From: an uncultured Dehalococcoidia bacterium
Lineage (GTDB): Bacteria; Chloroflexota; Dehalococcoidia; Lucifugimonadales; G958296245
Length of the DNA: 64,000 nt
Reading direction: 5' to 3'
NCBI GenBank assembly: GCA_958296245.1
Contig: OY282458.1
Coordinates: forward strand, 744,001 to 808,000
Shown here: positions 1 to 64,000 of the stretch, in pieces
Layout of the letters: each line of letters begins with the position of its first letter
Position numbering within the stretch: the first letter of the stretch is position 1
Translations under genes and position numbers: made by a program
The notes under the pieces: model-generated
What the model was told of the DNA's origin: nothing
Seen by the model: only the letters and a program-made list of their open reading frames with translations
The model's database searches: none

Positions 1-171
1 GATGACGGATGGCGCCGGGAAGGACATGGTGACGCTGCGAATGTACCCGCGGCCGTTCTCCATCAGCTCGGCCTTGCCCAGAGCCAGCAGCACGAACGCC
101 CTCTTCACGTTGCAAACGTTGAGGGGCTGGTAATTCTGGTTCAGCACCAGTACCGGGTCGGATGTAACCAT
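1..171 (-). CDS. HNH endonuclease family protein, N-terminal part (runs off the window)
   Basis: The 57 codons from the ATG at 171 to the window edge are open. They encode the typical N-terminus of a family of HNH endonucleases, with VLVLNQNYQPLNV followed by a basic turn and VLLALGKAEL. The catalytic HNH motif would lie outside the window, so it is not seen. Family known: small DNA nucleases of uncertain role, widespread in Chloroflexota, Actinobacteria and cyanobacteria. The assignment rests only on the N-terminal signature. Confidence 0.72.
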   Translation of the reverse strand, partial: MVTSDPVLVLNQNYQPLNVCNVKRAFVLLALGKAELMENGRGYIRSVTMSFPAPSVI

Positions 172-235
172 GTGCGCGCCGCGACGTGTGTATGGCTGGC
201 GGAACCAATCCCTTTATGCAGGCGCCCCAGCCTGT

Positions 236-796
236 CTAGTCCTCCAGTATATCAAGAGCGCTACGGAAGTCTGAGGGGATGAGCCCAAGGGTGCTGCCGG
301 GAATGGTGTTCGCAACCTTGATGAAGACGGGAACGGTCCGCGAGCCTTTCAGCGCGTCTTCCAGGGCCTGCGTGGAGTCCTCGACTCTGGGTAGCTCGCT
401 CGGAGCGAAGTCGTAGGTCAGCCGGGCCAGCCCGACTATCGTGGCTCCGAGTAGCGCCAGACCAAGGACGGTCCCCAGTACCAAGCCGCCCACCCTGTCG
501 GCCACGCTGCTCAGGCCCATCGTGGCCGCGGTAAGAAAGGGCTTGGCCGCTTTGAATATAAACCTCGCGGCGACGACTCCCAGCGCGATGATGATGGCGT
601 AGGAAACGACTGTAACGAGGGTATCGGCCCTGCCAGAGCCGACTACGCCGCCTGCCACGCCGCTCAACTGGCTCGCCGCCAGCCACCCGACGTAGCCGCC
701 GGCGGCCAGTGCGGCGGCGCCCAACAGGCCCATTCTCAGCCCTGTGACAGCACTCACCACCACCACGCCTATCAGTAAGAAATCCAGCCAGTTCAT
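236..796 (-). CDS. CvpA-family membrane protein
   Basis: A 186-aa protein starting MNWLDFLLIG with four hydrophobic segments (about residues 5-25, 30-50, 62-85, 102-125) and a polar C-terminal tail. This is the layout of CvpA/colicin V production proteins: a short first helix with a WLDF-type start, glycine-rich helices, then a soluble end. An upstream extension of the frame to 1108 runs through a repeat element and is not believed. The start at 796 has AAGGGG about 7 nt upstream. Cellular role is unclear; family members affect envelope integrity and secretion. Confidence 0.75.
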   Translation of the reverse strand: MNWLDFLLIGVVVVSAVTGLRMGLLGAAALAAGGYVGWLAASQLSGVAGGVVGSGRADTLVTVVSYAIIIALGVVAARFIFKAAKPFLTAATMGLSSVADRVGGLVLGTVLGLALLGATIVGLARLTYDFAPSELPRVEDSTQALEDALKGSRTVPVFIKVANTIPGSTLGLIPSDFRSALDILED

Positions 797-888
797 TGCC
801 TGCCCCTTCGATTCCTGGCCTGTCCCGAGCCGTAGGCGCGCCCGGTCATGAAAGACAGGGGATGCGGGCCGAGTTTGCTCCAAAGCGT

Positions 889-897
889 AGTGTACCA
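889..897 (-). promoter_or_regulatory. Possible extended -10 promoter for the CvpA-like gene
   Basis: On the minus strand TGG-TACACT forms an extended -10 motif about 93 nt upstream of the CvpA start. No convincing -35 box is seen at the usual distance. Tentative. Confidence 0.3.
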
Positions 898-954
898 TAG
901 CGCCCCGCAACGCTGGAGGCCCGCCTTGGTGTCTTTTACAGGCGCGTGTCATCC

Positions 955-1189
955 GAAACTGTTCAGACCTTGTGAGACCCGAAGGGGGGAAGTCCGGAGA
1001 GGTTCTCCGCTCTGGCGGGGGTTGGGGTTCTCCCAGTCTCCGACGGCGGCGGCGTGTACCTGGTCCTCCCTCTGGCAGTGGGTCCTGGGGCCACGCTCCA
1101 GTTACCAAGGGGCGGGTGGGGATCTAAAGACGTCTGCTTTATCGGGGCTGCGCTAGTCGAAAAGGACCTCACGAAGTCTGAACGGTTAC
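955..1189 (+). mobile_element. MITE-like element, copy A (longest), with 8-bp target duplication
   Basis: A 235-bp element with imperfect terminal inverted repeats: left GAAACTGTTCAGAC, right (reverse complement) GTAACCGTTCAGAC, each continuing into T-GTGAG. It is flanked by a perfect 8-bp direct duplication TGTCATCC (947-954 and 1190-1197). It has no transposase; the only ORFs are incidental. Related copies lie at 14845, 23500, 26745, 57965 and 63149. The inner part includes CCAGTTACCAAGGGGCGGG and a block GCTACGCCAGTCGAAAAGGAC shared between copies (copy A has GCTGCGCTAGTC here). Read as a non-autonomous transposable element. Confidence 0.85.
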
Positions 1190-1200
1190 TGTCATCCAAA

Positions 1201-1229
1201 TTGACGAGCACGAACTCCAGTGCTAATAT
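1201..1229 (+). promoter_or_regulatory. Sigma70-type promoter of the DNA polymerase IV gene
   Basis: TTGACG (1201-1206), 17-bp spacer, TAATAT (1224-1229). It starts 3 bp beyond the target duplication of the MITE copy at 955-1189 and 92 nt before the polymerase start. The leader holds a palindrome TCCGAT-AC-ATCGGA at 1268-1281 and a GCGCC/GGCGC hairpin at 1296-1311, either of which could be regulatory. No clear LexA box was found. Confidence 0.6.
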
Positions 1230-1320
1230 GTTCTCATGAGCATGTGGGCAGGACTCCCATACCCCGATCCGATACATCGGACTCTGTAGGGTCGAGCGCC
1301 GCCTGAGGCGCTTCCAGGCC

Positions 1321-2388
1321 ATGAGGCACATCCTCCACGCGGATTTCGACGCGTTCTACGCGTCAGTCGAGCAGCTCGATAACCCAGCCCTCAGGGGCCA
1401 GCCGGTGGTCGTTGGCGGCAGCCCCCACCACCGCGGCGTGGTGGCGTCGGCCTCGTATGAGGCGCGCCGTTTTGGGGTCGGGTCCGCAATGCCGATGCGG
1501 ACGGCCCTCAACCGCTGTCCCCACGTGGTCCGGGCTCCGCCTCGGTTCCCGCGTTACCACGAGATGTCCGCGCGGGTGATGGACATATTCCGCCAGACTA
1601 CCCCGCTGGTCGAGCCCCTCTCACTGGATGAGGCATTCTTGGACATAACTCGGCAGGCGGAGCTTGGGCAAGACCCCGTCGAGTGCGCGAAAGGCCTCAG
1701 GCGTCGGGTAGAGTCGGAGCTTGGGTTGACCATCTCGGTAGGCGTGGCGTCCAGCAAGTCGGTAGCGAAGATCGCGTCCGGCATGGACAAGCCGGACGGG
1801 CTGACGGTGGTGGATCCCGGCACGGAGAGCAGCTTTCTGGCCGCCCTGCCTGTGGACAAGCTGTGGGGCGTCGGGCCCAAGACGGCTGCCATGCTCACAG
1901 GCCAAGGCTTCAAGACGATTGGGCAGATTGCCGACCTGTCCGAGGCGTGGTGGGCCTCTTCCTTTGGGAGATCCGGCGGCGCGATGCGCCGGTTGGCACT
2001 GGGCCAAGACGACCGGGCCGTGGTGGTCCAACGGGAGCGCAAGTCCGTCAGCGCCGAGACAACTCTGATCCGGGACACTGGCGACCCGGAGGTGCTGATC
2101 GACCTCGTGAGCAGACTAAGCCATAGGGTGAGTGACCACTTGTCCGCTTCCGGGATGCGGGCCAGGACCGTCAAGGTGAAGCTGCGCCTCTCGGACTTCA
2201 CGACCTTCACTCGGCAGACCACCCTTGGAGAGCACGTCGCCTCCCCAGAGGCGTTGACAGGCGCGGCGGGCGCCCTGCTCCGGCGGGAGATTCGGCCAGG
2301 GAGGATATTCAGGCTCGTGGGCGTAGGCGCCTCCGGGCTGAGGGGCGATGTCCGAGAAACCTCGCAGCCCCGCTTGCACGGCCTCTAG
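1321..2388 (+). CDS. dinB: DNA polymerase IV (Y-family)
   Basis: A 355-aa Y-family translesion polymerase. The metal-binding residues are visible: D8 in HADFDAFYASVEQ, and D103/E104 in SLDEAFLDIT. Other family landmarks are SYEARRFGV, GVASSKSVAKIAS (the palm/thumb hairpin region) and a GVGPKTA helix-hairpin-helix near residue 180. The C-terminal 110 residues are the little-finger domain. The protein lacks a clear C-terminal beta-clamp motif of the QLxLF type. Expected to copy past damaged bases at low fidelity. Convergent with fmt, 17 bp apart. Confidence 0.95.
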   Translation: MRHILHADFDAFYASVEQLDNPALRGQPVVVGGSPHHRGVVASASYEARRFGVGSAMPMRTALNRCPHVVRAPPRFPRYHEMSARVMDIFRQTTPLVEPLSLDEAFLDITRQAELGQDPVECAKGLRRRVESELGLTISVGVASSKSVAKIASGMDKPDGLTVVDPGTESSFLAALPVDKLWGVGPKTAAMLTGQGFKTIGQIADLSEAWWASSFGRSGGAMRRLALGQDDRAVVVQRERKSVSAETTLIRDTGDPEVLIDLVSRLSHRVSDHLSASGMRARTVKVKLRLSDFTTFTRQTTLGEHVASPEALTGAAGALLRREIRPGRIFRLVGVGASGLRGDVRETSQPRLHGL

Positions 2389-2405
2389 CCCTAGATCGTC
2401 GCGTG

Positions 2406-3350
2406 CTATCCAAGCCGCGAGCCCACTAAGCCCGGGTATCCCCTGATCAACTCGCTTGCAGAGACCGGCCTGCGGCCTTCGAGTTGAAGCCGGTGCAACA
2501 CCAGCACCCCTGCGCCTGAGGCTACGCCCACTCTGCCGTCCGGCAGGCTGAGCACCTTGCCTGCCGGCGCGCCGGGGTCCGACTGCGCCGCGGTGGCTTC
2601 CAGGACCTTTAGGAGCTTGCCGTTCATCTCGGTGAAGGACCCCGGCCAGGGCCCATATGCGCGGACCTGGAGGGCCAGGCGGCCTGCACCTTTGGCCCAG
2701 TCGATCCGGCCATCCTCCTTGGACAGGCGCCTCGTAACGGTGGCTCGCGACTCGTCCTGGGGCCTTGCCGCCACGTCCCCATTGACCCACGCTCCCAGTG
2801 TCTCGACCAGAAGGTCGGCCCCCATCCGGGACAGGCGGGCCGTCAAATCCCCTGCGGTCTCGCGCGGTCCTATGGCCGTCTCCCGTGCGGCCACCGTGGG
2901 GCCGGTATCCATGCCCTCGTCCATCTCCATGATGGTTACGCCGGTAACCCTTTCTCCGTTGAGGATGGCGGACGCCACGGGGGAAGGGCCTCGGTACGCC
3001 GGCAGCAGCGACGGATGCACGTTCAAGCAGCGGTGTTCGGGCTGCTCAAGCGCGCGCCTCGGCAATATGAGGCCATACGCTGCTACGACGATGACGTCGG
3101 GGCTTAGAGACTCCAGCTCGTCCAGGGCTTCACGGCTTCTCAGAGATGGGGGTTGCAGAACCGTGAGGCCCTGTATGAGGGCGTGGGCCTTGATGGGGGT
3201 GGGCGAGAGCTTCTTTCCGCGTCCGGATCTCCGGTCGGGCCGCGTATATACGCCGACGACGCGGTATGAGGCGTCCAGCAGCGCCGTCAAGGCCGGCGCC
3301 GCAAAGTCCCCGGTACCCATGAACACGACCCTGAGGGGCTTATCGCTCAA
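2406..3350 (-). CDS. fmt: Methionyl-tRNA formyltransferase
   Basis: A 314-aa enzyme that formylates initiator Met-tRNA with 10-formyl-THF. N-terminal formyltransferase domain begins VVFMGTGDFA. The catalytic loop is LNVHPSLLPAYRGPSPV, containing the N-x-H pair, followed by the VTIMEMDEGMDTGP block with the catalytic aspartate. C-terminal OB-like domain from about residue 205 (SKEDGRIDW). The start is a TTG at 3350; no in-frame ATG lies upstream, and the Shine-Dalgarno (GAGAGGG) is 12 nt away. The usual partner def is absent. Confidence 0.93.
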   Translation of the reverse strand: MSDKPLRVVFMGTGDFAAPALTALLDASYRVVGVYTRPDRRSGRGKKLSPTPIKAHALIQGLTVLQPPSLRSREALDELESLSPDVIVVAAYGLILPRRALEQPEHRCLNVHPSLLPAYRGPSPVASAILNGERVTGVTIMEMDEGMDTGPTVAARETAIGPRETAGDLTARLSRMGADLLVETLGAWVNGDVAARPQDESRATVTRRLSKEDGRIDWAKGAGRLALQVRAYGPWPGSFTEMNGKLLKVLEATAAQSDPGAPAGKVLSLPDGRVGVASGAGVLVLHRLQLEGRRPVSASELIRGYPGLVGSRLG

Positions 3351-3409
3351 TGGGGAGGTTGTCCCTCTCGGTTACCGTGCCCGGCTGCACTCGCGCCCTG
3401 CCGAGGCAT

Positions 3410-3451
3410 AAGCAAAAGCGCAGGGCCGACCCGAATGACGGGCCGGCCCTG
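3410..3451 (-). terminator. Rho-independent terminator after the SelW-like gene
   Basis: Minus-strand hairpin with 12-bp arms (CAGGGCCGGCCC pairing with GGGCCGACCCTG-type arm, one mismatch) and a 7-nt loop, at 3421-3451. It is followed by GCGCTTTTGCTT. It lies 33 bp past the stop of the selenoprotein gene and would separate it from fmt. Confidence 0.75.
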
Positions 3452-3484
3452 ACTGCGTATACGGAGTCCCCCGCGGGACCGCTA

Positions 3485-3751
3485 TCAGCCGGCGAGCCGT
3501 GCTTGGACGATCGCCTTCAACTCCTTGACGCGGTTCAAGTGGGGCGTCTGATTGTCCTCTTGAGACTTATCGTAGATCGTATCGCCGTCGACGATTACCT
3601 GGAGGACTCCGGCATCACCCGGGGTCACGGTCACCGCGACGTCCCCACCTCCGACACTGTAAAACTCGGTGGCCATCCAGGCCGCCACCGCATGGTATCC
3701 TCAGGGAACGCAGTATATGATCTCGATGTTCAGCTTGCCTTCCATGGACAT
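3485..3751 (-). CDS. SelW/Rdx-family selenoprotein (in-frame UGA = Sec17)
   Basis: An 88-aa protein when the UGA at 3701-3703 is read as selenocysteine. It begins ATG at 3751 with a strong GGAGGT 5 nt upstream. The sequence around the UGA is IIYCVP-U-GYHAVAAW, i.e. the C-x-x-U-G-Y redox motif of the SelT/SelW/SelH (Rdx) thioredoxin-like fold, with C14 and U17. The rest (DVAVTVTPGDAGVLQVIVDG) is the typical beta-hairpin with the family's TPG turn, and HLNRVKELKAIV is the C-terminal helix. A hairpin follows the UGA (3667-3690). Ordinary callers would start at the GTG at 3688 and lose the active site. It has its own promoter and terminator. Role: thiol/selenol redox, exact substrate unknown. Confidence 0.9.
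3667..3690 (-). promoter_or_regulatory. Bacterial SECIS-like hairpin of the SelW-like gene
   Basis: Starting 10 nt after the UGA, the mRNA can form a perfect 7-bp stem CGGTGGC/GCCACCG with a 10-nt loop GGCCTGGATG. Position and size fit bacterial SECIS elements, which lie inside the coding region just 3' of the UGA with G residues in the apical loop. Seen by eye; folding energy not computed. Confidence 0.65.
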
Positions 3752-3788
3752 TCTGCACCTCCGTTTGTTCACTGTTAAGAACGTTCCG

Positions 3789-3818
3789 ACTCTACCAAAG
3801 CGGGCTTGTTCCTGTCAA
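3789..3818 (-). promoter_or_regulatory. Sigma70-type promoter of the SelW-like gene
   Basis: On the minus strand, TTGACA (3813-3818), 18-bp spacer, TAGAGT (3789-3794). It lies 38 nt upstream of the ATG at 3751, so the gene is probably monocistronic. Confidence 0.6.
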
Positions 3819-3994
3819 CGCGAGGCTGGTTCCCAAGCAGGGTATTCCAAAGTTTGAGAGATGGATGAGCCCCGTCTTTTGTCTGATGAGTTTGGGGTTC
3901 TCAGGGAGCATCCGGGGGAGATAACAGACGAGCGCTTGAGGGGGAAGGTCTTTCCGCTGGACGGGGTTCTGAGTGAGACGAACGGTCGCCCCGC

Positions 3995-4159
3995 CTAGCT
4001 CGGCCAGAACTTGAGGACGATGGAGAGCAGAGCAAGACCGGATCCCACACCGATCAGGAGGACTCTGACCTCGCCGCGGAGCTCAGCTATATCAGCTTTC
4101 GTCGCCAAGTGCTCGTAGGCGCCTTCGATCCTGCTGATCCGCTCCTCAACAGCGGCCAT
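3995..4159 (-). CDS. Small coiled-coil/membrane-anchored protein, 54 aa
   Basis: A short ORF from ATG 4159 with AAGGAG 10 nt upstream. Residues 1-33 are charged and helical (VEERISRIEGAYEHL, then ATKADIAELRGEV), and residues 33-51 form one hydrophobic segment (VLLIGVGSGLALLSIVLKF), ending WPS. This resembles small XhlA- or DUF1640-type coiled-coil + TM proteins common in phages and bacteria. Function unknown. It sits 117 bp downstream of ftsH on the same strand and could be co-transcribed with it. Confidence 0.6.
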   Translation of the reverse strand: MAAVEERISRIEGAYEHLATKADIAELRGEVRVLLIGVGSGLALLSIVLKFWPS

Positions 4160-4275
4160 GGCGGATTTACTCCTTGTCTCGTGTCGTCACCAAGCCCGCC
4201 GTCTCCCGATAGACGTCATGACCGGACGGCAACCGGCTCGCTTCTGCGCAAAGGGGCTGCCGGCGGTGGCGTCGG

Positions 4276-6117
4276 CTACTCTGCCGGGGCGGGCGTGGCT
4301 TGAGGCACCTCGAACAGGCTGTCAAGTACGTCGCCCTCGGCGGTCTCGTTATCAATGAGGTGACGCGCTATCCTGTCCAGCCTGCTCTTGTTCTCCAGGA
4401 TGAGGCTCTTGGCAGTTTCGTAGGCGTTACCGATCAGGTCGTGTACCTCGTCGTCTATGGTCTCTGCGACCTGATCGCTGTAGTCTCTCTGCTCGGAGAT
4501 CTCTCTACCAAGAAAGACGAGTTCTTCCCTCTTGCCGAAGGTCCTCGGACCTAGGCGCTCGCTCATGCCGAACCGCGTGACCATGGTCCTCGCCATCTGG
4601 GTGGCCTGCTCCAAGTCGTTGCTGGCCCCCGTCGTTATCTCGGTCTCGCCGAACTGGACTTCCTCGGCCACCCTGCCGCCCATGGCAACCGCCAACTGGT
4701 CCTTGAACTGGCTCAGCGATTGCAGATGCCGGTCCTCCTCAGGCAGGAACTTGGTGTACCCGCCCATCACGCCGCGGGAGACGATGGTCACCTTGGCGAC
4801 CGGGTCGACGTTGGGTAGAAGGTATCCGACGAGGGCGTGCCCCGCCTCGTGAAAGGCGGTCACTGCCTTCTCATGCTCGTTGATTACACGGGACTTCCGG
4901 GCCGGCCCCGCCATTACACGGTCTATCGACTCGGCGAATTCCGCGAATCCTATGCTCTCCTGCTTCCTGCGTGCGGCCAGTATGGCCGACTCGTTGACCA
5001 GGTTGGCAAGGTCGGCGCCGCTGAAGCCCGGCGTCTGCCTTGCGATGTTCCCCAGGTCCACGCCCTCTTCCAGCGGCTTGCCCTTTACGTGCACCTTCAA
5101 TATCTCGGTGCGCCCGTTGATGTCCGGGTTGTCCAGCACGACGCGGCGGTCGAACCGCCCCGGCCTCAGCAGCGCGGGGTCGAGTATGTCAGGCCGGTTG
5201 GTGGCCGCGACCACGATAACGTTGATGCTGGTGTCGAACCCGTCCATTTCGACCAGTATCTGGTTCAGTGTCTGCTCGCGTTCGTCGTGTCCTCCGCCCA
5301 GACCGGCGCCGCGGTGTCGTCCTACCGCGTCGATCTCATCGACGAACACGATGCACGGCGCGTTCCGCTTGGCTTGTTCGAAGAGGTCGCGAACCCTGGA
5401 GGCGCCGACGCCCACGAACATCTCGACGAACTCGCTGCCGCTTATGGAGAAGAACGGAACGCCTGCCTCCCCCGCGACCGCCCGCGCCAACAGAGTCTTG
5501 CCCGTCCCAGGCGGGCCCACAAGGAGCACGCCCCGGGGTATTCTGGCGCCCAGGGTTAGGAAACGCTCGGGGTACTTCAGGAACTCCACGACCTCCTCCA
5601 GTTCGATCTTCGCCTCCTCGACGCCCGCCACGTCGGAGAAGCTTATCGTCGGCTGATTGCCTACCAGCATCCTGGCGCGGCTCCGGCCGAAGCTGAAGGT
5701 CTGATTCGTATTGCCTTGCGCTTGGCGCATCATGAACAGAAGGACGGCCCCGAAGAGGATGAGGGGCAGGAAGTTGAGTAGGATCCCGAACAGACTGCCC
5801 AAGCCGCTGGATCCCCTGACGGATATGGTGATGTTCGAGACGGACGGATCTACGCCAGCCCCTTGGAGAATGTCGTAGATGCTGGAGAGGTCCTCCTTCA
5901 TCGACGTCAAGGTCTCCTGGCGCGTGGTCAGGACCGTGAGCGTGTCCCCCCTGACCTCGATGCTGTCAACCTCCCCCCGCTTGGCCATCGCCACGACCTC
6001 GCTGAAGGGCACCTCCTGCGGACCGCCGACGCCGGAGAAAAGGGTGAAGAGGACGGCGAACACCGCCACGACGATCAGTAGATATATGAAACTGTTGCGC
6101 ATCCAGCGCGGGTTCAT
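4276..6117 (-). CDS. ftsH: ATP-dependent zinc metalloprotease FtsH
   Basis: A 613-aa membrane AAA+ protease. Two membrane segments (about 9-29 and 108-130) flank a periplasmic loop. AAA domain: Walker A GPPGTGKT (201-208), Walker B IVFVDEID (257-263), second region of homology [19 protein letters not shown]. Zinc site HEAGH (423-427), with the third ligand in the [21 protein letters not shown] block. GGAGG lies 5 nt before the start. It degrades unassembled or damaged membrane and cytosolic proteins. Normal family length. Confidence 0.97.
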
Positions 6118-6172
6118 CCCGGCCTCCGAGGGTTCCCTAACATAGCCCCGCCAACACTGCTTACCCCTTCAC

Positions 6173-6181
6173 ATGATACCA
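6173..6181 (-). promoter_or_regulatory. Possible extended -10 promoter for ftsH
   Basis: Minus strand TGG-TATCAT, an extended -10, 56 nt upstream of ftsH. The divergent M16 gene also has an extended -10 in the same intergenic region. No -35 seen. Confidence 0.35.
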
Positions 6182-6235
6182 CGGACTCGAATGCGCCGCG
6201 CGCATCGCTCGCGGAAAACGGCCCGGGCCGCCCGG

Positions 6236-6244
6236 TGATATAAT
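6236..6244 (+). promoter_or_regulatory. Extended -10 promoter for the M16 peptidase gene
   Basis: TGA-TATAAT, a consensus -10 with a TGn extension, 34 nt before the chosen start. No good -35 at 17 bp (AAACGG). Confidence 0.5.
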
Positions 6245-6277
6245 TCGGATGTTCCTCACCCCATGCCGGAGGCGTCC

Positions 6278-8959
6278 ATGTTCTCAATCTCCTTCGAAAA
6301 GTACACCCTCTCAAATGGGCTGGAGGTCATCCTCCACGAGGACCACTCTCTGCCCACGGTGGCGGTCAACGTCTGGTACCACGTTGGTTCGAAGGATGAA
6401 GAGCCGGGCCGGACGGGGTTCGCCCACCTGTTCGAGCACGTGATGTTCGAGGGATCGAAACACCATGACCGCAACTACTTCGAGCCCCTTCAGAAGGCCG
6501 GCGGCGTGCTGAATGGCTCGACTGCCCTCGACCGGACCAACTACTGGGAGAACATCCCCTCCAACTACCTGGAGCTTGCCCTGTGGCTCGAATCGGATCG
6601 GATGGGCTTCCTGCTCGACGCCCTCGATCAAAAGAGGTTCGACGTCCAGCGGGACGTCGTCAAGAACGAACGCCGCCAGAGTTACGAGAACCGCCCTTAT
6701 GGGTCAAGTTACCTACTGCTCCAACCGGCGTTGTTTCCCCTTCCCCATCCCTATAACTGGCCCACCATCGGCTCTCAGGAAGACTTGGACGCCGCTTCCT
6801 TGGACGACGTCAAGGGGTTCTTCGGCAAGTTCTACGGGCCGTCCAACGCCAGCCTGTCGATCGCCGGGGACTTCGACCCCGACCAGGCGAAGCGTTGGAT
6901 GGATGAATACTTCGCCGACATCCCGCCGGGGCCGCCGGTTACCCGGATCGGGAGGATGGCCTCGCCGCTTGCGGGAGAGGTCGACTTGGTGCTGAGAGAC
7001 AGGGTACGGCTTCCCCGGCTCTACCTGGTATGGCCCAGTGTCGCGCTGCTCGATGACGCGGAGGCCCCGCTGGAACTCCTCGCCGCGGTACTGGGTTCAG
7101 GCAAGAGTTCCAGGCTCTACAGGTCGCTCGTCTACGACAAGCAGATAGCCAGCGACGTGAGCGTATCGAACTATTCGGAGGAGATCGCCGGCGAATTCGG
7201 CATCCAGGTCACCGCCAGCCCGGGCCACACCCTGGAGGAGATACAGGACGTGGTGGAGTCCGAGCTGCGGCAAGTCCGTCAGGAGCCGCCCTCCGAGCGT
7301 GAGGTTGCCAGGGCGAAGAACCGCCTCGAAAGCCAGGTGACGCGGCAGTTGGAGCGTGTCGGCGGCTTCGGCGGAAGGGCCGACCAGCTCAACTACTACA
7401 ACGTGTTGGCGGGCGACCCCGGTCTTGTCAACACCGACATCCGACGTTATCTCGACGTGGGCTCCGAGGACGTTCTGCGCGTCGCGGGGGAGGTGCTGGG
7501 CGAGAACAGGGTCCGTCTATCGGTGCTGCCTGAAAAGCAGGTGGCCGCCTCCGTCAGCACGGTGGACCGGACGGTCATGCCCAAGGCCGCCAAGGCCGGG
7601 GCATTCTCGCCGCCCGTCCCGCAGCGTCACAGATTGCCCAACGGCCTGAACGTTCTGCACGTCGGCAGGGGCGGCGTGCCGCTGGTCGCGCTCGGTCTCG
7701 TGATCGACGCCGGCGCGGTGACCGGAAGCCCCGACAAACCGGGGGCGGCCCACCTCACGGCCTCCATGCTGACGGAAGGGACCTCGAACCGGTCGAGCCG
7801 GCAGGTCGCCGATGATATGGAGTTCTTGGGCGCCCGGATCGATAGCGCGGCCGGCCGGGAACACGTCCTGATCACGACCCAGACGCTGACCTCGCACTGG
7901 GACACGGCTTTGGAGATCGTGTCCGATCTCGTCAGGAACGCGACCTTCCCCGAGAATGAACTGGAGCGCGTGCGCAAGGAACGCGTGGCCGACCTGAGCC
8001 GGATAGCCGACGACGCGTCGGCTATCGCCGCGCGGGCCTCGCGGGCCCTCGTCTACGGGCCGGACAGCCCTTACGGGCGGCCCATAACCGGGACCGAGGC
8101 CTCCGTGTCCGTGATCACCCGCGACGATCTCGTGTCCCAGTTTGAGCGGCGCTACGGCCCGCAGAACGCCACCCTGATGGTCGTGGGGGACGTCTCCGAA
8201 GAAGACGTGCTATCCAGAGCAGAGGCCCTCCTTGGAGACTGGCAACCCGGCGGGGCCAAGCCCGAGCCCAGCCCCCACGAACATAACCTGCCTAAGGCCG
8301 CCACTGCCATCTATCTCGCAGATAAGCCGGGGGCGCCGCAGTCGGTCATTAGAGCCGCGCACTCGACGATCCCCAGAGGCGCCCCCGACTACTACGCGTT
8401 GACCATACTGAACTACGTGTTCGGCGGGCAGCCCACGGCGCGGCTGTTCATGAACCTGCGCCAGGACAAGGGCTATAGCTACGGGTACTATTCGTCCATC
8501 GACTGGCTCACCGGGCCGTCGGCCCTGTTTGCCGGCGGCTCCGTCGAGACGGGCGTGACCAAGGAATCGGTGATCGAGACACTCAACGAGTTCGCCGGCA
8601 TACGCGGGAAGCGCCCCGTATCCGCCGAGGAGTTCCAGGACGCCCGGGACGGCATCCTCCAAGGCTTCCCGGGTCGGTTCGAGACCCACGGCCAGCTCCT
8701 GCACCAGCTCAGCAACGTCGTCGTCTTTGGCCTGCCCGACGACTACTACTCTCACGTCGCCGCCAGCATGAGGGCCGTAACCTTGAGCGACGTGCACCGT
8801 GTGGCCCGCGAGAGGATCGACGACGAACATCTGGCCGTCCTGGTGGTCGGCGACCGGGAAGCCGTCGAACCCGGTCTTGGCGCAGTGGGCCTGCCCATCG
8901 CCCACGTCGATTACGAAGGCCGCCGCCTTGAGGGCCGATTGGGGACCGCTGATTGCTGA
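6278..8959 (+). CDS. M16 family zinc peptidase, tandem-domain
   Basis: About 893 aa from the second ATG (6278), preferred over 6263 because GGAGG lies 5 nt upstream of it. The N-terminal half has the inverted zinc motif H-L-F-E-H (about residues 50-54) with the downstream glutamate in VVKNERRQ. The two pseudo-repeats, NGLEVILHEDHSLP and NGLNVLHVGRGGVP, start the active and inactive halves, so two M16A/M16C pairs are fused in one chain. No signal peptide is seen. Expected to degrade peptides. The downstream SDR genes may be co-transcribed. Confidence 0.9.
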   Translation: MFSISFEKYTLSNGLEVILHEDHSLPTVAVNVWYHVGSKDEEPGRTGFAHLFEHVMFEGSKHHDRNYFEPLQKAGGVLNGSTALDRTNYWENIPSNYLELALWLESDRMGFLLDALDQKRFDVQRDVVKNERRQSYENRPYGSSYLLLQPALFPLPHPYNWPTIGSQEDLDAASLDDVKGFFGKFYGPSNASLSIAGDFDPDQAKRWMDEYFADIPPGPPVTRIGRMASPLAGEVDLVLRDRVRLPRLYLVWPSVALLDDAEAPLELLAAVLGSGKSSRLYRSLVYDKQIASDVSVSNYSEEIAGEFGIQVTASPGHTLEEIQDVVESELRQVRQEPPSEREVARAKNRLESQVTRQLERVGGFGGRADQLNYYNVLAGDPGLVNTDIRRYLDVGSEDVLRVAGEVLGENRVRLSVLPEKQVAASVSTVDRTVMPKAAKAGAFSPPVPQRHRLPNGLNVLHVGRGGVPLVALGLVIDAGAVTGSPDKPGAAHLTASMLTEGTSNRSSRQVADDMEFLGARIDSAAGREHVLITTQTLTSHWDTALEIVSDLVRNATFPENELERVRKERVADLSRIADDASAIAARASRALVYGPDSPYGRPITGTEASVSVITRDDLVSQFERRYGPQNATLMVVGDVSEEDVLSRAEALLGDWQPGGAKPEPSPHEHNLPKAATAIYLADKPGAPQSVIRAAHSTIPRGAPDYYALTILNYVFGGQPTARLFMNLRQDKGYSYGYYSSIDWLTGPSALFAGGSVETGVTKESVIETLNEFAGIRGKRPVSAEEFQDARDGILQGFPGRFETHGQLLHQLSNVVVFGLPDDYYSHVAASMRAVTLSDVHRVARERIDDEHLAVLVVGDREAVEPGLGAVGLPIAHVDYEGRRLEGRLGTADC

Positions 8960-9050
8960 CATGCACGAGAGGTTAGGCTTTCCCGAAGATTACAAGTACA
9001 CGGGCAGGGCCATGTTCGTACCGGTAACCCTGCCGAAAACGCGAGTATAG

Positions 9051-9854
9051 ATGTCAGGACGGCGCTTCGAGGGGAAGGTTGCGTTGGTCACAGGCGCGGG
9101 GCGCGGCGTAGGCCGCGCCGCTGCTCTGCTGCTGGCGGAGGAGGGCGCCTCTGTCGTGGTCAACGATCTCGGCGGCGCGGGGCGGTCCGGCCAGCCGGCC
9201 GACGACGCCGCAGCCGAGATCGTGAACAGGGGCGGGGTGGCTGCGGCGAGCTGCGACGACGTCTCCGACGTGGAGGGCGGCGAGCGGGCGGTACGGGCGG
9301 CCATAGAGCACTACGGGCGCATAGACGTTCTGGTCAACAGCGCCGGGATGCGCTTGGAGCGCCCGATCCGGGAGACGACACCGGAGGAGTTCGAGAGGGT
9401 GGTCGGGAAAAACGTCAAGGGGACCTTCGTTCCCACGAAGTTCGCCGCAATCCGGTTCCGGCAGCAACGGAGCGGACGCATAGTGAACGTGACCTCGGAC
9501 GCGGGGTTGGGCTGGGCTGGGATGTCCGCCTACGCCGCCGCTTCCGAGGCGATAGTGGGCCTCACGCGCACCGTGGCCCGCGACCTGGGGAAGTACGGGG
9601 TGACCTGCAACGCGGTATCACCGTCTCCCGCTACGGAGCAGCATCCGGACGGCATCGGGAACGCGGCTGCGCTGGTGGCACTGCTCTGCACCGAGGCGGC
9701 GCCCAACGCGAACGGCTACGTCTTCGGCGCGGACGGAGGCAGTGTCTACGTCTACTCGAACCCGGCTATCGAGCGCAGCATCCACAAATGGGGCGAATAC
9801 ACGATGGACGAGATGGACGCGTTGGCGCCCGGCTTGTTCGGAGGCGGGTTGTAG
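9051..9854 (+). CDS. SDR-family oxidoreductase-like protein lacking the catalytic lysine
   Basis: A 267-aa classical SDR. NAD-binding TGAGRGVG (14-21), VVVNDLGG as in the 17-beta-HSD4/FabG-like branch, NSAG (96-99) and S149. At the active site it reads Y161-A-A-A-S165 where SDRs have YxxxK, so the proton-relay lysine is replaced by serine. The next gene, a paralogue, keeps YAAAK. Either this enzyme is inactive or it uses another mechanism, perhaps in a heteromer with its neighbour. Starts 91 bp after the M16 gene; ends 4 bp before the next SDR. Confidence 0.85.
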   Translation: MSGRRFEGKVALVTGAGRGVGRAAALLLAEEGASVVVNDLGGAGRSGQPADDAAAEIVNRGGVAAASCDDVSDVEGGERAVRAAIEHYGRIDVLVNSAGMRLERPIRETTPEEFERVVGKNVKGTFVPTKFAAIRFRQQRSGRIVNVTSDAGLGWAGMSAYAAASEAIVGLTRTVARDLGKYGVTCNAVSPSPATEQHPDGIGNAAALVALLCTEAAPNANGYVFGADGGSVYVYSNPAIERSIHKWGEYTMDEMDALAPGLFGGGL

Positions 9855-9858
9855 GCGT

Positions 9859-10785
9859 ATGGACAGCAGGCTGGAGGGTCGAGTGGCTATCGTCACGGGG
9901 GCGGGCCGCGGCATTGGGCGAAGTGTGGCCCTCATGCTTGCGGAAGAAGGGGCCGCCGTCGTCGTCAACGACCTCGGCGGGTCGGTGGACGGCGCCGGAC
10001 GGTCGAGCGGCCCAGCGTCCGGGGTCGTCGATGAGATCAGGTCGGCCGGAGGCCGCGCCCTGGCAAGCTTCGATTCCGTTGCGGAGTTCGACGGCGCCGG
10101 GCGGATAGTCGGTACGGCCCTCGACGGCTTTGGCAGGGTCGATATTGTCTGCCACGCCGCCGGCATACTTCGGGACCGGATGGTGTTCAACATGACCGAG
10201 GAGGAATGGGACGGCGTTCTGAGGGTTCACCTCGTCGGCGCGTTCAACATAGTGCGGAGCGCCTTGCCGCACCTGATGGAACAGGGGTACGGCCGCGTCG
10301 TTCTCTTCTCATCCATATCCGCCCTCGGCGCAGCCGGTCAAGCCAACTACGCCGCTGCCAAGGAGGGCATGGTCGGGTTGACTCGCGCCCTTGCCGAGGA
10401 GCTTGGCCCTCACGGGATCACCGTGAACGCCGTCTACCCAGGCGCGAACACCAGGATGATGGCTACTGTCATGAATACGCCGCGCTCGGCGACTCAGGGT
10501 CCCTCTGGCGCTGTCGGAGCGGACGCGCTGCTCTCTTCCCCTGAGCCCCCGGAGGCCCAGACGCCCGGCAGCAACGCCGCCAAGATCGTCTACCTCTGTA
10601 CGGAGCCGGCAGGCTCCATTACGGGGCAGGTCATATCGACCAACGGATGGTCGCTGGGCTTGTACTCTCGACGCCGCGTCGTCCGGAGTATCCACAAGGA
10701 TGGACGCTGGACGCTGGAGGAGCTGGAGCGCCTGATGCCCATCTCCCTGACGGCGGGCCTCCACAACCCGGCCAGCCCCGCATAG
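9859..10785 (+). CDS. SDR-family oxidoreductase (17-beta-HSD4/3-hydroxyacyl-CoA dehydrogenase-like)
   Basis: A 308-aa classical SDR: TGAGRGIG (13-20), VVVNDLGG, CHAAG, S151/S152, Y164-A-A-A-K168. The DLGG and following G-rich insert are typical of the dehydrogenase domain of peroxisomal-type multifunctional enzyme 2, which acts on 3-hydroxyacyl-CoA or steroid substrates. The C-terminal region is longer than in FabG and shares the SIHK-(D/W)G-(R/E) tail with the upstream SDR, so the pair arose by duplication. Substrate not deducible. Confidence 0.88.
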   Translation: MDSRLEGRVAIVTGAGRGIGRSVALMLAEEGAAVVVNDLGGSVDGAGRSSGPASGVVDEIRSAGGRALASFDSVAEFDGAGRIVGTALDGFGRVDIVCHAAGILRDRMVFNMTEEEWDGVLRVHLVGAFNIVRSALPHLMEQGYGRVVLFSSISALGAAGQANYAAAKEGMVGLTRALAEELGPHGITVNAVYPGANTRMMATVMNTPRSATQGPSGAVGADALLSSPEPPEAQTPGSNAAKIVYLCTEPAGSITGQVISTNGWSLGLYSRRRVVRSIHKDGRWTLEELERLMPISLTAGLHNPASPA

Positions 10786-10799
10786 CGGGCAGCGCCCGC
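10785..10799 (+). terminator. GC hairpin at the end of the SDR genes
   Basis: GCGGGC-AGC-GCCCGC directly after the stop codon. No T-run follows, so termination is only possible, not certain. Confidence 0.35.
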
Positions 10800-10898
10800 C
10801 GCCGAGGAAGGCGGATGAACCGCAAGCCCTCAACCCCACCACCTAAGCGGAACTAGCGGGCCCCTGACGGCAACAGGAGAGGGCGGTCCCCTACACCC

Positions 10899-10919
10899 CT
10901 CACCAAGTCTGAACAGTTC
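10899..10919 (+). mobile_element. Solo right-end relic of the MITE-like family
   Basis: CTCACCAAGTCTGAACAGTTC matches the right terminal repeat of the MITE family (CTCACGAAGTCTGAACGGTTAC). No left end or target duplication can be recognised, so this is a decayed or solo end. It lies 27 bp upstream of the dnaN -35 box. Confidence 0.55.
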
Positions 10920-10945
10920 CTAGCCCTTCTTAGCCCGGACAAGCG

Positions 10946-10974
10946 TTGACTGCCAACAGCGGCGTCTCTATACT
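10946..10974 (+). promoter_or_regulatory. Strong sigma70-type promoter of dnaN
   Basis: TTGACT (10946-10951), 17-bp spacer, TATACT (10969-10974), 29 nt before the dnaN start. Best promoter match in the window, indicating that dnaN is transcribed alone. Confidence 0.8.
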
Positions 10975-11003
10975 TACGGTTACTTGAGCCGGAGGAGCTA
11001 GGA

Positions 11004-12137
11004 ATGCGTCTGTCTTGCCTTCAGGAGAACCTGAACCAGGGGCTCTCCGTGGTCGGGGGAGCAGTTGCCTCGCGCACCACCCTGCCCGTCACCCAGAACG
11101 TGCTGATCGGGACGGACCAAGGACGGCTGAAGCTCTCTGCCACCAACCTGGAGATCGCCATCACAACTTGGATCGGCGCCCAGATCGAAGAAGAAGGAAG
11201 TATCACGGTCCCGGCCAGGCTGTTGACCGACTTCACAACGTCGCTCCCCCCGGAGCGCATCGACTTGAGCACCACGGAACAGCCTCCGCAGATGAGCGTC
11301 CAATGTGCGCGATTCAACGCACAGATCAACGGTGTTGCCGCCGAAGATTTCCCGCCGATACCCACCGTCGAGTCCGGCGTAGCCGTCAAGATAGCGCCGC
11401 AGGTACTTCACAACTCGATAGAGCACGTGGCCTTCGCCGCCGCAACCGAGGACTCCAGGCCCGTCCTCACAGGAGTCAAGGTTGAGGTCGAGGGCGACGA
11501 CGTCACCTTCGCCGCCGCCGATGGATTCCGGCTGGCGGTACATCGCGGCAAGCTCACCGAGCCGGCGTCCGAAGCCGTCAGTTTCATCGTCCCCGCCCGC
11601 GCACTTGTCGAGGTGGGACGCCTCATCGGCGGCCAACAACAGCCCGTCGAGTTCACCGTAACCCCCTCCAAGAGCCAGGCCCTATTCCGCCTGGAGAACG
11701 TGGAGATGGTGACCCAGCTCATACAGGGTACGTTCCCCAACTACTCGCAGCTCATCCCCCAGTCTCACGACACCAAGGGAGTGGTCAGCTTGGAGGAGTT
11801 CTCGCGCGCCACCCGGACGGCGTCCGTATTCGCCCGGGACGGCAGCGGCATAGTGCGTCTCCTGATGTCGGGGGGCGAAAACGGGGCCGTCGGCAAGATG
11901 TCCATCGTCTCCAGGGCCGAAGAGGTTGGGGAGAACATGGGTGAGATCGACGCCAAGGTCGAAGGCGCAGAGTCCAGGATCGCCTTCAACAGCACCTACT
12001 TGACCGACGTGCTTTCGGTGCTCGGCGAGGGTGAAGTCGCTTTGGAGACAACCACGTCTTCAAGCCCGGGCGTGCTCCGCCCCGTCGGCGACGACAGCTA
12101 CGTCCACGTCGTTATGCCGATGTTCGTCACGTGGTGA
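11004..12137 (+). CDS. dnaN: DNA polymerase III beta subunit (sliding clamp)
   Basis: A 377-aa clamp with three domains of about 125 residues. Landmarks: N-terminal MRLSCLQENLNQGLSVVGGAVASR, RPVLTGV near residue 152, FAAADGFRLAV near 170, GTFPNYSQLIP near 245 and the C-terminal VMPMFV. SD GGAGGAGCTAGGA precedes the ATG. It is not next to dnaA or recF, and no DnaA-box cluster is nearby, so the usual origin neighbourhood is absent. The chain has no frame damage. Confidence 0.95.
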   Translation: MRLSCLQENLNQGLSVVGGAVASRTTLPVTQNVLIGTDQGRLKLSATNLEIAITTWIGAQIEEEGSITVPARLLTDFTTSLPPERIDLSTTEQPPQMSVQCARFNAQINGVAAEDFPPIPTVESGVAVKIAPQVLHNSIEHVAFAAATEDSRPVLTGVKVEVEGDDVTFAAADGFRLAVHRGKLTEPASEAVSFIVPARALVEVGRLIGGQQQPVEFTVTPSKSQALFRLENVEMVTQLIQGTFPNYSQLIPQSHDTKGVVSLEEFSRATRTASVFARDGSGIVRLLMSGGENGAVGKMSIVSRAEEVGENMGEIDAKVEGAESRIAFNSTYLTDVLSVLGEGEVALETTTSSSPGVLRPVGDDSYVHVVMPMFVTW

Positions 12138-12149
12138 CGCCCAAGATCG

Positions 12150-12193
12150 AGGATCTCACGAAGTCTGAATAGTTACGCCTGAATAGTTACGCA
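12150..12193 (+). mobile_element. Solo right-end relic of the MITE-like family with a 14-bp tandem duplication
   Basis: GATCTCACGAAGTCTGAATAGTTAC is the right end of the MITE family. It is followed immediately by a second GCCTGAATAGTTAC, so the last 14 bp of the terminus are duplicated. No left end seen. It directly abuts the aapJ1 promoter region. Confidence 0.5.
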
Positions 12194-12208
12194 CTGACCA
12201 TTTCTTGG

Positions 12209-12217
12209 TGTTATAAT
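12209..12217 (+). promoter_or_regulatory. Extended -10 promoter of the aap operon
   Basis: TG-T-TATAAT: perfect -10 with TGn extension, 48 nt before aapJ1. The -35 position falls in or beside the relic MITE end (TTACGC at 19 bp), so the repeat may contribute to the promoter. Confidence 0.6.
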
Positions 12218-12264
12218 CCCTCTCGGCCTGAAGGCCCCAGTTTACGAAGGAGTGGATAATTAAG

Positions 12265-13479
12265 ATGAACGCGCTTAAGTGGATGGTCCGGATCGGTCTA
12301 CTGGTAACCCTCGCGCTGGTCTTGTCCGGTTGCGGGAGCGACGATACAGACATGACGAAAGAGCTGAGCGACAAGGACGCCGAGATAGCTGAATTGAGGA
12401 CGCAGATTGCCGAGATAGATGAATTGAGGGCGCAGATTGCGGAGATGGAATCCGCGGCGATGGAGACGGAATCCGCGCAGATGGAATCCGAGACGATGAT
12501 GGAAGAGCGCGGAGACAGGCTCGAGGCCGTGAGGGAAAGGGGCCGGGTCATATGCGCCAGCAACAATAGCTTGGCAGGCTTTGGGTTCATCGACGACAGC
12601 GGCAACACCGTCGGCTTCGACGTCGATCTATGCCGCGCCGTCGCTGCCGCCGTTCTGGGCGACGCCGACGCGGTGGAATTCCGGCCCACCGTCGCCGCCG
12701 AGCGCGGCCCGGCCATGCAGTCCGGCGACGTGGACATCATGTCCCGCAACACCACTTGGACCACTTCCCGCGACGTCCAATGGGGCAACTTCGCCCAGAC
12801 CATGTTCTACGACGGGCAGGGCTTCATGGTGAGGAAGAGCCTCGGTCTTTCGGGGATGCTTGACCTCGAGGACGCCGCGGTGTGCGTACAGCAGGGCACG
12901 ACCACAGAGTTGAACCTGCAGGACTTCATCAACCAGAACGACCTAAACATCTCAATAGTCACGTTCCCAGACAACGTTTCGGCGAACGAAGCCTACATAG
13001 GCGAGCAGTGCGACTCGCTCACGACCGACCGATCCGGCTTGGTCAGCACACGCGCCGGCCTTGCCAACCCGGACGACCACGTCATCCTCGCCGGCACCAT
13101 CTCCGAGGAGCCGCTGGGCCCCGTCGTCCCCCACGGCGATGAGCAGTGGTACGACGTCGTAAAGGCGGTTATGGCGATGCTCATCTACTCAGAGGCTTAC
13201 GGCATAACCTCGAGCTCGGTCCCGACGTCGGTCACGGGCAACACGGCGGTTGACAGGATGTTCGGTCTCGAGGGCTCCTTCGGCCAGGATGATATGGGAC
13301 TGAGCGATACGGTCGCCCAGGACGTAATCCGCGCCGTCGGCAACTACGGCGAGATTTACGACCGCCACCTCACCCCGCTGGGGTTGCAGCGCGAGGGGAG
13401 CCGCAACGCCCTCTGGAGCGCCGCCTCATGCACCGACTGCCCCAAGGGCGGCCAGGTGTACGCAGCTCCTTTGAGATAG
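12265..13479 (+). CDS. aapJ: Amino-acid ABC transporter substrate-binding lipoprotein with coiled-coil linker (AapJ-like)
   Basis: A 404-aa lipoprotein. Signal peptide with lipobox LSGC (C23). Residues about 30-75 are a charged coiled coil with an internal 11-residue repeat (AEIAELRTQI, AEIDELRAQI, AEMESAAMETE), absent from the next paralogue. Then the solute-binding domain of the AapJ/YhdW type: GNTVGFDVDLCRAVAAAVLGDAD, SGDVDIMSRNTTWT, FYDGQGFMV and the C-terminal NYGEIYDRHL...ALWS...GGQVYAAPLR. It captures L-amino acids outside the membrane for AapQMP. Confidence 0.9.
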   Translation: MNALKWMVRIGLLVTLALVLSGCGSDDTDMTKELSDKDAEIAELRTQIAEIDELRAQIAEMESAAMETESAQMESETMMEERGDRLEAVRERGRVICASNNSLAGFGFIDDSGNTVGFDVDLCRAVAAAVLGDADAVEFRPTVAAERGPAMQSGDVDIMSRNTTWTTSRDVQWGNFAQTMFYDGQGFMVRKSLGLSGMLDLEDAAVCVQQGTTTELNLQDFINQNDLNISIVTFPDNVSANEAYIGEQCDSLTTDRSGLVSTRAGLANPDDHVILAGTISEEPLGPVVPHGDEQWYDVVKAVMAMLIYSEAYGITSSSVPTSVTGNTAVDRMFGLEGSFGQDDMGLSDTVAQDVIRAVGNYGEIYDRHLTPLGLQREGSRNALWSAASCTDCPKGGQVYAAPLR

Positions 13480-13514
13480 CGGGAGCTGGGGAGAAAGAAA
13501 GCAAGTCAGGAAGA

Positions 13515-13560
13515 GCTAAGGGGACGGGCGGCACGGATAGAGGCGGCCCGTCCCCTTAGC
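13515..13560 (+). terminator. Long perfect hairpin between the two aapJ genes
   Basis: Perfect 15-bp arms GCTAAGGGGACGGGC / GCCCGTCCCCTTAGC with a 16-nt loop. It is not followed by a T-run (CAATATGTCTT), so it could attenuate, stabilise the aapJ1 message or be an element remnant. Confidence 0.5.
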
Positions 13561-13752
13561 CAATATGTCTTAGCTTCACCTTGCGCGGTTAAAGAATCTG
13601 CGCGGACATGATAGTAATCCCCAGCAGGTTGTCGAACTAATCTTCCCGGTCATCTCCTAAGGCCCCTCCTAGTCAGGACGGGAGGGTTTGCATTTGAGGG
13701 GACACTCCTTCCAGCAGACCTGCCTGCTCCCCGGAAACAGGGGTTCCACAAG

Positions 13753-14844
13753 ATGAACGGACTCATGAAACTCGTCATCGCAGCAACCCTTTTCCTGGCG
13801 CCTATGCTCCTCATAGCCTGCAGCCGGGAGACTCCCGAGCAGACCTCTGATCCCGCCGCCGCCGAGGGCAGCCGGCTTGACGCGGTTAAGGCGAGGGGCA
13901 ACGTGGTCTGCGCCAGCAATAACGGCATACCCGGCTTCGGGTTCATCGACGAGAACGGCAATCACGTCGGCTTCGACGTCGACCTCTGCCGCGCCGTGGC
14001 TGCCGCCGTGTTGGGCGATGCCGACGCCATCGAGATCGTTCCCATCAGCGCCACCGAGATGGGCGCGACCGTTCAGTCCGGGGACGTGGACTTACTGGTA
14101 CGCACCGTCACCCGCAGTTCTTCCCGCGACGCCAAGTGGGGCAACTTCGCCTATACGATGTACTACGACGGACAAGGCTTCCTCGTCCGCAAAGACATGA
14201 ACGTGCCCAGCGTCCTGGATCTCGAGGGCGCCGCCGTATGCGTAACGCAGGGGACCACCACCGAACTGAATTTGCAGGACTTCTCCAACCAGTACGACTT
14301 GGGCATCCAAGCCGTCACCTTCGAAAAGACCGATTCTGCGGTGGAGGCGTATCGGAACGGGCAATGCGACGCCTTCACCACCGACCATTCGGGGCTGTAC
14401 GCTTATCGGAGCAGCTTGCCGATACCCGATGACCATATCGTCTTGCCCGAAACGATCTCAGAAGAGCCTCTGGCCCCGGCAGTTCCCCACGGAGACGAGC
14501 AGTGGTACGACATCGTGAACATCGTGATGTCCATGCTGGTCTACGCCGAGGCATACGGAATCAGCTCAGATAACGTACCCACCGCCGTTACCGGCAACTC
14601 GAAGGTCGATCGACTGTTTGGGCTGGAGGGGTCCTTTGGGCAGGAGACCCTGGGTATTAGCCGGACGGCAGCCCAGGACGTGATCCGATCCGTGGGCAAC
14701 TACGCCGAGATATACCATCGCAGCCTTGGAGACGACGGCATCGGCTTGCCCAGGGGGGACAACACGCGTAACGCCTTGTGGTCCGCCGCCCCCTGCTCCG
14801 ACTGTCCCAAGGGCGGTCAGATCTACGCCTCCCCGCTGCGGTGA
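13753..14844 (+). CDS. aapJ: Amino-acid ABC transporter substrate-binding lipoprotein, second copy (AapJ-like)
   Basis: A 363-aa lipoprotein with lipobox LIAC (C23) and no coiled coil. The binding domain is closely similar to the upstream copy (NHVGFDVDLCRAVAAAVLGDADA, YYDGQGFLVRK, GTTTELNLQDF, CSDCPKGGQIYASPLR), a clear tandem duplication. It reads SGDVDLLVRTVTR where the upstream copy has SGDVDIMSRNTTW, so ligand range may differ. Its TGA stop is part of the target duplication of a MITE-like copy that begins at the next base. Confidence 0.9.
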   Translation: MNGLMKLVIAATLFLAPMLLIACSRETPEQTSDPAAAEGSRLDAVKARGNVVCASNNGIPGFGFIDENGNHVGFDVDLCRAVAAAVLGDADAIEIVPISATEMGATVQSGDVDLLVRTVTRSSSRDAKWGNFAYTMYYDGQGFLVRKDMNVPSVLDLEGAAVCVTQGTTTELNLQDFSNQYDLGIQAVTFEKTDSAVEAYRNGQCDAFTTDHSGLYAYRSSLPIPDDHIVLPETISEEPLAPAVPHGDEQWYDIVNIVMSMLVYAEAYGISSDNVPTAVTGNSKVDRLFGLEGSFGQETLGISRTAAQDVIRSVGNYAEIYHRSLGDDGIGLPRGDNTRNALWSAAPCSDCPKGGQIYASPLR

Positions 14845-15013
14845 GAAACTGTTCAGGCTCTGAGAGACCCGAAGAAGGGGGAGTCCAAGAGAGGTTCCTC
14901 CCCTCCGGCAGAGGGTCTGGGGGCTGTGCCCCAGTTGCCAAGGGGCGGGCGGGGATCTAAAGACGTCTGATTTATCGGGGCTACGCCAGTCGAAAGGACC
15001 TATGAACGGTTAC
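14845..15013 (+). mobile_element. MITE-like element, copy D, inserted at the aapJ2 stop codon
   Basis: A 169-bp copy, GAAACTGTTCAGGC at the left and GAACGGTTAC at the right. Flanks TGCGGTGA (14837-14844) and TGCGGTGG (15014-15021) are an 8-bp duplication with one mismatch. It separates the binding-protein genes from the permease genes. Confidence 0.8.
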
Positions 15014-15050
15014 TGCGGTGGACCTGCCCGGTACGGCATTGCTCTTCATG

Positions 15051-15059
15051 TGTTAGAAT
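15051..15059 (+). promoter_or_regulatory. Possible extended -10 promoter for aapQMP
   Basis: TG-T-TAGAAT, 36 nt upstream of aapQ and 38 nt beyond the MITE copy. It may restore transcription of the permease genes downstream of the insertion. Confidence 0.4.
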
Positions 15060-15094
15060 CCACCCGCCCATAAAGGAGCGTTCGTCAGGTACTC

Positions 15095-16300
15095 ATGGCA
15101 ACCACTCCCCGAGCTTTGACCTACCGCGGCATACCCGTCTGGCGTCATGCCCTGATCATCAGGTGGGTCGTGCAGATAGTGTCCGCCCTGGTGGCCGTGA
15201 CGCTGGTAGTCTGGTTCTTCGCCAACATCGTCGGTGCGATACAGGAACGCGATATTCCCGCCGGTTTCGGCTTCCTGTCACGCGAATATCAGACCCCCAT
15301 CGGCGAGCACTTCATCCCCTACGAATCTTCGGATACCTTCCTATATGCCCTCCTAGTCGCCGCCATCAACACGGTGGTGGTTGCCATTCTTGGCGTGATC
15401 CTAGCAACCATGTTGGGCGTCCTCATCGGGGTGGCGCGCCTGTCCGGTAGCTGGATCTTATCCAGACTGATGCTGGTCTACATCGAGTTCTTCCGCAACG
15501 TACCGCTCCTCGTCCAGCTACTCTTCTGGTTCTTCATCGTGTTGACGCTGCCCCCCGTGCGTGAGGGTTACGTCTTCTTCGACAGGATCTACGTCAACAA
15601 CGCCGGCATATCAATGCCCGGGCCGGTCGGGAGCAGCCTCGCGTCAGCGTCGGCATGGTTGGCTCTCGCCGCGGTCTCAGTGGGCTTGGGCGTGCTCGTC
15701 CACCGCGTTCTGACTTGGCGCGAAGACCGGACCGGGCGGGCCTCGTATCCTCTGGCGGCAGGGATCACCGTCGCCGTAGCGTGCGGCGCGGCGGCCTGGC
15801 TGATCGTGGGATCGGTTGTCGGGGAGGCCCCTCTCGTCATCTCCTCGCCGGAGCCCTACGGAAGGTTCGGACGTATCGGCGGCGGCTTCACCATTCGGGC
15901 CGGTCTGCTGATCCTGCTCATCGGACTGGTGATATACACGTCCGCCTTCGTAGCCGAAATAGTCCGGGCCGGCATCCAGTCGGTCGGGCGCGGCCAGACC
16001 GAAGCGTCCCGGGCATTGGGTCTGTCGGGCATAGACACCCTGCGCCACGTAACCTTCCCACAGGCTCTCCGCGTCATCATCCCGCCGATGATCAGCCAGT
16101 ATCTCAATCTGACGAAGAACAGCAGCCTGGGCGGCGCCGTCGGATACACCGACCTGACCAACGTCGCTATCACCATGACCCAGACCGCCCCGGCGGTGTC
16201 CATATTCCTCCTGATCATGCTCGCCTACCTTGCCATGAGTCTTACTTGGTCGCTGATCGGCAATCTATACAACCGGCACATCCGAATCGTGGGAGGCTGA
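15095..16300 (+). CDS. aapQ: General L-amino-acid ABC transporter permease AapQ-like
   Basis: A 401-aa inner-membrane permease of the HisMQ family. It has the long AapQ-type layout: TM near 25-48, GFGFLSREY, TMs at about 85-150, a large central loop with an extra TM pair (about 188-255), then the EAA loop QTEASRALGLSGIDTLRHVTFPQALRVIIPP near residue 308 that docks the ATPase. EFFRNVPLLVQLLFW is a family hallmark. Pairs with AapM. Confidence 0.9.
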   Translation: MATTPRALTYRGIPVWRHALIIRWVVQIVSALVAVTLVVWFFANIVGAIQERDIPAGFGFLSREYQTPIGEHFIPYESSDTFLYALLVAAINTVVVAILGVILATMLGVLIGVARLSGSWILSRLMLVYIEFFRNVPLLVQLLFWFFIVLTLPPVREGYVFFDRIYVNNAGISMPGPVGSSLASASAWLALAAVSVGLGVLVHRVLTWREDRTGRASYPLAAGITVAVACGAAAWLIVGSVVGEAPLVISSPEPYGRFGRIGGGFTIRAGLLILLIGLVIYTSAFVAEIVRAGIQSVGRGQTEASRALGLSGIDTLRHVTFPQALRVIIPPMISQYLNLTKNSSLGGAVGYTDLTNVAITMTQTAPAVSIFLLIMLAYLAMSLTWSLIGNLYNRHIRIVGG

Positions 16301-16304
16301 GGTA

Positions 16305-17555
16305 GTGGTAGCCGGTCAGGGCACGACGCCCACACCCGCCCCGGTCCTTCCGCCGCGTTCCGAAGTGGGCGCGGTCGGCTGGGCCCGCGCCAATCTCTTC
16401 AGCTCGTGGTACAACAGCCTTCTCACCGTCATCGCCAGTGCGGCGGTTGTGTTGGGACTCTGGTTCGGCCTGAATTGGGTTGTCCTAGACGCCGAATGGG
16501 GCGTTATCGAGACGATTGGCGGACGTTTCATCATCGGCGGGTACAACACCGACCAGGCCTGCCCGGGCAACGACTGCTTCTGGAGGCCGCAAGCCGCCCT
16601 GCTGATGACCACGGCGCTCCTGGGCATGTTATGGGTGGTCGCCGGCGGAGTCGTCGGGCGCATCGCAATGGCGGTTGCGGCCGCCGCTGCGCTCTGCGCC
16701 TTCCTCCCCTACAGCATGGAGAGGATGGGTCTCGACGTGCGGCTGCTGCTGCTCGCCAACCTGCCCGCGCTCGGAGTGGGGTGGGCGCTTGCCCGCTATA
16801 CGCCCGTAGGCAAACCGCGCTGGGTCCTGGTGACAGGTGTGTCCGTCTTCCTGCTCACGGTGGTGCTCCTGCGAGGAATTCCAGGAGTTTGGGGCCTGCA
16901 GCCCGTGCCGACCCTGTACTGGGGCGGCCTCACGCTCAACCTGCTCCTTGCCGTCGCGGGCATCGCCCTGAGCCTGCCCCTCGGCATCGCTCTAGCGCTG
17001 GGACGGCGCAGCGACCTACCGATAGTGAAGCTGCTATGCGTGGCATTCATCGAGATATTCCGGGGCGTGCCGCTGATAACCCTGCTCTTCGCGTCGCAAC
17101 ATCTCGTGCCCCTTGCTTTCCCGGAGGCATTCCCACGGAACTCCCTCTTCAGCGCCGGGGTCGTGATCACCCTCTTCAGCGCGGCGTACATGGCCGAAAA
17201 CATCCGCGGCGGGCTCCAGTCTCTGCATCCCGGACAGGCCGAGGCGGCCCGGGCCCTGGGGCTTGCAGGCTGGCAGACCACGCTCCTAATCTCCCTGCCT
17301 CAAGCCATTCGAAACGTCATCCCGACCATCGTCGGGCAGTTCATCAGCCTCTTCAAGGACACCAGTTTGGTCTATATCATAGGTATGGTGGATATGGTGG
17401 AGATAGGCCGCACCTTCATTCTGGGCAACCCGGAATACAGGATCAGCACCAAGGAGGTCTTCATCTTCATAGCGCTGGTATTCTGGGCCTTCACCTACGG
17501 AATGTCATACGCCAGCCGCCGCTTGGAGCAGCGGTTGGGCGTGGGCACGCGGTAA
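16305..17555 (+). CDS. aapM: General L-amino-acid ABC transporter permease AapM-like
   Basis: A 416-aa HisMQ-type permease starting with GTG 4 bp after aapQ (SD GGAGG). About eight hydrophobic segments. FIEIFRGVPLITLLF is near residue 245, and the EAA loop QAEAARALGLAGWQTTLLISLPQAIRNVIP is near 308. The GTLFKDTSLVYIIG-type signature appears as SLFKDTSLVYIIGMVD. Normal AapM length. Confidence 0.9.
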   Translation: MVAGQGTTPTPAPVLPPRSEVGAVGWARANLFSSWYNSLLTVIASAAVVLGLWFGLNWVVLDAEWGVIETIGGRFIIGGYNTDQACPGNDCFWRPQAALLMTTALLGMLWVVAGGVVGRIAMAVAAAAALCAFLPYSMERMGLDVRLLLLANLPALGVGWALARYTPVGKPRWVLVTGVSVFLLTVVLLRGIPGVWGLQPVPTLYWGGLTLNLLLAVAGIALSLPLGIALALGRRSDLPIVKLLCVAFIEIFRGVPLITLLFASQHLVPLAFPEAFPRNSLFSAGVVITLFSAAYMAENIRGGLQSLHPGQAEAARALGLAGWQTTLLISLPQAIRNVIPTIVGQFISLFKDTSLVYIIGMVDMVEIGRTFILGNPEYRISTKEVFIFIALVFWAFTYGMSYASRRLEQRLGVGTR

Positions 17556-17597
17556 GATGCGCACGTGCGCGCCAAGTCTCATTGCGCGGAGGCGAAA

Positions 17598-18359
17598 GTG
17601 ACAACGGAAGACCAATCTCATGAAGCCGACGACATCATAATATGCCGCGACGTGCATAAGTGGTTCGGCAACTTCCATGCACTCCGAGGCGTCACCACCT
17701 CGGTGCGCAGAGGCCAAGTGGTGGTCGTCATCGGTCCCTCCGGGTCGGGCAAGTCCACCTTCATCCGGACCATCAACCGCCTGGAGTACCACCAGCGCGG
17801 CCAGATCATAGTGGACGGCTTCGAGATGACCGACGACGTCCGCAACATAGACGCCATCCGCCGCGAGGTGGGCATGGTCTTCCAGTCGTTCAACCTCTTC
17901 CCCCACCTCACCGTGATGCGCAACATCACACTGGCCCCGACCAAGGTGCGCCACGTCCCCATTGCCGAAGCCGACGCCGCCGCGCTGGAGCTCCTGGAAC
18001 GGGTCGGCATCCCCGAACAGGCTGACAAGTACCCCGGGGAACTGTCTGGCGGGCAACAGCAACGGGTTGCAATAGCCCGGGCGCTCGCTATGCAGCCCAA
18101 GGTAATGCTCTTCGACGAGCCTACTTCGGCCTTGGACCCCGAAATGATCAAAGAGGTGTTGGACGTCATGAGGGAACTGGCCGCTTCCGGGATGACCATG
18201 ATAGTGGTCTCCCACGAAATCGGCTTTGCCAAGGAAGTGGCAGACAGCATCCTCATGTTCGACGAGGGGAAGGTCATCGAAGAGCGTCCCACGAGTGAGT
18301 TCTTCGACCACCCGCGCGAAGACCGGACCAAGGCGTTCCTCTCGCAGATACTCGGGTAG
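17598..18359 (+). CDS. aapP: Amino-acid ABC transporter ATP-binding protein AapP-like
   Basis: A 253-aa ATPase from the GTG at 17598, chosen for GGAGG upstream. Walker [11 protein letters not shown]-loop [12 protein letters not shown], signature [15 protein letters not shown], Walker [15 protein letters not shown]-loop VVSHE. Closest in style to GlnQ/AapP polar amino-acid ATPases. Last gene of the five-gene operon. Confidence 0.95.
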
Positions 18360-18618
18360 CCGTGTCCCCGGGAGTTGCGGGGCCGGGTATCTCAAAGCCG
18401 GCTGGAAGGCGAGATCCATCCCGCTTCTCCATTTTGGAACTTGAGGGTTGTCCCGTATCTATTCCCCTTCCTGGCCGGAAGGGAGGGCTGCAAGGAAGCC
18501 GGAAAGCGTTCTCCCTCGACCTGCTATAGCCAGGGGACGGGATGGGCCGCCGGTCTGGGCTTGCGACAGTCTGATTGCGTCGGCGTGGTAGCATAGGGCC
18601 GGACAAGGAGGATGGGAG

Positions 18619-19929
18619 ATGGCCGCCGATTTCGAGGAGCGGATCCGTGAGTGTGTCCCAAGCGAGGCTGTCTACGTCAACGTGGAGGCTTCGAGAGGCC
18701 CCAGGAGCATGTTGGAGCTCGGCGACGGCAGCCTTCTGGGCGTGCGCGGGGCGGGCAGGTCGGTCTCCGGCGACGGAGGGAGGACGTGGACGGAGCCTGC
18801 GCCCCTCGTGCAGGCCGACGGGTCCGAGATGGGGGGCGCGCTCCGGCACCTGACCAGGCTCAAGTCCGGTCGCATTGGCGCCTTCTGGAGCGCCCCTGGC
18901 CGGGAATCGGAGTCGAGAGGGCAGCAGTACCAGCAAACCGAGTGGTTCCGCCTGTCTGAGGACGAGGGCAGGACGTGGTCGGAACCGTTCCGGATGTCCG
19001 AGCCGTACAACAACGCCGTGATTCACAACGAGGCTGCCGTCACCGGCAGCGGGCGCGTCGTCGCGGCGGCGTACACCCTGGTCGGCAAGACGTTGCGCGG
19101 CGGGAGTCTGGGAATAGGCCCCACGACGCGGGCGTTGTTCGGCGAGCAGGTCGCGCGTGTGGGCGCGCACGGCTACGAGCACTTCTTCACGTACTGCTGG
19201 GCCTATTACTCGGACGACGAAGGCCGGACTTGGAGCGCCAACGAGGGCAAGGGTAAATGGGGAGCCGGAGGCGAGCTATTCGTAACCCTGGACTTCAGCG
19301 CCGGGGGGCACTGGCGCTGCAACGAGCCCGCTATCGCGGAGGTCAGCCCCGATCATCTGCTGATGCTCATGCGGACTCCCTTGGGCCGTTTCTACCAATC
19401 GTGGTCTGCCGACAATGGCGCCACTTGGTCGCACCCCGAGCCCAGCTCACTTGCTACGGCGCTGGCCCCGGCCGCCATGACGCGGATTCCGGGAACGGGG
19501 CACTTGTTGGTCGTCTGGAATCAGGCGTCTCCCGACGAGATCGAGAAGGGGCTTCAGCGGCACCGGCTGTCAGCCGCCGTGAGCAAAGACGGAGGCGCTA
19601 CGTGGCTTCGTTCCGGGAACGTATTCTCCGTGTACGGAGAGCACGACCGCACCTACGTCGAACCCCCGCCCATCCGGAACTACCGGGCAACAGAGTTGTC
19701 TCCAAGGCTGCCCCTCAACGACATTCAGGGCACGTACCCGTTCATCTCGCTCTGGAAGGACCACGTCATAGTCCGGTTTGGGTGCAGTGACCGCGCTTAC
19801 TACGCCGCTGACCGAATGGGGACCAGGCGATACGATCAGCGGCCAGAATCAGGGCGTGGACACAGCGGCTACGTACAGATCGCGCTGCCCCTGACTTGGT
19901 TCTACGAAAGGCTGACGCGGTTCGGGTAG
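18619..19929 (+). CDS. Sialidase-fold (Asp-box/BNR repeat) protein
   Basis: A 436-aa protein with five Asp-box motifs S-x-D-x-G-x-T-W: SGDGGRTW, SEDEGRTW, SDDEGRTW, SADNGATW, SKDGGATW. This predicts a six-bladed propeller of the sialidase/exo-alpha-glycosidase superfamily. No signal peptide, so cytoplasmic. No full sialidase arginine triad can be assigned by eye, so sialidase activity is not claimed. SD AAGGAGG. It leads a likely operon with the enolase (5-bp gap) and epimerase genes, suggesting a sugar-acid or glycan-derived substrate. Confidence 0.8.
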   Translation: MAADFEERIRECVPSEAVYVNVEASRGPRSMLELGDGSLLGVRGAGRSVSGDGGRTWTEPAPLVQADGSEMGGALRHLTRLKSGRIGAFWSAPGRESESRGQQYQQTEWFRLSEDEGRTWSEPFRMSEPYNNAVIHNEAAVTGSGRVVAAAYTLVGKTLRGGSLGIGPTTRALFGEQVARVGAHGYEHFFTYCWAYYSDDEGRTWSANEGKGKWGAGGELFVTLDFSAGGHWRCNEPAIAEVSPDHLLMLMRTPLGRFYQSWSADNGATWSHPEPSSLATALAPAAMTRIPGTGHLLVVWNQASPDEIEKGLQRHRLSAAVSKDGGATWLRSGNVFSVYGEHDRTYVEPPPIRNYRATELSPRLPLNDIQGTYPFISLWKDHVIVRFGCSDRAYYAADRMGTRRYDQRPESGRGHSGYVQIALPLTWFYERLTRFG

Positions 19930-19934
19930 CGGCT

Positions 19935-21086
19935 ATGAAGATTACGGACATCAAATCGTATCCCGTCCGCGCCGGGGCAAGGAACCTGTTCGTTCTGAAG
20001 ATCGAGTCGGACGAGGGCTACTACGGGTTGGGCGAGTCCGGCGTTTCCGGGAGGGAATTGGCCGTCCGGGGGGCCGCAACCCACTTCCGCGAGTTTCTGA
20101 TCGGCAAGGACCCGATGGCCATTGGAGCCCTATGGCAGGAGACCTATCGTAGTCAGTACTTCGAGGGCGGCCGCGTTCTCACCGGCGCCCTCTCGGCCAT
20201 CGACATCGCCCTGCACGATCTCGTAGCTAAGAAACTTGGCGTTCCGGTCTACCAACTCTTGGGGGGTGCGCACCGTGACCACGTGCCCTGCTTTGCCACC
20301 TCGTCTTATCCCCTCCAAGGGCCGGAGGTGATCGAGGACGCGGTGAAGATGGTAGAGGAGGGATGGAGCGTCATACGATTCACGCCGGGCCATCCGCACG
20401 TCGAAGGGGACGCTACCTTGTTCGAGCCGAGGGACTCGATCGCCGTCACGGCGGAGTGGCTGATCAAGGTGCGTGAGGCGTTGGGGCCGCGCCCGGTTTT
20501 GGGGATCGACTACCACCACCGGCTGAGTGTGGCCGAGGCCGCCTCCTTCTGCCAGATGCTACCGCCGCACACCCTGGACTTCCTCGAAGAACCGATACGT
20601 GACGAATCCCCGGAGGCATACCATGCGCTCCGCTCCATGACCAACGTGCCGTTCGCCATCGGAGAGGAGATTTCCAGCAAGTGGCACTTCTTGCCCTATA
20701 TAGAGCGCGGCTTGACCAACTTCGCGCGGGTGGACATCTGCAACGTCGGCGGCTTTACGGAGGCCAAGAAGGTTGCGGGGTGGTGCGAGGCGCATTACAT
20801 AGACCTGATGCCGCACAACCCGCTCGGTCCCATTTGCACCGCCGCGTCGATTCACCTGGCGGCGTCGGCGCCCAACTTCGATACCCTCGAGGACCGTACC
20901 CGTGAGGGGCTGACCTACAGCAAGGACCTGTTTCCGGTACAGCCGGCCCTGGAGGGCAACCGCTATCCCGTGCCTACGGGCCCGGGTCTCGGCGTCGAGT
21001 TCAACGAGGATGCGGCCGATGGAGACTTCGAGTTCTGGGAGGCGCCGCACCTTCACCGCCGGGACGGTTCGTACACCAACTGGTAA
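19935..21086 (+). CDS. Enolase-superfamily sugar-acid dehydratase (mandelate racemase/GalD-like)
   Basis: A 383-aa protein with an N-terminal capping domain and C-terminal TIM barrel. Metal ligands: D192 (GIDYHH), E218 (FLEEP), E244 (IGEE). D267 (VDICN) and H294 (MPHNPLGP) form the His-Asp dyad of the MR/GalD subgroups. The second-strand position reads VIRFTPG, without the KxK of the MLE subgroup. The MPHNPLGP motif is shared with D-galactonate dehydratases. Likely an acid-sugar dehydratase; substrate unknown. SAR202 genomes are known for many such paralogues. Confidence 0.87.
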   Translation: MKITDIKSYPVRAGARNLFVLKIESDEGYYGLGESGVSGRELAVRGAATHFREFLIGKDPMAIGALWQETYRSQYFEGGRVLTGALSAIDIALHDLVAKKLGVPVYQLLGGAHRDHVPCFATSSYPLQGPEVIEDAVKMVEEGWSVIRFTPGHPHVEGDATLFEPRDSIAVTAEWLIKVREALGPRPVLGIDYHHRLSVAEAASFCQMLPPHTLDFLEEPIRDESPEAYHALRSMTNVPFAIGEEISSKWHFLPYIERGLTNFARVDICNVGGFTEAKKVAGWCEAHYIDLMPHNPLGPICTAASIHLAASAPNFDTLEDRTREGLTYSKDLFPVQPALEGNRYPVPTGPGLGVEFNEDAADGDFEFWEAPHLHRRDGSYTNW

Positions 21087-21096
21087 GGAGGACGAC

Positions 21097-21897
21097 GTGG
21101 CTGATACACAGATCGACCGTGCAGATGGAGGACGGGCCGCAACGCGGGTCCTGATCACCGGTATGAGCGGGCTCATTGGCGGCATCCTGAGACGCCGCCT
21201 TGAACAGGACGGCGGTTACGAGCTGCGCGCCCTGAACCGCCGTCCCGTGGAGGGCGTCGACTGCTTCCAAGCCGACGTCGGCGACCTGGAGGCCATCAAG
21301 CCCGCGTTCGAGGGCATCGACGTCGTGGCCCACATGGCGGCGTATCTGGGGGACGACAGCTTCGAGGGACAGCTTCCGGGCAACGTGATCGGCGCGTATA
21401 ACGTCTACGAGGCAGCACGCTTGGCCGGCGTCAAGCGGGTCGTCTTCGCGAGCAGCGGCGCCACTGCCCGCGGTTTCGAAGCCGAGCCGCCGTACGACGC
21501 CATCGCTGAGGGCCGGTACGAGGACGTGCCGGACGACTTTCCGAGGATTACGCATGAGCAGACGTGGCCGGCCGGGATCTACGGCGCGGCCAAGATATGG
21601 GGCGAGGCGCTGGGCCGCCACTTCTCCGACGCCTACGGGATGTCCGTGCTGTGCGTCCGCATAGGCAGGGTCAACGAGGCCGACAGACCGGAGAGCGTCA
21701 GCGAGGTATGCAGATACCTGAGCCACCGCGACGTCGCACAGATGCTTCAGAGGTGCATCGACGCGCCGGACGACCTGAAATACGATATCTTCTTCGCCCT
21801 ATCCGACAACAGGTGGGGATACCGGGACATCGAGCATCCGCGCCGGGTCTTGGGCTACGCGCCGCAGGATTCGGCTGATCGGTTCGGCCCTCCCTAG
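21097..21897 (+). CDS. NAD-dependent epimerase/dehydratase (extended SDR)
   Basis: A 266-aa protein starting with GTG after a consensus AAGGAGG. Rossmann motif GMSGLIGG, HMAAYL near residue 75, SSGAT and the YGAAK catalytic pair (Y-x-x-x-K). In style it resembles uronate dehydrogenase/NAD-epimerase proteins that travel with enolase-superfamily genes. Starts 10 bp after the enolase gene. Confidence 0.87.
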   Translation: MADTQIDRADGGRAATRVLITGMSGLIGGILRRRLEQDGGYELRALNRRPVEGVDCFQADVGDLEAIKPAFEGIDVVAHMAAYLGDDSFEGQLPGNVIGAYNVYEAARLAGVKRVVFASSGATARGFEAEPPYDAIAEGRYEDVPDDFPRITHEQTWPAGIYGAAKIWGEALGRHFSDAYGMSVLCVRIGRVNEADRPESVSEVCRYLSHRDVAQMLQRCIDAPDDLKYDIFFALSDNRWGYRDIEHPRRVLGYAPQDSADRFGPP

Positions 21898-21954
21898 TTC
21901 GGCCAAGGCCGTCATTCCGGCGTGAGCCGGGGGCAGAGGGCAGGTCTCGAGCGC

Positions 21955-23430
21955 CTACGTCTCCGACCGCATCAGACGGACCACCTCTGCCTCTATGGCC
22001 CTTTGCACGGCGGCGACGAAAGTTGCGGTCATGGCGCCTTTGATCGCAGGCTGGAAGCCGTAGGGGCCGAATCCGAAGACGATCTCCTCTTGGACATACC
22101 TTTCCGGGCCATCGAAGTAGTAGGGCGTCGTGTCCCGGAGCGGCTCGGGCAACGAGGCTGAGTCGTAGACGATGGGGTTAGCCAGCACGAACTGCGGCCT
22201 GTCGGTGTCCAGTACCGGCGGCGTGTACGGGACACGGATCTCGCCTAGCTGGGCCGTCTCGGTGGGATGCGGCGCCCACAGGCCGACGCGGTACGTCGCG
22301 CCCGGCGCCACCCACTCGGCCAATTGCCTCCTCAGTCTGACGAACTCGTACCAGTGCGCGATCTCCCGGAGGTGCCCCGCCGGGAGGCAGCTCTCGCGCT
22401 CGTAGTCCGAGCGGCGTCCCTGCGCCCTGACGTCGTTGAAGGCGGCGACCCAGTTCGCGTATATCTTGGCCGCCCTGGACTGCATCATGTTGCCGTCGTA
22501 GCCGTGGGTGCTCTTGCCGTCGGCGACCACGACGTGAGGCATGCCGCGGTCCATCTCGCGCACGAACTCCATCGGGAACGCGTCAGGGGTCCACGGGCCC
22601 GTGTTGTCCGCCGACCACTCGACGTTCCGCGCCCATGCGACCGTTAGTCTCATGGAGGTATGCGAAGGCACGCCGTCGTACCGTAGGGTGAAGGAGTCCC
22701 CCAGGAGGTTTTCCAGAGGCTCGACCACCCACTGCCGGCCGTACCGGTTGTTGCCTACGACCACGATGGGCCTGGACGTGCCGTCCCGGAAGCGAAGCAG
22801 GAACCGCAGGAACAAGAACGCCTCGTAGGCTGCGCGCTTCACCTCGTGCAGGTGGCGGCCGTCGAGACGCCAGGTCTCCTCGTGCTCGTGCCGGAGCTCC
22901 GGCATCTCGACGAACTTGCGGTAGAGGACCTGAAACGGCTCGTTGACGTAGGGCAGGCGGCGGTTCACGCCGTAGACTCGGGAATACTCATGGCTGAATT
23001 TCCAGTACTCCAGGTCCCGTTGCACCGGATTGTCCGAGCGGAACCGGCCGTTCCTAGTCTCCTCGATGAGCCTGTCCAGCTCGGCCAGCTTCTCCTCGAA
23101 GCCTCCCGGGCCGGCAAGGAATTCGGCGAGCACGGGGGTTATGATCACTTCGACGTATGCCCCGCCCAGCCACTCCTTCAGACGCTTCAACCTGTATGAA
23201 GCCTCGCCGCCGGAGAGGTTGAGGAATGGGCCCATGGCCTCCGCGTCGATGCTGAGCTTCAAGGACTCCATCTCGAGGGCGACGTCGACGGCGTTGAGGA
23301 CGTCGGGGGCGGCAAACACCGGCGCGTACTTATCATAGACGGCAGCCTCCGATACCGCGCTGCCGTCCGCACCCCGGCTAACGTGCTCCATCAGCCGCTT
23401 GGCTGCTTCTGTCGTTGTCCGGTCTGCCAT
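21955..23430 (-). CDS. Conserved-looking protein of unknown function, 491 aa
   Basis: Not recognised. Start taken at ATG 23430 (GGAG 8 nt upstream); a longer frame to 23496 adds only low-complexity residues. No signal peptide or membrane segment. Acidic N-terminal helices, an aromatic central region (EYWKFSHEYSRVYG, GNNRYGRQWVVEPLENLLGD) and a C-terminal GFGPYGFQP-AIKGAMTATFV. VVVVGNN and HVVVADGKSTHGYDG look like strand-loop phosphate or nucleotide sites, but this is speculation. It faces the DapA-like gene across a MITE copy, inside the catabolic block. Confidence 0.6.
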   Translation of the reverse strand: MADRTTTEAAKRLMEHVSRGADGSAVSEAAVYDKYAPVFAAPDVLNAVDVALEMESLKLSIDAEAMGPFLNLSGGEASYRLKRLKEWLGGAYVEVIITPVLAEFLAGPGGFEEKLAELDRLIEETRNGRFRSDNPVQRDLEYWKFSHEYSRVYGVNRRLPYVNEPFQVLYRKFVEMPELRHEHEETWRLDGRHLHEVKRAAYEAFLFLRFLLRFRDGTSRPIVVVGNNRYGRQWVVEPLENLLGDSFTLRYDGVPSHTSMRLTVAWARNVEWSADNTGPWTPDAFPMEFVREMDRGMPHVVVADGKSTHGYDGNMMQSRAAKIYANWVAAFNDVRAQGRRSDYERESCLPAGHLREIAHWYEFVRLRRQLAEWVAPGATYRVGLWAPHPTETAQLGEIRVPYTPPVLDTDRPQFVLANPIVYDSASLPEPLRDTTPYYFDGPERYVQEEIVFGFGPYGFQPAIKGAMTATFVAAVQRAIEAEVVRLMRSET

Positions 23431-23499
23431 ATCTGGAACTCCGTACCGTCTCGAGTTGCATCCAAGGGTATCACTTCGCCGGCAGCGGCACCCCATTTT

Positions 23500-23639
23500 A
23501 TAACTGTTCAGACTCTTTGAGACCCCAAGGGGGGGGTCTTCCCTCTGGCAGGGGGTCTGTGGGCTGTGCCCCAGTTACCAGGGGGCGGGCGGGTGGGGAT
23601 CAAAGACGGCTACGCCAGTCGAAAAGGGACCACAGTTAT
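23500..23639 (+). mobile_element. MITE-like element, copy E
   Basis: A 140-bp internally deleted copy. Terminal ATAACTG/CAGTTAT is a perfect 7-bp inverted pair, and the left end continues GTTCAGAC. Flanks CCCATTTT (23492-23499) and CCCCTTTT (23640-23647) are an 8-bp duplication with one mismatch. It lies between two divergent genes. Confidence 0.75.
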
Positions 23640-23712
23640 CCCCTTTTGGAGGAGTTGCAAACAGGCCGGCGGACGCATACACTGCGGCCTTGCAACGTCT
23701 ACGGAGGAACTT

Positions 23713-24645
23713 ATGGACAGGGAAAGTCTCAAGGAACTGATAGTGGGGCCGATCGGGGCCATATCGACCCCGTTCGACGAGGGCTTCAAGGTCGACTTGG
23801 GCGCCATGCACGAGATGGTGCAGAGGATGGTGGACGCCGGGGTCTCTAATGGGAAGGGGGCCATCAAGATCGCGTCGGCCCTCGGGGAAGGGCCGATGCT
23901 GCGCGAGTCCGAATGGCCCGCGATGCTGCGCACCGCCGTCAACGCGGCCGGAGGCAAGGCGCCGGTCATGTTCGGCATCCACGACAAGGACACCCTCTGG
24001 TCCATAGACCAAGCCAGGCGAGCACAGGACCTGGGGGCTGTTGCCCTTCAGGTGACGCCCCCCATCTACAACGTACCGACCCAGCAGGACGTGTACGACT
24101 ACTTCTACGATCTGTCCAATGCGATCGACATCGGCATCATGGTCTACCATACGACCTGGATGCCCGGGGGGAGCATCGAGACGGACACGTTCCTGCGCAT
24201 GGCGGACATTGACAACGTGGCTGCCGTCAAGTGGGGCGGCTCCTCGGAAGGCGTCTATGAGGACATGACCAAGTTCGCCCACGTCTTCAACGTAATCGAC
24301 AACAGCGCCAATCCGGTGGGGTGCGCCGAGCTGGGCGGCCGCGGGTACGTCCAGACGACCTTGGACGTCTACCCGGAGCAAGACCTGCGGGTGTGGGAGC
24401 TGATGGAGCAGAGGCGCTACGACGAGGCCAGAGCGCTATACCATTCCGTCTATGACGACATAAGGGATATGTACGAGAAGGTAAACAAGCGCACCGGGGG
24501 GCAGTCGGTCGTCTTCAAAGGACTGATGTCCATCATGGGCCATCACACAGGCGCCCCCAGGCCGCCCTCCAAGGCGATGAATGACGAAGAGCTGGCCGAG
24601 TTGCGTGAGAAGGCCGCCGGGTGGGGGTGGCCCGTCAAGGGCTGA
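23713..24645 (+). CDS. DapA-family lyase (dihydrodipicolinate synthase/N-acetylneuraminate lyase superfamily)
   Basis: A 310-aa TIM-barrel protein. The Schiff-base lysine is K173 (AVKWGG) and the conserved tyrosine Y145 (MVYHT). SD ACGGAGGAAC. It shares motif order and even residue numbering with the paralogue at 46440 (Y145, K173, AIDIGIMVYHT, DNS, RPPS near the end). GxxGE..LT is replaced by ASALGEGPMLRESEW, so the substrate is not that of DapA itself. Likely an aldolase/dehydratase for a 2-keto acid. Confidence 0.86.
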   Translation: MDRESLKELIVGPIGAISTPFDEGFKVDLGAMHEMVQRMVDAGVSNGKGAIKIASALGEGPMLRESEWPAMLRTAVNAAGGKAPVMFGIHDKDTLWSIDQARRAQDLGAVALQVTPPIYNVPTQQDVYDYFYDLSNAIDIGIMVYHTTWMPGGSIETDTFLRMADIDNVAAVKWGGSSEGVYEDMTKFAHVFNVIDNSANPVGCAELGGRGYVQTTLDVYPEQDLRVWELMEQRRYDEARALYHSVYDDIRDMYEKVNKRTGGQSVVFKGLMSIMGHHTGAPRPPSKAMNDEELAELREKAAGWGWPVKG

Positions 24646-24765
24646 GCGGCCGGGCGCTGCCGAATGCCGCTATATACGCGCTAGGGCCTGCATCCGCAGC
24701 AGTGCCGTCCCATGCTCACGACAAACGCCTTTTCGGTGCGGCGACGCCTGTAGTTACGGTCTCCG

Positions 24766-25818
24766 CTAGACGAACGTGAGTAGGCGGGCCGGGTTGCGCA
24801 CGAGTATGTTCTCTACGTCGTCTTCTGACATGCCCTTGCCCGGCATCCGGGGGGCGATGTTTTCGAGGATGTGGGCCCAGCCGTGGCCGCCGAACCTGGC
24901 CTGCCTGTGCTTGCCGAACATGTCGTGGGCCATGAAGACCTTCTCCGAGTAGCCCTCGTCGATCAGGAACTTGATGAACTCCAGCCGCTGCGCGTCGTTG
25001 GGCATGTCGTATGGGGAGTAGGAGAAGTAGGATATTTCCCAACCGAAGAAGTCGTACTCGATATAGCAGCCTCGCTTGGCCAGCCTGAGCAGGGTCTCGT
25101 TGTCCAAGATGGTCCGGTCGGTGTGCGACATGACCGTCCGGGTCGCGTCGGCCCCTGCTTCTTCCAAGATGTCGAGTATCTCGAAAGGGGCCGTCTCGTG
25201 GCGGCCCGGGTGGATCGTCATCGGGGCCCCGGTCTTCCGCTGAGCCTTGGCGCCGGCGACCAGTACCTTACGCTCGTTGTCGGTTAGGGGCCAACTGCAA
25301 CCCAACTCGCCGATGATTCCCGCCCTGATGCCGGTGCTCCCAACGCCCACGGTGATGTCCCTGATGATCTCGTCCTCGATCTCGTCTACGGACTTGTCGT
25401 CCATACCTTCCGGGTGGCTGATAGCGACGTAGTAGCCTGACCCCATGACGACGTTGATGCCCGTGGCGCGGGATATCCTGGCCAGCGCAAGCGGGTCCCG
25501 CTTGAGTCCGACCGAAGTCGTGTCGACCATGGTCGAGCCGCCGGCGCGCCTGTATAGGGACGCCTCGGAGATGGCCACGTCTTCGTCCATGTTGATCAGA
25601 TTGTCGAGGTTCCTGAAGGGGTCGTAATTGATCCAGCCCAAGTTCTTCATGGTGACGGGCTCGTGGGCCTTGTGGATGCTGCTGGCCTCTTCGGGCATGG
25701 TGAACACGAGCGAGAAGTCGAGCATCAGGTGCTCGTGGGGGCTGGTGTTGCCCAACTGCCCAGGCTCGACGGTCCCGAGGACGGTTTGCGCTCTGCCCTT
25801 CAGGTCTGCAATCGCCAT
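24766..25818 (-). CDS. Phosphotriesterase-family metal hydrolase (PHP/lactonase type)
   Basis: A 350-aa amidohydrolase-superfamily barrel. Metal ligands H28/H30 (PHEH), E171 (GELGCSW, a Glu where PTE has a carboxylated Lys, as in E. coli PHP), H203 (IHPGRH), H232 (MSHTDR), D299 (MAHDM). Family members are lactonases or phosphotriesterases. Second gene of a minus-strand pair with the HpcH aldolase (55-bp gap). Confidence 0.88.
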   Translation of the reverse strand: MAIADLKGRAQTVLGTVEPGQLGNTSPHEHLMLDFSLVFTMPEEASSIHKAHEPVTMKNLGWINYDPFRNLDNLINMDEDVAISEASLYRRAGGSTMVDTTSVGLKRDPLALARISRATGINVVMGSGYYVAISHPEGMDDKSVDEIEDEIIRDITVGVGSTGIRAGIIGELGCSWPLTDNERKVLVAGAKAQRKTGAPMTIHPGRHETAPFEILDILEEAGADATRTVMSHTDRTILDNETLLRLAKRGCYIEYDFFGWEISYFSYSPYDMPNDAQRLEFIKFLIDEGYSEKVFMAHDMFGKHRQARFGGHGWAHILENIAPRMPGKGMSEDDVENILVRNPARLLTFV

Positions 25819-25873
25819 GTCGCTACCTCTGTGCAGCGGACGCCCCGAGGAGGCGTCCCTGCGGTTTGGTGTC

Positions 25874-26623
25874 CTACCTGCCCAGGTCCTTCAGCGTCTG
25901 CTGTGCTGTTTCGAGCATCATGGAGCCGTCGTCGCCCGCGGTGACGAAGAGGCAGCCCCGGTCTATCCAGAACTGGGCGCGCTCGGCGTTCGGGGCGGAG
26001 ATTCCCGGAATCTTACCGGCCCTTTGCGTGTCCTCGATGATGCCGACGATGGCCGCCTCGTGGGCGGCGCGGCCGTCCTCCGTCTCTAGGTCTATGCCCA
26101 TGGACTTGCTCAGGTCGAAGGGGCCAATCCAACAGCCGTCCACTCCGTCCACCGACATGATCGCCTCGGCGCTCTCGGCGGCCGGCGCCGACTCTATTTG
26201 CACCGCCAAGAACACCTCGTCGTCGATCCGGTCCATGTAGTCGGGGCCGTGTATCCCGGCGCCGAATGGGCCGCCGGAGCGCCCGCCTCGGGGCGGAAAG
26301 CGCGTTGCCCTAGCTGCCGCCTCGGCCTCCTCCACGGAGTTCACCATTGGGACGACTACGCCAAGGGCGCCCATGTCCAGCAGCCTGCCGATCAGGCCGA
26401 AGTCGTTCTTCTGCACCCTTGCCATGGGCGCCGTACCGCCCAAGACTATGCTGCGAAAGGCGTACAGGGTGTTCTCTTGCCACCAAGCGCCATGCTGGTT
26501 GTCGACCAGTACGTAGTCGTAGCCCAAGGGGGCCAGCATCTCCGCTGCCAGGGGCGAGCCCAAGCCAACCTCCGCCCCGATTGCCGGCTTGCCCTCCAGC
26601 ATACGCAGCTTAGCCTTGTTCAT
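25874..26623 (-). CDS. HpcH/HpaI-family aldolase
   Basis: About 249 aa from ATG 26623. Metal/substrate motifs of the class II pyruvate aldolases: GYDYVLVDNQHGAWW, VQIESAPAAESAEAIMSVDGVDG (the metal-binding Glu) and DGCWIGPFDLSKSMG (metal Asp). Typical reaction is reversible aldol cleavage of a 2-keto-3-deoxy acid to pyruvate plus an aldehyde. Fits the enolase-type dehydratase nearby, which would make such an acid. Confidence 0.88.
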   Translation of the reverse strand: MNKAKLRMLEGKPAIGAEVGLGSPLAAEMLAPLGYDYVLVDNQHGAWWQENTLYAFRSIVLGGTAPMARVQKNDFGLIGRLLDMGALGVVVPMVNSVEEAEAAARATRFPPRGGRSGGPFGAGIHGPDYMDRIDDEVFLAVQIESAPAAESAEAIMSVDGVDGCWIGPFDLSKSMGIDLETEDGRAAHEAAIVGIIEDTQRAGKIPGISAPNAERAQFWIDRGCLFVTAGDDGSMMLETAQQTLKDLGR

Positions 26624-26744
26624 GTTCACTTCGTCCCCTTTCACACTCCCACAATATAAGCATAATCCAACCCAAGACTACAAGTTACGTTGACTCGCCG
26701 ATGGTGTCTCAGTTCGAGTTGCGGGGCTTCCACGCGTGCCAGTC

Positions 26745-26872
26745 TACCACGTCTGCCGGACCTCGATCCCCACCCGCCCGCCCCTTGCTAACTGGGGGCA
26801 CGACCCCCAGACCCCTGCCGGGGGGGCCTCTCTGGACTCCCCCCTTCGGGTCCACAGAGTCTGAACAGTTTC
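26745..26872 (-). mobile_element. MITE-like element, copy F (reverse orientation)
   Basis: A 128-bp copy read on the minus strand from GAAACTGTTCAGAC at 26872. Flanks TGCCAGTC (26737-26744) and TGCCAGCC (26873-26880) form an 8-bp duplication with one mismatch. The distal terminus (TACCACGTCTGCC) is diverged. Confidence 0.75.
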
Positions 26873-26937
26873 TGCCAGCCCGCTGCGACTGCCCGTATCG
26901 GTGTTTCCCGTAGGCGCCTCACGCCTGTGGGCGCCGA

Positions 26938-27105
26938 CTCGTGGTATTATCAGGGCACGCAGAGGCAATGCCGAACTGCCGTGATGCGTAATTGGGGTTT
27001 GCGTCCTACGACCGGCATTGAGAGGCGGGGTTGAAACACCCCCCTACGGCTTTGGAGATTCACGGTGCACTCGGAGCGAACTGGCATGAGCAACGGCAGA
27101 GGGTT
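26938..27105 (+). ncRNA. Candidate structured leader RNA upstream of the aminotransferase
   Basis: GG-TATTAT near 26942-26949 could be a -10 box. The transcript would carry CAATGCCG...CGGCATTG (perfect 8-bp pair around 26970 and 27013), a GGGGT...ACCCC hairpin near 27028, and CTGCCGT pairing with ACGGCAG across about 110 nt. No riboswitch class was recognised. Part of the 487-bp non-coding stretch 26624-27110, whose other half is MITE copy F. Unproven. Confidence 0.3.
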
Positions 27106-27110
27106 ATACA

Positions 27111-28439
27111 GTGGTCAGATCACGTGAGTCTATAGAGGCGGAATACGTCGAGCGCACGCCCGCGTCCCGCGCGCAGTGGGAGCGGGGCAGGCGGGTAATG
27201 CCCGGCGGCGTCATCAAGGGGGCCTACTGGTTTCCGCCGCATCCCCTGTACATGGACCGGGCAGACGGCTGCTATATGTGGGACTTGGACGGCAACCGGT
27301 ACGTCGACTTCGCCAACCACCATTCGGCCACCATTCTCGGGCATAACCATCCTGCGGTCGTGGAAGCCATCGAAGGGGAGTTGGGACGCGGGATCGCGTT
27401 GGGCGCGCCGACCACTCTCGAGGCGGAGATAGCCGAGGAGATAGTCAGCCGCATACCGGCTGTTGACAAGGTGCGGTATGCCAATTCGGCCACCGAATCG
27501 GCTTTGCATACGGCGCGGATGGTGCGCGCTATCACAGGCAAACCGAAGGTGGCCAAGTTCGAGGGGGCGTACCACGGTAGCCACGACGCTCTCGAATACA
27601 GCACGTCCCCCTCGACGAGCGAGGCCGGCCCCTCGGACGCGCCGGTCCCGGTCCCCGCGCAGAGGGGTATGATCCCCGGCTCTGAGGAGTCCGTCGTCAT
27701 CTTGCCGTACAACCAGCCGGAGACCGTAGAGATGATCCTCCGTGAGCACAAGGGCGAGATTGCCGCAGTCTATTACGACGGCAAGCCGGGGATGATGGAC
27801 GTTCCCGTGGACTTCACCAAGTTCGTCCGGAAAATCACGGAAGAGCTGGGGCTGCTCATGGTGATGGACGAGACGGTCAGCTTCATGGCCGGCCCCGGAG
27901 GCTACCAGAGGGAAGCGGGCGTGGAGCCGGATCTTTCATTCTTCGGCAAGATCTTGGGCGGAGGGCTGCCGGGCGGCGCCATTGGAGGTAAGGCTGAGGT
28001 GATGGACCTGCTGGACAACTCCGAGGGCAGCAAGGGGGTGTTCCAGAGCGGGACCTTCTCGGGCAACAGCCTGACGCTCGCGGCCGGCCTCGCCACCCTG
28101 AGGGCGTTGACGCCGGAGGTGTACGCCCACGTCGACGGCCTGCGGGAGAGGACCCACGCCGGCCTGGAAGGGGCCAGCCGTAGGGCGGGCCTCCCGTTCC
28201 ACGTTCTGAGCGCGGGCTCCATGATCAACGCCTTCCCGACGGACGGGCCGGTGCGCGACCATCGAAGCTACGACGCCATAGACGTCGAGTTGTTCGAGCG
28301 TGTTCTCTTGGGGCTGACGGTCAAGGGGAGCTACATGGGCCGGGGGCACATGAGCATCGTCCTATCCGAGCCCATGGGAACGGAGGACGTTGACGGCCTC
28401 GTCGACGCTTTCGAGGACGTTCTTACTGCGGAAGACTGA
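27111..28439 (+). CDS. Class III PLP aminotransferase/aminomutase (glutamate-1-semialdehyde aminomutase-like)
   Basis: A 442-aa fold-type I enzyme starting with GTG (AGAGGG 7 nt upstream). PLP lysine K280 in FFGKILGGGLPGGA, D253 in MVMDETVSF, and EGAYHGSHD for cofactor binding. HemL-like GGGLPGGAIGG is present, but HemL proper is unlikely because the N-terminal and GTF regions differ and no haem genes are near. Probably a transaminase acting on a catabolic intermediate. Confidence 0.85.
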   Translation: MVRSRESIEAEYVERTPASRAQWERGRRVMPGGVIKGAYWFPPHPLYMDRADGCYMWDLDGNRYVDFANHHSATILGHNHPAVVEAIEGELGRGIALGAPTTLEAEIAEEIVSRIPAVDKVRYANSATESALHTARMVRAITGKPKVAKFEGAYHGSHDALEYSTSPSTSEAGPSDAPVPVPAQRGMIPGSEESVVILPYNQPETVEMILREHKGEIAAVYYDGKPGMMDVPVDFTKFVRKITEELGLLMVMDETVSFMAGPGGYQREAGVEPDLSFFGKILGGGLPGGAIGGKAEVMDLLDNSEGSKGVFQSGTFSGNSLTLAAGLATLRALTPEVYAHVDGLRERTHAGLEGASRRAGLPFHVLSAGSMINAFPTDGPVRDHRSYDAIDVELFERVLLGLTVKGSYMGRGHMSIVLSEPMGTEDVDGLVDAFEDVLTAED

Positions 28440-28465
28440 CCGGTCAGCCGCGGGGCCTTGCTGGG

Positions 28466-29464
28466 CTACTCTGCGGCGGGGGCCCGGCCCATCAGTTCGG
28501 AGACGGCATGCCCGATAGACATGCCGTCGAACAGCACGCGATGGGTGGCTTGAGTTATGGGCATCTCCACCCCGAGCCTGCCTGCCAACCCCACCGCCGC
28601 CGCGGTGGTGTCAATCCCCTCGGCGACGTGAGCCATGCCGGCCCTGATCTCGTCGAGACTCTTCCCACTGGCAAGCTGTTCGCCGACGTAGTGGTTCCTG
28701 CTCAGCCTGCTCGAGCAGGAGGCGATGAGGTCGCCCATGCCGGCCAGCCCGGCCAAGGTCATCGGCTCTCCCCCGGCTGCTACCCCGAGGCGGGCGATCT
28801 CAGCCAGCCCCCGCGTCATGAACGCCGCCTTTGCGTTGTCCCCGAATCCGAATCCGTCGCAGATGCCGGCCCCCAGGGCGACAATGTTCTTGAGGGCCCC
28901 GCCCAGCTCGACCCCCACCATGTCCCGGTTCGTATAGACGCGGAACGTGGCCGACGTGAGCATCGACTGCGCAATGTCTGCCGCCTCGTCGTTAGGGGAC
29001 CCCACGACGGTCGAGGACGGCTTGCCCTGAACGATCTCGGCTGCCAGATTCGGGCCGGAGAGGGCGCACAGACTGTTTGTCGGCCCTGGCGGGAGCTCCT
29101 CAGCTAGAATCTGGCTCATTCGCTTACCTGAGGTGAGCTCGAGTCCCTTTGTGGCGCTCACGACCACGGCACCTTTGGAGACGTGGCTCCCAACGGAGCG
29201 GGCGTTGGCTCTCAGGGTCCTGGAGGGCACCGCGAATATGACCATACCGGCGCCCGCGAATGCCTCACGCGGTGATGCGGTAACCGTAACGCCGCTCGGA
29301 AATGGCGTCCCAGGGAGAAACCTGCGGTTCTCGCCCTCTTCGCGGAGGAGCGCCGCCTCCGTCTCATCACGGGTCCACAGTATGACTTCCTGGCCGTTTC
29401 GCGCTGCGAGTACGGCCAGCGTAGTGCCCCAGGTAGTGGAGCCTACTATGCCGACTGCTGCCAT
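28466..29464 (-). CDS. gpsA: Glycerol-3-phosphate dehydrogenase [NAD(P)+]
   Basis: A 332-aa enzyme making sn-glycerol-3-phosphate for phospholipid synthesis. Features: VVSATKGLE, SGPNLAAEI, K in GGALKNIVALGAGICDGFGFGDN, and TRGLAE. The N-terminal dinucleotide motif reads GSTTWGTTLA, whereas GAGSWGTALA is usual, so the second glycine is missing. Overlaps plsY by 19 bp and follows der-plsY in one operon. Confidence 0.93.
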   Translation of the reverse strand: MAAVGIVGSTTWGTTLAVLAARNGQEVILWTRDETEAALLREEGENRRFLPGTPFPSGVTVTASPREAFAGAGMVIFAVPSRTLRANARSVGSHVSKGAVVVSATKGLELTSGKRMSQILAEELPPGPTNSLCALSGPNLAAEIVQGKPSSTVVGSPNDEAADIAQSMLTSATFRVYTNRDMVGVELGGALKNIVALGAGICDGFGFGDNAKAAFMTRGLAEIARLGVAAGGEPMTLAGLAGMGDLIASCSSRLSRNHYVGEQLASGKSLDEIRAGMAHVAEGIDTTAAAVGLAGRLGVEMPITQATHRVLFDGMSIGHAVSELMGRAPAAE

Positions 29465-30099
29465 CGCCCTGTGGGTGGGGCCTTTGGGGCGGCGGGTTCA
29501 GCCTGTCCGGCGCGGCGCTCTTGACCTTTGAGCAAGCGCTCGATGTTGTCCTTGTGGCTGAATACGATCAGCGGAGCGCCCAACAGGCCGTACCATAGGT
29601 ATCCGAGCGGCTCTATGCCCGCCGCGGACAGTATGATCAAAGCGATGGAGCCCGAAGCGGCGCCCAGGATCGAACCCAGAGACATGTAGCGCGTGGCGCC
29701 GATCAGGCCGAGACCTATCACCGTCGCGATTAGCCCGGCGAGGGGGGACAGGATGACCAGGCCGCCCCATCCGCAAGCCGTGCCGCGTCCGCCTCTGAAA
29801 CCGACGTAGACCGGCCAGATGTGACCGGAGATGGCAGCGACGCCGGTCAGCGCGTGGGCCACGGCAGAGTCGGAGACCGCCCAGGAGATGAGGACCGCGC
29901 CGCCGCCTTTTGCCATGTCCAAGACCAGCACCAGGACCCCGGCAGGCAGGCCGGCGGTACGCAGTACGTTCGTCATCCCCGTGCGCCCGCTGCCGTGCCG
30001 GCGCACGTCGACCCTCCTGAAGAGCCACCCGACTATCAGGCCGAAGGGCACCGCTCCGATGAGGTAACCGAGCGGGATCAGAATGAGATAGTCGATCAT
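29446..30099 (-). CDS. plsY: Glycerol-3-phosphate acyltransferase PlsY
   Basis: A 217-aa membrane enzyme using acyl-phosphate. Family blocks: GYLIGAVPFG, the catalytic loop GSGRTGMTNVLR (usually GSGNIGATN), the VYVGFRGGRGTA substrate loop and SHKDNI near the C-terminus. Its ATG overlaps the der stop (TAATG). The product of gpsA is its substrate, so the two genes are a functional pair. Confidence 0.93.
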   Translation of the reverse strand: MIDYLILIPLGYLIGAVPFGLIVGWLFRRVDVRRHGSGRTGMTNVLRTAGLPAGVLVLVLDMAKGGGAVLISWAVSDSAVAHALTGVAAISGHIWPVYVGFRGGRGTACGWGGLVILSPLAGLIATVIGLGLIGATRYMSLGSILGAASGSIALIILSAAGIEPLGYLWYGLLGAPLIVFSHKDNIERLLKGQERRAGQAEPAAPKAPPTGRWQQSA

Positions 30100-31442
30100 T
30101 ACTTGCCCCGTCCCCCTTTGAACCGTACCCTCAAGGGAGTCCCTTGGAACCCGTACGTGCGTCTCAGCGTGTTCTCCAAGTAGCGTTGATACGAGAAGTG
30201 TACCATGTCGGCCCGGTTCACGTAGAAGGTGAAGCTAGGAGGGCCGGTCTGGTCTTGAGATACCCCGTACACCTTGAATGCATGCCTTCCGGCAGTGGCA
30301 GGCGGGTGGGCCGCCATGGCGTTGAGTACAGTGCGCTTCAGGCCGGATTGTTGGACGTCTCTGCGCCACTCCCGCCGGACGCCCTGCGCTGCCTCCAGCA
30401 GAGCGCCTACACCGGTGCGGCGCAGCGCCGACGCGAAGACCACCGGGGCATGGGAGGCGAACTTGAACCTCTCCCGGACAGCCTTCTCTACGTCCTTCCT
30501 GTCCAGTCCCAGACCTCGGGCTAGGTCCCACTTGTTGACGCATAGCACGATGCCCTTGTAAGAGGACATAACGTAGCTGGCTATGTGGGTATCCTGGCCC
30601 GTCGCCACCTCGGAGGCGTCCATTACGAGGATGGCCACCTCGGCGCGGTCGATGGCGCGCACCGCGCGCAGGGCGCTGTATCGCTCGATACCCGGTTTGA
30701 TCCGGCCCCGGCGCCTGATGCCGGCCGTATCCACGATAAGAACGGTCTCGCCGCCGTAGTCGACCAGCGCATCCAGTGCGTCGCGTGTCGTGCCGGGCAC
30801 GTCGCTCACGATGGCCCGGTGTTGGCCTGTAACCGCATTGAGCAGGGCCGACTTGCCGACGTTGGCGCGTCCTACGATGGCGAGCCTCAACCCGACGTCG
30901 GCGACGGTCTCCGGGTTCTCAGGGGGGAGTTGCGCCAACACCTCCGTCATCAGGCGATCCACTCCATGGTTATGATGGGCGCTGATTGGTATGGGGTCTC
31001 CCAGGCCCAGCTCGTGGAATTCCCACGCGCCCATCGCACGCCGCCGGTTGTCGGCCTTGTTAGCTACGAGCACCGGGTGTTTCCCGCTGCGCCGAAGCAG
31101 GTCGGCTACGTCTCTATCGACGGACGTCAGCCCCTCGTTGGCGTCGACCAGCAAGATGATGGTGTCAGCCTCGCTAACCGCGGCCTCCACCTGGTCCCTG
31201 ACGTCCTCCAGAAGCTCCCCCCTCTGTTCCGGATCGAGGCCTCCCGTATCGACGAGGATGAATGCTCGGTCTCCCCAGACCGTCTCGGTCGTTACCCTAT
31301 CGCGGGTGGTGCCTGGGACGCTGGACACCACGGCGGCGCGGTTTCCGGCGATCCGGTTGAATAGCGTAGACTTGCCGACGTTGGGTCTGCCAACGATGGC
31401 GACAAGGGGTCTTGTGCCCCACGGGTTTTTTTTGGCGGCCAT
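30099..31442 (-). CDS. der: Ribosome-assembly GTPase Der (EngA)
   Basis: A 447-aa protein with two GTPase domains and a C-terminal KH-like domain. G1 GRPNVGKS (18-25), G3 DTGG, G4 NKAD; second G1 GRANVGKS, G3 DTAG, G4 NKWD. C-terminal FYVNRADMVHFSYQRYLENTLRRTYGFQGTP is typical. Acts in 50S subunit maturation. Confidence 0.96.
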   Translation of the reverse strand: MAAKKNPWGTRPLVAIVGRPNVGKSTLFNRIAGNRAAVVSSVPGTTRDRVTTETVWGDRAFILVDTGGLDPEQRGELLEDVRDQVEAAVSEADTIILLVDANEGLTSVDRDVADLLRRSGKHPVLVANKADNRRRAMGAWEFHELGLGDPIPISAHHNHGVDRLMTEVLAQLPPENPETVADVGLRLAIVGRANVGKSALLNAVTGQHRAIVSDVPGTTRDALDALVDYGGETVLIVDTAGIRRRGRIKPGIERYSALRAVRAIDRAEVAILVMDASEVATGQDTHIASYVMSSYKGIVLCVNKWDLARGLGLDRKDVEKAVRERFKFASHAPVVFASALRRTGVGALLEAAQGVRREWRRDVQQSGLKRTVLNAMAAHPPATAGRHAFKVYGVSQDQTGPPSFTFYVNRADMVHFSYQRYLENTLRRTYGFQGTPLRVRFKGGRGK

Positions 31443-31609
31443 CTGATTCCGCTTTCGTTAAGAAGCCATCTCAAGAGCCATCAGGCTGCGGGAAAACTCT
31501 TCCTGACCATGCTTCGGATCCCTTCCTGAACAGGAGGAGGGGTTAGTTATATGAGGCGCACCGGGACCCGCCCCTCTGCACACCTCGCAATAGGTACGGA
31601 GGCGCGGCC

Positions 31610-32524
31610 TTAGCGGAACAGCTGAGACAGGATCGCCTTCTGGCCGTGGAGGCGGTTCTCTGCTTGGTCGAACACTACCGACCGGGGGTGGTCCAACATT
31701 CCCTCGGCGATCTCCTCCCCTTCGTGGGCAGGCATATCGTGCATGAATATGGCGTCGGGCTTTGCGTATTCCATGAGATCTTCGTCAACCCGGTATCCCT
31801 GGAATGCCTCGATGCGCTCCGCGCTCTCCTTCTCCTGGCCCATGCTGGTCCATACGTCCGTGTACACGACGTCGGCGCCCTTCACCGCCTGCTGTGGTAG
31901 TTCCACCCACTTGACCGCAGATCCGTTGACCGCCGCGCGCTCGTTGGCTAACCCCCAGACCGAGCCCGGCGCCTGGTACCCCGGCGGGGACGCCAGTATG
32001 AGGTCGGCCCCAACGGACGCGCAGGCCAGGGAGAGGCTCGCAGCCACGTTGTTGCCGTCGCCCACGAATGCCACGCGCTGCCCCGCCAAGGCGCTCCTGT
32101 GCTCCTTGATGGTCAGCAGGTCGGATATGGCCTGGCAAGGATGCTCCCGGTCCGACAGCGCGTTCACCACGGGCACGCTCATGTTGCCGGACAGCAGTTC
32201 TAGGCTTTCGTGGTTGAAGACCCGGGCGACCACACCGTCCACCCACCGGTCTAGGACCCTCGCAACGTCGGCCACGGGCTCCCGCACGCCTAGGCCTACG
32301 TCGTCTCTGCTCAGGTACACGCATTCCCCGCCAAGCTGCCTTATGCCTACTTCGAAGCTAACGCGCGTCCTGAGCGACGGCTTCTCGAAGAGCAGGGCGA
32401 TGACCTTCCCCGCCAGGGGACGTTCGGCCTCGCCGCTCTTGATCGCTTCCGCCGCCGCGACCAGCGGGCCAACGTCCTGTGCGGCGACGTCGGCCACCGA
32501 TAAGAAGTCCTTACCGCGAATCAT
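31610..32524 (-). CDS. argF: Ornithine carbamoyltransferase-family protein
   Basis: A 304-aa transcarbamylase. Carbamoyl-phosphate loop SLRTR, HPCQAISD, VGDGNNVAASL and DVWTSMGQE are conserved. The ornithine-binding loop normally HCLPAHRGEE reads HDMPAHEGEE, replacing the catalytic Cys with Asp, Leu with Met and Arg with Glu. So the amino-acid substrate might differ, though position and the other motifs favour ornithine. No other arg genes are adjacent. Confidence 0.85.
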   Translation of the reverse strand: MIRGKDFLSVADVAAQDVGPLVAAAEAIKSGEAERPLAGKVIALLFEKPSLRTRVSFEVGIRQLGGECVYLSRDDVGLGVREPVADVARVLDRWVDGVVARVFNHESLELLSGNMSVPVVNALSDREHPCQAISDLLTIKEHRSALAGQRVAFVGDGNNVAASLSLACASVGADLILASPPGYQAPGSVWGLANERAAVNGSAVKWVELPQQAVKGADVVYTDVWTSMGQEKESAERIEAFQGYRVDEDLMEYAKPDAIFMHDMPAHEGEEIAEGMLDHPRSVVFDQAENRLHGQKAILSQLFR

Positions 32525-32612
32525 GGGATCCTCCCAGTCCGACGATTATAGCAGCGCCGAACGGCCTCGCAAGGAGAATGCCGGTCACGCCGTGAGGGCT
32601 GCCCCTATCCGG

Positions 32613-35600
32613 CTACCCTTCCAACCGGGAGATGCTCTGCAGGTCGAGGCGGAGGACGCTGCGGTTCACCGCCAGCAGGGCCGCGAGGAACACCGCTCCG
32701 AGCGCCGCGTAGGCGGGCAGCATCATGCCCCAGTCGGTCGTCAGGATGAACGGCGGGACCAGCGGCTCCCCGGTCTCGGTAACCGCTAGGGGCGAGACGA
32801 TGAGTCGGCTCATCTGGAAGCCGGCCCAGGTGCCGAGTCCGATCCCAATCGCCGCTATGGCAAGGTGCTCGAAGCCCAGCAGGGCCAGCACCTGCCGCCG
32901 GGCTAGGCCCAGCGATTGCAGGAATCCCATCTCATTGCGGCTGTGGGCTGCGAACAGCAGCAAGTACGTCACGTATCCGAACGCGGCGGACAGGATGGAC
33001 ACCCCGAGAGCAAGCACGACCATGGCGTTCCACCCGGCAGACGACAGAGGGTCCCGACGTATGCTCTCCAACTCAGCGCCCCGGTCTCTCAAACGGGTCC
33101 GCAGCAGCCCGGACGCGGCGATCGAGTCGCGCACCGGCTCCGGTGAGGACGGGTTCTCCGCCAAGAACAGCTCGTTGGGCCGCAGCGGCGGCGTCAGGCC
33201 TCCCAGTACGTTCACGCGTGAAAGGAGCGTGTCCAGATCGGCCAGGATGAACCGGCTGTCCTGTCCCCTCATCGTCGGGAAGTAGTCCACGACTCCGCGG
33301 ACTGCAACCGTGACGCCGCGCCCGGCGATTACGGCCTTCAGCACGTTGCCCCTTCCGATACCCGCGGTTTCGGCCAGCCCCGAGCTTACTATGACGGGCA
33401 GCGGGCCCTCGGTCGTCTGGTGATAGAAGCCGCGAATACCCCGGATATTCTCCCTGCCGAAGTTGAACACGGCTGCCGCGCTGCCTCCGTGCGGGTCGTC
33501 CTCCACCCGCTTCACCTCTTCTGCCGAGAGTGCGGAGGTTACGATGGGCGTCCACTCCATAGGGCCCTCGAACCCCTCGATCACCTCCGCCGCGCCGCCG
33601 GGACCGACGGCGTGAATGTCGTCGACTACGATGAAACCCGGGGTATGGACGGCGCCGTATCCGCGTTCGCTAATCTGCACCGATACCAGACGCGTGGGAG
33701 GCTTCAACGATTCCGGCAAGTCGCTCCTCAGGAGGCGCCATTCCGCCGATGGCCGTATCCCTCCCATTACCAGTGTCCTGAGCGCGCCCACGGAGTCTTC
33801 GACGACGACCCAGAGCGACAGAGCCGATTCCGGCATCTCCTCGTCCATCTTTACCCAGAGGCCCAAAGCGTCTGCGCCGCTGGGGACCAGTACCGCCCTG
33901 GGGGTCGCGCCGGGGCGGAGCTCGCCGATCAGTTCGCCTACGGGCTCACTGGAGAAGTCGCCGCGATACCAGGTGATGTAGGCGAAGCGTGACTCCAGGG
34001 CCATCACCTCCGCGTCTACGGATCCCACGTACCCGCTGGTTCTGAAGGCCAGGGAGACGTCTTCGACCCCTGGGGTCGCAAGCGACCGCTCCCTGAGCGC
34101 GCCGCGGCCGTCCCATAGGTCTGCGGCCAGCAGGTCCGCCCGCAGGTCGGTCCCGAAGTCGTAGTAGATCCGCTCGGCCTGGCCCCTCTCCAGCGTCCCG
34201 CCGACGGTGGTCGAGAGCACCGCCACGCCCGTAACCATGACGAGCAGCAAGACCAGCCAACTGTACTGGAGAGGGTTCCTCGCCATGTGCCACATGCCTA
34301 TCATGAGCCAGACGGGGGCGACTCTGCTCCAACGGGTCAGCAGTATGAACAGCACCTGCGCCGGCACCAGGGCGATCAGGCCGACGGTTGGGGGAAGGAG
34401 GGGGTCCCCGGCCCGCGGCGGCTCCAGCCACAGGAACCAGCTCAGGATGGCCGCCTGGGCCGCCATGCCCGCGGCCTTCTGCCATAGCGGCCCGGCCCGG
34501 TGAGCCGCCCAGTAGGCGGCTGCGGCCGCCGCCAGCAGCATGACCGGGCCGGCAGAGGCGGCAGGGTCCCCGGCCCTCACGTCGGAGAGCACCATTCCGG
34601 TCGCAACGAGGCCGATGCTGACGGCGGCAAGCAGATGGACCAGCAGGGGAGACTCCCCGCTGACGTAGCGGATGAAGATAGGGAAGCAGCGGACGAAGAC
34701 CATAGCGACCATTACCAAGAACATAACGGGGGCTAGGAGGAGCGTCTCGTTCACCTCGACGTCATTCAGCAGCCCCCCGGTAACCAGTTGGCCGCGGGAG
34801 TACAGTTCCCAGAACGTCAGCCCGCCGAGAACCAGAAGTCCCACGTCCAGGTAGTAGCGGTGGAAGAAGGGCTTCTGGGGAGGCCGCGACATCCTTTGCC
34901 TCCGTCCGAGGAGTCCGCCCCTCGCCCCTAGGACTGCCGACAGGGCGACGACGCAGAAGCAGAGCGCCCCAGCCCCCAGCGCGGCGGCGAATGGGGCCGG
35001 GGCGAGCTGGACGGGCAGCAGCCCTCCGTTGGTCATGTTGGAGAAGTACGGTAGCATCCCCACCATAGCGACGATGGCGAGGGCCGCGAAGGGCCCCACC
35101 ACCGCGCCGGCGACGGCCAGTACGGCGCCCTCCACGGAGTACAGCCTAAGCAGGTGCAGCAGCTTGACCCCACGCGCTTGGAGCAGCGCGGCGTCGTCCT
35201 CCCGGCGGCGCACCAGGTGCGAGGCCATCATCACAACGTAGAGGAGCACCGTTGCGATGAGTATGGCGACGAGCAGCAAGAGCGGCACGCGGGCGAAGAA
35301 GCTGCGGCGTTCGAAGCGGTCGAGCAGCCTTAGAACAGCGCTGTTCAGCTTCGCGCCGGGGATGGCCGCCGCTACCCTGACTCCCAGATCCGTTATCCTC
35401 CGGCCCGCCTCTTCTGCGGACCATTCCTTGAGGCGCTCGGTGTCGATCATGACGAACCACAGCGAGTTGCAGAGCGACCCGGGGTAGGCGGCGCCCAGCG
35501 AGTCTATGAGGCCCGCCTGAGTCACCAAGAGAGGGACGGGGGGCTCTTCAGGGTTGTATTGGACGTCCTGTCCCTCCACGTCATCGGCAATCGTTGGGGG

Positions 35601-36275
35601 GTCGAGGAATACCCTGGGGGCTATCAGAGACGTCCAGTAGTCCTCCGAGGGGTCTATGGGTTTGATGACCCCGGATATCCTCACCGTGACCATCCGGCGG
35701 GATCCGAGTTCGCGCGTCATCACCACTTCATCGCCGACGCCAAGGCTGAAACGGTTCGCGGTTGTCTCGCTGATGACCGCCTCCGCGACGGGACCGCCGG
35801 GCCGGTCGTAGACCTCGCTGCCGGCCATCTCTCCTTCCACTACGGCGACGTGGGCGGCAAGGTTGGAATAGCTTCTCATTACCGCCCGCGAGGCGTCCCG
35901 GTTGGACGTTCCGGCCGGGGGCAGCGGGTTGTCCGGGAGGCCTGCCAGGTAGGGGTCGACGAACAGGTAGCGCTCGTGACGCTCGTAGATGTGGTCTATG
36001 TCGCCGGCGATGGAGTCCGAGACGATCTTCTCGGTACGGTCGATCTCCGACCGGGCCAACACGATGTTGTAGGCGTCGAGGTTGACGTTAGAGCCGGGGC
36101 GCCGCAGCTCGTCGATCTCCAGGTTGAGGGCGAGCCGTTCCAGCGCCGCGAAGAAGGCAGGCGCCATCGCTGCGAGGGTGGTTGCGGTCACGATCCCGAT
36201 GAAGATACCCGCCACGAGCGCGCGGCTGTCGGCTAGGCGCTTGAACACGAGCTTGGGAGTCGAAAGCGGTTCCAT
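32613..36275 (-). CDS. Very large FtsX/MacB-type ABC transporter permease, 1220 aa
   Basis: An N-terminal TM (about 20-42) and a large extracytoplasmic domain are followed by two FtsX-like membrane cores. The first core (about 325-600) contains the VVMMASHLVRRREDDAALLQARG coupling-type helix. The second is C-terminal (about 1090-1205), with GYVTYLLLFAAHSRNEMGFLQSLGLARRQV and the final VNRSVLRLDLQSISRLEG. No ATPase gene is next to it. Likely an export or lipoprotein-type mechanotransmission permease; substrate unknown. Confidence 0.8.
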   Translation of the reverse strand: MEPLSTPKLVFKRLADSRALVAGIFIGIVTATTLAAMAPAFFAALERLALNLEIDELRRPGSNVNLDAYNIVLARSEIDRTEKIVSDSIAGDIDHIYERHERYLFVDPYLAGLPDNPLPPAGTSNRDASRAVMRSYSNLAAHVAVVEGEMAGSEVYDRPGGPVAEAVISETTANRFSLGVGDEVVMTRELGSRRMVTVRISGVIKPIDPSEDYWTSLIAPRVFLDPPTIADDVEGQDVQYNPEEPPVPLLVTQAGLIDSLGAAYPGSLCNSLWFVMIDTERLKEWSAEEAGRRITDLGVRVAAAIPGAKLNSAVLRLLDRFERRSFFARVPLLLLVAILIATVLLYVVMMASHLVRRREDDAALLQARGVKLLHLLRLYSVEGAVLAVAGAVVGPFAALAIVAMVGMLPYFSNMTNGGLLPVQLAPAPFAAALGAGALCFCVVALSAVLGARGGLLGRRQRMSRPPQKPFFHRYYLDVGLLVLGGLTFWELYSRGQLVTGGLLNDVEVNETLLLAPVMFLVMVAMVFVRCFPIFIRYVSGESPLLVHLLAAVSIGLVATGMVLSDVRAGDPAASAGPVMLLAAAAAAYWAAHRAGPLWQKAAGMAAQAAILSWFLWLEPPRAGDPLLPPTVGLIALVPAQVLFILLTRWSRVAPVWLMIGMWHMARNPLQYSWLVLLLVMVTGVAVLSTTVGGTLERGQAERIYYDFGTDLRADLLAADLWDGRGALRERSLATPGVEDVSLAFRTSGYVGSVDAEVMALESRFAYITWYRGDFSSEPVGELIGELRPGATPRAVLVPSGADALGLWVKMDEEMPESALSLWVVVEDSVGALRTLVMGGIRPSAEWRLLRSDLPESLKPPTRLVSVQISERGYGAVHTPGFIVVDDIHAVGPGGAAEVIEGFEGPMEWTPIVTSALSAEEVKRVEDDPHGGSAAAVFNFGRENIRGIRGFYHQTTEGPLPVIVSSGLAETAGIGRGNVLKAVIAGRGVTVAVRGVVDYFPTMRGQDSRFILADLDTLLSRVNVLGGLTPPLRPNELFLAENPSSPEPVRDSIAASGLLRTRLRDRGAELESIRRDPLSSAGWNAMVVLALGVSILSAAFGYVTYLLLFAAHSRNEMGFLQSLGLARRQVLALLGFEHLAIAAIGIGLGTWAGFQMSRLIVSPLAVTETGEPLVPPFILTTDWGMMLPAYAALGAVFLAALLAVNRSVLRLDLQSISRLEG

Positions 36276-36316
36276 CTTAAATCCCGGCAGAGCCGCCCCC
36301 GGCAGGCCGGTCCTTC

Positions 36317-37186
36317 CTATGCGGCTGGCTCTTCTCCAACCGCGGCGAGGCGCCGCTTAGCTTCGGAGTAGACGTCAGGCGCCAGAGGGCCTTCATGCAC
36401 GGCCTCGACATTCTCCCGCACGTGGTCCGGGTTCGTGGTGCCTACGATTATGGAATGGGTGTGCGGATGCGTCAGCGTATAGCGCAGCAGGAAGGAGGTG
36501 CGGCTCTCCCCGGGGTTGCATAGGTCGTCGAGACCAGCGCTCTCGAAGGTCCGCCACTGGTCCTTGGCTCCTGTGCCGGCGCCGGGTTCTCCTTGGGCCA
36601 CGCCGCCGCGCGCCAGCACTCCGGCGTTCGCTTCGCCCACCCTGCCGATCCACTCCTCATGATCGCGCTCCAGGGCCGAGTATGGTATCTGGAAGATGTC
36701 GAAGACGTCCCACTCCAAGTAGGTGGGCAGGTGGGGCAAGGTCGTGGATACGCCCAGCCAGCGCACCTTGCCCTGCCGGCGCATCTCTTGGAGCGCCTCC
36801 AGGAGGCCTCCCCGCTCGCACTCCTCGACCGAGGGGTTGTGGAGCTGCATTATGTCCACCGAGCCGGTCTTCATCCGGCGCAGGCTCTGCTCCAAGTTGC
36901 TCAGCACGTTCTCCTTGGTCCACAGGTGCCCGGAGCTTGACGACCCGCACTTCGTGGCAAGGTGAAACTCGGAGCTCCGATGGGAGATATATTTTCCGAT
37001 CAGTTCCTCGCTGTTGCCGTAGTCGTCAGAGGTATCGATCAGGTTGATCCCCGCGTCGAGCACCGCGTTGAGCAGCCTGCCTGCGTGCTCCTCGGACATG
37101 GCGCGCCGGTGGGCCGCACCGTAGCCCAGACGGGTCACTTCAAGGCCGGTGCGGCCCAGCAGAGCGGTAGGTAGGGACAGCGTCAT
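36317..37186 (-). CDS. Aldo/keto reductase
   Basis: A 289-aa NADPH-dependent reductase. The tetrad is complete: D51, Y56 (DTSDDYGNSEEL), K79 (LATKCG), H116 (MQLHNP). The C-terminal NADPH loop region is IIVGTTNPDHVRENVEA. Broad carbonyl specificity is expected. Its gene is followed at 36275 by the permease, 41 bp away on the same strand. Confidence 0.9.
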   Translation of the reverse strand: MTLSLPTALLGRTGLEVTRLGYGAAHRRAMSEEHAGRLLNAVLDAGINLIDTSDDYGNSEELIGKYISHRSSEFHLATKCGSSSSGHLWTKENVLSNLEQSLRRMKTGSVDIMQLHNPSVEECERGGLLEALQEMRRQGKVRWLGVSTTLPHLPTYLEWDVFDIFQIPYSALERDHEEWIGRVGEANAGVLARGGVAQGEPGAGTGAKDQWRTFESAGLDDLCNPGESRTSFLLRYTLTHPHTHSIIVGTTNPDHVRENVEAVHEGPLAPDVYSEAKRRLAAVGEEPAA

Positions 37187-37321
37187 GGCAAAGACATCCT
37201 TTCGCGCCCCAGTTCGGCCACGCGAGCTTCGGCGCGGCCCAAGGGGCTTCCCGCATGAGGATATGCTAGAGCATATCAGACGGCGCCGGTTAGGAACCGT
37301 CCCGTTCCTTGCGCTTTTTCC

Positions 37322-37364
37322 GACTATAGGGGGACGCCTACTAAAGGGGCGCCCCCCTATAGTC
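37322..37364 (-). terminator. Long hairpin downstream of the PT-rich protein gene
   Basis: 17-bp arms (GACTATAGGGGGACGCC at 37322-37338 pairing with 37348-37364, one mismatch) and a 9-nt loop, 9 bp past the stop of the PT-rich gene. The minus-strand flank is A-rich rather than U-rich, so it is a structure-type rather than classical terminator. Confidence 0.5.
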
Positions 37365-37373
37365 CATCAGGGG

Positions 37374-38681
37374 TTATGTGTACATCCGCCTGCGCGTCAC
37401 TATGATCGCGACTATGACGGCGCCTGCCACGAGTACGGCGAGGATGATGACCAGGGCCATCAGGAGCCTGCCGCCCGTTTCGGCGGCAGGCGGCGCAGGC
37501 GTAGGCGTCGCAGTGGGCGTAGCCACCTGCTCCTGCACAGGCGCGGACGTTGCGGTGGGTTCCGGCGTCGGGGCCATGGTTGGCACAGGCGTCGCGGTCG
37601 CGGTGGGTTCCGGTGTCGCGGTCGCGGTGGGCATGGGCGTCGCGGTCGCGGTGGGTTCCGGCGTGCTGGTGGCAGGCTCGAATACCGGCCTTGGCTCCGG
37701 CGTTGCGGTGGGTATGGGCGTCGCGGTCGCCGTGGGCATGGGTGTCGGTGTCGCGGTGGGCATGGGTGTCGCGGTGGGTATGGGCGTAGGCGTTGCGGTG
37801 GGTATGGGCGTAGGCGTTGCGGTGGGCATGGGCGTATTGGTGGGTGCTGGCGTCGGCGTGCTTGTCGGGAGCGGCGTTGCTGTGGGTTCCGGTGTCGGGG
37901 TAGGGAGGCCCACGAACACCAACTCGAAGTCTTTGAGCGTCTTGCCGCCCGTGTAAACGTCCGTGGTCAGAGCCTTGAAGCCGTCGAGGAAGAACTCCAC
38001 GGTCTGCCCGATCAGCGACGCGCCCGGTGTTAGCACAAGGTTGCGGTAACTGTCGCCGGTCTCCAGCCGGGCCGGCAACGACTCATACTCGCCGATGCGG
38101 GCAATCAGGGAGCCGCCTTCGGGAACGGTTCCTCCGGCCACGACGACCGTGCCGGAGTAGACGACAGGGGTCGTGGTGTCGGGTGTGGGTGTAGGTGTCG
38201 GGGTGGGTGTGGGTATTGGCGTTGGGGTCGCCGGCGGTGTGGGTGTAGGTGTCGGGGTGGGTGTGGGTATGGGTGTGGGGGTAGCGTTGGGGTCGGGCGT
38301 GGGGGTTGGGGTCGGCGTCGGCTCCGGCAGGACTGGGAAGATCAGGTCGAAGTCCAGTCTGGTGACTACGCTGCCGACCCTGAACGTATCCGTCTTGTCA
38401 GCCTGCACGTTGCCGATGTGGAACGTCACCTGCTTATTGTCGTAGTTCAGGCTCGGGGGAGCGACTGTTAGGTTGTAGCGCCCGTCCTCGATGACGGCCG
38501 GGGCTGACGTGTAGTCGTCGATCCTGGCTACGATGTCGTAATTGTCGGGCACGGGCGCCCCGCCTGCAGTGGCGGCGCCATTATAGATCCAGGGCAGGAT
38601 CGGGACCCCTTGCCCTCCAACTGATCCCAGGGTTGCCAGGAACAGGAACAGTGCGGCCAGTCCACCCACTACGGTTCTCAA
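37374..38681 (-). CDS. Secreted, membrane-anchored proline/threonine-repeat surface protein
   Basis: A 435-aa protein. Signal peptide at 1-23, two related beta domains of about 80 residues (first about 30-117, second about 170-255; each with G-x-x-VP(D/E)G/N...IARI.(D/E)YxS.PA and a final FDLIF/FELVF strand), separated and followed by TPTPTP(T/E/I)P linkers. The second linker spans about 130 residues. One TM at about 408-430, then RRR. Chloroflexota use such Pro-Thr stalks in surface proteins. Ligand unknown. The DNA repeats make it prone to length change. Confidence 0.8.
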
Positions 38682-39046
38682 GACTCTTCACCTCTGCCCA
38701 AGAATTGGTCAGCCTGCCAGATGCCCGCAGGCTCCCTCAAGGCGACCGGCGCTGTTATCCACAGCGACCATGCCGCATCTATATATCTTACCAGTCATCC
38801 GCAATCCCGGTAGGCGGTGAGCCGCCGGGTTCTCCGGTTTCACAGTGAATCTGCATTGCGCGTCCGGGTTTTCTGACGATTCGGTACGCTTACGTGGCAC
38901 GGATGGGCGTAACCGGGTTGTTCTGGGGCGGTGTTGCAACATGACCTCGGCGCTGCCGGGCGCGTCATGAGCTCCGCAGTATTGGGCGGGTTCATAGAAA
39001 TAGATTAGCCCGGGGATTCGTACTTGTCAAAGTGGGCCTGCTATCC
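38682..39046. other. Intergenic region with one hairpin and one DnaA box
   Basis: No ORF of note. It holds a perfect hairpin AGCCTGC-9 nt-GCAGGCT (38711-38733) in the leader of the PT-rich gene, a TATATAGAT-like A/T run on the minus strand near 38777-38788, and a single perfect TTATCCACA (38755-38763). Nothing else seen. Confidence 0.4.
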
Positions 39047-42000
39047 CTACTCGTAGCGGAGAGCCTGGGCCGGGTAGACCTTGGATGCTTGGCGGGCGGG
39101 GATGTACGTAGCCAGCAGCGAGAAGAAATAGGTGAGCCCCAGAATGACGATCATCTGTATCCACGGGATGGAGAAGCTGATCGTGTCGATGTTCTCATCG
39201 GCGCGAATGTCGGACACGGCGTTGTACGCGAGGACGATGCCCAGCAGGGCGCCGATGACGACGCCGAGGATCGCGACGAAGCTGGATTCGAACAGGAAGC
39301 TGAGCTGTATCATGCTGCGCCGGTATCCTAATGCCCTCAGCATGCCGATCTGCTGGCGGCGCTCCACGACTGCCCGGGTACTCACCACCCCCAGGGCGGC
39401 AATGCCTACGAACAGACCCAACGCCATGAACCCGGTGAACAGCCGGAAGAAGCCGCGCGTCGCCGCCAACTGCTCGTCGAAAGCCTCTTCGAGCACCACG
39501 GTCTGCATTCCGTTGGCGAGGAATGCGCGTTCTATATCCTGCGAGATCTCCTTCGATTCGTCTAGGTTGGCGACCCTGAACTGGTAGGTGGTAATCGGTA
39601 TGGGGAAGGGGGCGGCCTGATCGACGGCAGCCTTGGAGCCGATCACGCCGGAGCCGCTGCTGTGGATGCGGTCCACCACGCCGACCACCTTCAGTCTCAC
39701 GGTTGTCCTGGTCCTTGGTTCCCTCAACTCGATCTCTATGGGGGTCATGGACTCGTCGTCGTAGCTCACCTCATGGAAGACTCTGGCGACCGCCTGGCCC
39801 TCCTGGTCCTGCGAATCGTCGAGAAGGGAGCCTCCGACGACTACGAGGGTGGGGTCGCTCTGCATGGCTGCGAACACGTCGGCTGAGGTGGGGCCGAAGC
39901 CTTCGGCAATCAGCTTGAGGTCGAACGAGCTCGAATGCAGGTAGCCGTCGTCCGCGCCGCGGAACTGTACGCCGTTCCATTCTTGGTCTTCGGCCTCGAC
40001 TTCGCGGATCTGTACGGGGATGCCGATATACCCTCCGATGGCCTCGAACTGCGAAAGCTCGATTGTCTCGATGCCGTCGATCTCCGAGCGGATGTCGTCG
40101 ATTGGAGTGGTCAGGTTGACGGTGCCTTCTATGTCCCACCCTCCCGTGGCGATGCGGGTCTCCACGAACTGGGTCCCGAAGGTCTGCGTAAGGATGGACA
40201 TTACCGTTAGCGTAAAGATGACCAACGCGAACATCGCCAACGTCATGCCGGTACGGAACTTGGAACTGAGCGGGTAGGCTACCGAGGTGACTAGGACTGG
40301 CCGGAGCTGTCGGAATCGGCCCGTGGCAAACTGGAGCGCTCCGAGGACCAGATCCGCGTTGTACATGACGGTCCATACGGCCGCTCCGACCATGGCGACG
40401 CCGGAAACGAACATCACTGAGACGCCTCCTCCGAGGTCTCCGGTGATGGGCCGGAAGACGCTGGTCGGGAGCGCCCAAAAGACCAGGATTATGACCCCTG
40501 TAGCAGTGAAGACTACACGGTCGAGGACGTCCGCTCTGACGTTTCCCCGTGCGAATACGGCCCGCGCCAGAAGACCAATGCCGACGATGGTAAGTGACAC
40601 GCCGGCCCCGAACCATGACCATCCCCGGAGCGTCTCGATGCCCAGGGTGGCGGCGCTGGTCCCCACGCCGATGAGGATGAGGAGCCAGCCCCGGAGGAGG
40701 TACGGCCATATGAGCCTGAACAGTTGGATCAGGACGTCGAGGAGCCACGGTACGAGCGTTAGCCAAATTATCGCGAGGACGAGTTGCATCGCGGCGGGGC
40801 CCACGTCCAGCTTGAGCACGTGTCTGATCGACCTCCAGAGGAACACTGCCGGCCGGAATATGCCCTTCAGCAGGCCGGTCAGGCGGCTGGAGAGACTCGG
40901 AGGAACCGAGACGACCAGTCTCTCGGGTAGGTTTCGGACGGCTGAAACGATGTCCAGGTGGCTCACCCGGTACGCCGAAACGGCGACTGTCGCGAACGTG
41001 ATGACCATCCCCAGGCAGTAGGAGACGATGATCGTCGGGGCGGTGAAGTTGAGCTGGAGGGTAAAATCGTCGTCCAGAGCGGCGAAGACGCTGTTCAGAA
41101 CCCCCACCATCAGGGCGCTGACCACAAGTCCCAGGATGACGCCGATAGCGGCGGACACGAGGGCGTACGCGGTGCCCTCGAAGACGAACATCTGAACGAG
41201 GTGCCGCCGCTTGGCGCCGATGGCCCGCGCCATGCCCATTTCGGACTTCCTGGCGCCGGCCAGCAGCACGAATATGAGGAAGATCAGCATGATCCCGCTG
41301 GCTATGGAGAATATGCTGAACGTGAGGAAGAAGGTGCTCACGGCTGTGCCGGCCTGGTCGGCTCCCCTGAGGGTGTCGAACTTGATGTCCAGTACGAGGA
41401 ATTCGGAGAGTTCGCTGAGGAGCGTCACGGCCTCGCGCTGAATCTCCCGCATGTCGTCGCCAAGTACGTCTACGATGACGGCGGATATGTCGCTGTCGGC
41501 TAGGGCGGCGACCAAGCTCTCGTTAAGGCTGTCCGCTTGTAGGTCCAAGAAAAGGACGTCAAGGCTCGCCTTCAGGTCGGTATCTGTGGTGTCGTCTCGC
41601 CTCTTCCCCAACGCGTCCAAGAAGACGGGCTGGTTGAGCGTATCTTTCAGGCGCGCGGCCACCTGTCTGTCGGTGAATCTGGCCCGGAGGTCTCGGGTGA
41701 CCTCTTCGCTCAGATCGTTGCCTGAGAGCGCGCCTCCCCGGTTGGAGACCGAGATGGAGTTGATGCTCCGAGGCTTGCCGAAGATCTCTTGGGTCCGCGA
41801 GAGCGTGAGCAGGATCGTCGGCTGTATTCCCGCGAAGCTCCCGTTCTCGGCAATCCCCGCCACCGTGAGATCGATCGGCTGGTCGTCGACGAAGATCCGA
41901 AGCCGTCCGCCCGCCTGGAGTTCCAGTTCTCTGGCCGCCCTCTCGTTGACGTACGCCTCACTGTCGGCCATATCTTCGAGAGGCAGATCATCCCCCGACG

Positions 42001-42520
42001 CCGTTCTCAGGTTGCCGAAGCCTGAAAGATAGGCGGGGTCGATGCCGACGAGGTTCATCTGTCCTTCGCTCAGGTTCTCGTCCGGGTTGACTGCGGGGAC
42101 GGCCTCTGCGAACTGGGGCATCAGGCCGTCGATGCGGCTGTCCCCGGCCAGCTCGGATTGGAGTTGCTCGAACCGGTCCATGGAGATGAAGGACCGCCGG
42201 AAGTCGTCGCCCTCCCCCGTGCGTGCGGGGACGATGATCTCGTCGATATTCCGCAGGCCGTTGATTGCGACGTCCCGGATGGAGTACGTGAGCGTGTCGG
42301 CGGTCCCGAAGGCTGCGGATATGATGATGGTGCTGAGCATGACGCCGATGATTATGAGCGCAGTCATTCCAGGCCGTCGGGAGATTGGCCGGATACCCAG
42401 CTTGAGCATCACGGTGTTGCGGAGCGCCATGACAACGACGACGAGAAGCGCGCCGAGGAATATCCCCAGCAGGACGAACATCAGGACGGACATGGGAACG
42501 CCGAACAGCTCTTCCATCAA
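39047..42520 (-). CDS. Large FtsX/MacB-type ABC transporter permease, 1157 aa
   Basis: Two FtsX domains in one chain. N-terminal TMs at about 10-33 and 50-70; an extracytoplasmic MacB-PCD-like domain (about 80-400); three TMs with ARKSEMGMARAIGAKRRHLVQMF near 420; a hydrophobic middle (about 590-740); a second periplasmic domain; and a C-terminal core with VVERRQQIGMLRALGYRRSMI and FFSLLATYIPARQASKVYPAQALRYE, a very typical end. Forms a two-gene ABC system with the ATPase 53 bp upstream. Confidence 0.87.
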   Translation of the reverse strand: MMEELFGVPMSVLMFVLLGIFLGALLVVVVMALRNTVMLKLGIRPISRRPGMTALIIIGVMLSTIIISAAFGTADTLTYSIRDVAINGLRNIDEIIVPARTGEGDDFRRSFISMDRFEQLQSELAGDSRIDGLMPQFAEAVPAVNPDENLSEGQMNLVGIDPAYLSGFGNLRTASGDDLPLEDMADSEAYVNERAARELELQAGGRLRIFVDDQPIDLTVAGIAENGSFAGIQPTILLTLSRTQEIFGKPRSINSISVSNRGGALSGNDLSEEVTRDLRARFTDRQVAARLKDTLNQPVFLDALGKRRDDTTDTDLKASLDVLFLDLQADSLNESLVAALADSDISAVIVDVLGDDMREIQREAVTLLSELSEFLVLDIKFDTLRGADQAGTAVSTFFLTFSIFSIASGIMLIFLIFVLLAGARKSEMGMARAIGAKRRHLVQMFVFEGTAYALVSAAIGVILGLVVSALMVGVLNSVFAALDDDFTLQLNFTAPTIIVSYCLGMVITFATVAVSAYRVSHLDIVSAVRNLPERLVVSVPPSLSSRLTGLLKGIFRPAVFLWRSIRHVLKLDVGPAAMQLVLAIIWLTLVPWLLDVLIQLFRLIWPYLLRGWLLILIGVGTSAATLGIETLRGWSWFGAGVSLTIVGIGLLARAVFARGNVRADVLDRVVFTATGVIILVFWALPTSVFRPITGDLGGGVSVMFVSGVAMVGAAVWTVMYNADLVLGALQFATGRFRQLRPVLVTSVAYPLSSKFRTGMTLAMFALVIFTLTVMSILTQTFGTQFVETRIATGGWDIEGTVNLTTPIDDIRSEIDGIETIELSQFEAIGGYIGIPVQIREVEAEDQEWNGVQFRGADDGYLHSSSFDLKLIAEGFGPTSADVFAAMQSDPTLVVVGGSLLDDSQDQEGQAVARVFHEVSYDDESMTPIEIELREPRTRTTVRLKVVGVVDRIHSSGSGVIGSKAAVDQAAPFPIPITTYQFRVANLDESKEISQDIERAFLANGMQTVVLEEAFDEQLAATRGFFRLFTGFMALGLFVGIAALGVVSTRAVVERRQQIGMLRALGYRRSMIQLSFLFESSFVAILGVVIGALLGIVLAYNAVSDIRADENIDTISFSIPWIQMIVILGLTYFFSLLATYIPARQASKVYPAQALRYE

Positions 42521-42573
42521 CTACCTCGGTGCATAGGGCCGCCGGGGGTGTTCCGGCGCTAGATGCGAATGGT

Positions 42574-43308
42574 TCAAGGCGTTGCCGAATCAGGCCCGGA
42601 GGCCTCTCCGCTGAGGCCGTCGTCGATCACGAGGCCGTCCCTCATGCGAACGATGCGGTTGGCGATCTCGCCGACCTCGCGCGAGTGGGTAACGATGATG
42701 AAGGTCTCGCCCGCGTCCTTGTTCAGTCTGATCATGAGTTCCATGATCTCCTGGGCAGTCTCGCTGTCGAGGTCCCCCGTGGGCTCGTCCGCCCAGACGA
42801 TCGCAGGGTGGTTGACGAGGGCTCTGGCGATAGTGACGCGCTGGCGCTGTCCTCCCGACAACTCGGCCGGGAGGTGGGTGGCCCGATCGCTCAGACCGAC
42901 TTGGTCTAGAAGGTCGAGCGCCCGCTGCCTAGCCTCCTTGGAACTGGCCCCCGATACTAGCAGGGGCATCTCGACATTCTCCACAGCGGTGAGAACGGGA
43001 AGGAGGTTGTAGAGCTGGAAGATGAAGCCCATACGCCTCGCGCGGTAGTCGCTGCGCTCGTCGTCCGGCAGATCGTGGATAAGCTGGCTTTCGACCTCAA
43101 CCGATCCGGAGTCTATCTCGTCGAGACCGGATAAGCAGTTCAACGTGGTGGTCTTGCCGCACCCGCTCGGGCCCATGATCGCTACCATCTCGCCGCGCCT
43201 GACGCGAAGGTCGATGCCCCGAAGCGCGGGCACAGTCACCTTGCCGGTGCTGTATGTCTTGTGGACCCCTGTAGCATGGACGATGTAATCGTTCTGGCCT
43301 GTTGTCAT
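42574..43308 (-). CDS. MacB/LolD-type ABC transporter ATP-binding protein
   Basis: A 244-aa ATPase. Walker [11 protein letters not shown]-loop [16 protein letters not shown], signature [15 protein letters not shown], Walker [13 protein letters not shown]-loop IVTHS. LolD/MacB-like [11 protein letters not shown] is present. Drives the adjacent 1157-aa permease; its start is 8 bp after the ParA-relic frame. Confidence 0.94.
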
Positions 43309-43316
43309 GGCTATCT

Positions 43317-43718
43317 CTATCCGTTTCTGCCGATCCTTCCGGCGAGGATATTGGGAGGCTCAACCGCCAGCTTTGGAGGGGAAACCCCAGCCGAACCCGG
43401 GTCATCACCTCGCAGTATCCTGTATCCGCGCTGGTTCACGACGTGATTCTCTATTCGTCTGATCAATTCCGACTTTCGCTCCTTGCTGCGGGTACTCATG
43501 CCAAGGAGCGCCGCCAGCTCAATCAAGACCGCCCGGGGTTCTCCGGATTGCTCCAGTGTGAATTCAACGTCGGAACCGCCGATTTGGTTTGTGGGTCGAT
43601 GTCGATCATGAGCACTCTCTGGCCGTAGTGTTGGGCCAGGGAGCACGACACGTGATATGCCGACGTGGTCTTCCCGACTCCTCCCTTATAGTTGATGAAC
43701 GAAACGACCTTTGGTCAT
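43317..43718 (-). pseudogene. Frame-disrupted ParA-like ATPase fused to a SAP-like tail
   Basis: ATG 43718 (AGGTG upstream) reads MTK, then a +1 shift in CCAAAGG leads to VVSFINYKGGVGKTT, a perfect ParA Walker A, and VLMIDIDPQT, Walker A'. This frame stops at 43523. A second shift near DPQT returns to the first frame, which runs on (NQIGGSDVEFTLEQSGEP, then IELAALLGMSTRSKERKSELIRRIENH, a SAP-like helix pair) to 43317. The central ParA part with Walker B is missing. So it looks like a degraded, internally deleted gene; sequencing error could explain one shift but not the deletion. Confidence 0.6.
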
Positions 43719-43787
43719 CACCTACCGGTCTAGCGGCAATTGATTCCTCTACGTCTATCCTACCAGAACCGGAGTCTAGACGGGCGC

Positions 43788-45167
43788 TCACGCCGCGGCA
43801 GCGCGAACGGGCTTGCCCGGTGTCACGTCTTGGAGCACGCCGCCCCGGACGACCGGCGCGCCGTTGACCAATACGTGAGGGATGCCCGCCGGCGGGGTAG
43901 TCGGCGCCGGATACGTGGCCGTGTCCATCACGCTCTCCGGGTCGAATATGACAAGGTCGGCGTCGGAGCCGACCTTGACGCGGCCCTTGTTCTTCATGGC
44001 GGGAACGCGCTGCTCCAAGCGTTGCGCCGGCATGAGGGACGATTTGCGGAGGACGTCCATGATGGACAGAACCCCTTGGAGGCGTGCGTAGCTGCCCAGC
44101 AGCCGGGAGTAGGTCCCGGCGGTGCGTGGATGCCCCTTTCCGTCCCTGACGTACCCATCGGTGGCGATCATGGTGAGCGGGCTGGCCACGCAGGCGCGCA
44201 TGATGTCCTCTGGGACGATGTGCATGATGACCCAGCCGCCTGCTCTGCGATACTCCATGAAGGAGTCGGCGGTGAGCCGCTCGCCGTTGAGCGGCCATTC
44301 AAGGTCGCCGTAGTCGATCTCCATCAGATCCTGCCAGCCTTGGTTGAAGGTTGCTGACTGTATGCTCGTCATGCCCGCCGTGTAGGGGTAGCACTCCGTG
44401 GTGACGTCGAGGCCCCGCTGCTGCGCCTCGCCAATCATCTGAAGCAGCCGGGGGGCGGCTCTCATCCCGGTGCTCGCCACGTGTACCACGTGGAGGGGCG
44501 CGCCGGTGATGGAAGCGGCCGCGATGACCTCCTGGAGTGATTCGATCGCGCCTCCCGGCTCCCTGCGGCCGGCGCCGCGCATGTGCACGTGACACGACGC
44601 CCCGTAGTCGGCCGCAGCTCGGAAGACCTCCAGTACCTCCCACCTCGAGGCGCTCGGGGTGTATTGCATTCCCAGGCCCACTGCCGGAGCGCCGGCCCTG
44701 AGCCCCGCCTCTACGCGGCGCCTTATCTCGGCCACGACCTCCTCGTTGGAGGCGCGGTACGCTCCGGCGTCCACCGGCAGGAAGTCCCCGCTGTCGCCGT
44801 GGAGGTCCATGCGGATGGGGATGTGTCCCGCGCTGACGCCGTAGTTGATGAGGCTGCCCCCATCTCGCGCTGCATACCAAGACTCCACGTCGGCGGCGCC
44901 GACCTCCAACTCCAGGCCGGTGGTCACGCCGTCCCGGACCTGGATGGCGTCCTGCTCGCGGCGCAGGCCGTGGCTGTGGAGGTCGATGAAGCCCGGCGCG
45001 ACGACCAGCCCGGACGCGTCGATGGAGTCGCGCCCGGTCAACGGCCCTTCGGCAATCTCCTCGACGGAGCCGCGTCTGATGCCGATGTCTCTGACCGCGT
45101 CTAGACCGGACTCAGGGTCCATAACCCGGCCGCCGGAGACTACGATGTCGTATGGATGCCTGTCCAC
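43788..45167 (-). CDS. Amidohydrolase-family protein (D-aminoacylase/dihydroorotase-like)
   Basis: A 459-aa protein. N-terminal beta sandwich VVSGGRVMDPESGLDAVRDIGI, then PGFIDLHSHG (H64, H66 metal ligands). Further barrel motifs: ELEVGAADVESWY, HVHMRG, HVVHVAST, ATDGYVRDGKGHPRTAG. C-terminal KGRVKVGSDADLVIFDPE closes the sandwich. Closest by motif to N-acyl-D-amino-acid deacylases; substrate not known. Confidence 0.85.
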   Translation of the reverse strand: MDRHPYDIVVSGGRVMDPESGLDAVRDIGIRRGSVEEIAEGPLTGRDSIDASGLVVAPGFIDLHSHGLRREQDAIQVRDGVTTGLELEVGAADVESWYAARDGGSLINYGVSAGHIPIRMDLHGDSGDFLPVDAGAYRASNEEVVAEIRRRVEAGLRAGAPAVGLGMQYTPSASRWEVLEVFRAAADYGASCHVHMRGAGRREPGGAIESLQEVIAAASITGAPLHVVHVASTGMRAAPRLLQMIGEAQQRGLDVTTECYPYTAGMTSIQSATFNQGWQDLMEIDYGDLEWPLNGERLTADSFMEYRRAGGWVIMHIVPEDIMRACVASPLTMIATDGYVRDGKGHPRTAGTYSRLLGSYARLQGVLSIMDVLRKSSLMPAQRLEQRVPAMKNKGRVKVGSDADLVIFDPESVMDTATYPAPTTPPAGIPHVLVNGAPVVRGGVLQDVTPGKPVRAAAA

Positions 45168-45219
45168 GTGGGCCTCTCAGGCTGCCGGGGACTGATTCGG
45201 GGAGGTCTGGCTGCGGAGC

Positions 45220-45834
45220 TTATCCCGGCTGCTCCTCTCGGTCAACGTTCTGGCCGCTCGGCTGACCCACTCCCCGCCATTGATACTGCACCTTGCTCTT
45301 GCCCAGCACTGCGATGGCCGCGGCGACGACGGTCGCAGCGCTTGACGGGTTCTGGTGGACCAGCCAGCCCACCGGAACGGCCAGCGCGAAGAACGCGGCC
45401 CCCGCGTAGCCCGCGTTCTTAGATAGGCGGAGAAGGACTAAGGCAAGCGGGGTCACGATCAGCGCTCCGGCCGGCAGCAGGCCGAACGTGATGCCCATCG
45501 CCACCACCATGCCCGTCCCGCCGCTGAAACCCCAAAACACCGGGAAGAAGTGGCCTGCGAGCACACCCCCAGCCCCCGCTATGCCGGCCCAGATCGGGAG
45601 GCCGAGCAGGTAAGCCGGGAGCGTCGCGGCCATCCCCTTGGCCAAGTCCAACGCGAGGACGACAGCGGCGTACTTAGGCCCCACCTCGCGGAATACGTTG
45701 GCCGTGCCCGGATTGCCGGTGCCCACTCTCCGTATGGGAGTGCGGGCTAGACGGGCAACGAGGTCGCCCACCGACACCGAACCTAGCAAGTACGCTCCAC
45801 ATGCCCAGAGGGCGTACACCCACGGCGAGTCCAT
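45220..45834 (-). CDS. Second PlsY-like glycerol-3-phosphate acyltransferase-family protein
   Basis: A 204-aa membrane protein with GSVSVGD, GTGNPGTANVFREVG and FPVFWGFSGGTGMVVAMG blocks corresponding to PlsY motifs 1-3. GGAGGAAGG precedes the ATG at 45834. It differs from the gpsA-linked PlsY in all three blocks, so it may be a divergent acyltransferase. Its C-terminus ends in a polar tail. Confidence 0.8.
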   Translation of the reverse strand: MDSPWVYALWACGAYLLGSVSVGDLVARLARTPIRRVGTGNPGTANVFREVGPKYAAVVLALDLAKGMAATLPAYLLGLPIWAGIAGAGGVLAGHFFPVFWGFSGGTGMVVAMGITFGLLPAGALIVTPLALVLLRLSKNAGYAGAAFFALAVPVGWLVHQNPSSAATVVAAAIAVLGKSKVQYQWRGVGQPSGQNVDREEQPG

Positions 45835-45986
45835 CCTTCCTCCACACCCCACACGGGATTGTACCCGATCCCGCCCTTCGGATGCCCTACAGGAGCCTCG
45901 TCTCGTCAAGATACGTGTACCGCGTTGACGGCGTCGCAGTTCGGCTGCTATCTTGAGTCCCACTCTGCGCGCCTTGGAGGAAGGCC

Positions 45987-46310
45987 ATAAAGAGGGTAGG
46001 GTTCTTGCTCAAGGTCAGGCCGGACCGGCTCGACGAGTACAAGCGGAGCCACGAGGCGGTGTGGCCGGACATGTTGGATGCGCTGTCCCGGCACGGCTGG
46101 CGCAACTACTCGCTTTTCTTGAGGGATGACGGGATGCTCTTCGGGTACTTCGAGGCTGAAGAGAGCTTTCGGGCCTCACTGGACGGGATGGCGGGCGAGG
46201 ACGTCAATAACCGGTGGCAAGAGCTCATGGAGCCGTACTTCGAGATACCCCCGGGATCGCATCCCGACCAGATGATAGTGGAGCTTGAAGAGGTCTTCCA
46301 TCTGGATTAG
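45987..46310 (+). CDS. L-rhamnose mutarotase-like protein, apparent AUA start
   Basis: A 107-aa ferredoxin-like-fold protein. KRVGFLLKVRPDRLDEYKRSHEAVWPDML is the family N-terminus, with the histidine of YKRSH and the W-P motif; the final EVFHLD is also typical. The family starts (M)KRV..FLL. Here the codon at that position is ATA (45987), with GGAGG 6 nt upstream. No in-frame ATG/GTG exists; the first TTG (46005) would remove the first strand. So either a rare AUA start or a mutated ATG. Expected to interconvert anomers of a deoxy sugar. Confidence 0.8.
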   Translation: MKRVGFLLKVRPDRLDEYKRSHEAVWPDMLDALSRHGWRNYSLFLRDDGMLFGYFEAEESFRASLDGMAGEDVNNRWQELMEPYFEIPPGSHPDQMIVELEEVFHLD

Positions 46311-46311
46311 C

Positions 46312-46374
46312 GGGCTTCTGGAAGTACGGGAATGCCGAGGGGCAGAAGCCCCTATGCCGGCTATAAGAGCCGGC
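46312..46374 (+). promoter_or_regulatory. Two consecutive hairpins before the second DapA-like gene
   Basis: GGGCTTCT (46312-46319) pairs with AGAAGCCC (46344-46351), then GCCGGCT-ATAAG-AGCCGGC (46356-46374). No T-run. They could be a terminator/attenuator between the mutarotase-like gene and the lyase. Confidence 0.4.
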
Positions 46375-46439
46375 GGGGCGTCGGCCCAGTAAGACCTCTG
46401 AACGGAGGCGCCGCGACCCGCTGAGGAGGAGGTGTCCCA

Positions 46440-47399
46440 ATGGACCGCCAAGAGCTTAGGAGACTGATAAAGGGCCTGATCGTCGTAACATGCACACCGT
46501 TCGACGAAAACGATGAGTTGGACTTGGGCCGGATGGCCGAGACCACCGAATTCTTCATAGAGAGCGGGCTTGTAGAAGGGCGGGCCGTCCTCAAGGTCGT
46601 CTCCATCATGGGGGAGTTCCCTTCATTGACCGACGAGGAGTGGCCCCACGTTGTCCGCGCGACGGTGCGGGCGGCCAGAGGGCGAGTCCCGGTCATCAGC
46701 GCCGTTCACAGCAAGGACACCAAGCGAACGATTGATGACGCGCTGAGGGCTCAAGACCTGGGGGCGGTTGGTCTTCAGCTCTCTCCCCCTCTCGAGAACC
46801 TCCCGACGCAAGACGACGTCCTACGGTACTTCGAGGCCGTCTCCGACGCCATCGACATCGGCATCATGGTCTACCACACCCACTTCTACAACTACGGGCG
46901 CATAGAGATAGAGACCTTCAAGAGGATGGCGGACTTCGAGCACGTCATGGCGATCAAGTGGAGCACCCCCGCCGACGTGCCGTATGAGTCGATGCAAGAG
47001 CTGACGCCCTATTTCAACATATTCGACAATAGCAACCAGCCGGGACGCTGCTACCGGAATGGCGGGCACGGATTCTTGGACCACCTCGCGCCTGCCTACC
47101 CGCAGCACGAGCTGGACATCCTGGACCTGCTCGAGGCGGGCAGGTACGATGAGGCCCAAGCATCGTGGGACGTCGTCTGCCATCCGACGGTGGAGTTCCG
47201 CAACAAGATACTGGCGCGGTCCGGCGGCGTGGCTCGCCTCAAGAAGGCCGCCATGGCGGTTATGGGCCATCCCATAGGGTCGATGCGCCCGCCCTCGCTC
47301 CCTCTGAGCGAGGAGGAGATGGACGAGCTCCGTGAGGTGCTCAGGGCCTGCGGGTGGCCTGTGCCGGAGAAGACCGCCACCGCTCTCGCGCCCGCCTAG
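46440..47399 (+). CDS. DapA-family lyase, second paralogue
   Basis: A 319-aa TIM barrel. K173 (AIKWST) and Y145 (MVYHT) sit at the same positions as in the paralogue at 23713, and the C-terminal RPPSLPLSEEEMDELREVLRACGWP mirrors it too. SD GGAGGAGGTGTCCCA. With the mutarotase-like gene just upstream, a role in deoxy-sugar-acid breakdown is plausible but not shown. Confidence 0.86.
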   Translation: MDRQELRRLIKGLIVVTCTPFDENDELDLGRMAETTEFFIESGLVEGRAVLKVVSIMGEFPSLTDEEWPHVVRATVRAARGRVPVISAVHSKDTKRTIDDALRAQDLGAVGLQLSPPLENLPTQDDVLRYFEAVSDAIDIGIMVYHTHFYNYGRIEIETFKRMADFEHVMAIKWSTPADVPYESMQELTPYFNIFDNSNQPGRCYRNGGHGFLDHLAPAYPQHELDILDLLEAGRYDEAQASWDVVCHPTVEFRNKILARSGGVARLKKAAMAVMGHPIGSMRPPSLPLSEEEMDELREVLRACGWPVPEKTATALAPA

Positions 47400-47473
47400 A
47401 CGGCGCGCAGACAGAGGCGGGCGGGAAGAAAGGGTGCGCTGCTTCTCGCCAGCGGTACACCGGGGACGGAGCT

Positions 47474-48469
47474 CTAACCTCCGTCGCCGCCCTCCTCGGG
47501 CTCCTCATCTTCCCTGGCCGTGATCCGGAAGGCCGGAACGCTCTCGTTCTCACTCGCTGTGGTGGCGGTCTTCCAAGCGGTGATGTTGATCGAGTCCGAT
47601 ACCGGCGGGTTGGTCACCATGTTGTTCTCGTCGACGTAGAAGACGTTGAACGGCCATCCGCCCGGCCCAACGTCCATCTCCATCTCGGTCTGGCCCGGCT
47701 CCAAGTGGATGTGATTGTCGTCGGAGGGCACTACCGTGCCGGGCTGAGGCACCACGTAGGGGCCGTACTGGATCACAAAGTGGCCCGTCTTGCCTTCGAA
47801 CCCTTCGGCCATGAGCTTGATCGAGAAGGGGAACTCCCTGATGTCGGCGTTGTTCTTCGGCTCCTCGAACAGCACGTTACTGCTGCCCACCACGTTGACG
47901 GTAATGGTGTGCGTCAGCGGTGGGAGGGTCTGGCCGGCGCCTGCGCTCCCCCTCTTGACTGCTAGGGGGTGCTCCTGAGACTCCCTTCCGTGGAACTCGT
48001 AAGGTTCGTCGTGGGCGTTGCCGAAGAGCAGCGTTAGCGTATGCTGTCCTACCGGGAGGTCTAGGAAGCTCTCCTTTTCTATGGCGTGGAAGTGAAGGTG
48101 CTGGTCGTCAACGGGTATCCTCTCTCCATACGCTGGGACGTTCGGCTGGTCGATGAGGATGTGATGATGCCCATAGCGTTTCTGAGGCTCGAACCGACGG
48201 CGGACTATCAATCCCTCGGTGCCCATGACGACCTTGACGGGGCTGGTCACCTCGGCGCCGTCCTCCGGCTCTATGAAGAAGATCCTTTCGTCAATGTCGA
48301 AGGTGACCTCAGCGCCGCCGTAGTCGATGCCCTCGGTGGTCTTGCCGTTCGAGGTATCAGTGCTGGCCGTGCCTCCTTCACTGCCGCCGCCCCCACAGGC
48401 CGCAGCCATTCCAACAGCTAGCGCCGAGAGCAGCGCTAGGAGTAGTAGATGCAGAAACCTTCTATTCAT
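47474..48469 (-). CDS. Secreted DUF4399-type lipoprotein, two domains
   Basis: A 331-aa protein starting at ATG 48469 (GGGAG upstream). Lipobox AAAC near residue 25, then a Gly/Ser/Thr linker. Domain 1 (about 60-180) carries the DUF4399 pattern: FIEPEDGAEVTSPVKV, GHHHILID, DDQHLHFHA, DLPVGQHTLTLLFGNAHDEPY. Domain 2 (about 195-300) is a diverged copy: FEEPKNNADIREFPFSIKLM, GHFVIQYG, DDNHIHLEPGQTE. The many histidines suggest a metal or ligand site. Function not known. Confidence 0.82.
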   Translation of the reverse strand: MNRRFLHLLLLALLSALAVGMAAACGGGGSEGGTASTDTSNGKTTEGIDYGGAEVTFDIDERIFFIEPEDGAEVTSPVKVVMGTEGLIVRRRFEPQKRYGHHHILIDQPNVPAYGERIPVDDQHLHFHAIEKESFLDLPVGQHTLTLLFGNAHDEPYEFHGRESQEHPLAVKRGSAGAGQTLPPLTHTITVNVVGSSNVLFEEPKNNADIREFPFSIKLMAEGFEGKTGHFVIQYGPYVVPQPGTVVPSDDNHIHLEPGQTEMEMDVGPGGWPFNVFYVDENNMVTNPPVSDSINITAWKTATTASENESVPAFRITAREDEEPEEGGDGG

Positions 48470-48823
48470 TTTGAACTCCCTGAGCAAACCGGAGCGGGGC
48501 CCCGGTAGTATTGGAGCGCGTCAGCACCCGATAAGCTATCCCGATCTCATCGAATAATCAAGCGCAAGCCGCCACTGTATGGGTGAGGCCGCTTCGCATA
48601 CTCAAAGATACCAACTCAGGTTACGCTAAATCAAGGAGGCCGCTCCAAATCTACCACCTAATTTTTAGGAACGAGCGGCGTAAAGCGAGGACCGCAAGGA
48701 GCCGGAGCGTTTCCCCGCAACAGGTGATGTTTTGGTGTCGCCGCCCGATTGGGCTTTGGGGTCGTGAAGGGGTACACTTGGAATACCGCCGGATGTTCCG
48801 GCGAGCTTCGGGAGGGGGCCAAC
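48470..48823. other. Divergent intergenic region with a weak minus-strand promoter
   Basis: On the minus strand TTGATT (48556-48561), 17-bp spacer, TAGCTT (48533-48538) may drive the DUF4399 gene. On the plus strand only a Shine-Dalgarno (GGGAGGGGG) before 48824 is clear. No gene or repeat otherwise seen. Confidence 0.35.
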
Positions 48824-49549
48824 ATGAGGGTACTCGTTACGGGAGCCGGGTCGCGGCTATCCCAAGAGCTTGCCCCGGCGCTCGCGGCAGGCCGGGGCGT
48901 CCTGCTGACCGGCCGCGGCGTCGCGCCGTCCGCGCGTGCGGGGATCGAGGCGGCCCGTTCTGACCTGGGGCACGACGACTCCACAAGGGCGCTCGTCCGA
49001 GGCGTGGACGCCATCGTACACAACGGAGAAGCCGAGGCTGCGGCCACGGCTTCGGAACAGTTGGACGTTGCGATGCGGTGTACTTACAACCTACTCCAGG
49101 CCGCCGCAGTGGAGAGAGTGCCGCGGTTCATCTTCCTCAGCTCGTTGAGCATCATGGGACGGTACGGCGCGGACATGGCCGTCACCGAGAGATGGCGTCC
49201 GGCGCCGGCTGCGGAGCCCCCGGAGCTGACGTATCACCTTGGAGAGTACGTATGCCGGGAGTTTGCCCGCGAGCGCAAGATCGAGGTCGTCTGCCTCAGG
49301 CTCGGAGAGTTCGTGTGGGGCGGCGCGGCGCCCTCTACGTCGGCGCTCTATCCTGACGACGCGGCGCATGCCGTAGCGAGGGCCCTGGACTGGAAGGCTG
49401 ATGAAGATGATTCCACGCAGTGGTGGAATGGGACCTTTGGGCCCACCGGCTGGGATATATTCCACATTCAGTCGGCGGTCCCCAACCCGCGCTTCCTGAC
49501 GACGGAGGCCCGGAAACGCCTCGCGTACAGCCCGAAACAGAGGCCCTGA
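48824..49549 (+). CDS. NAD-dependent epimerase-like protein with degenerate active site
   Basis: A 241-aa extended-SDR-like protein. VLVTGAGSRLSQEL replaces GxxGxxG (the second and third glycines are lost). SSLSIMG and the catalytic position YHLGE (normally YxxxK) lacks the lysine. HIQSAVPNPRFLTTEARKRLAYSP is a normal end. Either a catalytically inactive relative or a protein with another role. SD GGGAGGGGG. Confidence 0.75.
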   Translation: MRVLVTGAGSRLSQELAPALAAGRGVLLTGRGVAPSARAGIEAARSDLGHDDSTRALVRGVDAIVHNGEAEAAATASEQLDVAMRCTYNLLQAAAVERVPRFIFLSSLSIMGRYGADMAVTERWRPAPAAEPPELTYHLGEYVCREFARERKIEVVCLRLGEFVWGGAAPSTSALYPDDAAHAVARALDWKADEDDSTQWWNGTFGPTGWDIFHIQSAVPNPRFLTTEARKRLAYSPKQRP

Positions 49550-49644
49550 CGTCGCGTGGAAGAGGCCGTCGCCGGCGGTAGGTGACGGTTGCTCCCCAAC
49601 TATATAATCGCCGCAATCCACTCAGGCCCTAGGAGAGCTACGCC

Positions 49645-50448
49645 ATGACGCAGACCGACTTCCCGCATACCTTCGCCGGGCTTATGGCGCTGGTAACGTT
49701 GCTCCGGGGGGCCGATGGCTGCCCCTGGGACCGCGAGCAGTCGGCGCAGTCGATGAGGCGCTACGTAATGGAGGAGTGCTACGAGCTCATGGAGGCGATC
49801 GACGAGGGGGCGCCCGCAGCAGTCGCCGAGGAACTGGGCGACGTGGCGTTCCACGTGGCGTTCCAGATTCGCATCTGGGACGATGAAGGAGGGTTCACCG
49901 AGTCTGAGGTCTTCGGGTCGGTGATCGAGAAGCTGATACGGCGGCACCCGCACGTCTTCGGAGGAGCAACGGCCCGTGGCGCGGACCAGGTGGTGACCGC
50001 CTGGCAGTCCCTCAAGGCCGCCGAGCGGGGCGCCTCCTCCATCATGGACGGCGTACCCAGCGGTATGCCTGCCCTGGCCTATTCGCAGGCGCTCCAAGGC
50101 CGGGCGGCCGGCGCCGGTTTCGACTGGGAAGAGCCGGCGGCGGTAGCTGAGAAGGTGGTCGAAGAGGTGGTGGAGATGGGGGCGGCTTCCGACGAAGGGG
50201 AGAGGGAACGTGAGCTCGGAGACATGTTGTTCTCCATCGTCAACCTTGCGCGGTGGTTGCGTGTCGACGCCGAGAGTGCTTTGCGCGGCGCCGCGGCCAG
50301 ATTCCGCCGCAGGTACGAGCTGATGGAGGCTATCAGCCGAGAGCGCGGCCAGGAATTCGCCAGCCTTTCGGCGGACGAGAAGGAGGCTCTATGGCGGCAG
50401 GCCAAGGCGTCACTTGTGACGCCAGACCCTCCTCATCGCCCCGAATGA
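49645..50448 (+). CDS. mazG: Nucleoside triphosphate pyrophosphohydrolase MazG
   Basis: A 267-aa two-domain MazG. First domain CPWDREQ...EECYELMEA (E43,E44,E47) ...EELGDVAFH (E63, D66); the second domain repeats a weaker EKVVEEVVEM...ERELGDMLFSIVNLARWL. Normal length. It removes non-canonical NTPs. The 3' end overlaps the convergent MFS gene by 39 bp. Confidence 0.93.
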   Translation: MTQTDFPHTFAGLMALVTLLRGADGCPWDREQSAQSMRRYVMEECYELMEAIDEGAPAAVAEELGDVAFHVAFQIRIWDDEGGFTESEVFGSVIEKLIRRHPHVFGGATARGADQVVTAWQSLKAAERGASSIMDGVPSGMPALAYSQALQGRAAGAGFDWEEPAAVAEKVVEEVVEMGAASDEGERERELGDMLFSIVNLARWLRVDAESALRGAAARFRRRYELMEAISRERGQEFASLSADEKEALWRQAKASLVTPDPPHRPE

Positions 50449-51774
50449 CATGGCAACTGCACACGCCATCACTCCCGCCGCGGCCAGCGTGGCCGTCGGT
50501 GCGCTGAGCAACTCCGCGAGAGCGCCGGCTGCCAGGGCGCCGGCGGGATAGAGGCCATGCGCCATGGCTCCCAGCGAAGCCACCCGACCCCTCAGCGAGT
50601 CCGGGGCCATCTGTTGGATCGTGGCTCCGTTTACAGTGTAGAAGGTGGCCATGCCGCCGCTCAGCAACATCAATAGGACCAGGGAGACGGCCATGGAGCG
50701 GCTGAGTGAGAACGCAGCGGCGCAGAGGACTGTCCAGACCAGCGCCGCCACGATGACGCGCCCTCTCGGCAGGACGCCAACGGACGCGACCATCGTCATG
50801 CCGAGGATCGAGCCTATGCCGGGCGCCGATACCAAGATCCCGAGGCCCGCCGGGCCGACGTTGAACACCTCTCCGGCGTAAACGGGCATCAGCCCATGTA
50901 CGAATGGCAACAGCAGCACGCCGGGCACGATGCTCAGAAGGATCAGGGACAGCACGACTCGCTCGTCCTTGACGTAGCGCACCGCTTCGACGATCTGCGC
51001 CAGCGGGCGCGGGTGTTCCACGCGCCGCCCCGTCTCGCCGGGCTCCAGCCTGATTGCCAGAGTGGCCAGCACACTCCCCAACAGCGCGGCCACGCCCAGG
51101 AACAGCGTCTGCGCCGGACCCAACAATATGATCGACACGCCCGCCAGCGCCGGTACCGCCAGCCGGATCACGTTGAACCCCACCGAGTTCAGCGCGTAGG
51201 CGTTTACCAGGTTCTCCTTGGGGACGATGTTGGATAAGAGTGAGAGCATCGCCGGGTGGACGAGCACCACCGCGGTCCCAATTAGGAACAGGAACACAAA
51301 GATGTGCCAGGTCTGGAGATGACCCGCCATCACTATGGCGGCAAACGCTGCGGTGACGACTGCCTTGGCGCCGATGGCTGAAGCCAGCACCTTGCGGCGG
51401 TCCCAGTCGTCGACCAGAACGCCGGCCAGCGGTCCGATGACGAGGAACGGCACCGAGCTCATGGCCAGGGCAAGGCTGGTAAGCAGCGCCGACCTCGTCA
51501 GGTCGAAGGTCATCCACCCCATCACTACCGCGAGGGTCCAGTCGAAGGCCCCCGTCCCCATTGTCATCGCCCATATGAACCGGAAGTTCCGGTAGCGGAG
51601 CGAGTCCAGGGTGTGTACCTTGACGTTGATCCCGATAGGACGCCGGAGCCGGCCGGGCAGGTCTCGGCGCTTGGGAAGTTCCGGGGCTGCCGGCGCCGGA
51701 TGTGTCTCGCTACTGGCGGCTGACGCTCCCCTGTCTCGATTGAACACGCTGCCGATAACAGATGCTCTATTCAT
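50410..51774 (-). CDS. MFS transporter (MFS_3, exporter-like)
   Basis: About 454 aa from ATG 51774 (GGTGGGG upstream). An unusual 55-residue polar N-terminal tail precedes the first TM. Twelve hydrophobic segments, motif A G-PLAGVLVDDWDRRKVL between TM2 and TM3, RPLAQIVEAVRYVK in the central loop, and the MAPDSLRGRVASLG loop typical of the enterobactin-exporter-like branch. Substrate unknown. Confidence 0.88.
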   Translation of the reverse strand: MNRASVIGSVFNRDRGASAASSETHPAPAAPELPKRRDLPGRLRRPIGINVKVHTLDSLRYRNFRFIWAMTMGTGAFDWTLAVVMGWMTFDLTRSALLTSLALAMSSVPFLVIGPLAGVLVDDWDRRKVLASAIGAKAVVTAAFAAIVMAGHLQTWHIFVFLFLIGTAVVLVHPAMLSLLSNIVPKENLVNAYALNSVGFNVIRLAVPALAGVSIILLGPAQTLFLGVAALLGSVLATLAIRLEPGETGRRVEHPRPLAQIVEAVRYVKDERVVLSLILLSIVPGVLLLPFVHGLMPVYAGEVFNVGPAGLGILVSAPGIGSILGMTMVASVGVLPRGRVIVAALVWTVLCAAAFSLSRSMAVSLVLLMLLSGGMATFYTVNGATIQQMAPDSLRGRVASLGAMAHGLYPAGALAAGALAELLSAPTATLAAAGVMACAVAMSFGAMRRVWRHK

Positions 51775-51911
51775 CTGGCCCCACCAAGTGCCGAGATTGG
51801 CCGGGCGTCTCGATGCCCGACGCAAGATACATGATAGTGTGAACATGAGCGATATTTCATGCTTTTTTGGTCTATTTCTGCGGGATTTTTTGCTCGACCC
51901 AGGGGCGGTGT

Positions 51912-51961
51912 AGCTGTGAGCCAGCTGTGAGCAGTCAAATCTTGAGATAACACGTCTCAAG
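51912..51961. promoter_or_regulatory. Direct repeat and dyad upstream of the inositol-phosphatase-like gene
   Basis: AGCTGTGAG occurs twice, 11 bp apart (51912-51920, 51923-51931). A dyad CTTGAGA-7 nt-TCTCAAG follows at 51941-51961. Could be an operator between the divergent MFS and phosphatase genes. No regulator gene is nearby. Confidence 0.3.
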
Positions 51962-52013
51962 CGGCTACGATTGTAGTTGCCGCTAGGAGGGCGGATATAG
52001 ACTTGGGGCGCCC

Positions 52014-52976
52014 ATGATGGAGCAACGTTGCCATACAGCCCAGCCGTGGGTGCGAGGCCTCGACGGCCTAGCCGTCGAGGCGCTGGCGATCGACCTTGCG
52101 GGCAGGGCGGGGGAACTGCTGGCCGAGCGTTTTGGCGCGGCGGTTGCCGTTGAGTACAAGGACGAGGCAGGGCGTGACCCGGTCACAGAGGTTGACCGGG
52201 AGTGCCAGAGGATGCTCTCCGACGCGATCGGGGAGGTCTTTCCCGGCCACGGGTTTCTGGGGGAGGAGGGGAATCACGACGACGACGAGGCCGCGCCGGA
52301 CCTGGTATGGGTCGTCGATCCGATAGACGGTACGAAGAACTACGCTATCGGGCTGCCGATCTACGCTTGCTCTATTGGGGTGCTCTTCAGGGGAGAGCCG
52401 GTTGTGGGAGCCGTCCATCTACCGTGGCCCGGTGAGGTCCGGGGGGTCGTGCTGCATGGCAGCGCCGGTTCGGGGGCTTTCGCGGGCGGCCGGCGGCTCT
52501 CGGTGGTCGATGGCCCCAGGCCCAAGGGCGGACGTCTGGCAGCCGTTCCCGGCTCGTTCATGGGTCTGTTCAGGCCCGGCGGGCGGCTGGTCCGTGATCT
52601 GGGTGAGTATAGGGTAGCCGGTAGCACGGTGTACGAGGTCGCCCTGACCGCCATGGGGCGGTTACAGCTTGCGGCGGCCACGTCTCCAAGCATTTGGGAC
52701 GTGGCCGCCGTTGCGGTTCTCGTGCGCGAGGCCGGCGGGGCGGCCATGAGCGCGGCGCGCTCCTCGAGGCTGGCGGGGCTGCTGCCGGACGCGGTGAGAT
52801 GGCAGCCCCTGAGGTCGTTCGGCCCCGCCGAGGGTGCGATGACCTATGGGCATCTCCGCAGATGGTCGAAGCCCACCCTGTTCGGCGGGCCCGGGGTGGT
52901 CCGCTACGTCACGGACCGCCTGAGCGCTCACAGCCGCGCGGGACCCCTTTCGTATCGGCGGCGGCGCCGCTGGTAG
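52014..52976 (+). CDS. Inositol monophosphatase-family protein
   Basis: A 320-aa FIG-superfamily phosphatase. Metal motifs FLGEEG (E84/E85), VVDPIDGTKNY (D102, D105) and SIWDVAA near residue 225 are complete. Substrates in the family include inositol phosphates, fructose-1,6-bisphosphate and PAP. The C-terminal 50 residues are an Arg-rich extension beyond the usual end. Confidence 0.9.
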   Translation: MMEQRCHTAQPWVRGLDGLAVEALAIDLAGRAGELLAERFGAAVAVEYKDEAGRDPVTEVDRECQRMLSDAIGEVFPGHGFLGEEGNHDDDEAAPDLVWVVDPIDGTKNYAIGLPIYACSIGVLFRGEPVVGAVHLPWPGEVRGVVLHGSAGSGAFAGGRRLSVVDGPRPKGGRLAAVPGSFMGLFRPGGRLVRDLGEYRVAGSTVYEVALTAMGRLQLAAATSPSIWDVAAVAVLVREAGGAAMSAARSSRLAGLLPDAVRWQPLRSFGPAEGAMTYGHLRRWSKPTLFGGPGVVRYVTDRLSAHSRAGPLSYRRRRRW

Positions 52977-52998
52977 CTCAGGTCGGCTCCTACCGGCA

Positions 52999-53778
52999 TT
53001 AGACCAAAGGCCACGGGACGTTGCGGCCTCGGTGAAGCTCCGGGATTACCGGCTCCCGGAGGATCGCCTCGAAGCGGTTCATCAGCGCGTCGTATTCTTG
53101 GTCGGCGACGAGTCGGCGCAGGCCGTCGGCCGGATCCTCTCGTGAATCGAGGCGGTCTCTGAGGGCTGCCAGGTCGTCGAGTATCGGATCCGGGATCGCT
53201 TCGCCCCAGAACTCCAGCATCACTGTTCGCAGCTTGAAGACGTGGTGGAAGGTCAGGCCGTGGTCGATGCTCCAGACCGTGCCGTCGCCCCCCAGGATGC
53301 AATGGCCGCCTTTCCTGTCGGCGTTGTTGGTCAGCAGGTCGAAGACCGCCAGCGGCAGCATGTCGTTGGCGCGGTCTTTGACGAGATCGAAGTAGGTTAT
53401 GTTCGGGTCCGACTCTATGTATAGCTGCATGGACCCGACGCCGTAGGGACCGTCCCTCACCACGGTGGGAGGGATATTGGGCCATCCCAGGCTCCGGCTC
53501 ACGAGATATGAGGCGTATTCCCGTTTGTGGAGGGTCCCCGTGGGGAAGTCGTGCAGTGGCCGCTCTCCCCTTTGAGGCTTGTAGACCGCGCGAAGGCGCT
53601 TACTCGGTCCGGCGTCCAGGCGGACGACCAAGGTGCTGTTGGAACTCCAGGGAACGTATTGGCCGCTGACGACCTCGCCGGATTCAAGTATGCTCAGGGC
53701 ATCTTCCTCGGGCAGGTCGACGGCCCGCTTGGGGCCGTTATGGGGCTGCTCGCTCTCGGAGCTGGTCCGCGCAGACAT
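52999..53778 (-). CDS. SCO1664-family protein (PI3/4-kinase-like fold)
   Basis: A 259-aa protein. LVVRLDAGPSKRLRAVYKPQRGERPLHDFP carries the kinase-like lysine (YKP), LPLAVFDLLTNNADRK the D-x-x-x-N-x-D catalytic loop, and VWSIDHGLTFH the DHG metal motif. These match the family found with DUF3090 in Actinobacteria and Chloroflexota. Function unknown. 16 bp after the DUF3090 gene. Confidence 0.87.
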   Translation of the reverse strand: MSARTSSESEQPHNGPKRAVDLPEEDALSILESGEVVSGQYVPWSSNSTLVVRLDAGPSKRLRAVYKPQRGERPLHDFPTGTLHKREYASYLVSRSLGWPNIPPTVVRDGPYGVGSMQLYIESDPNITYFDLVKDRANDMLPLAVFDLLTNNADRKGGHCILGGDGTVWSIDHGLTFHHVFKLRTVMLEFWGEAIPDPILDDLAALRDRLDSREDPADGLRRLVADQEYDALMNRFEAILREPVIPELHRGRNVPWPLV

Positions 53779-53794
53779 GACGAACGCCTCGCGG

Positions 53795-54319
53795 CTATCC
53801 GGAGAGCTCCGGCGGGGCCATTTTGTTGTGTCCGTTCCGTCTCGGGCAGACGTGCCCCGTCTCGTCTATCGGCCCGCCGCATAGCGGGCACAACGGCCTC
53901 CCGGACGCGCACACGTCGAGCGCCTCAGCGGCGAAGGCCTCCAGGTCTTCGCGGCTTCCCCAGACTCGGACGGCAGGCGCGGCGCCCTCGCCGGCCTCGG
54001 CGTCGTAGGCCTCGATCAGGAACCTGCCGCTGCCGCCGTGGTGGCCCAGCTGGAGCTTGGCGACCCTCATCTCGATATGGGGCCCCGGCGCGCTCCGGCC
54101 CCCGCCCTCGTCCGGGAGAGGCTCCCCTCCCTCCGGTACCGTGACGAGCAGTTGCCTGATAGCCAGCGACAACTGGAAGAGCAGTTCCTTCTCCAGCCAT
54201 AGCACAGCCAAACGCCCGCCGCCGTCAACGACGATCCGGAAGGTCCTGTTGCCGGGTTCGCCCAGAGCCTCAGCCCGCAGGCCGTCTATCGAATTGAACT
54301 CCGATTCCGCGTCGGCCAT
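53795..54319 (-). CDS. DUF3090-family protein with C-terminal zinc ribbon
   Basis: About 174 aa from ATG 54319. RTFRIVVDGGGRLAVLWLEKELLFQLSLAIRQLL is the family core. The C-terminus CPLCGGPIDETGHVCPRRNGH is a zinc-ribbon-like set of three Cys and two His. Usually encoded next to SCO1664 and a histidine phosphatase; the latter is not in the window. Confidence 0.87.
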   Translation of the reverse strand: MADAESEFNSIDGLRAEALGEPGNRTFRIVVDGGGRLAVLWLEKELLFQLSLAIRQLLVTVPEGGEPLPDEGGGRSAPGPHIEMRVAKLQLGHHGGSGRFLIEAYDAEAGEGAAPAVRVWGSREDLEAFAAEALDVCASGRPLCPLCGGPIDETGHVCPRRNGHNKMAPPELSG

Positions 54320-54380
54320 CTCGCCCCCCATGTTAGATGGTAGTCGATTCGCCCGCAAGCAGCAGAGCGTGAAGGAGTCC

Positions 54381-54507
54381 GTCCCAGATTTAGTGGGTGC
54401 CTCCTGGGAGCGCGGGCGTCTCGCCCGCACCACCCCGGGGCCTGCGCCGGAAAGACGGGATGGGTAGCGCCGTCCTAATGAAACGACACCGCCTACTAGT
54501 CTGGGAC
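54381..54507 (+). mobile_element. Small palindromic element of a second family, copy 1
   Basis: Ends GTCCCAGATTTAG and CTAGTCTGGGAC are imperfect inverted repeats. An identical 36-nt core (54399-54434) contains GCGGGCG-TCT-CGCCCGC and is found again at 63073-63108. About 127 bp, no ORF. No clear target duplication. Confidence 0.6.
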
Positions 54508-54602
54508 AGTTTCGGCGTGAGCCGATTGGAGCCGACGGGTTTGGTTTCTACTTCGGTTTGAAGTACCATAACGCCGTCATCAAAGCAGGGGGAGCACGTC
54601 CG

Positions 54603-55355
54603 ATGAGATTCGCGCGATACGAAGCACACGGGGAGATAGCCTACGGGGTGGTCAAGGGTAGTACGGTCAAGCAGCTTACTACGACGCCCTTCGAGGACTA
54701 CGAGGTCACCGACCACGAGCATGGTTTGGACGAGGTGCGGCTGCTGGCGCCCTGTACTCCGAGCAAGATCGTCGCCATCGGGCTGAACTACGCCAGCCAC
54801 TTGGGCGGCCGCGAGGCGCCCAAGGTCCCCGAACCCTTCTTGAAGACGCCGTCTTCGATCATCAATCCCGGGGACACCATCGTCATCCCACGGGAGGCGG
54901 CGGAGGTGCAGGAGGAAGGGGAGCTCACCGTGGTAATCGGCAAGCGGTGCAGGGGCGCGGCGAGGGCCGACGCGCTGAGCTACGTTCTGGGCTACACCTG
55001 CGGCAACGACGTCAGCGCTCGCCAGTGGCAGCGCGGCGACCTCCAGTGGTGGCGAGCCAAGTCCAGCGACACCTTCGCGCCATTCGGTCCGTTCATCGTC
55101 ACCGACCTGGACCCCGGCGACCTTCACCTGCAGGCGCGCACCAACGGAAAGGTGGTCCAGGACAGCAGCACGTCGGACCTGATCCACGACGTCCCAAGCA
55201 TCATCGAGTTCGTGAGCCGCGTCATGACCCTGCTGCCGGGCGACGTCATCATGACGGGCACCCCCGGACAACCCGGTTACCTGGAGCCCGGGGACACCGT
55301 GGAGATAGAGATAGAGGGCATAGGCGTCCTCAGCAACCCGGTCGCCTCGGAGTAA
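54603..55355 (+). CDS. Fumarylacetoacetate hydrolase-family protein
   Basis: A 250-aa FAH-fold enzyme. GLNYASHL, the metal glutamates in EVQEEGELTVVIGK, YTCGNDVSARQWQ, the KSSDTFAPFGPF substrate loop, and TGTPGQPGYLEPGDTVEIEIEGIG are all typical. Members include 2-hydroxyhepta-2,4-diene-1,7-dioate isomerases and acylpyruvases. Mg-dependent C-C hydrolysis is likely; substrate unknown. Confidence 0.92.
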   Translation: MRFARYEAHGEIAYGVVKGSTVKQLTTTPFEDYEVTDHEHGLDEVRLLAPCTPSKIVAIGLNYASHLGGREAPKVPEPFLKTPSSIINPGDTIVIPREAAEVQEEGELTVVIGKRCRGAARADALSYVLGYTCGNDVSARQWQRGDLQWWRAKSSDTFAPFGPFIVTDLDPGDLHLQARTNGKVVQDSSTSDLIHDVPSIIEFVSRVMTLLPGDVIMTGTPGQPGYLEPGDTVEIEIEGIGVLSNPVASE

Positions 55356-55457
55356 GACGGCGCGGCATGGGCTGCTGACGGCAGGCCGCGACCTTCCCAA
55401 GCCTGGCAGGGTTTCCGGTCGAGTGTGGGCGCTCTCGTCCGAGTGTAACGTCGGGCG

Positions 55458-56192
55458 CTAGAAGATCTGCTCTGCCCTGAGGGCCAGCAGTTCGGAGCCC
55501 TTGCCGAGCGCCCAGTAGTAGATGAGATAGGCGCCCGCGGCGATCATGGCCACCTTGCCGGCCGGCTCGACCCAGAGCATGATCTTGCGTATCCAGCGCG
55601 AGACCGCGTCCTTGAAGAAGACTATGCCGAGGGTTGCGCCCACTATTACGGCCCCCATGCCGAGGCCGTAGCTTACGGAGCCTATGACCGCCTCGGCGAC
55701 GCTTCCGGCGCTGAGGCTCTGGCCCGCCACGATGCCGACCGCCACGAGGAAGAGAGGCAGCGCGCAGCTCAGGGAGGCGATGGCGTAGGCGATCCCGAAG
55801 AGGAAGACGCTCCAGAGCCCGCGTCCCTGGCCGAGGTTGACGCGGCTCGCGGACATGATGGCGATCTTCCTGCCGGTCGCCAGCAGCCATATCCCAACGG
55901 CCATTATGGCGACGCCGACGCCCAGCCCGACGAACGGCAGCAGCTTGCCCACGACCGCGCCGCCCGCCGCCAGCACCAGCCCGACCGCTCCGAAGACGAC
56001 GATGAACCCAGCCGTGGCGGACAGCCCCATCAGCAGGCCGTTGAAGCCGGACTTGACGGGGTTCGCGTCCGCCTCGGCTGTGCCAAGCTGGTACCCGACG
56101 TAGGCGGGGAACATCGCCGCGCCGCAGGGGTTGAAGGCCGCCGCGAGGCCGGCGGTGAACGCAAACACCAGCGGTACGTCTATGTTGATCAT
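55458..56192 (-). CDS. CcdA/DsbD-type thiol-disulfide membrane transporter
   Basis: A 244-aa protein with six to seven TMs. Redox cysteines C23 (NPCGA) and C143 (SLSCALP) occupy the CcdA positions in TM1 and TM4. It moves electrons from cytoplasmic thioredoxin to extracytoplasmic partners. Begins 18 bp after the MoeB/ThiF gene, and ends the minus-strand run that holds the UGSC selenoprotein. Confidence 0.85.
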   Translation of the reverse strand: MINIDVPLVFAFTAGLAAAFNPCGAAMFPAYVGYQLGTAEADANPVKSGFNGLLMGLSATAGFIVVFGAVGLVLAAGGAVVGKLLPFVGLGVGVAIMAVGIWLLATGRKIAIMSASRVNLGQGRGLWSVFLFGIAYAIASLSCALPLFLVAVGIVAGQSLSAGSVAEAVIGSVSYGLGMGAVIVGATLGIVFFKDAVSRWIRKIMLWVEPAGKVAMIAAGAYLIYYWALGKGSELLALRAEQIF

Positions 56193-56210
56193 CTGTGCGC
56201 CAAAGCTGGA

Positions 56211-57038
56211 TTACGCAGGGGCCGGGGGGATCCCGCAGAATGCCTCATAATCGATCAACTCAGTGACGGTCGGGTTGTCGCCGCAGAGGGGGCACTTTGG
56301 GTTGCGAGACAGCTTCACCGCCCGGAACTCCATCGACAGCGCGTCGATGAGCAAGAGCCGGCCCGACAGAGAGTCGCCTATGTCCATGATGAGCTTTACC
56401 GTCTCGGTGGCCTGAATGGACCCCACGAGGCCGGGGAGCATGCCCAGGACGCCCGCCTCGGCGCAGCTCGGGACCTCCCCGGGCGGCGGCGGCTCTGGAA
56501 ACAGGCACCGGTAGCACCCGCGGCCCGGCAGGAAGACCGTCGCCTGTCCGTCGAAGATCAATATGCTGCCGTCCACGAGGGGCTTGTTGCTCAGATAGGC
56601 CGCGTCGTTTGCCAGGTAGCGCGCCGGGAAGTTGTCCGCGCCGTTCACGATGACGTCGTAGCCGGCCATGATCCCCATTGCGTTGTCGGAGGTCAGCGGC
56701 TCCTCGTGCGTGATCACGTTGACGTCCGGGTTGTACGCCCTGAGGGTCTCCCTTGCCGAGTCGGCCTTGGAGCGGCCGACGTCAGCATTCTGATGCAGAA
56801 TCTGACGCTGGAGATTCGTGACGTCCACGGTGTCGAAGTCCACGATGCCGATCGTACCCACGCCCGCCAGCGTCAAGTAGATGGATACCGGGGAGCCGAG
56901 GCCGCCGGCGCCGATGATCAGCGCCCTAGCGTCCAGCATCTTCCTCTGGCCGCCGCTGCCCACCTGGGGCATGATGATGTGGCGGCTGTACCGTTGCACC
57001 TGATACGGCGTGAGCGTGCGCGGCGTCGTGACTACCAT
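56211..57038 (-). CDS. MoeB/ThiF-family E1-like adenylyltransferase
   Basis: 275 aa from the ATG at 57038 (GGAGGAG upstream). ATP loop GAGGLGSP (43-50), D in VDFDTVDVTNLQRQ, the CYRC and CPLC zinc cysteines, and CAEAGVLGMLPG with the catalytic cysteine. Without a rhodanese domain. It adenylates a ubiquitin-like sulfur carrier (MoaD/ThiS type), for which no gene is seen here. Confidence 0.92.
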   Translation of the reverse strand: MVVTTPRTLTPYQVQRYSRHIIMPQVGSGGQRKMLDARALIIGAGGLGSPVSIYLTLAGVGTIGIVDFDTVDVTNLQRQILHQNADVGRSKADSARETLRAYNPDVNVITHEEPLTSDNAMGIMAGYDVIVNGADNFPARYLANDAAYLSNKPLVDGSILIFDGQATVFLPGRGCYRCLFPEPPPPGEVPSCAEAGVLGMLPGLVGSIQATETVKLIMDIGDSLSGRLLLIDALSMEFRAVKLSRNPKCPLCGDNPTVTELIDYEAFCGIPPAPA

Positions 57039-57158
57039 TCCCGTCTCCTCCAACAGTCAGAAAGCCTGCCAGCCCGGGGAGGCGAGGCGCTGCTCCACGG
57101 CGAGCCGCGGCCCCCGCAGGCCGACCTAATTATTGATTATAGCATCGCTGCCGGGACG

Positions 57159-57941
57159 TTACGGCGCGGCGATGATCGTATTGGCGGAGTCTGCGGAAAC
57201 GGCCTCGGCGTAGTGGTTGACGGAGATGCCGCCCCCAACGGGCGTGGGCCGCTGAACGATGAACTCGACCCAGTCCGGGGTGTTGAAGGCGCTGAACGCG
57301 AGGTGGAGCGAATCAGCGAGGCTCCGAAACGGATTCGCCAAGTCCGGGTAGAGCACGGGGCCGGTGTCCGTCTGGTAGAAGTCGTACCGCTCACTGACGT
57401 TGATGGTGAATATGGGGTGTTCGAGCTCGACCCGCCACTCGCCGGAGGTTAGCGCGGTGCGGGCGATCAGGGGGCTGCCCGCGTCGACGGCCTCGACGAC
57501 CTCCGAGGGACTCTTGAGCTCGACCCCCTCCTCATACGTGAGCATGAAACGGTGCCTGTGGAAGGCCTCCTTGGTGGCGATTACCTGACGCTCGGGCTGC
57601 GGGCCGAGACTTGGAGGGGTCAGCATTACACCCCGGTCGTTGCGCTCCCAGCTCTTCAGGATTAGCGTCTCGTCCTCCGACATTACGGGGCGGAAGTCGG
57701 CGTTTGGCTGGGTGAATATACCCAAGGGGCGGTCGGCGCCGACGCGCTCGGTCTTGCAGCTCTCGCCCAGGTAGAACTCAGCGCGTCTGCCGTCGCTGCC
57801 GGTGATGGCGCACCGGCAATCGATCCTGATGCGGGCGCGGTTGTGGAGGTTCTGCCTGCGGTCGGTGACGGTCTTCGGCGGGAAAGCCTCGAAGTCCATC
57901 TCGAACATGAAGTAGGACCTATTGTAGTTGAGGACTTGCAT
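57159..57941 (-). CDS. Unknown protein, 260 aa, linked to the UGSC selenoprotein gene
   Basis: Not recognised. No signal peptide or TM. N-terminal YNRSYFMFEMDFEAFPP, a CRC triad (RIDCRCAITG) and LGESCKTERVG with a third cysteine. The rest is mixed beta. SD GGAG 10 nt upstream. Situated between the selenoprotein gene and MoeB on the same strand. A short degraded MITE copy separates it from the selenoprotein gene. Confidence 0.6.
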   Translation of the reverse strand: MQVLNYNRSYFMFEMDFEAFPPKTVTDRRQNLHNRARIRIDCRCAITGSDGRRAEFYLGESCKTERVGADRPLGIFTQPNADFRPVMSEDETLILKSWERNDRGVMLTPPSLGPQPERQVIATKEAFHRHRFMLTYEEGVELKSPSEVVEAVDAGSPLIARTALTSGEWRVELEHPIFTINVSERYDFYQTDTGPVLYPDLANPFRSLADSLHLAFSAFNTPDWVEFIVQRPTPVGGGISVNHYAEAVSADSANTIIAAP

Positions 57942-57964
57942 ATGACGCGGCTCCTTCTCTGTCC

Positions 57965-58047
57965 ACCGGTGTTATGGTCTTTGATTCCCACCCACCCGCC
58001 CTTTGGTAACTGGCGGCACCGCCGCCCAGCCCCCCTGCCGGAGGGTC
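57965..58047 (-). mobile_element. Degraded MITE-like element, copy G, abutting the UGSC stop codon
   Basis: On the minus strand the block GAGACCC, CCGGCAGGGGG, GCCAGTTACCAAAGGGCGGG and AATCAAAGAC matches the core of the family. Terminal repeats are lost or diverged. The last residues of the selenoprotein (QYRP, stop) lie where the left terminus would be (CAGTACAGGCCATGAGACC resembles CTGTTCAGGCTCTGAGAGACC), so the insertion may have supplied the present stop. Confidence 0.55.
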
Positions 58048-59691
58048 TCATGGCCTGTACTGGTCGATCCCAACGGTGGTTGTCTCCGGGCTGGTCGGCA
58101 TGACCGAGGTCTTGGCTCTGTCGGCGCCGACTACCAGGATACGATAGCGGTCAGCGCTTTCCAGCACCGGCGCCGTGATATTCAGCCGCTGCTCCTCGGT
58201 CAGGTTCTCCAGCCATCTCCAGTGAGCCGCGACCCTGGCCTCGCCCTCCAAGGGCATGTACTGGATCATCTTGCCGAGGCTAGCGTTGGCGTGGGTGTGT
58301 ATGAACTCTGCGGCGCCCCGCTTGGTGAAGCCCTGGGCGCCCACCGGGCCGGCGACGTCGGGCGGCATCAGGATCAGCGTCTCTCTGGTGTGGCGCTCGC
58401 CGAGGCCTCTGTTGCCGAACGTGCAGCCGTACGCGATGGTCTTGAGCAGCCCCTCGGCGGTGTCGTTGCCCTGGTCCTGCACGTCCAGTTCTCCGTCGGT
58501 GATGAACACCGATACGGTGCTGCTCCCGCGTTCGAAACCCTGATCGACGTGGTACGGCTCCCATGGACTCGCATTCTCGTTCTCGGCGATGCACATGATG
58601 AACTTGCGGGTCGTCCCGATCGTGTCCATGTCCATCCGGTTGGGGTACCAGTATCCGATGTTCTTGAGGCAAAGGAAGAAGGCGCGGCCAATGGTGATGT
58701 TGACGGCATTGTCCCGGCCCGGCCCCAGGGCGGACCGGGCGTTGATTCCCAGTTCCGCCGCCGCGGGCCCGTTCACCATCAGAAGGGGCGCGTTGGGGCT
58801 CGTGGACATGAGAAGCGACTTGCCGCCGTGCGGCCCGACTTGAGACAGGGCCTTGACGGCGGCGACGATCACCGGCATGTGCTCCCGCCTTGCCCCCGCG
58901 AGCGCAGCGTTGGCGGCTATCTTCTCAACCGTGGCGAGGCCGAAGCCCGGAGGCACGTCGCAGACGACGTGATCCGGCGGCAGGGAGACACCCTCCAGCA
59001 GATCGTCGACCGCCTCTCTGGTGGCGGCCATGAGCGGGAAGCCGTCTCCCAAGTCCCGGGCGAGGTACTCATCGTTCATCCGCAGCAGGGCGTCGAGCCT
59101 GTCCGCGCCCTCGAACCTGTCGACCTCGCCCGGGTCTTGGTGCTCCGCGCCGGAGTCGGGGCCGCCCGTAGTCAGGGCGCGCACCAGATCGCCGAAGGCG
59201 GGCTCGGTGTTGCGTACCGACTCCTCCGGGTTGAGGTTGCGGTATATCCGGGGCACGACGACGAATTGTAGGCCGGGCATCCCAAACGCGCGGGAACTGG
59301 CGACGGCGTCCCCCTCGAAGCGCCCTGACACGAGAGGGACGGCGGGCCTGCCCATCTTCTCGACCTCGATCATGTCGTGGACCATCCACGACGCGCATGT
59401 CCCTCAGTCGGCGGTGGCCCCCACGACGACGTCGCACTCTTCGGCGGCCTGCCTCAACACCTGAGGCGGCGCGGGATAGTTGCCGCTCGTGTAGAACCTT
59501 GTTTCCAGGTCGTCGAAGCGCTCCCTGAGCATCTCGCCCACGCGGTTCAGGGCTACGTCGCCGCCGTGGGTGCCGCTCCAGACCAGTCCGACCCTCTTGC
59601 CGCTCAGGTCTTCGGGGCGGGGGGTGGCGGGCAGGGTGGCGAGCATCCCCCTCTGCTGCGCCACCGGATTGAGAACCTCTAGCAAGTGCAT
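58048..59691 (-). CDS. UGSC-family selenoprotein (in-frame UGA = Sec96)
   Basis: A 547-aa protein when the UGA at 59404-59406 is read as selenocysteine. The upstream part (MHLLEVLNPVAQQ...VVVGATAD) and downstream part (GTCASWMVHDMIEVEKMG) are in one frame, giving GATAD-U96-G-T-C99-ASW. This matches the family named for its U-G-S-C motif, here with S replaced by T. Strong AAAGGAGG precedes the ATG at 59691. A hairpin follows the UGA. The N-terminal 170 residues are the recognisable domain; the C-terminal 375 residues, with repeated VxVxAA/IxG patterns, are not recognised. Part of an operon with the propeller and DUF502 genes. Confidence 0.9.
59374..59392 (-). promoter_or_regulatory. Bacterial SECIS-like hairpin of the UGSC gene
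   Basis: Eleven nt after the UGA, GTCGTGGA-TGG-TCCACGAC forms a perfect 8-bp stem with a 3-nt loop. Very similar placement to the SelW-like SECIS (10 nt). Confidence 0.7.
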
Positions 59692-59722
59692 GGCAGGCTG
59701 CCTCCTTTAAGTCCCGATCACG

Positions 59723-60361
59723 TCAGCTCGGTAGGCGTATCGTACAGACCCTGCGGGTGGCGGCGCAGCAGAGCCATATTTCGCCGTCGTGCAGCGTAAG
59801 GCCGTGCGCCTCGGGGTCCGGGACCGCGATCCGGTCCAGGACCTCCCCCGTGTCCGCGTCGAGCTTGTGTACCAGCTTCATTGTGGTGTCGGCGCACCAG
59901 ACGGCGCCGTCCCGGAAGAATATCCCGTGAGGCCGGGGGCCGGGGGTCGGTATGGAGCGCTTGGTCTCCATCGTGCGGGGGTCGATGAGGAACAGCCGCC
60001 GCGCGGCGGGTACGGCCACCCACATGTTCCGCTCGTCCACCCACTCCAGGCCGTGGGCGCCGGACCTACGGTCATTGCCGCTGACGGGCGTTTCATAGCG
60101 GCCTACGGTGCGCCCCTCGTAGTCGGTCTTGACCAGTTCGAGCGTGTAGGTCGAAGCGACCCACAGGAACCCGCCGCCCTCCGTGACCCCGCTGGAGCGC
60201 TGAGTTTCCGTTGGAAGCTTGGCGATAACGGCTCCGTCGTCGTAGTCAAGCTTGTACAGGGCGTTGTCGGTTTGGTCGATGACCCACAGGCCGTCGGCGG
60301 AAGCCTGCAGCCCGTTGGGCTGAGGCCCGGGCGTGATCCATCTGTCCCGTATTTCGCTCAT
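59723..60361 (-). CDS. Beta-propeller protein (SMP-30/NHL-like)
   Basis: A 212-aa protein with repeated blades around GLWVIDQTDNALYKLDYDDG, FLWVASTYTLELVKTDYEG, NMWVAVPAARRLFLIDPRT, AVWCADTTMKLVHKLDADTG and EIWLCCAATRRVCTI. This blade pattern (W-V/C-x(n)-L-D) is shared with virginiamycin B lyase and SMP-30-like proteins. Only five blades, so probably incomplete or dimeric. Starts with ATGA overlap with the DUF502 gene and ends 31 bp before the selenoprotein. Confidence 0.75.
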   Translation of the reverse strand: MSEIRDRWITPGPQPNGLQASADGLWVIDQTDNALYKLDYDDGAVIAKLPTETQRSSGVTEGGGFLWVASTYTLELVKTDYEGRTVGRYETPVSGNDRRSGAHGLEWVDERNMWVAVPAARRLFLIDPRTMETKRSIPTPGPRPHGIFFRDGAVWCADTTMKLVHKLDADTGEVLDRIAVPDPEAHGLTLHDGEIWLCCAATRRVCTIRLPS

Positions 60362-61062
60362 CTGCTCGTCGCCTCCGTGTCGGGCCCGCCGGCCTGCAAC
60401 GGGGATGCGGCTGGGGCCTTGCTAAATACGTCGGAGGGCGGCGAGGACGTCAACCCGGTCATCGCGATCTGTTCGGGAGTGACTATGCCGCCCGACAGGA
60501 CCATTCTCATGGCCTGCTGGACGCTCATGTCGACGTCGTACACGTCTTCTATCGGCATGACGACCACCCAGCCGGAGTTGGGCGTCGGCGCGGTGGGGAC
60601 GTAGACCACCCCCATCTCGCCGTCCGTTGTCGTGGTAGTCGCCGTTAGGAACCCTATCATCCACGTTCCCGACCTGGGGTATTCGATTACCACGACACGC
60701 TTGAAGCCGGACTCGGAGGTCCCGGAAAACGAGTTGATGAGCTGCCGGGCCGGCCCATAGACGGCGCCCACTAAGGGGATGGCCAGCAGCCACTTCTGGA
60801 TCGCTCCGATCAACCTTTTCCCGAGGTGGCTCAGCTCCCACAACTGCCCGATGACGTAGACCAGCAGCACCATAGCCGCGATGCCCACCCCGGGCAGGTT
60901 CCTGCCGGCCCCGTCTTCGATGACGGGCCCCAGGAACCCGTCTATGAAGTTGAATACCAAGCGCAGCACCCAGAAGGTGATGGCCAAGGGCACGACGATG
61001 ATGAGCCCCTCGGTCATCACCCTGCGGAGATGCCTCAAGGCAACGCTCTTCATAAAACCCAT
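60358..61062 (-). CDS. DUF502 membrane protein
   Basis: A 234-aa protein of the DUF502 family: GLIIVVPLAITFWVLRLVFNFID (TM1), GVGIAAMVLLVYVIGQLW (TM2), then IPLVGAVYGPARQLINSF and FKRVVVIEYPRSGTWMIGFLT, VVYVPTAPTPNSGWVVVMP, all canonical. Two TMs with an extracytoplasmic C-terminal domain. Function unknown. First gene of the UGSC operon. Confidence 0.88.
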   Translation of the reverse strand: MGFMKSVALRHLRRVMTEGLIIVVPLAITFWVLRLVFNFIDGFLGPVIEDGAGRNLPGVGIAAMVLLVYVIGQLWELSHLGKRLIGAIQKWLLAIPLVGAVYGPARQLINSFSGTSESGFKRVVVIEYPRSGTWMIGFLTATTTTTDGEMGVVYVPTAPTPNSGWVVVMPIEDVYDVDMSVQQAMRMVLSGGIVTPEQIAMTGLTSSPPSDVFSKAPAASPLQAGGPDTEATSR

Positions 61063-61220
61063 ACGGTACCATGACGTGAAGACCGTGAAGATGCTGAGGC
61101 CTCAGTCTACCACGGCCGCACTCCTAATAATGAGGGGGCTCCCACGGACTCCCGGCTATGCCCTCCGCGCCCCCGTAATTCAGCGGCCTCTGCCGGAGCG
61201 CGCCGGCCCGGGCCGTCCGA

Positions 61221-63002
61221 CTACTCGGGAGTCTCGTACCCGACGTCGAATCCGCCGAGGCTGCGCAGCAGGCGGCCTTGGGAGATATGCCCAAGCCCCC
61301 CGGCCTGCGTGAACGCCTCGATTTCGTCCCGGTGGCCCAGACGCCGCAGAGCGCTCCAAGACGCCCCGTAGTCCGAGCGTAGGTTGGTGTCCCAGATGAA
61401 GAGGTTCTCGACGCCGCCGCCGTACAGCATGGCCGCCTTGCTCCTATACGCCTCGGGGCTCATCCTGCGCGGGAGTAGGTTCATAGCCAGCGTGCATCCC
61501 GTGCCCCTGGTCAGGTTGACGAAGTGGGCGACGTCGCCGGCGTCCGTCCACGCCTCGTTGGCGCTCTCATAGAAGGCGTCGTAGTTCGGCTCGGAGGAGT
61601 AGGGGACCAGCGTATCGACGAGGCCCTCGGCAAGCCAGGCCTCCAGGTCCAGGCCGTGAGCCAAGTTCTCATGCGTGTCCCGCATTACGATGGCCGTTAC
61701 GCCGATGCGGCGGTCGCGGCGTTGCTCTTGGGCGGCGTCGTCCAGGGCCGCGCGGAGCTCGCGCATGAATTGGGTCATAGCCGCTGCGCGGTGGGAGAGC
61801 CAGCGCGGGTCGAGTTCGTCGAGCGCGCGCGGGTCGGTCCCGTGCTTGGCCTTGAAGCCCTCGACCAGCGGAGGCTCGTACTCGACGAACGGGGGCCTGC
61901 GGTTGTACATGAGGCAGACGCCGTCCACCGGATACGAGGCGATCTCGCGGAAGATGGACACCACGTAGCGGCGGGTCTCAGGATAAGAATAGGCTATGCG
62001 CGGGGTCGGATCGCCGGACCGGCTGACCCCTCTGAGCTCCGGGTGGCGGTTGTAGAACGAATCGCCAACGCTGAGGTAGTCCTGCGGCGGCGGGCTGCGG
62101 AAGTTGGACACCCGGTACCCGGCGTGAAACTCCAGACCGATCTTGTGGGCGTAGTCGATGGCGGTGCGGAACGGGTCGATCCCCTGCTCGCGGAAGGCAC
62201 GCCAACTCTCGCCGACGAAGCGCTCCCCCGGGCGGCTGAAGTCGCCCACGTGCTCGTAGGTGTGCATCCTCCCTATCTTGGTGGAGTACTGGAGCATGTC
62301 CCCGCCGCCCGCTTCCCAGTAGAGGCGCGAGAAGTCCGAGTCCTCCAGGGGCGCAATGTCTCTGCACAACTCCTCCGCCGTCGTTGGCCTGTAGGCGAAC
62401 ATGAGCGACCAGGCGTCGTTATGGGCAAAGAGGCGCCCGGTATCCGTGCGGCGGCGGTCCGCCTCCACCGCTTCGACTTCGCCGGCGGAGAGAGGCGTAA
62501 GCTTGACGTACGCCACCCTGGCGTTCGTACACAGATACGAACCGGGCTCGTCGCCGGGGGCAGTCCTATTCCCCGCCTGACCGAGTACGATGTCCTGGCC
62601 GGTCAGGTCGCCGACTTTCCAGAACAGCTCATGGACGATCGCGCCGCGCTCCTCCTGGGGCGGCAACGATAGCAAGCTGGACTGCTCGTCGCCGCTGAGC
62701 CTCGCCAGCACGGAGACCGGCTCGTTGAGCAGACCATGCCTGACGTAGGCGCCTATCGATATGGCGTGATAGCCGGAGACCCCAACGGGGCAGACCACTT
62801 CGGGCGCCGCTGTTTCGGGGCCGGCCGTAAGCATTGTGCCCGAGACCCCGTCCGCCTCGTAGTCCATGAGCCGCCAGTGTCGACGGCGCGGCTCTCGGGA
62901 CAGGGCGGCGTTGGGCCGGCACCGGCTCATGTCCGATATGAAGAGGGGTTCGCCCCCAAACCTCTGGTCTACCGGCAGGTCAACCATGTCGCTTCCGCAC
63001 AT
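61221..63002 (-). CDS. TIM-barrel glycoside-hydrolase-like protein, 593 aa
   Basis: Start taken at ATG 63002; the frame is open further to 63107, but that part runs through a repeat element. A weak AAAGGA lies 15 nt upstream. N-terminal beta domain (1-180), then IDYAHKIGLEFHAGYRVSNF, FREIASYPVDGVCLMYNRRPPFVEYEPPL, and IGVTAIVMRDTHENLAHGLDLEAWLAEGLVDTLVPY, as in GH10-like/DUF-type barrels. No catalytic acid pair assigned. Cytoplasmic. The encoded sugar chemistry would fit the catabolic theme. Confidence 0.7.
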   Translation of the reverse strand: MCGSDMVDLPVDQRFGGEPLFISDMSRCRPNAALSREPRRRHWRLMDYEADGVSGTMLTAGPETAAPEVVCPVGVSGYHAISIGAYVRHGLLNEPVSVLARLSGDEQSSLLSLPPQEERGAIVHELFWKVGDLTGQDIVLGQAGNRTAPGDEPGSYLCTNARVAYVKLTPLSAGEVEAVEADRRRTDTGRLFAHNDAWSLMFAYRPTTAEELCRDIAPLEDSDFSRLYWEAGGGDMLQYSTKIGRMHTYEHVGDFSRPGERFVGESWRAFREQGIDPFRTAIDYAHKIGLEFHAGYRVSNFRSPPPQDYLSVGDSFYNRHPELRGVSRSGDPTPRIAYSYPETRRYVVSIFREIASYPVDGVCLMYNRRPPFVEYEPPLVEGFKAKHGTDPRALDELDPRWLSHRAAAMTQFMRELRAALDDAAQEQRRDRRIGVTAIVMRDTHENLAHGLDLEAWLAEGLVDTLVPYSSEPNYDAFYESANEAWTDAGDVAHFVNLTRGTGCTLAMNLLPRRMSPEAYRSKAAMLYGGGVENLFIWDTNLRSDYGASWSALRRLGHRDEIEAFTQAGGLGHISQGRLLRSLGGFDVGYETPE

Positions 63003-63055
63003 GATAACGCAAGATCCGTCCTTTTTGGGCGCCCATTGATCGATTTTGTGTAACC

Positions 63056-63133
63056 GTCCCGGATCAGAGGCCGCCTCCTGGGAGCGCGGGCGTCTCGCCC
63101 GCACCACCTCTAAGATTCCGGCTAATCTGGGGC
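63056..63133 (+). mobile_element. Small palindromic element of the second family, copy 2
   Basis: Ends GTCCCGGATCAG and CTAATCTGGGGC are inverted repeats like copy 1; the 36-nt core 63073-63108 is identical to 54399-54434. It interrupts sequence CGATTTTGTGTAACCGT (63041-63057) that recurs at 63141-63156 beside the MITE terminus. The two families are nested here. Confidence 0.55.
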
Positions 63134-63148
63134 AAGTTTTCGATTTGT

Positions 63149-63225
63149 GTAACCGTTCAGACTTCGTGAGGTTGTCTCGACTGGCGTAGTCCCGATAAAA
63201 GCGGGCGTCTTTTGGTCCCCGCGCC
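63149..63225 (-). mobile_element. MITE-like element, copy H (truncated right end)
   Basis: GTAACCGTTCAGACTTCGTGAGG at 63149 is the right terminus of the family read backward, followed by CTGGCGTAGTCCCGATAAAAGCGGGCGTCTTTTGGTCCCC, matching the inner block of copy A. The other end is absent. Confidence 0.65.
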
Positions 63226-63320
63226 GAGGGAGTTCTACGGGATATGCGCTCTACCTTAAAAGTAGACCGAAAGTAGACCCCTCTGGACCGCGCACTGCGT
63301 CAGTTGGAGGCATATCATTG

Positions 63321-63373
63321 ACGGGTACGGGTACGGGTACGGGTACGGGTACGGGTACGGGTACGGGTACGGG
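63321..63373 (+). repeat. Hexanucleotide tandem repeat (ACGGGT)n
   Basis: Eight perfect ACGGGT units plus a partial ninth, about 100 bp upstream of the Fn3 protein gene. A microsatellite of this length could change by slippage. It is intergenic; the frame across it on the minus strand reads YPYPYP but is not believed a gene. Confidence 0.9.
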
Positions 63374-63471
63374 GATTGAAAACGCGAGGTTCCGGCGAGT
63401 AGAATACCCACGTATTGAAGAGTTGAAATTGCGGATGGCGTCACGTGCATGTACCTAGGGGTACTCTGAAA

Positions 63472-64000
63472 ATGGGCGGGCATCGCCGTCTTAATTGGAA
63501 AATGGCCGCGGCGGGGTTGCTGGCGGTTGTGTTGGCGTTTGTGTCCGCGGACGGGGGGCGCGCGCAGACGGCCACCGAGCCGGACAAGGTAACCGACCTG
63601 ACCGCAGCCGCGGACGCAACCAACGGCGCTACGCAGATCAACCTGTCTTGGAGCACGCCCTCCGACGGCGGGTCTCCCTTGGCCGAATACGAGCTCCGGC
63701 GCAAGACCGGGTCAACCAGCTACGTGCTGGTGTCGGCGAACATTGGGGGAAGCGCGACGAGCTACTCGGACACGGGGCTGACGCCCGGCACTACGTACAC
63801 CTACGTCATCCGCGCCGTCAACGCCGAAGGCGAAGGGCAGTGGTCGACCGACGCCTCCGCGTCGACGGACGCAACCCCGCCCGCCGCCGTGTCGGACCTG
63901 GCGGCAACCGCCACAAGCGCGACCACGATGGGCCTGACGTGGACCGCGCCCAACTCGCACGGAGCCAACATCAGCGGCTACACCCTCCAGCGCAAGGCTG
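63472..64000 (+). CDS. Secreted fibronectin type III domain protein (N-terminal part, runs off window)
   Basis: Start ATG 63472 with AGGGG 10 nt upstream. Signal peptide at residues 1-34 (KMAAAGLLAVVLAFVSADGGRAQT). From residue about 37, a complete Fn3 domain (PDKVTDLTAAAD...LSWSTPSDGGSPLAEYELRRK...YSDTGLTPGTTYTYVIRAVNAEGEG), then a second one beginning PPAAVSDLAATATSATTMGLTWTAP. More repeats expected beyond 64000. Typical of surface proteins in these bacteria. Confidence 0.85.
   Translation, partial: MGGHRRLNWKMAAAGLLAVVLAFVSADGGRAQTATEPDKVTDLTAAADATNGATQINLSWSTPSDGGSPLAEYELRRKTGSTSYVLVSANIGGSATSYSDTGLTPGTTYTYVIRAVNAEGEGQWSTDASASTDATPPAAVSDLAATATSATTMGLTWTAPNSHGANISGYTLQRKA

What the first reader, a model, noticed from the sequence alone, without database searches (positions are those of the whole stretch)
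14837..15021. MITE copy inserted on the stop codon of aapJ2
The left target duplication TGCGGTGA ends with the TGA stop and the element begins at the next base. The insertion splits aapJJ from aapQMP, and an extended -10 (TG-T-TAGAAT) sits 38 bp beyond the right end, so expression of the permease genes may depend on the element or on this promoter.
Basis: partly seen in the sequence, partly recalled or inferred. Interest (0 to 1): 0.6.

Follow-up and report, generated by a model that had tools for sequence, protein, structure and literature searches.

The report
Old IS66-type MITE beside transporter genes
A short, worn-out jumping-DNA element of a known type landed right after the stop codon of a nutrient-transporter gene, and comparison with relatives suggests it did no visible damage, because the neighbouring genes have an older promoter of their own.

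Summary
Window 14845-15013 (169 bp) is a MITE flanked by an 8-bp target duplication (TGCGGTGA 14837-14844 / TGCGGTGG 15014-15021, 7 of 8). Its genome (2.69 Mb; same order as an uncultured Dehalococcoidia MAG) has 176 copies of the terminal repeat GTAACTGTTCAGA (<=1 mismatch; reversed control 0), and 22 of 63 repeat pairs have 8-bp duplications matching at >=7 of 8. The same repeat ends IS66 transposase genes in relatives and resembles published ISDge4 (ISBst12 group of IS66), so this is an IS66-type MITE. No IS66 transposase was found in its own genome and copies are 82-96% identical to their consensus: an old, probably immobile family. The closest orthologue found (G010, 82% AapQ identity) gives an empty site that aligns without gaps across the junction; the TGTGTTAGAAT box before aapQ is there too, so the promoter and the separation of aapJJ from aapQMP predate the insertion. 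The element has no terminator-like hairpin better than shuffles. Most likely a near-neutral insertion behind a stop codon. Ordinary in kind.

The parts
14837..14844 (+). left target duplication TGCGGTGA; its last three bases are the stop codon of aapJ2
14845..15013 (+). MITE body, 169 bp, GAAACTGTTCAGG...ATGAACGGTTAC; 89.7% identical to the 178-bp family consensus over 165 columns
15014..15021 (+). right target duplication TGCGGTGG (one mismatch, last base)
15051..15059 (+). extended -10 box TGTTAGAAT, 44 nt before the aapQ start; conserved in relatives without the element
12265..13479 (+). aapJ1, family 3 solute-binding protein
13753..14844 (+). aapJ2, family 3 solute-binding protein
15095..16300 (+). 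aapQ-like permease
16305..17555 (+). aapM-like permease
17565..18359 (+). aapP-like ABC ATPase
12209..12217 (+). extended -10 box TGTTATAAT, 56 nt before aapJ1
13515..13560 (+). strong hairpin behind aapJ1 (17 of 18 stem positions paired), without a long T run
12155..12190 (+). remnant of a right end of the same MITE family (CTCACGAAGTCTGAATAGTTAC, then a second partial end) before the aapJ1 promoter

Best explanation
This is an old copy of a high-copy MITE family mobilised, most likely, by an IS66-family transposase of the single-ORF ISBst12 type that was not found in the genome today. It inserted once, duplicating 8 bp, so that the left duplication kept the aapJ2 stop codon and the element became the first 169 bp of the J2-Q intergenic region. 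aapJJ and aapQMP were already two units, each with an extended -10 promoter; the insertion pushed the aapQ promoter 177 bp further from aapJ2 and left it intact. Its effect on expression is most likely small: a longer 3' end on aapJ2 transcripts and perhaps less read-through into aapQMP. Shown by sequence: element, target duplication, family of copies, empty site, conserved promoter box. Inferred: IS66 mobilisation, promoter activity, near-neutrality.
For: TIR and TSD statistics. G050 and G039 (same order) carry IS66 transposase ORFs (PF03050 over cut-off in both; NF033517 over cut-off in G050, below it in the G039 fragment) bounded by GTAACAGTTCAGACTT and GTACCTGTTCAGACTT (G050, both sides) and by GTAACTGTTCAGACTT (G039, one side); many MITE ends read GTAACTGTTCAGACTT. 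G039 also has short TIR pairs, of which 4 of 5 examined show TSDs of 7-8 of 8. Published ISDge4 has an end GTAACTGCTCAGCA and an 8-bp repeat (PMC12898284, passages). The empty site in G010 aligns gap-free over the junction. The box is conserved: summed best score 78 over 13 genomes, shuffles 63.5 +/- 2.4, maximum 73 of 1000. Gene order J-J-Q-M-P is the same in G010 and G014 (of seven relatives fetched G005 also has two J genes, four show one J in the stretch fetched).
Against: No IS66 transposase is found in this genome or in G022, the other MITE-rich genome, and the window copy shares no significant internal sequence with the IS66 elements (best E 0.21), so the link rests on ends and TSD length. 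The left end here begins GAAAC, not GTAAC. The flanks of the G050 element match only weakly (CTGCAGGA / CTGTGGGA). In 8 of 13 genomes the best promoter box taken alone has P > 0.1; G019 has only 9 nt between J and Q and no box. The two-hexamer promoter scan does not report the 15051 box, as it has no good -35. No transcript data exist. The empty site comes from a genome of another family in the order, not from a close strain.
Confidence: 0.78

Rival explanations
1. The element works: as a transcribed inverted repeat it replaces a lost intergenic hairpin, protecting aapJ2 mRNA and limiting read-through, so the binding protein is made in excess over the permease, as the malE-malF structure does in E. 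coli.
For: Strong hairpins (home-made score >=42) lie between J and Q in 10 of 17 relatives (one of the 17, G019, too short to scan), but not in the joined empty site of G000 (score 10) and only weakly in G010 (25). The family consensus folds to -85.8 kcal/mol against -62.4 +/- 4.8 for mononucleotide shuffles. Precedent malEFG and other ABC operons (PMC5927463, passages).
Against: The copy itself does not fold better than dinucleotide shuffles (z -0.80), its best hairpin scores 28 against a shuffled mean of 25.8 and maximum of 33, and the scan found no + strand terminator there. Nothing shows selection on the copy.
Confidence: 0.12
2. The element drives or tunes aapQMP, its presence being needed for expression of the permease genes.
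For: It lies directly upstream of the promoter box. 8 of 27 TSD-confirmed copies lie between divergent predicted genes (crude gene caller), so the family often sits near starts.
Against: The promoter box lies outside the element and is present in relatives without it; the scan found no + strand sigma-70-like site in 12100-15200.
Confidence: 0.05
3. The ends belong to another transposase family and the likeness to IS66 ends is convergent.
For: No IS66 transposase in the genome; 12 of 26 IS66 loci of the phylum showed no such end within the fetched stretch, and eight of the other 14 come from one genome.
Against: First 16 bases equal at the G039 IS66 end; 8-bp TSD; IS66 elements of three other genomes with GTAAC-TCA ends on both sides (L168, L179, L180); ISDge4.
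Confidence: 0.05

Closest known systems
IS66 family, ISBst12 group (single ORF), e.g. ISDge4 of Deinococcus geothermalis (PMC12898284, passages read)
   Same: ends GTAACTGCTCAGCA against GTAACTGTTCAGA; 8-bp target repeat
   Different: here no transposase gene; only 169 bp
Bacterial MITEs with a known or likely parent, e.g. MITECca01 of Cardinium (IS982 parent, 169 copies, 240 bp, PMC9769881) and MITEPsy1 (100 nt, PMC3189936) (passages read)
   Same: short, non-coding, ends shared with an IS; high copy and mostly intergenic as in Cardinium
   Different: different IS family; here no parent is found in the genome and copies are strongly diverged
malE-malF intercistronic RNA structure of E. coli (PMC5927463, passages read)
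   Same: sequence between a binding-protein gene and permease genes
   Different: there protection is reported from experiments; here no RNA data, and the copy does not fold better than shuffles

Membership tests
MITE | short, non-coding, terminal inverted repeats, many copies | tested here: met
   169 bp; TIRs; 176 TIR hits (<=1 mismatch) in the genome, control 0
MITE | target site duplication of fixed length | tested here: met
   8 bp; 22 of 63 pairs at >=7/8; shifted controls 0 of 63 in six, 2 of 63 in one
MITE | empty site in relatives | tested here: met
   G010 gap-free over the junction; no full element in the J-Q gap of the 12 relatives with AapQ identity >=58%; G042 has one TIR-like remnant
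IS66-derived (ISBst12-type) MITE | ends GTAAC... shared with an IS66 transposase element | tested here: met
   G050, G039, and L168, L179, L180 of the phylum; the left end of the window copy itself is GAAAC
IS66-derived (ISBst12-type) MITE | 8-bp TSD | tested here: met
IS66-derived (ISBst12-type) MITE | parental transposase in the same genome | tested here: not met
   PF03050: 0 hits in G000. Not a defining feature of descent; a parent may have been lost, so this lowers 'active' rather than 'derived'
IS66-derived (ISBst12-type) MITE | mobilised in trans by that transposase | not testable with these tools
   needs a transposition assay
intrinsic terminator or REP-like stabiliser | stable hairpin, with T run for a terminator | tested here: not met
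   z -0.80
extended -10 promoter | TGnTAnAAT at a suitable distance from the start, conserved | tested here: met
   transcript start not testable here

The most novel reading that the evidence does not exclude
An orphan IS66-type MITE family whose transposase is gone spread through the genome, and at this site the copy has taken over the role of a lost intergenic hairpin, setting the ratio of binding protein to permease.
Probability: 0.1. Interest if true: 0.5.

Novelty: new member of a known kind. Interest (0 to 1): 0.25.

Why it matters
It links a large MITE family of uncultured Dehalococcoidia (more than 100 TIRs in each of two genomes) to the little-studied ISBst12 branch of IS66, and gives an example, resolved by comparison, in which an insertion next to a stop codon left an older promoter intact. 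My searches of the paper library for Dehalococcoidia plus miniature inverted-repeat and ISBst12 plus MITE gave no paper; one for Chloroflexota/SAR202 plus MITE terms listed two papers whose titles are on other subjects. That library lacks most subscription journals, so this says little about print as a whole.

Tried and rejected
IS66 transposase in the own genome: none. Autonomous element between distant TIR pairs (600-3200 bp, target match >=5/8) in the 421 kb in hand: only a tandem array (649 bp) and one weak pair (5/8) came up. MITE as terminator: rejected. Rfam at gathering threshold: nothing in the window. Preference for stop codons: only 4 of 27 TSD-confirmed (>=6/8) copies lie within 10 nt of a predicted stop codon, so the stop-codon position looks like chance (crude gene caller). 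Alignment of the two flanks by MAFFT was uninformative. Paper searches gave no paper about such an element, judging by listings and, for two papers, passages; two searches were used for precedents. G042 has TCTGAATAGTTAA shortly behind its aapJ stop, a possible old remnant near the same place; G042 has only 2 TIR hits against 2 in the control, so I leave it open.

Full report
What is there. aapJ2 (13753-14844) ends in TGA; the next base begins a 169-bp element (14845-15013) framed by TGCGGTGA and TGCGGTGG. The own genome (2,685,284 bases, one contig) gave 55 matches to the window query at E <= 0.001, with only 40 of 179 first-look candidates scored, so the number is a lower bound. The terminal word GTAACTGTTCAGA (<=1 mismatch) occurs 92 + 84 times, the reversed control 0 + 0. 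I fetched places around the 100 listed of these 176 hits and around the matches, 421 kb in all with the window. There, 63 inverted pairs 90-420 bp apart (some overlapping in arrays) were found; 13 have identical and 9 more have 7-of-8 target repeats, against 0 of 63 at >=7/8 in six of seven shifted registers and 2 of 63 in the seventh. 36 of the pairs, 150-195 bp long, aligned to the window copy; they are 82-96% identical to their consensus and the window copy 89.7%, so the family is old.

Which family. Ends GTAAC... and 8-bp target repeats suggested IS66 (first a recalled lead). Tests: PF03050 has 0 hits in the own genome, hits in 2 of 59 genomes in a search of the order and in 16 of 201 in the phylum at E <= 1e-30. 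The two in the order are bounded by the MITE's end: G050 GTAACAGTTCAGACTT and GTACCTGTTCAGACTT on the two sides of the ORF; G039 GTAACTGTTCAGACTT behind a transposase fragment. The proteins are IS66 by Pfam (both) and by NCBIfam (G050 over the cut-off, the G039 fragment below it). Of 26 IS66 loci of the phylum, 14 had a similar end (GTAAC[CT]GTTCA, one mismatch) and 12 did not; 8 of the 14 come from one genome, and three (L168, L179, L180) have it on both sides. ISDge4, seen to transpose, has GTAACTGCTCAGCA at one end and an 8-bp repeat (PMC12898284, passages). G039 carries short TIR pairs too; 4 of 5 examined have TSDs of 7-8 of 8. TIR counts in the order: G000 176, G022 132, G039 23 with control 4, G050 7 with control 1, G003 7 with control 1, other genomes near control level. 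The window copy shares no significant internal sequence with the IS66 elements (best E 0.21).

The site before the insertion. AapQ relatives (E <= 1e-40) are in 18 of 59 genomes including the own. G010, the closest (82%), has J1-J2-Q-M-P in the same order, as has G014 in the stretch fetched. With the element and one repeat left out, the window aligns to G010 without a gap over the junction, and both have the stop TGA at the same place. Across the 12 relatives of 58-82% identity none has a full element in the gap; G042 has one end-like remnant.

The promoter. In the 55 nt from -70 to -16 before aapQ the best TGnTATAAT match summed over 13 genomes is 78, shuffles 63.5 +/- 2.4, maximum 73 of 1000. 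G000 and G010 share TGTGTTAGAATC. Singly, 3 of 13 have P <= 0.03, 2 more P < 0.1, and 8 have P above 0.1. In G042, G009 and G039 the fixed register or stretch missed a box seen by eye (TAATAGAAT, TATTACAAT, and GGCTACAAT further upstream). G019 has no gap and no box. In the window, TGnTAnAAT occurs 5 times (mononucleotide shuffles 1.15), each 27-91 nt before a possible same-strand ORF start; one is TGTTATAAT before aapJ1. So both transporter units appear to have their own promoter, the one for aapQMP older than the insertion. The two-hexamer scan did not report the 15051 box, which has no good -35.

Structure. The copy folds no better than dinucleotide shuffles on either strand (z -0.80 and 0.82). 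The family consensus folds well (-85.8 against -62.4 +/- 4.8, mononucleotide shuffles) and the alignment energy is -10.0 against -1.3 +/- 1.2 for shuffled columns, as expected for inverted-repeat ends. A home-made hairpin score gives >=42 in the J-Q gap of 10 of 17 relatives (G019 too short to scan), 10 in the joined empty site of G000, 25 in G010 and 28 in the element (shuffles mean 25.8, maximum 33). Relatives therefore often have a hairpin between binding protein and permease, a layout known from malE-malF (PMC5927463, passages); the element does not clearly replace it.

Context of other copies. Of 27 copies with TSD >=6/8, a crude gene caller placed 8 between divergent genes, 9 between co-directional genes, 1 between convergent genes, 2 with one neighbour only, and 7 inside predicted ORFs, all 7 within 100 nt of the predicted 5' end, where starts are uncertain.

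Names.

Verdict. A confirmed, ordinary IS66-type MITE insertion behind a stop codon; the permease promoter is ancestral; an effect on expression is unproven and probably small.

Noticed in passing
window 955-1189: Another full copy of the family (235 bp) with perfect target repeats TGTCATCC; further partial matches at 23502-23611, 26773-26873, 57991-58045 and 63169-63222.
   Followed up: partly
window 12155-12190: Two partial right ends of the same MITE family lie just before the aapJ1 promoter, behind the preceding ORF that ends at 12137.
   Followed up: partly
L039 (G000:C1:2000987-2001623), L045 (2221303-2221951), L049 (80863-81393), L050 (234523-235063): Tandem arrays of the MITE with regular spacing (162 bp at 2001030-2001623); in the array at 2221303-2221951 the outer target repeat CTTGCAGC recurs inside it. 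How they arose was not studied.
   Followed up: no
L057 (G042:C42), a few nt behind the aapJ stop codon: TCTGAATAGTTAA, resembling the MITE right end, lies near the corresponding place in a relative; possibly a second, older insertion near the same spot.
   Followed up: partly
G035, query positions 49-113 of window 14830-15029: About 20 matches cover only the G-rich core of the element without its ends, so the core may belong to another repeat.
   Followed up: no

Follow-up and report, generated by a model that had tools for sequence, protein, structure and literature searches.

Organisation of the locus

The stretch of DNA analysed, hereafter the window, covers 64,000 nucleotides of the genome of an uncultured Dehalococcoidia bacterium. 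Towards its end, two open reading frames (ORFs) of 95 aa (59404-59691) and 445 aa (58048-59385) lie in the same frame on the minus strand, separated by one TGA and six codons (GTCASW), with a junction reading GATAD-U-GTC-ASW. This arrangement had been pointed out, without the strand, in an initial annotation made from the letters alone, and the sequence bears it out. Once the TGA is translated as selenocysteine (Sec), the two ORFs join into a protein of 547 aa, in which U96 lies in the context ..CDVVVGATADUGTCASWMVHDMIEVEK.. The two frames are one gene encoding a two-domain selenoprotein (Table 1). As for the second domain, i.e. the approximately 360 residues extending beyond the UGSC model, it was absent from the initial annotation.

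Table 1. Features of the selenoprotein gene, with positions given in the window
Feature	Position	Strand	Basis or remark
Whole selenoprotein gene	58048-59691	-	547 codons and stop TGA; translation with TGA as U, full-length orthologues with one TGA
Stop codon TGA of the gene	58048-58050	-	
C-terminal partner domain, residues about 190-547	58051-59124	-	Separate neighbouring gene in many relatives
UGSC domain, residues 6-174	59170-59676	-	PF24696, 110 bits; AlphaFold2 model; fold comparison
Putative bacterial SECIS-type hairpin, 8 bp, loop UGG	59374-59392	-	Starts 11 nt after the UGA; family-wide signal and covariation at third codon positions
Codon of Cys99, partner of Sec96 in UxxC (UGTC)	59395-59397	-	Like position 96, invariant in alignments A1 and A3
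UGA codon for Sec96	59404-59406	-	Nearly all relatives have TGA here; some other lineages have Cys
Shine-Dalgarno-like AGGAGG	59701-59706	-	9 nt 5' of the ATG

Family membership and conservation of the UGA codon

The Pfam model of the UGSC family (PF24696) matches the joined protein with 110.1 bits across the UGA, and the parts on either side of the UGA taken alone with 44 and 32 bits (cut-off 25), which argues against a chance juxtaposition of two ORFs. The NCBIfam equivalog model (NF041046) scores 95 bits (E 4e-27), under its cut-off of 125 bits, so the protein is to be regarded as a divergent member of the family and not as the NCBIfam equivalog. The Sec (or Cys)-Gly-x-Cys signature of the family is present as U96-G-T-C99, in agreement with the proposal of a U-G-S-C motif in which Ser is replaced by Thr. 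In other words, this is a genuine but divergent member of an already known selenoprotein family. In 2008, UGSC was described as a major family of the GOS metagenome, fused to a conserved domain "Unknown_1" and with a "likely Trx-like fold" but no function (PMC2398784); UGSC selenoproteins rank among the most abundant in ocean and freshwater metagenomes (PMC2398784).

Conservation extends over both sides of the UGA. Readthrough orthologues with exactly one in-frame TGA each occur in 13 genomes of the same order, at 36-77% identity over the matched stretch (one of them, L032, being apparently frameshifted further on), and fused orthologues retain the TGA down to 27% identity. The nearest named relatives belong to the SAR202 cluster and to other Chloroflexi/Dehalococcoidia assemblies, with up to 68% identity, which makes a SAR202-like chloroflexotan the most likely source of the window. 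At the level of the phylum, the Pfam UGSC family is found in 42 of 400 genomes, with exactly one TGA in nearly all of the approximately 90 matches. Besides, Cys homologues exist: among named genomes, a Cys codon stands exactly at the position of the TGA in Mycobacteriaceae, Oryzicola mucosus, Nonomuraea corallina, another actinomycete, a Sphingomonas and the archaeon Natronomonas, and at least four changes between Sec and Cys are counted on a FastTree tree. The motif variants UCTC, UAGC and USTC, each seen in one relative (L046, L069 and L085, respectively), indicate that the residue following Sec need not always be Gly. In addition, the motif lacks both Sec and Cys in five distant UGSC-domain paralogues (e.g. 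GDSGQGAW), which are still linked to the partner domain; they may form a branch of the family without redox function.

Regarding the decoding machinery, the genome (2.69 Mb, 98% complete) contains a tRNA-Sec with the anticodon UCA (65.9 bits), SelA (525.6), SelB (343.2) and SelD (373), all above their cut-offs. SelD itself (C1:4795-5715) has one in-frame TGA and hence is probably also a selenoprotein. With family similarity running through the UGA and a full set of Sec genes in the genome, the UGSC-family selenoprotein split by its UGA, as initially put forward, is well supported.

Hairpin downstream of the UGA codon

The hairpin announced in the initial annotation, a perfect 8-bp stem beginning 11 nt past the UGA, is found as GTCGTGGA-TGG-TCCACGAC. 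It agrees with the four published criteria for a bacterial SECIS (bSECIS), i.e. a G in the first two positions of the apical loop, a spacing of 16-37 nt, an upper stem of 4-16 bp and a minimum free energy of at most -7.5 (PMC13188914), its own stem being of 8 bp, its loop UGG and its distance from UGA to loop 19 nt. Folded freely as a single copy, the stretch of 67 nt that begins at the UGA is not unusual (z -0.58), and an Rfam scan of the window returned no hits. As the folding of this one copy is not significant, the support for the SECIS is comparative.

Over 125 distinct Sec copies, the mean folding z of the 45 nt after the UGA is -1.46; elsewhere in these loci, five other stretches give about -0.2, and 11 sites matching CGxC, two of which lie outside the family, give -0.30. 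Hairpins conforming to all four bSECIS criteria occur in 96 of the 125 Sec copies, as compared with 67 of 500 random windows and three of nine Cys copies. The stem pair 21-27, in a numbering that starts at the U of UGA, links the third base of the Trp/Cys codon with that of the codon two places further on. Of the 125 Sec copies, 120 have this pair where 69.6 are expected (82 G-C and 36 C-G), a count inflated by the relatedness of the copies, and the pair is kept although the second codon specifies Val, Ile, Ala, Leu, Phe or Ser. In the Cys copies, pairing is at the expected level (3/9 against 3.1). Once phylogeny is corrected for, the supported independent changes number about four, with some two co-changes and zero opposing ones, which is too few for significance. 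Altogether, to judge from the sequence evidence, codon 96 is almost certainly read as Sec, helped by the hairpin that follows it closely.

Predicted fold and relation to GrdB/PrdB

The AlphaFold2 model of the whole protein has a mean pLDDT of 94.1 and a pTM of 0.94. In the UGSC domain, it contains five alternating beta/alpha units, with Sec96 placed between a strand (88-94) and a helix (97-112). The best structural matches are sheets of the Rossmann/flavodoxin-like kind, namely 8ju8 (Z 12.0, 124 residues, 2.8 A), 8s7v_H (Z 11.1, 127 residues, 3.0 A), 7te2 (Z 10.0, 112 residues, 2.5 A) and cobalamin domains of MetH (Z about 9); they show a common architecture, not a function. No thioredoxin-fold chain appears among the fold matches listed for the whole model, an absence that alone does not exclude such a fold. 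PDB sequence searches with the profiles of UGSC, of the C-terminal domain and of GrdB revealed no credible relative. The UGSC domain is predicted from the model to be Rossmann-like rather than thioredoxin (Trx)-like, a new prediction which is at odds with the assumption made from the GOS data.

When 41 UGSC domains are aligned profile to profile by hhalign with 19 GrdB/PrdB-type sequences (PF07355), the probability reaches 95.7 (P 8.5e-9), with Sec aligned to Sec, the similarity lying in the region around and after Sec. The score of 60 is to be compared with a maximum of 29 in 100 column shuffles, 17.6 for the reversed profile and 11-25 for 24 real unrelated families whose alignments were drawn from the neighbourhoods; with the motif and its flanks masked, it still amounts to 42. 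Because the score survives masking as well as the shuffle and 24-family controls, the homology goes beyond the motif, and this profile evidence makes the UGSC domain and the Sec domain of GrdB/PrdB remote homologues. This relation is new here, and a literature search found no paper linking UGSC to GrdB. A direct search with PF07355 gave no match to the window protein up to E 1 and none in the genome, hence the wording "relative of" GrdB/PrdB and not "member of". The UxxCxxC motif of GrdB does not extend to the window protein, which reads UGTCASW where a GrdB sequence (L171) reads UGTCTRC. Short PrdB-like proteins from Chloroflexota carry U-P-x-C (UPNC, UPIC, UPLC), with the Cys form CPLC in others; they make up an abundant group of candidate selenoproteins.

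The C-terminal partner domain

No Pfam or NCBIfam model matches the C-terminal domain. Modelled alone, it reaches a pLDDT of 87 and has no clear solved relative. The alpha domain of class I fumarase (PF05681) was considered, given a weak Foldseek hit to 7xky_A (E 1.6e-5, TM 0.23; VIA Z 4.9), and rejected since the hhalign score of 19.9 (P 0.084) falls inside the decoy range. Compared with GrdB, the C-terminal domain displays no relation.

In most split loci, the partner domain is encoded beside UGSC, before or after it, and it is fused in others. As deduced from these gene arrangements, it is a near-obligate partner of UGSC, fused or neighbouring and in either order, which is reported here for the first time. 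Since the partner is fused in the window protein and encoded by a separate adjacent gene elsewhere, the two probably form one enzyme. The "Unknown_1" domain is likely the same as this C-terminal domain, and the fusion of UGSC with its partner was probably already known. The same genome harbours a second, split UGSC selenoprotein (C1:1963161-1964755), where the partner gene comes first and is followed by UGSC with its TGA (DUGSCSSC).

Genomic context

The neighbours of the window gene and of its closest orthologues vary from genome to genome and include neither Trx nor thioredoxin reductase (TrxR). Guilt by association with the genes around the window copy (a ThiF family protein, an unclassified membrane protein and a 260-aa protein without Pfam hit) was rejected on the ground that this context is not conserved in orthologues. 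Three genes downstream (55458-56192, minus strand), a membrane protein without Pfam hit looks by eye like an electron carrier of the CcdA/DsbD type and is not found beside the orthologues. A 30-bp interspersed repeat, GGTGCGGGCGAGACGCCCGCGCTCCCAGGA, at 54402-54431 and 63076-63105 (minus strand), supplies the same N-terminus to two unrelated ORFs; 13 copies with up to 2 mismatches are present in the genome and none of the reversed control.

Elsewhere, several UGSC copies lie beside genes for Trx or TrxR and for importers, which is also new here. On an Arthrobacter plasmid, the order is LysR, ABC importer, hydrolase, phosphosulfolactate synthase, trxB, trxA, partner and UGSC. In Mycobacteriaceae, a regulator, a TrxR-Trx fusion, the UGSC fusion and an ABC importer are found together, as named by sequence similarity and reading and not by a family scan. 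On a Variovorax plasmid, a TrxR-related NAD(P)/FAD oxidoreductase and a tripartite-tricarboxylate binding protein stand just upstream. TrxR-like genes are found in the loci L121, L145, L159, L169, L051 and L059. A minority of copies have TrxR close by, about 5 of the 80 named loci, which total 0.9 Mb. On the megaplasmid pFER4 of Paracoccus ferrooxidans (CP038202.1), selA, selB, trxB and a UGSC/partner pair sit within 17 kb, in what is a possible mobile Sec-utilisation island. There, the pair is labelled as hypothetical proteins, the UGSC gene being annotated in pieces, which is the fate that the initial annotation had predicted for such genes.

Proposed mechanism and alternative explanations

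On balance, the best overall explanation is a Trx-driven reductase of an imported organic substrate, with Sec as the nucleophile, a reading held with moderate confidence. It builds on elements that the sequence supports, i.e. the recoded UGA, the UxxC pair, the two-domain architecture and the remote GrdB/PrdB homology. In the predicted structure, the Sec96/Cys99 redox pair lies at the N-terminus of a helix in the Rossmann-like sheet. A catalytic cycle to which we give an even chance can be proposed by analogy with glycine and D-proline reductase. A small imported organic substrate would bind, probably where the UGSC domain meets the C-terminal one, this partner probably shaping the substrate site. 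The Sec96 selenolate would then attack the substrate and reductively cleave a C-X bond, Cys99 would resolve the adduct to give an Se-S bond, and Trx/TrxR would re-reduce the latter. Still broader and more tentative, with the chances somewhat against it, is the view that UGSC and its partner make up a widespread class of GrdB/PrdB-related, Trx-driven Sec reductases cleaving imported organic compounds in SAR202-like Chloroflexota and other environmental bacteria.

Among the other functions that could be ascribed to the protein, a general thiol-disulfide oxidoreductase of Trx-like fold, as assumed from the GOS data, would use Sec96/Cys99 on protein disulfides with the C-terminal domain as an accessory. 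The UxxC motif and the trxA/trxB genes of some operons speak for it, but the high-confidence model with its five beta/alpha units and Rossmann/flavodoxin-like matches (Z 9-12) does not, the profile match is to GrdB/PrdB, and a large near-obligate partner together with catabolic and importer contexts better fits a substrate-specific enzyme; this makes it unlikely. A selenol-based binding or detoxification protein, trapping metals or electrophiles instead of turning over as a reductase, would find a parallel among putative selenoproteins for which a review records a link to mercury transport (PMC13188914). No metal-resistance genes were noticed near the copies examined, however, and the neighbours are importers, CoA-transferases, dehydrogenases and TrxR, so that such a trap appears improbable.

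Other explanations deny Sec altogether. That TGA ends other genes here, and this very gene, could make the internal one a plain stop between two ordinary genes, or else the mark of a pseudogene, a sequencing error or an assembly mistake. Yet independent genomes keep the codon at identities as low as 27-39%, the halves on either side are both conserved and the Sec machinery is present; sequencing error and pseudogene are rejected on the comparative ground of the TGA-bearing orthologues in independent genomes, and the whole explanation is most improbable. As for TGA being read as tryptophan or by general readthrough, the frame is indeed open through it, but the replacements seen in UGxC-type orthologues are Cys codons and never Trp, a tRNA-Sec(UCA) exists and TGA ends genes in the window, which leaves this explanation scarcely credible.

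Significance and comparison with known systems

New are the relation to GrdB/PrdB, the conflict with the Trx fold assumed so far and a picture of two parts linked to Trx. With the link to GrdB/PrdB, a concrete and testable class of enzymes takes the place of a supposed Trx-like redox protein; it is the first testable idea of the role that the family may have. Which proteins to co-express, and with which electron donor, is suggested by the partner domain and by operons that also contain importers and TrxR. In practice, annotation can break a UGSC gene up into two or three hypothetical proteins. If the reductase reading is true, Stickland-type selenium chemistry would occur outside anaerobic amino-acid fermenters, and the multiple UGSC copies per genome would be a major selenium sink in those hosts.

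With the UGSC family (PF24696, NF041046; PMC2398784), the window protein has in common the domain, the position of Sec, the UxxC motif and aquatic bacteria among the hosts, and it differs by its UGTC motif and by an NF041046 score below the equivalog cut-off. Thioredoxin/peroxiredoxin-like UxxC selenoproteins share the UxxC redox motif with it but are unlike it in predicted topology and profile similarity. GrdB/PrdB (PF07355) differ from it by their third Cys (UxxCxxC), which it does not have, and by another partner domain; unlike them, UGSC proteins are found in many hosts not known as Stickland fermenters. The two nevertheless share Sec-G-(S/T)-C directly after a strand, followed by an E..G.P and an HP.G region, and GrdB/PrdB are small-molecule reductases, glycine reductase being Trx-dependent (PMC13188914).
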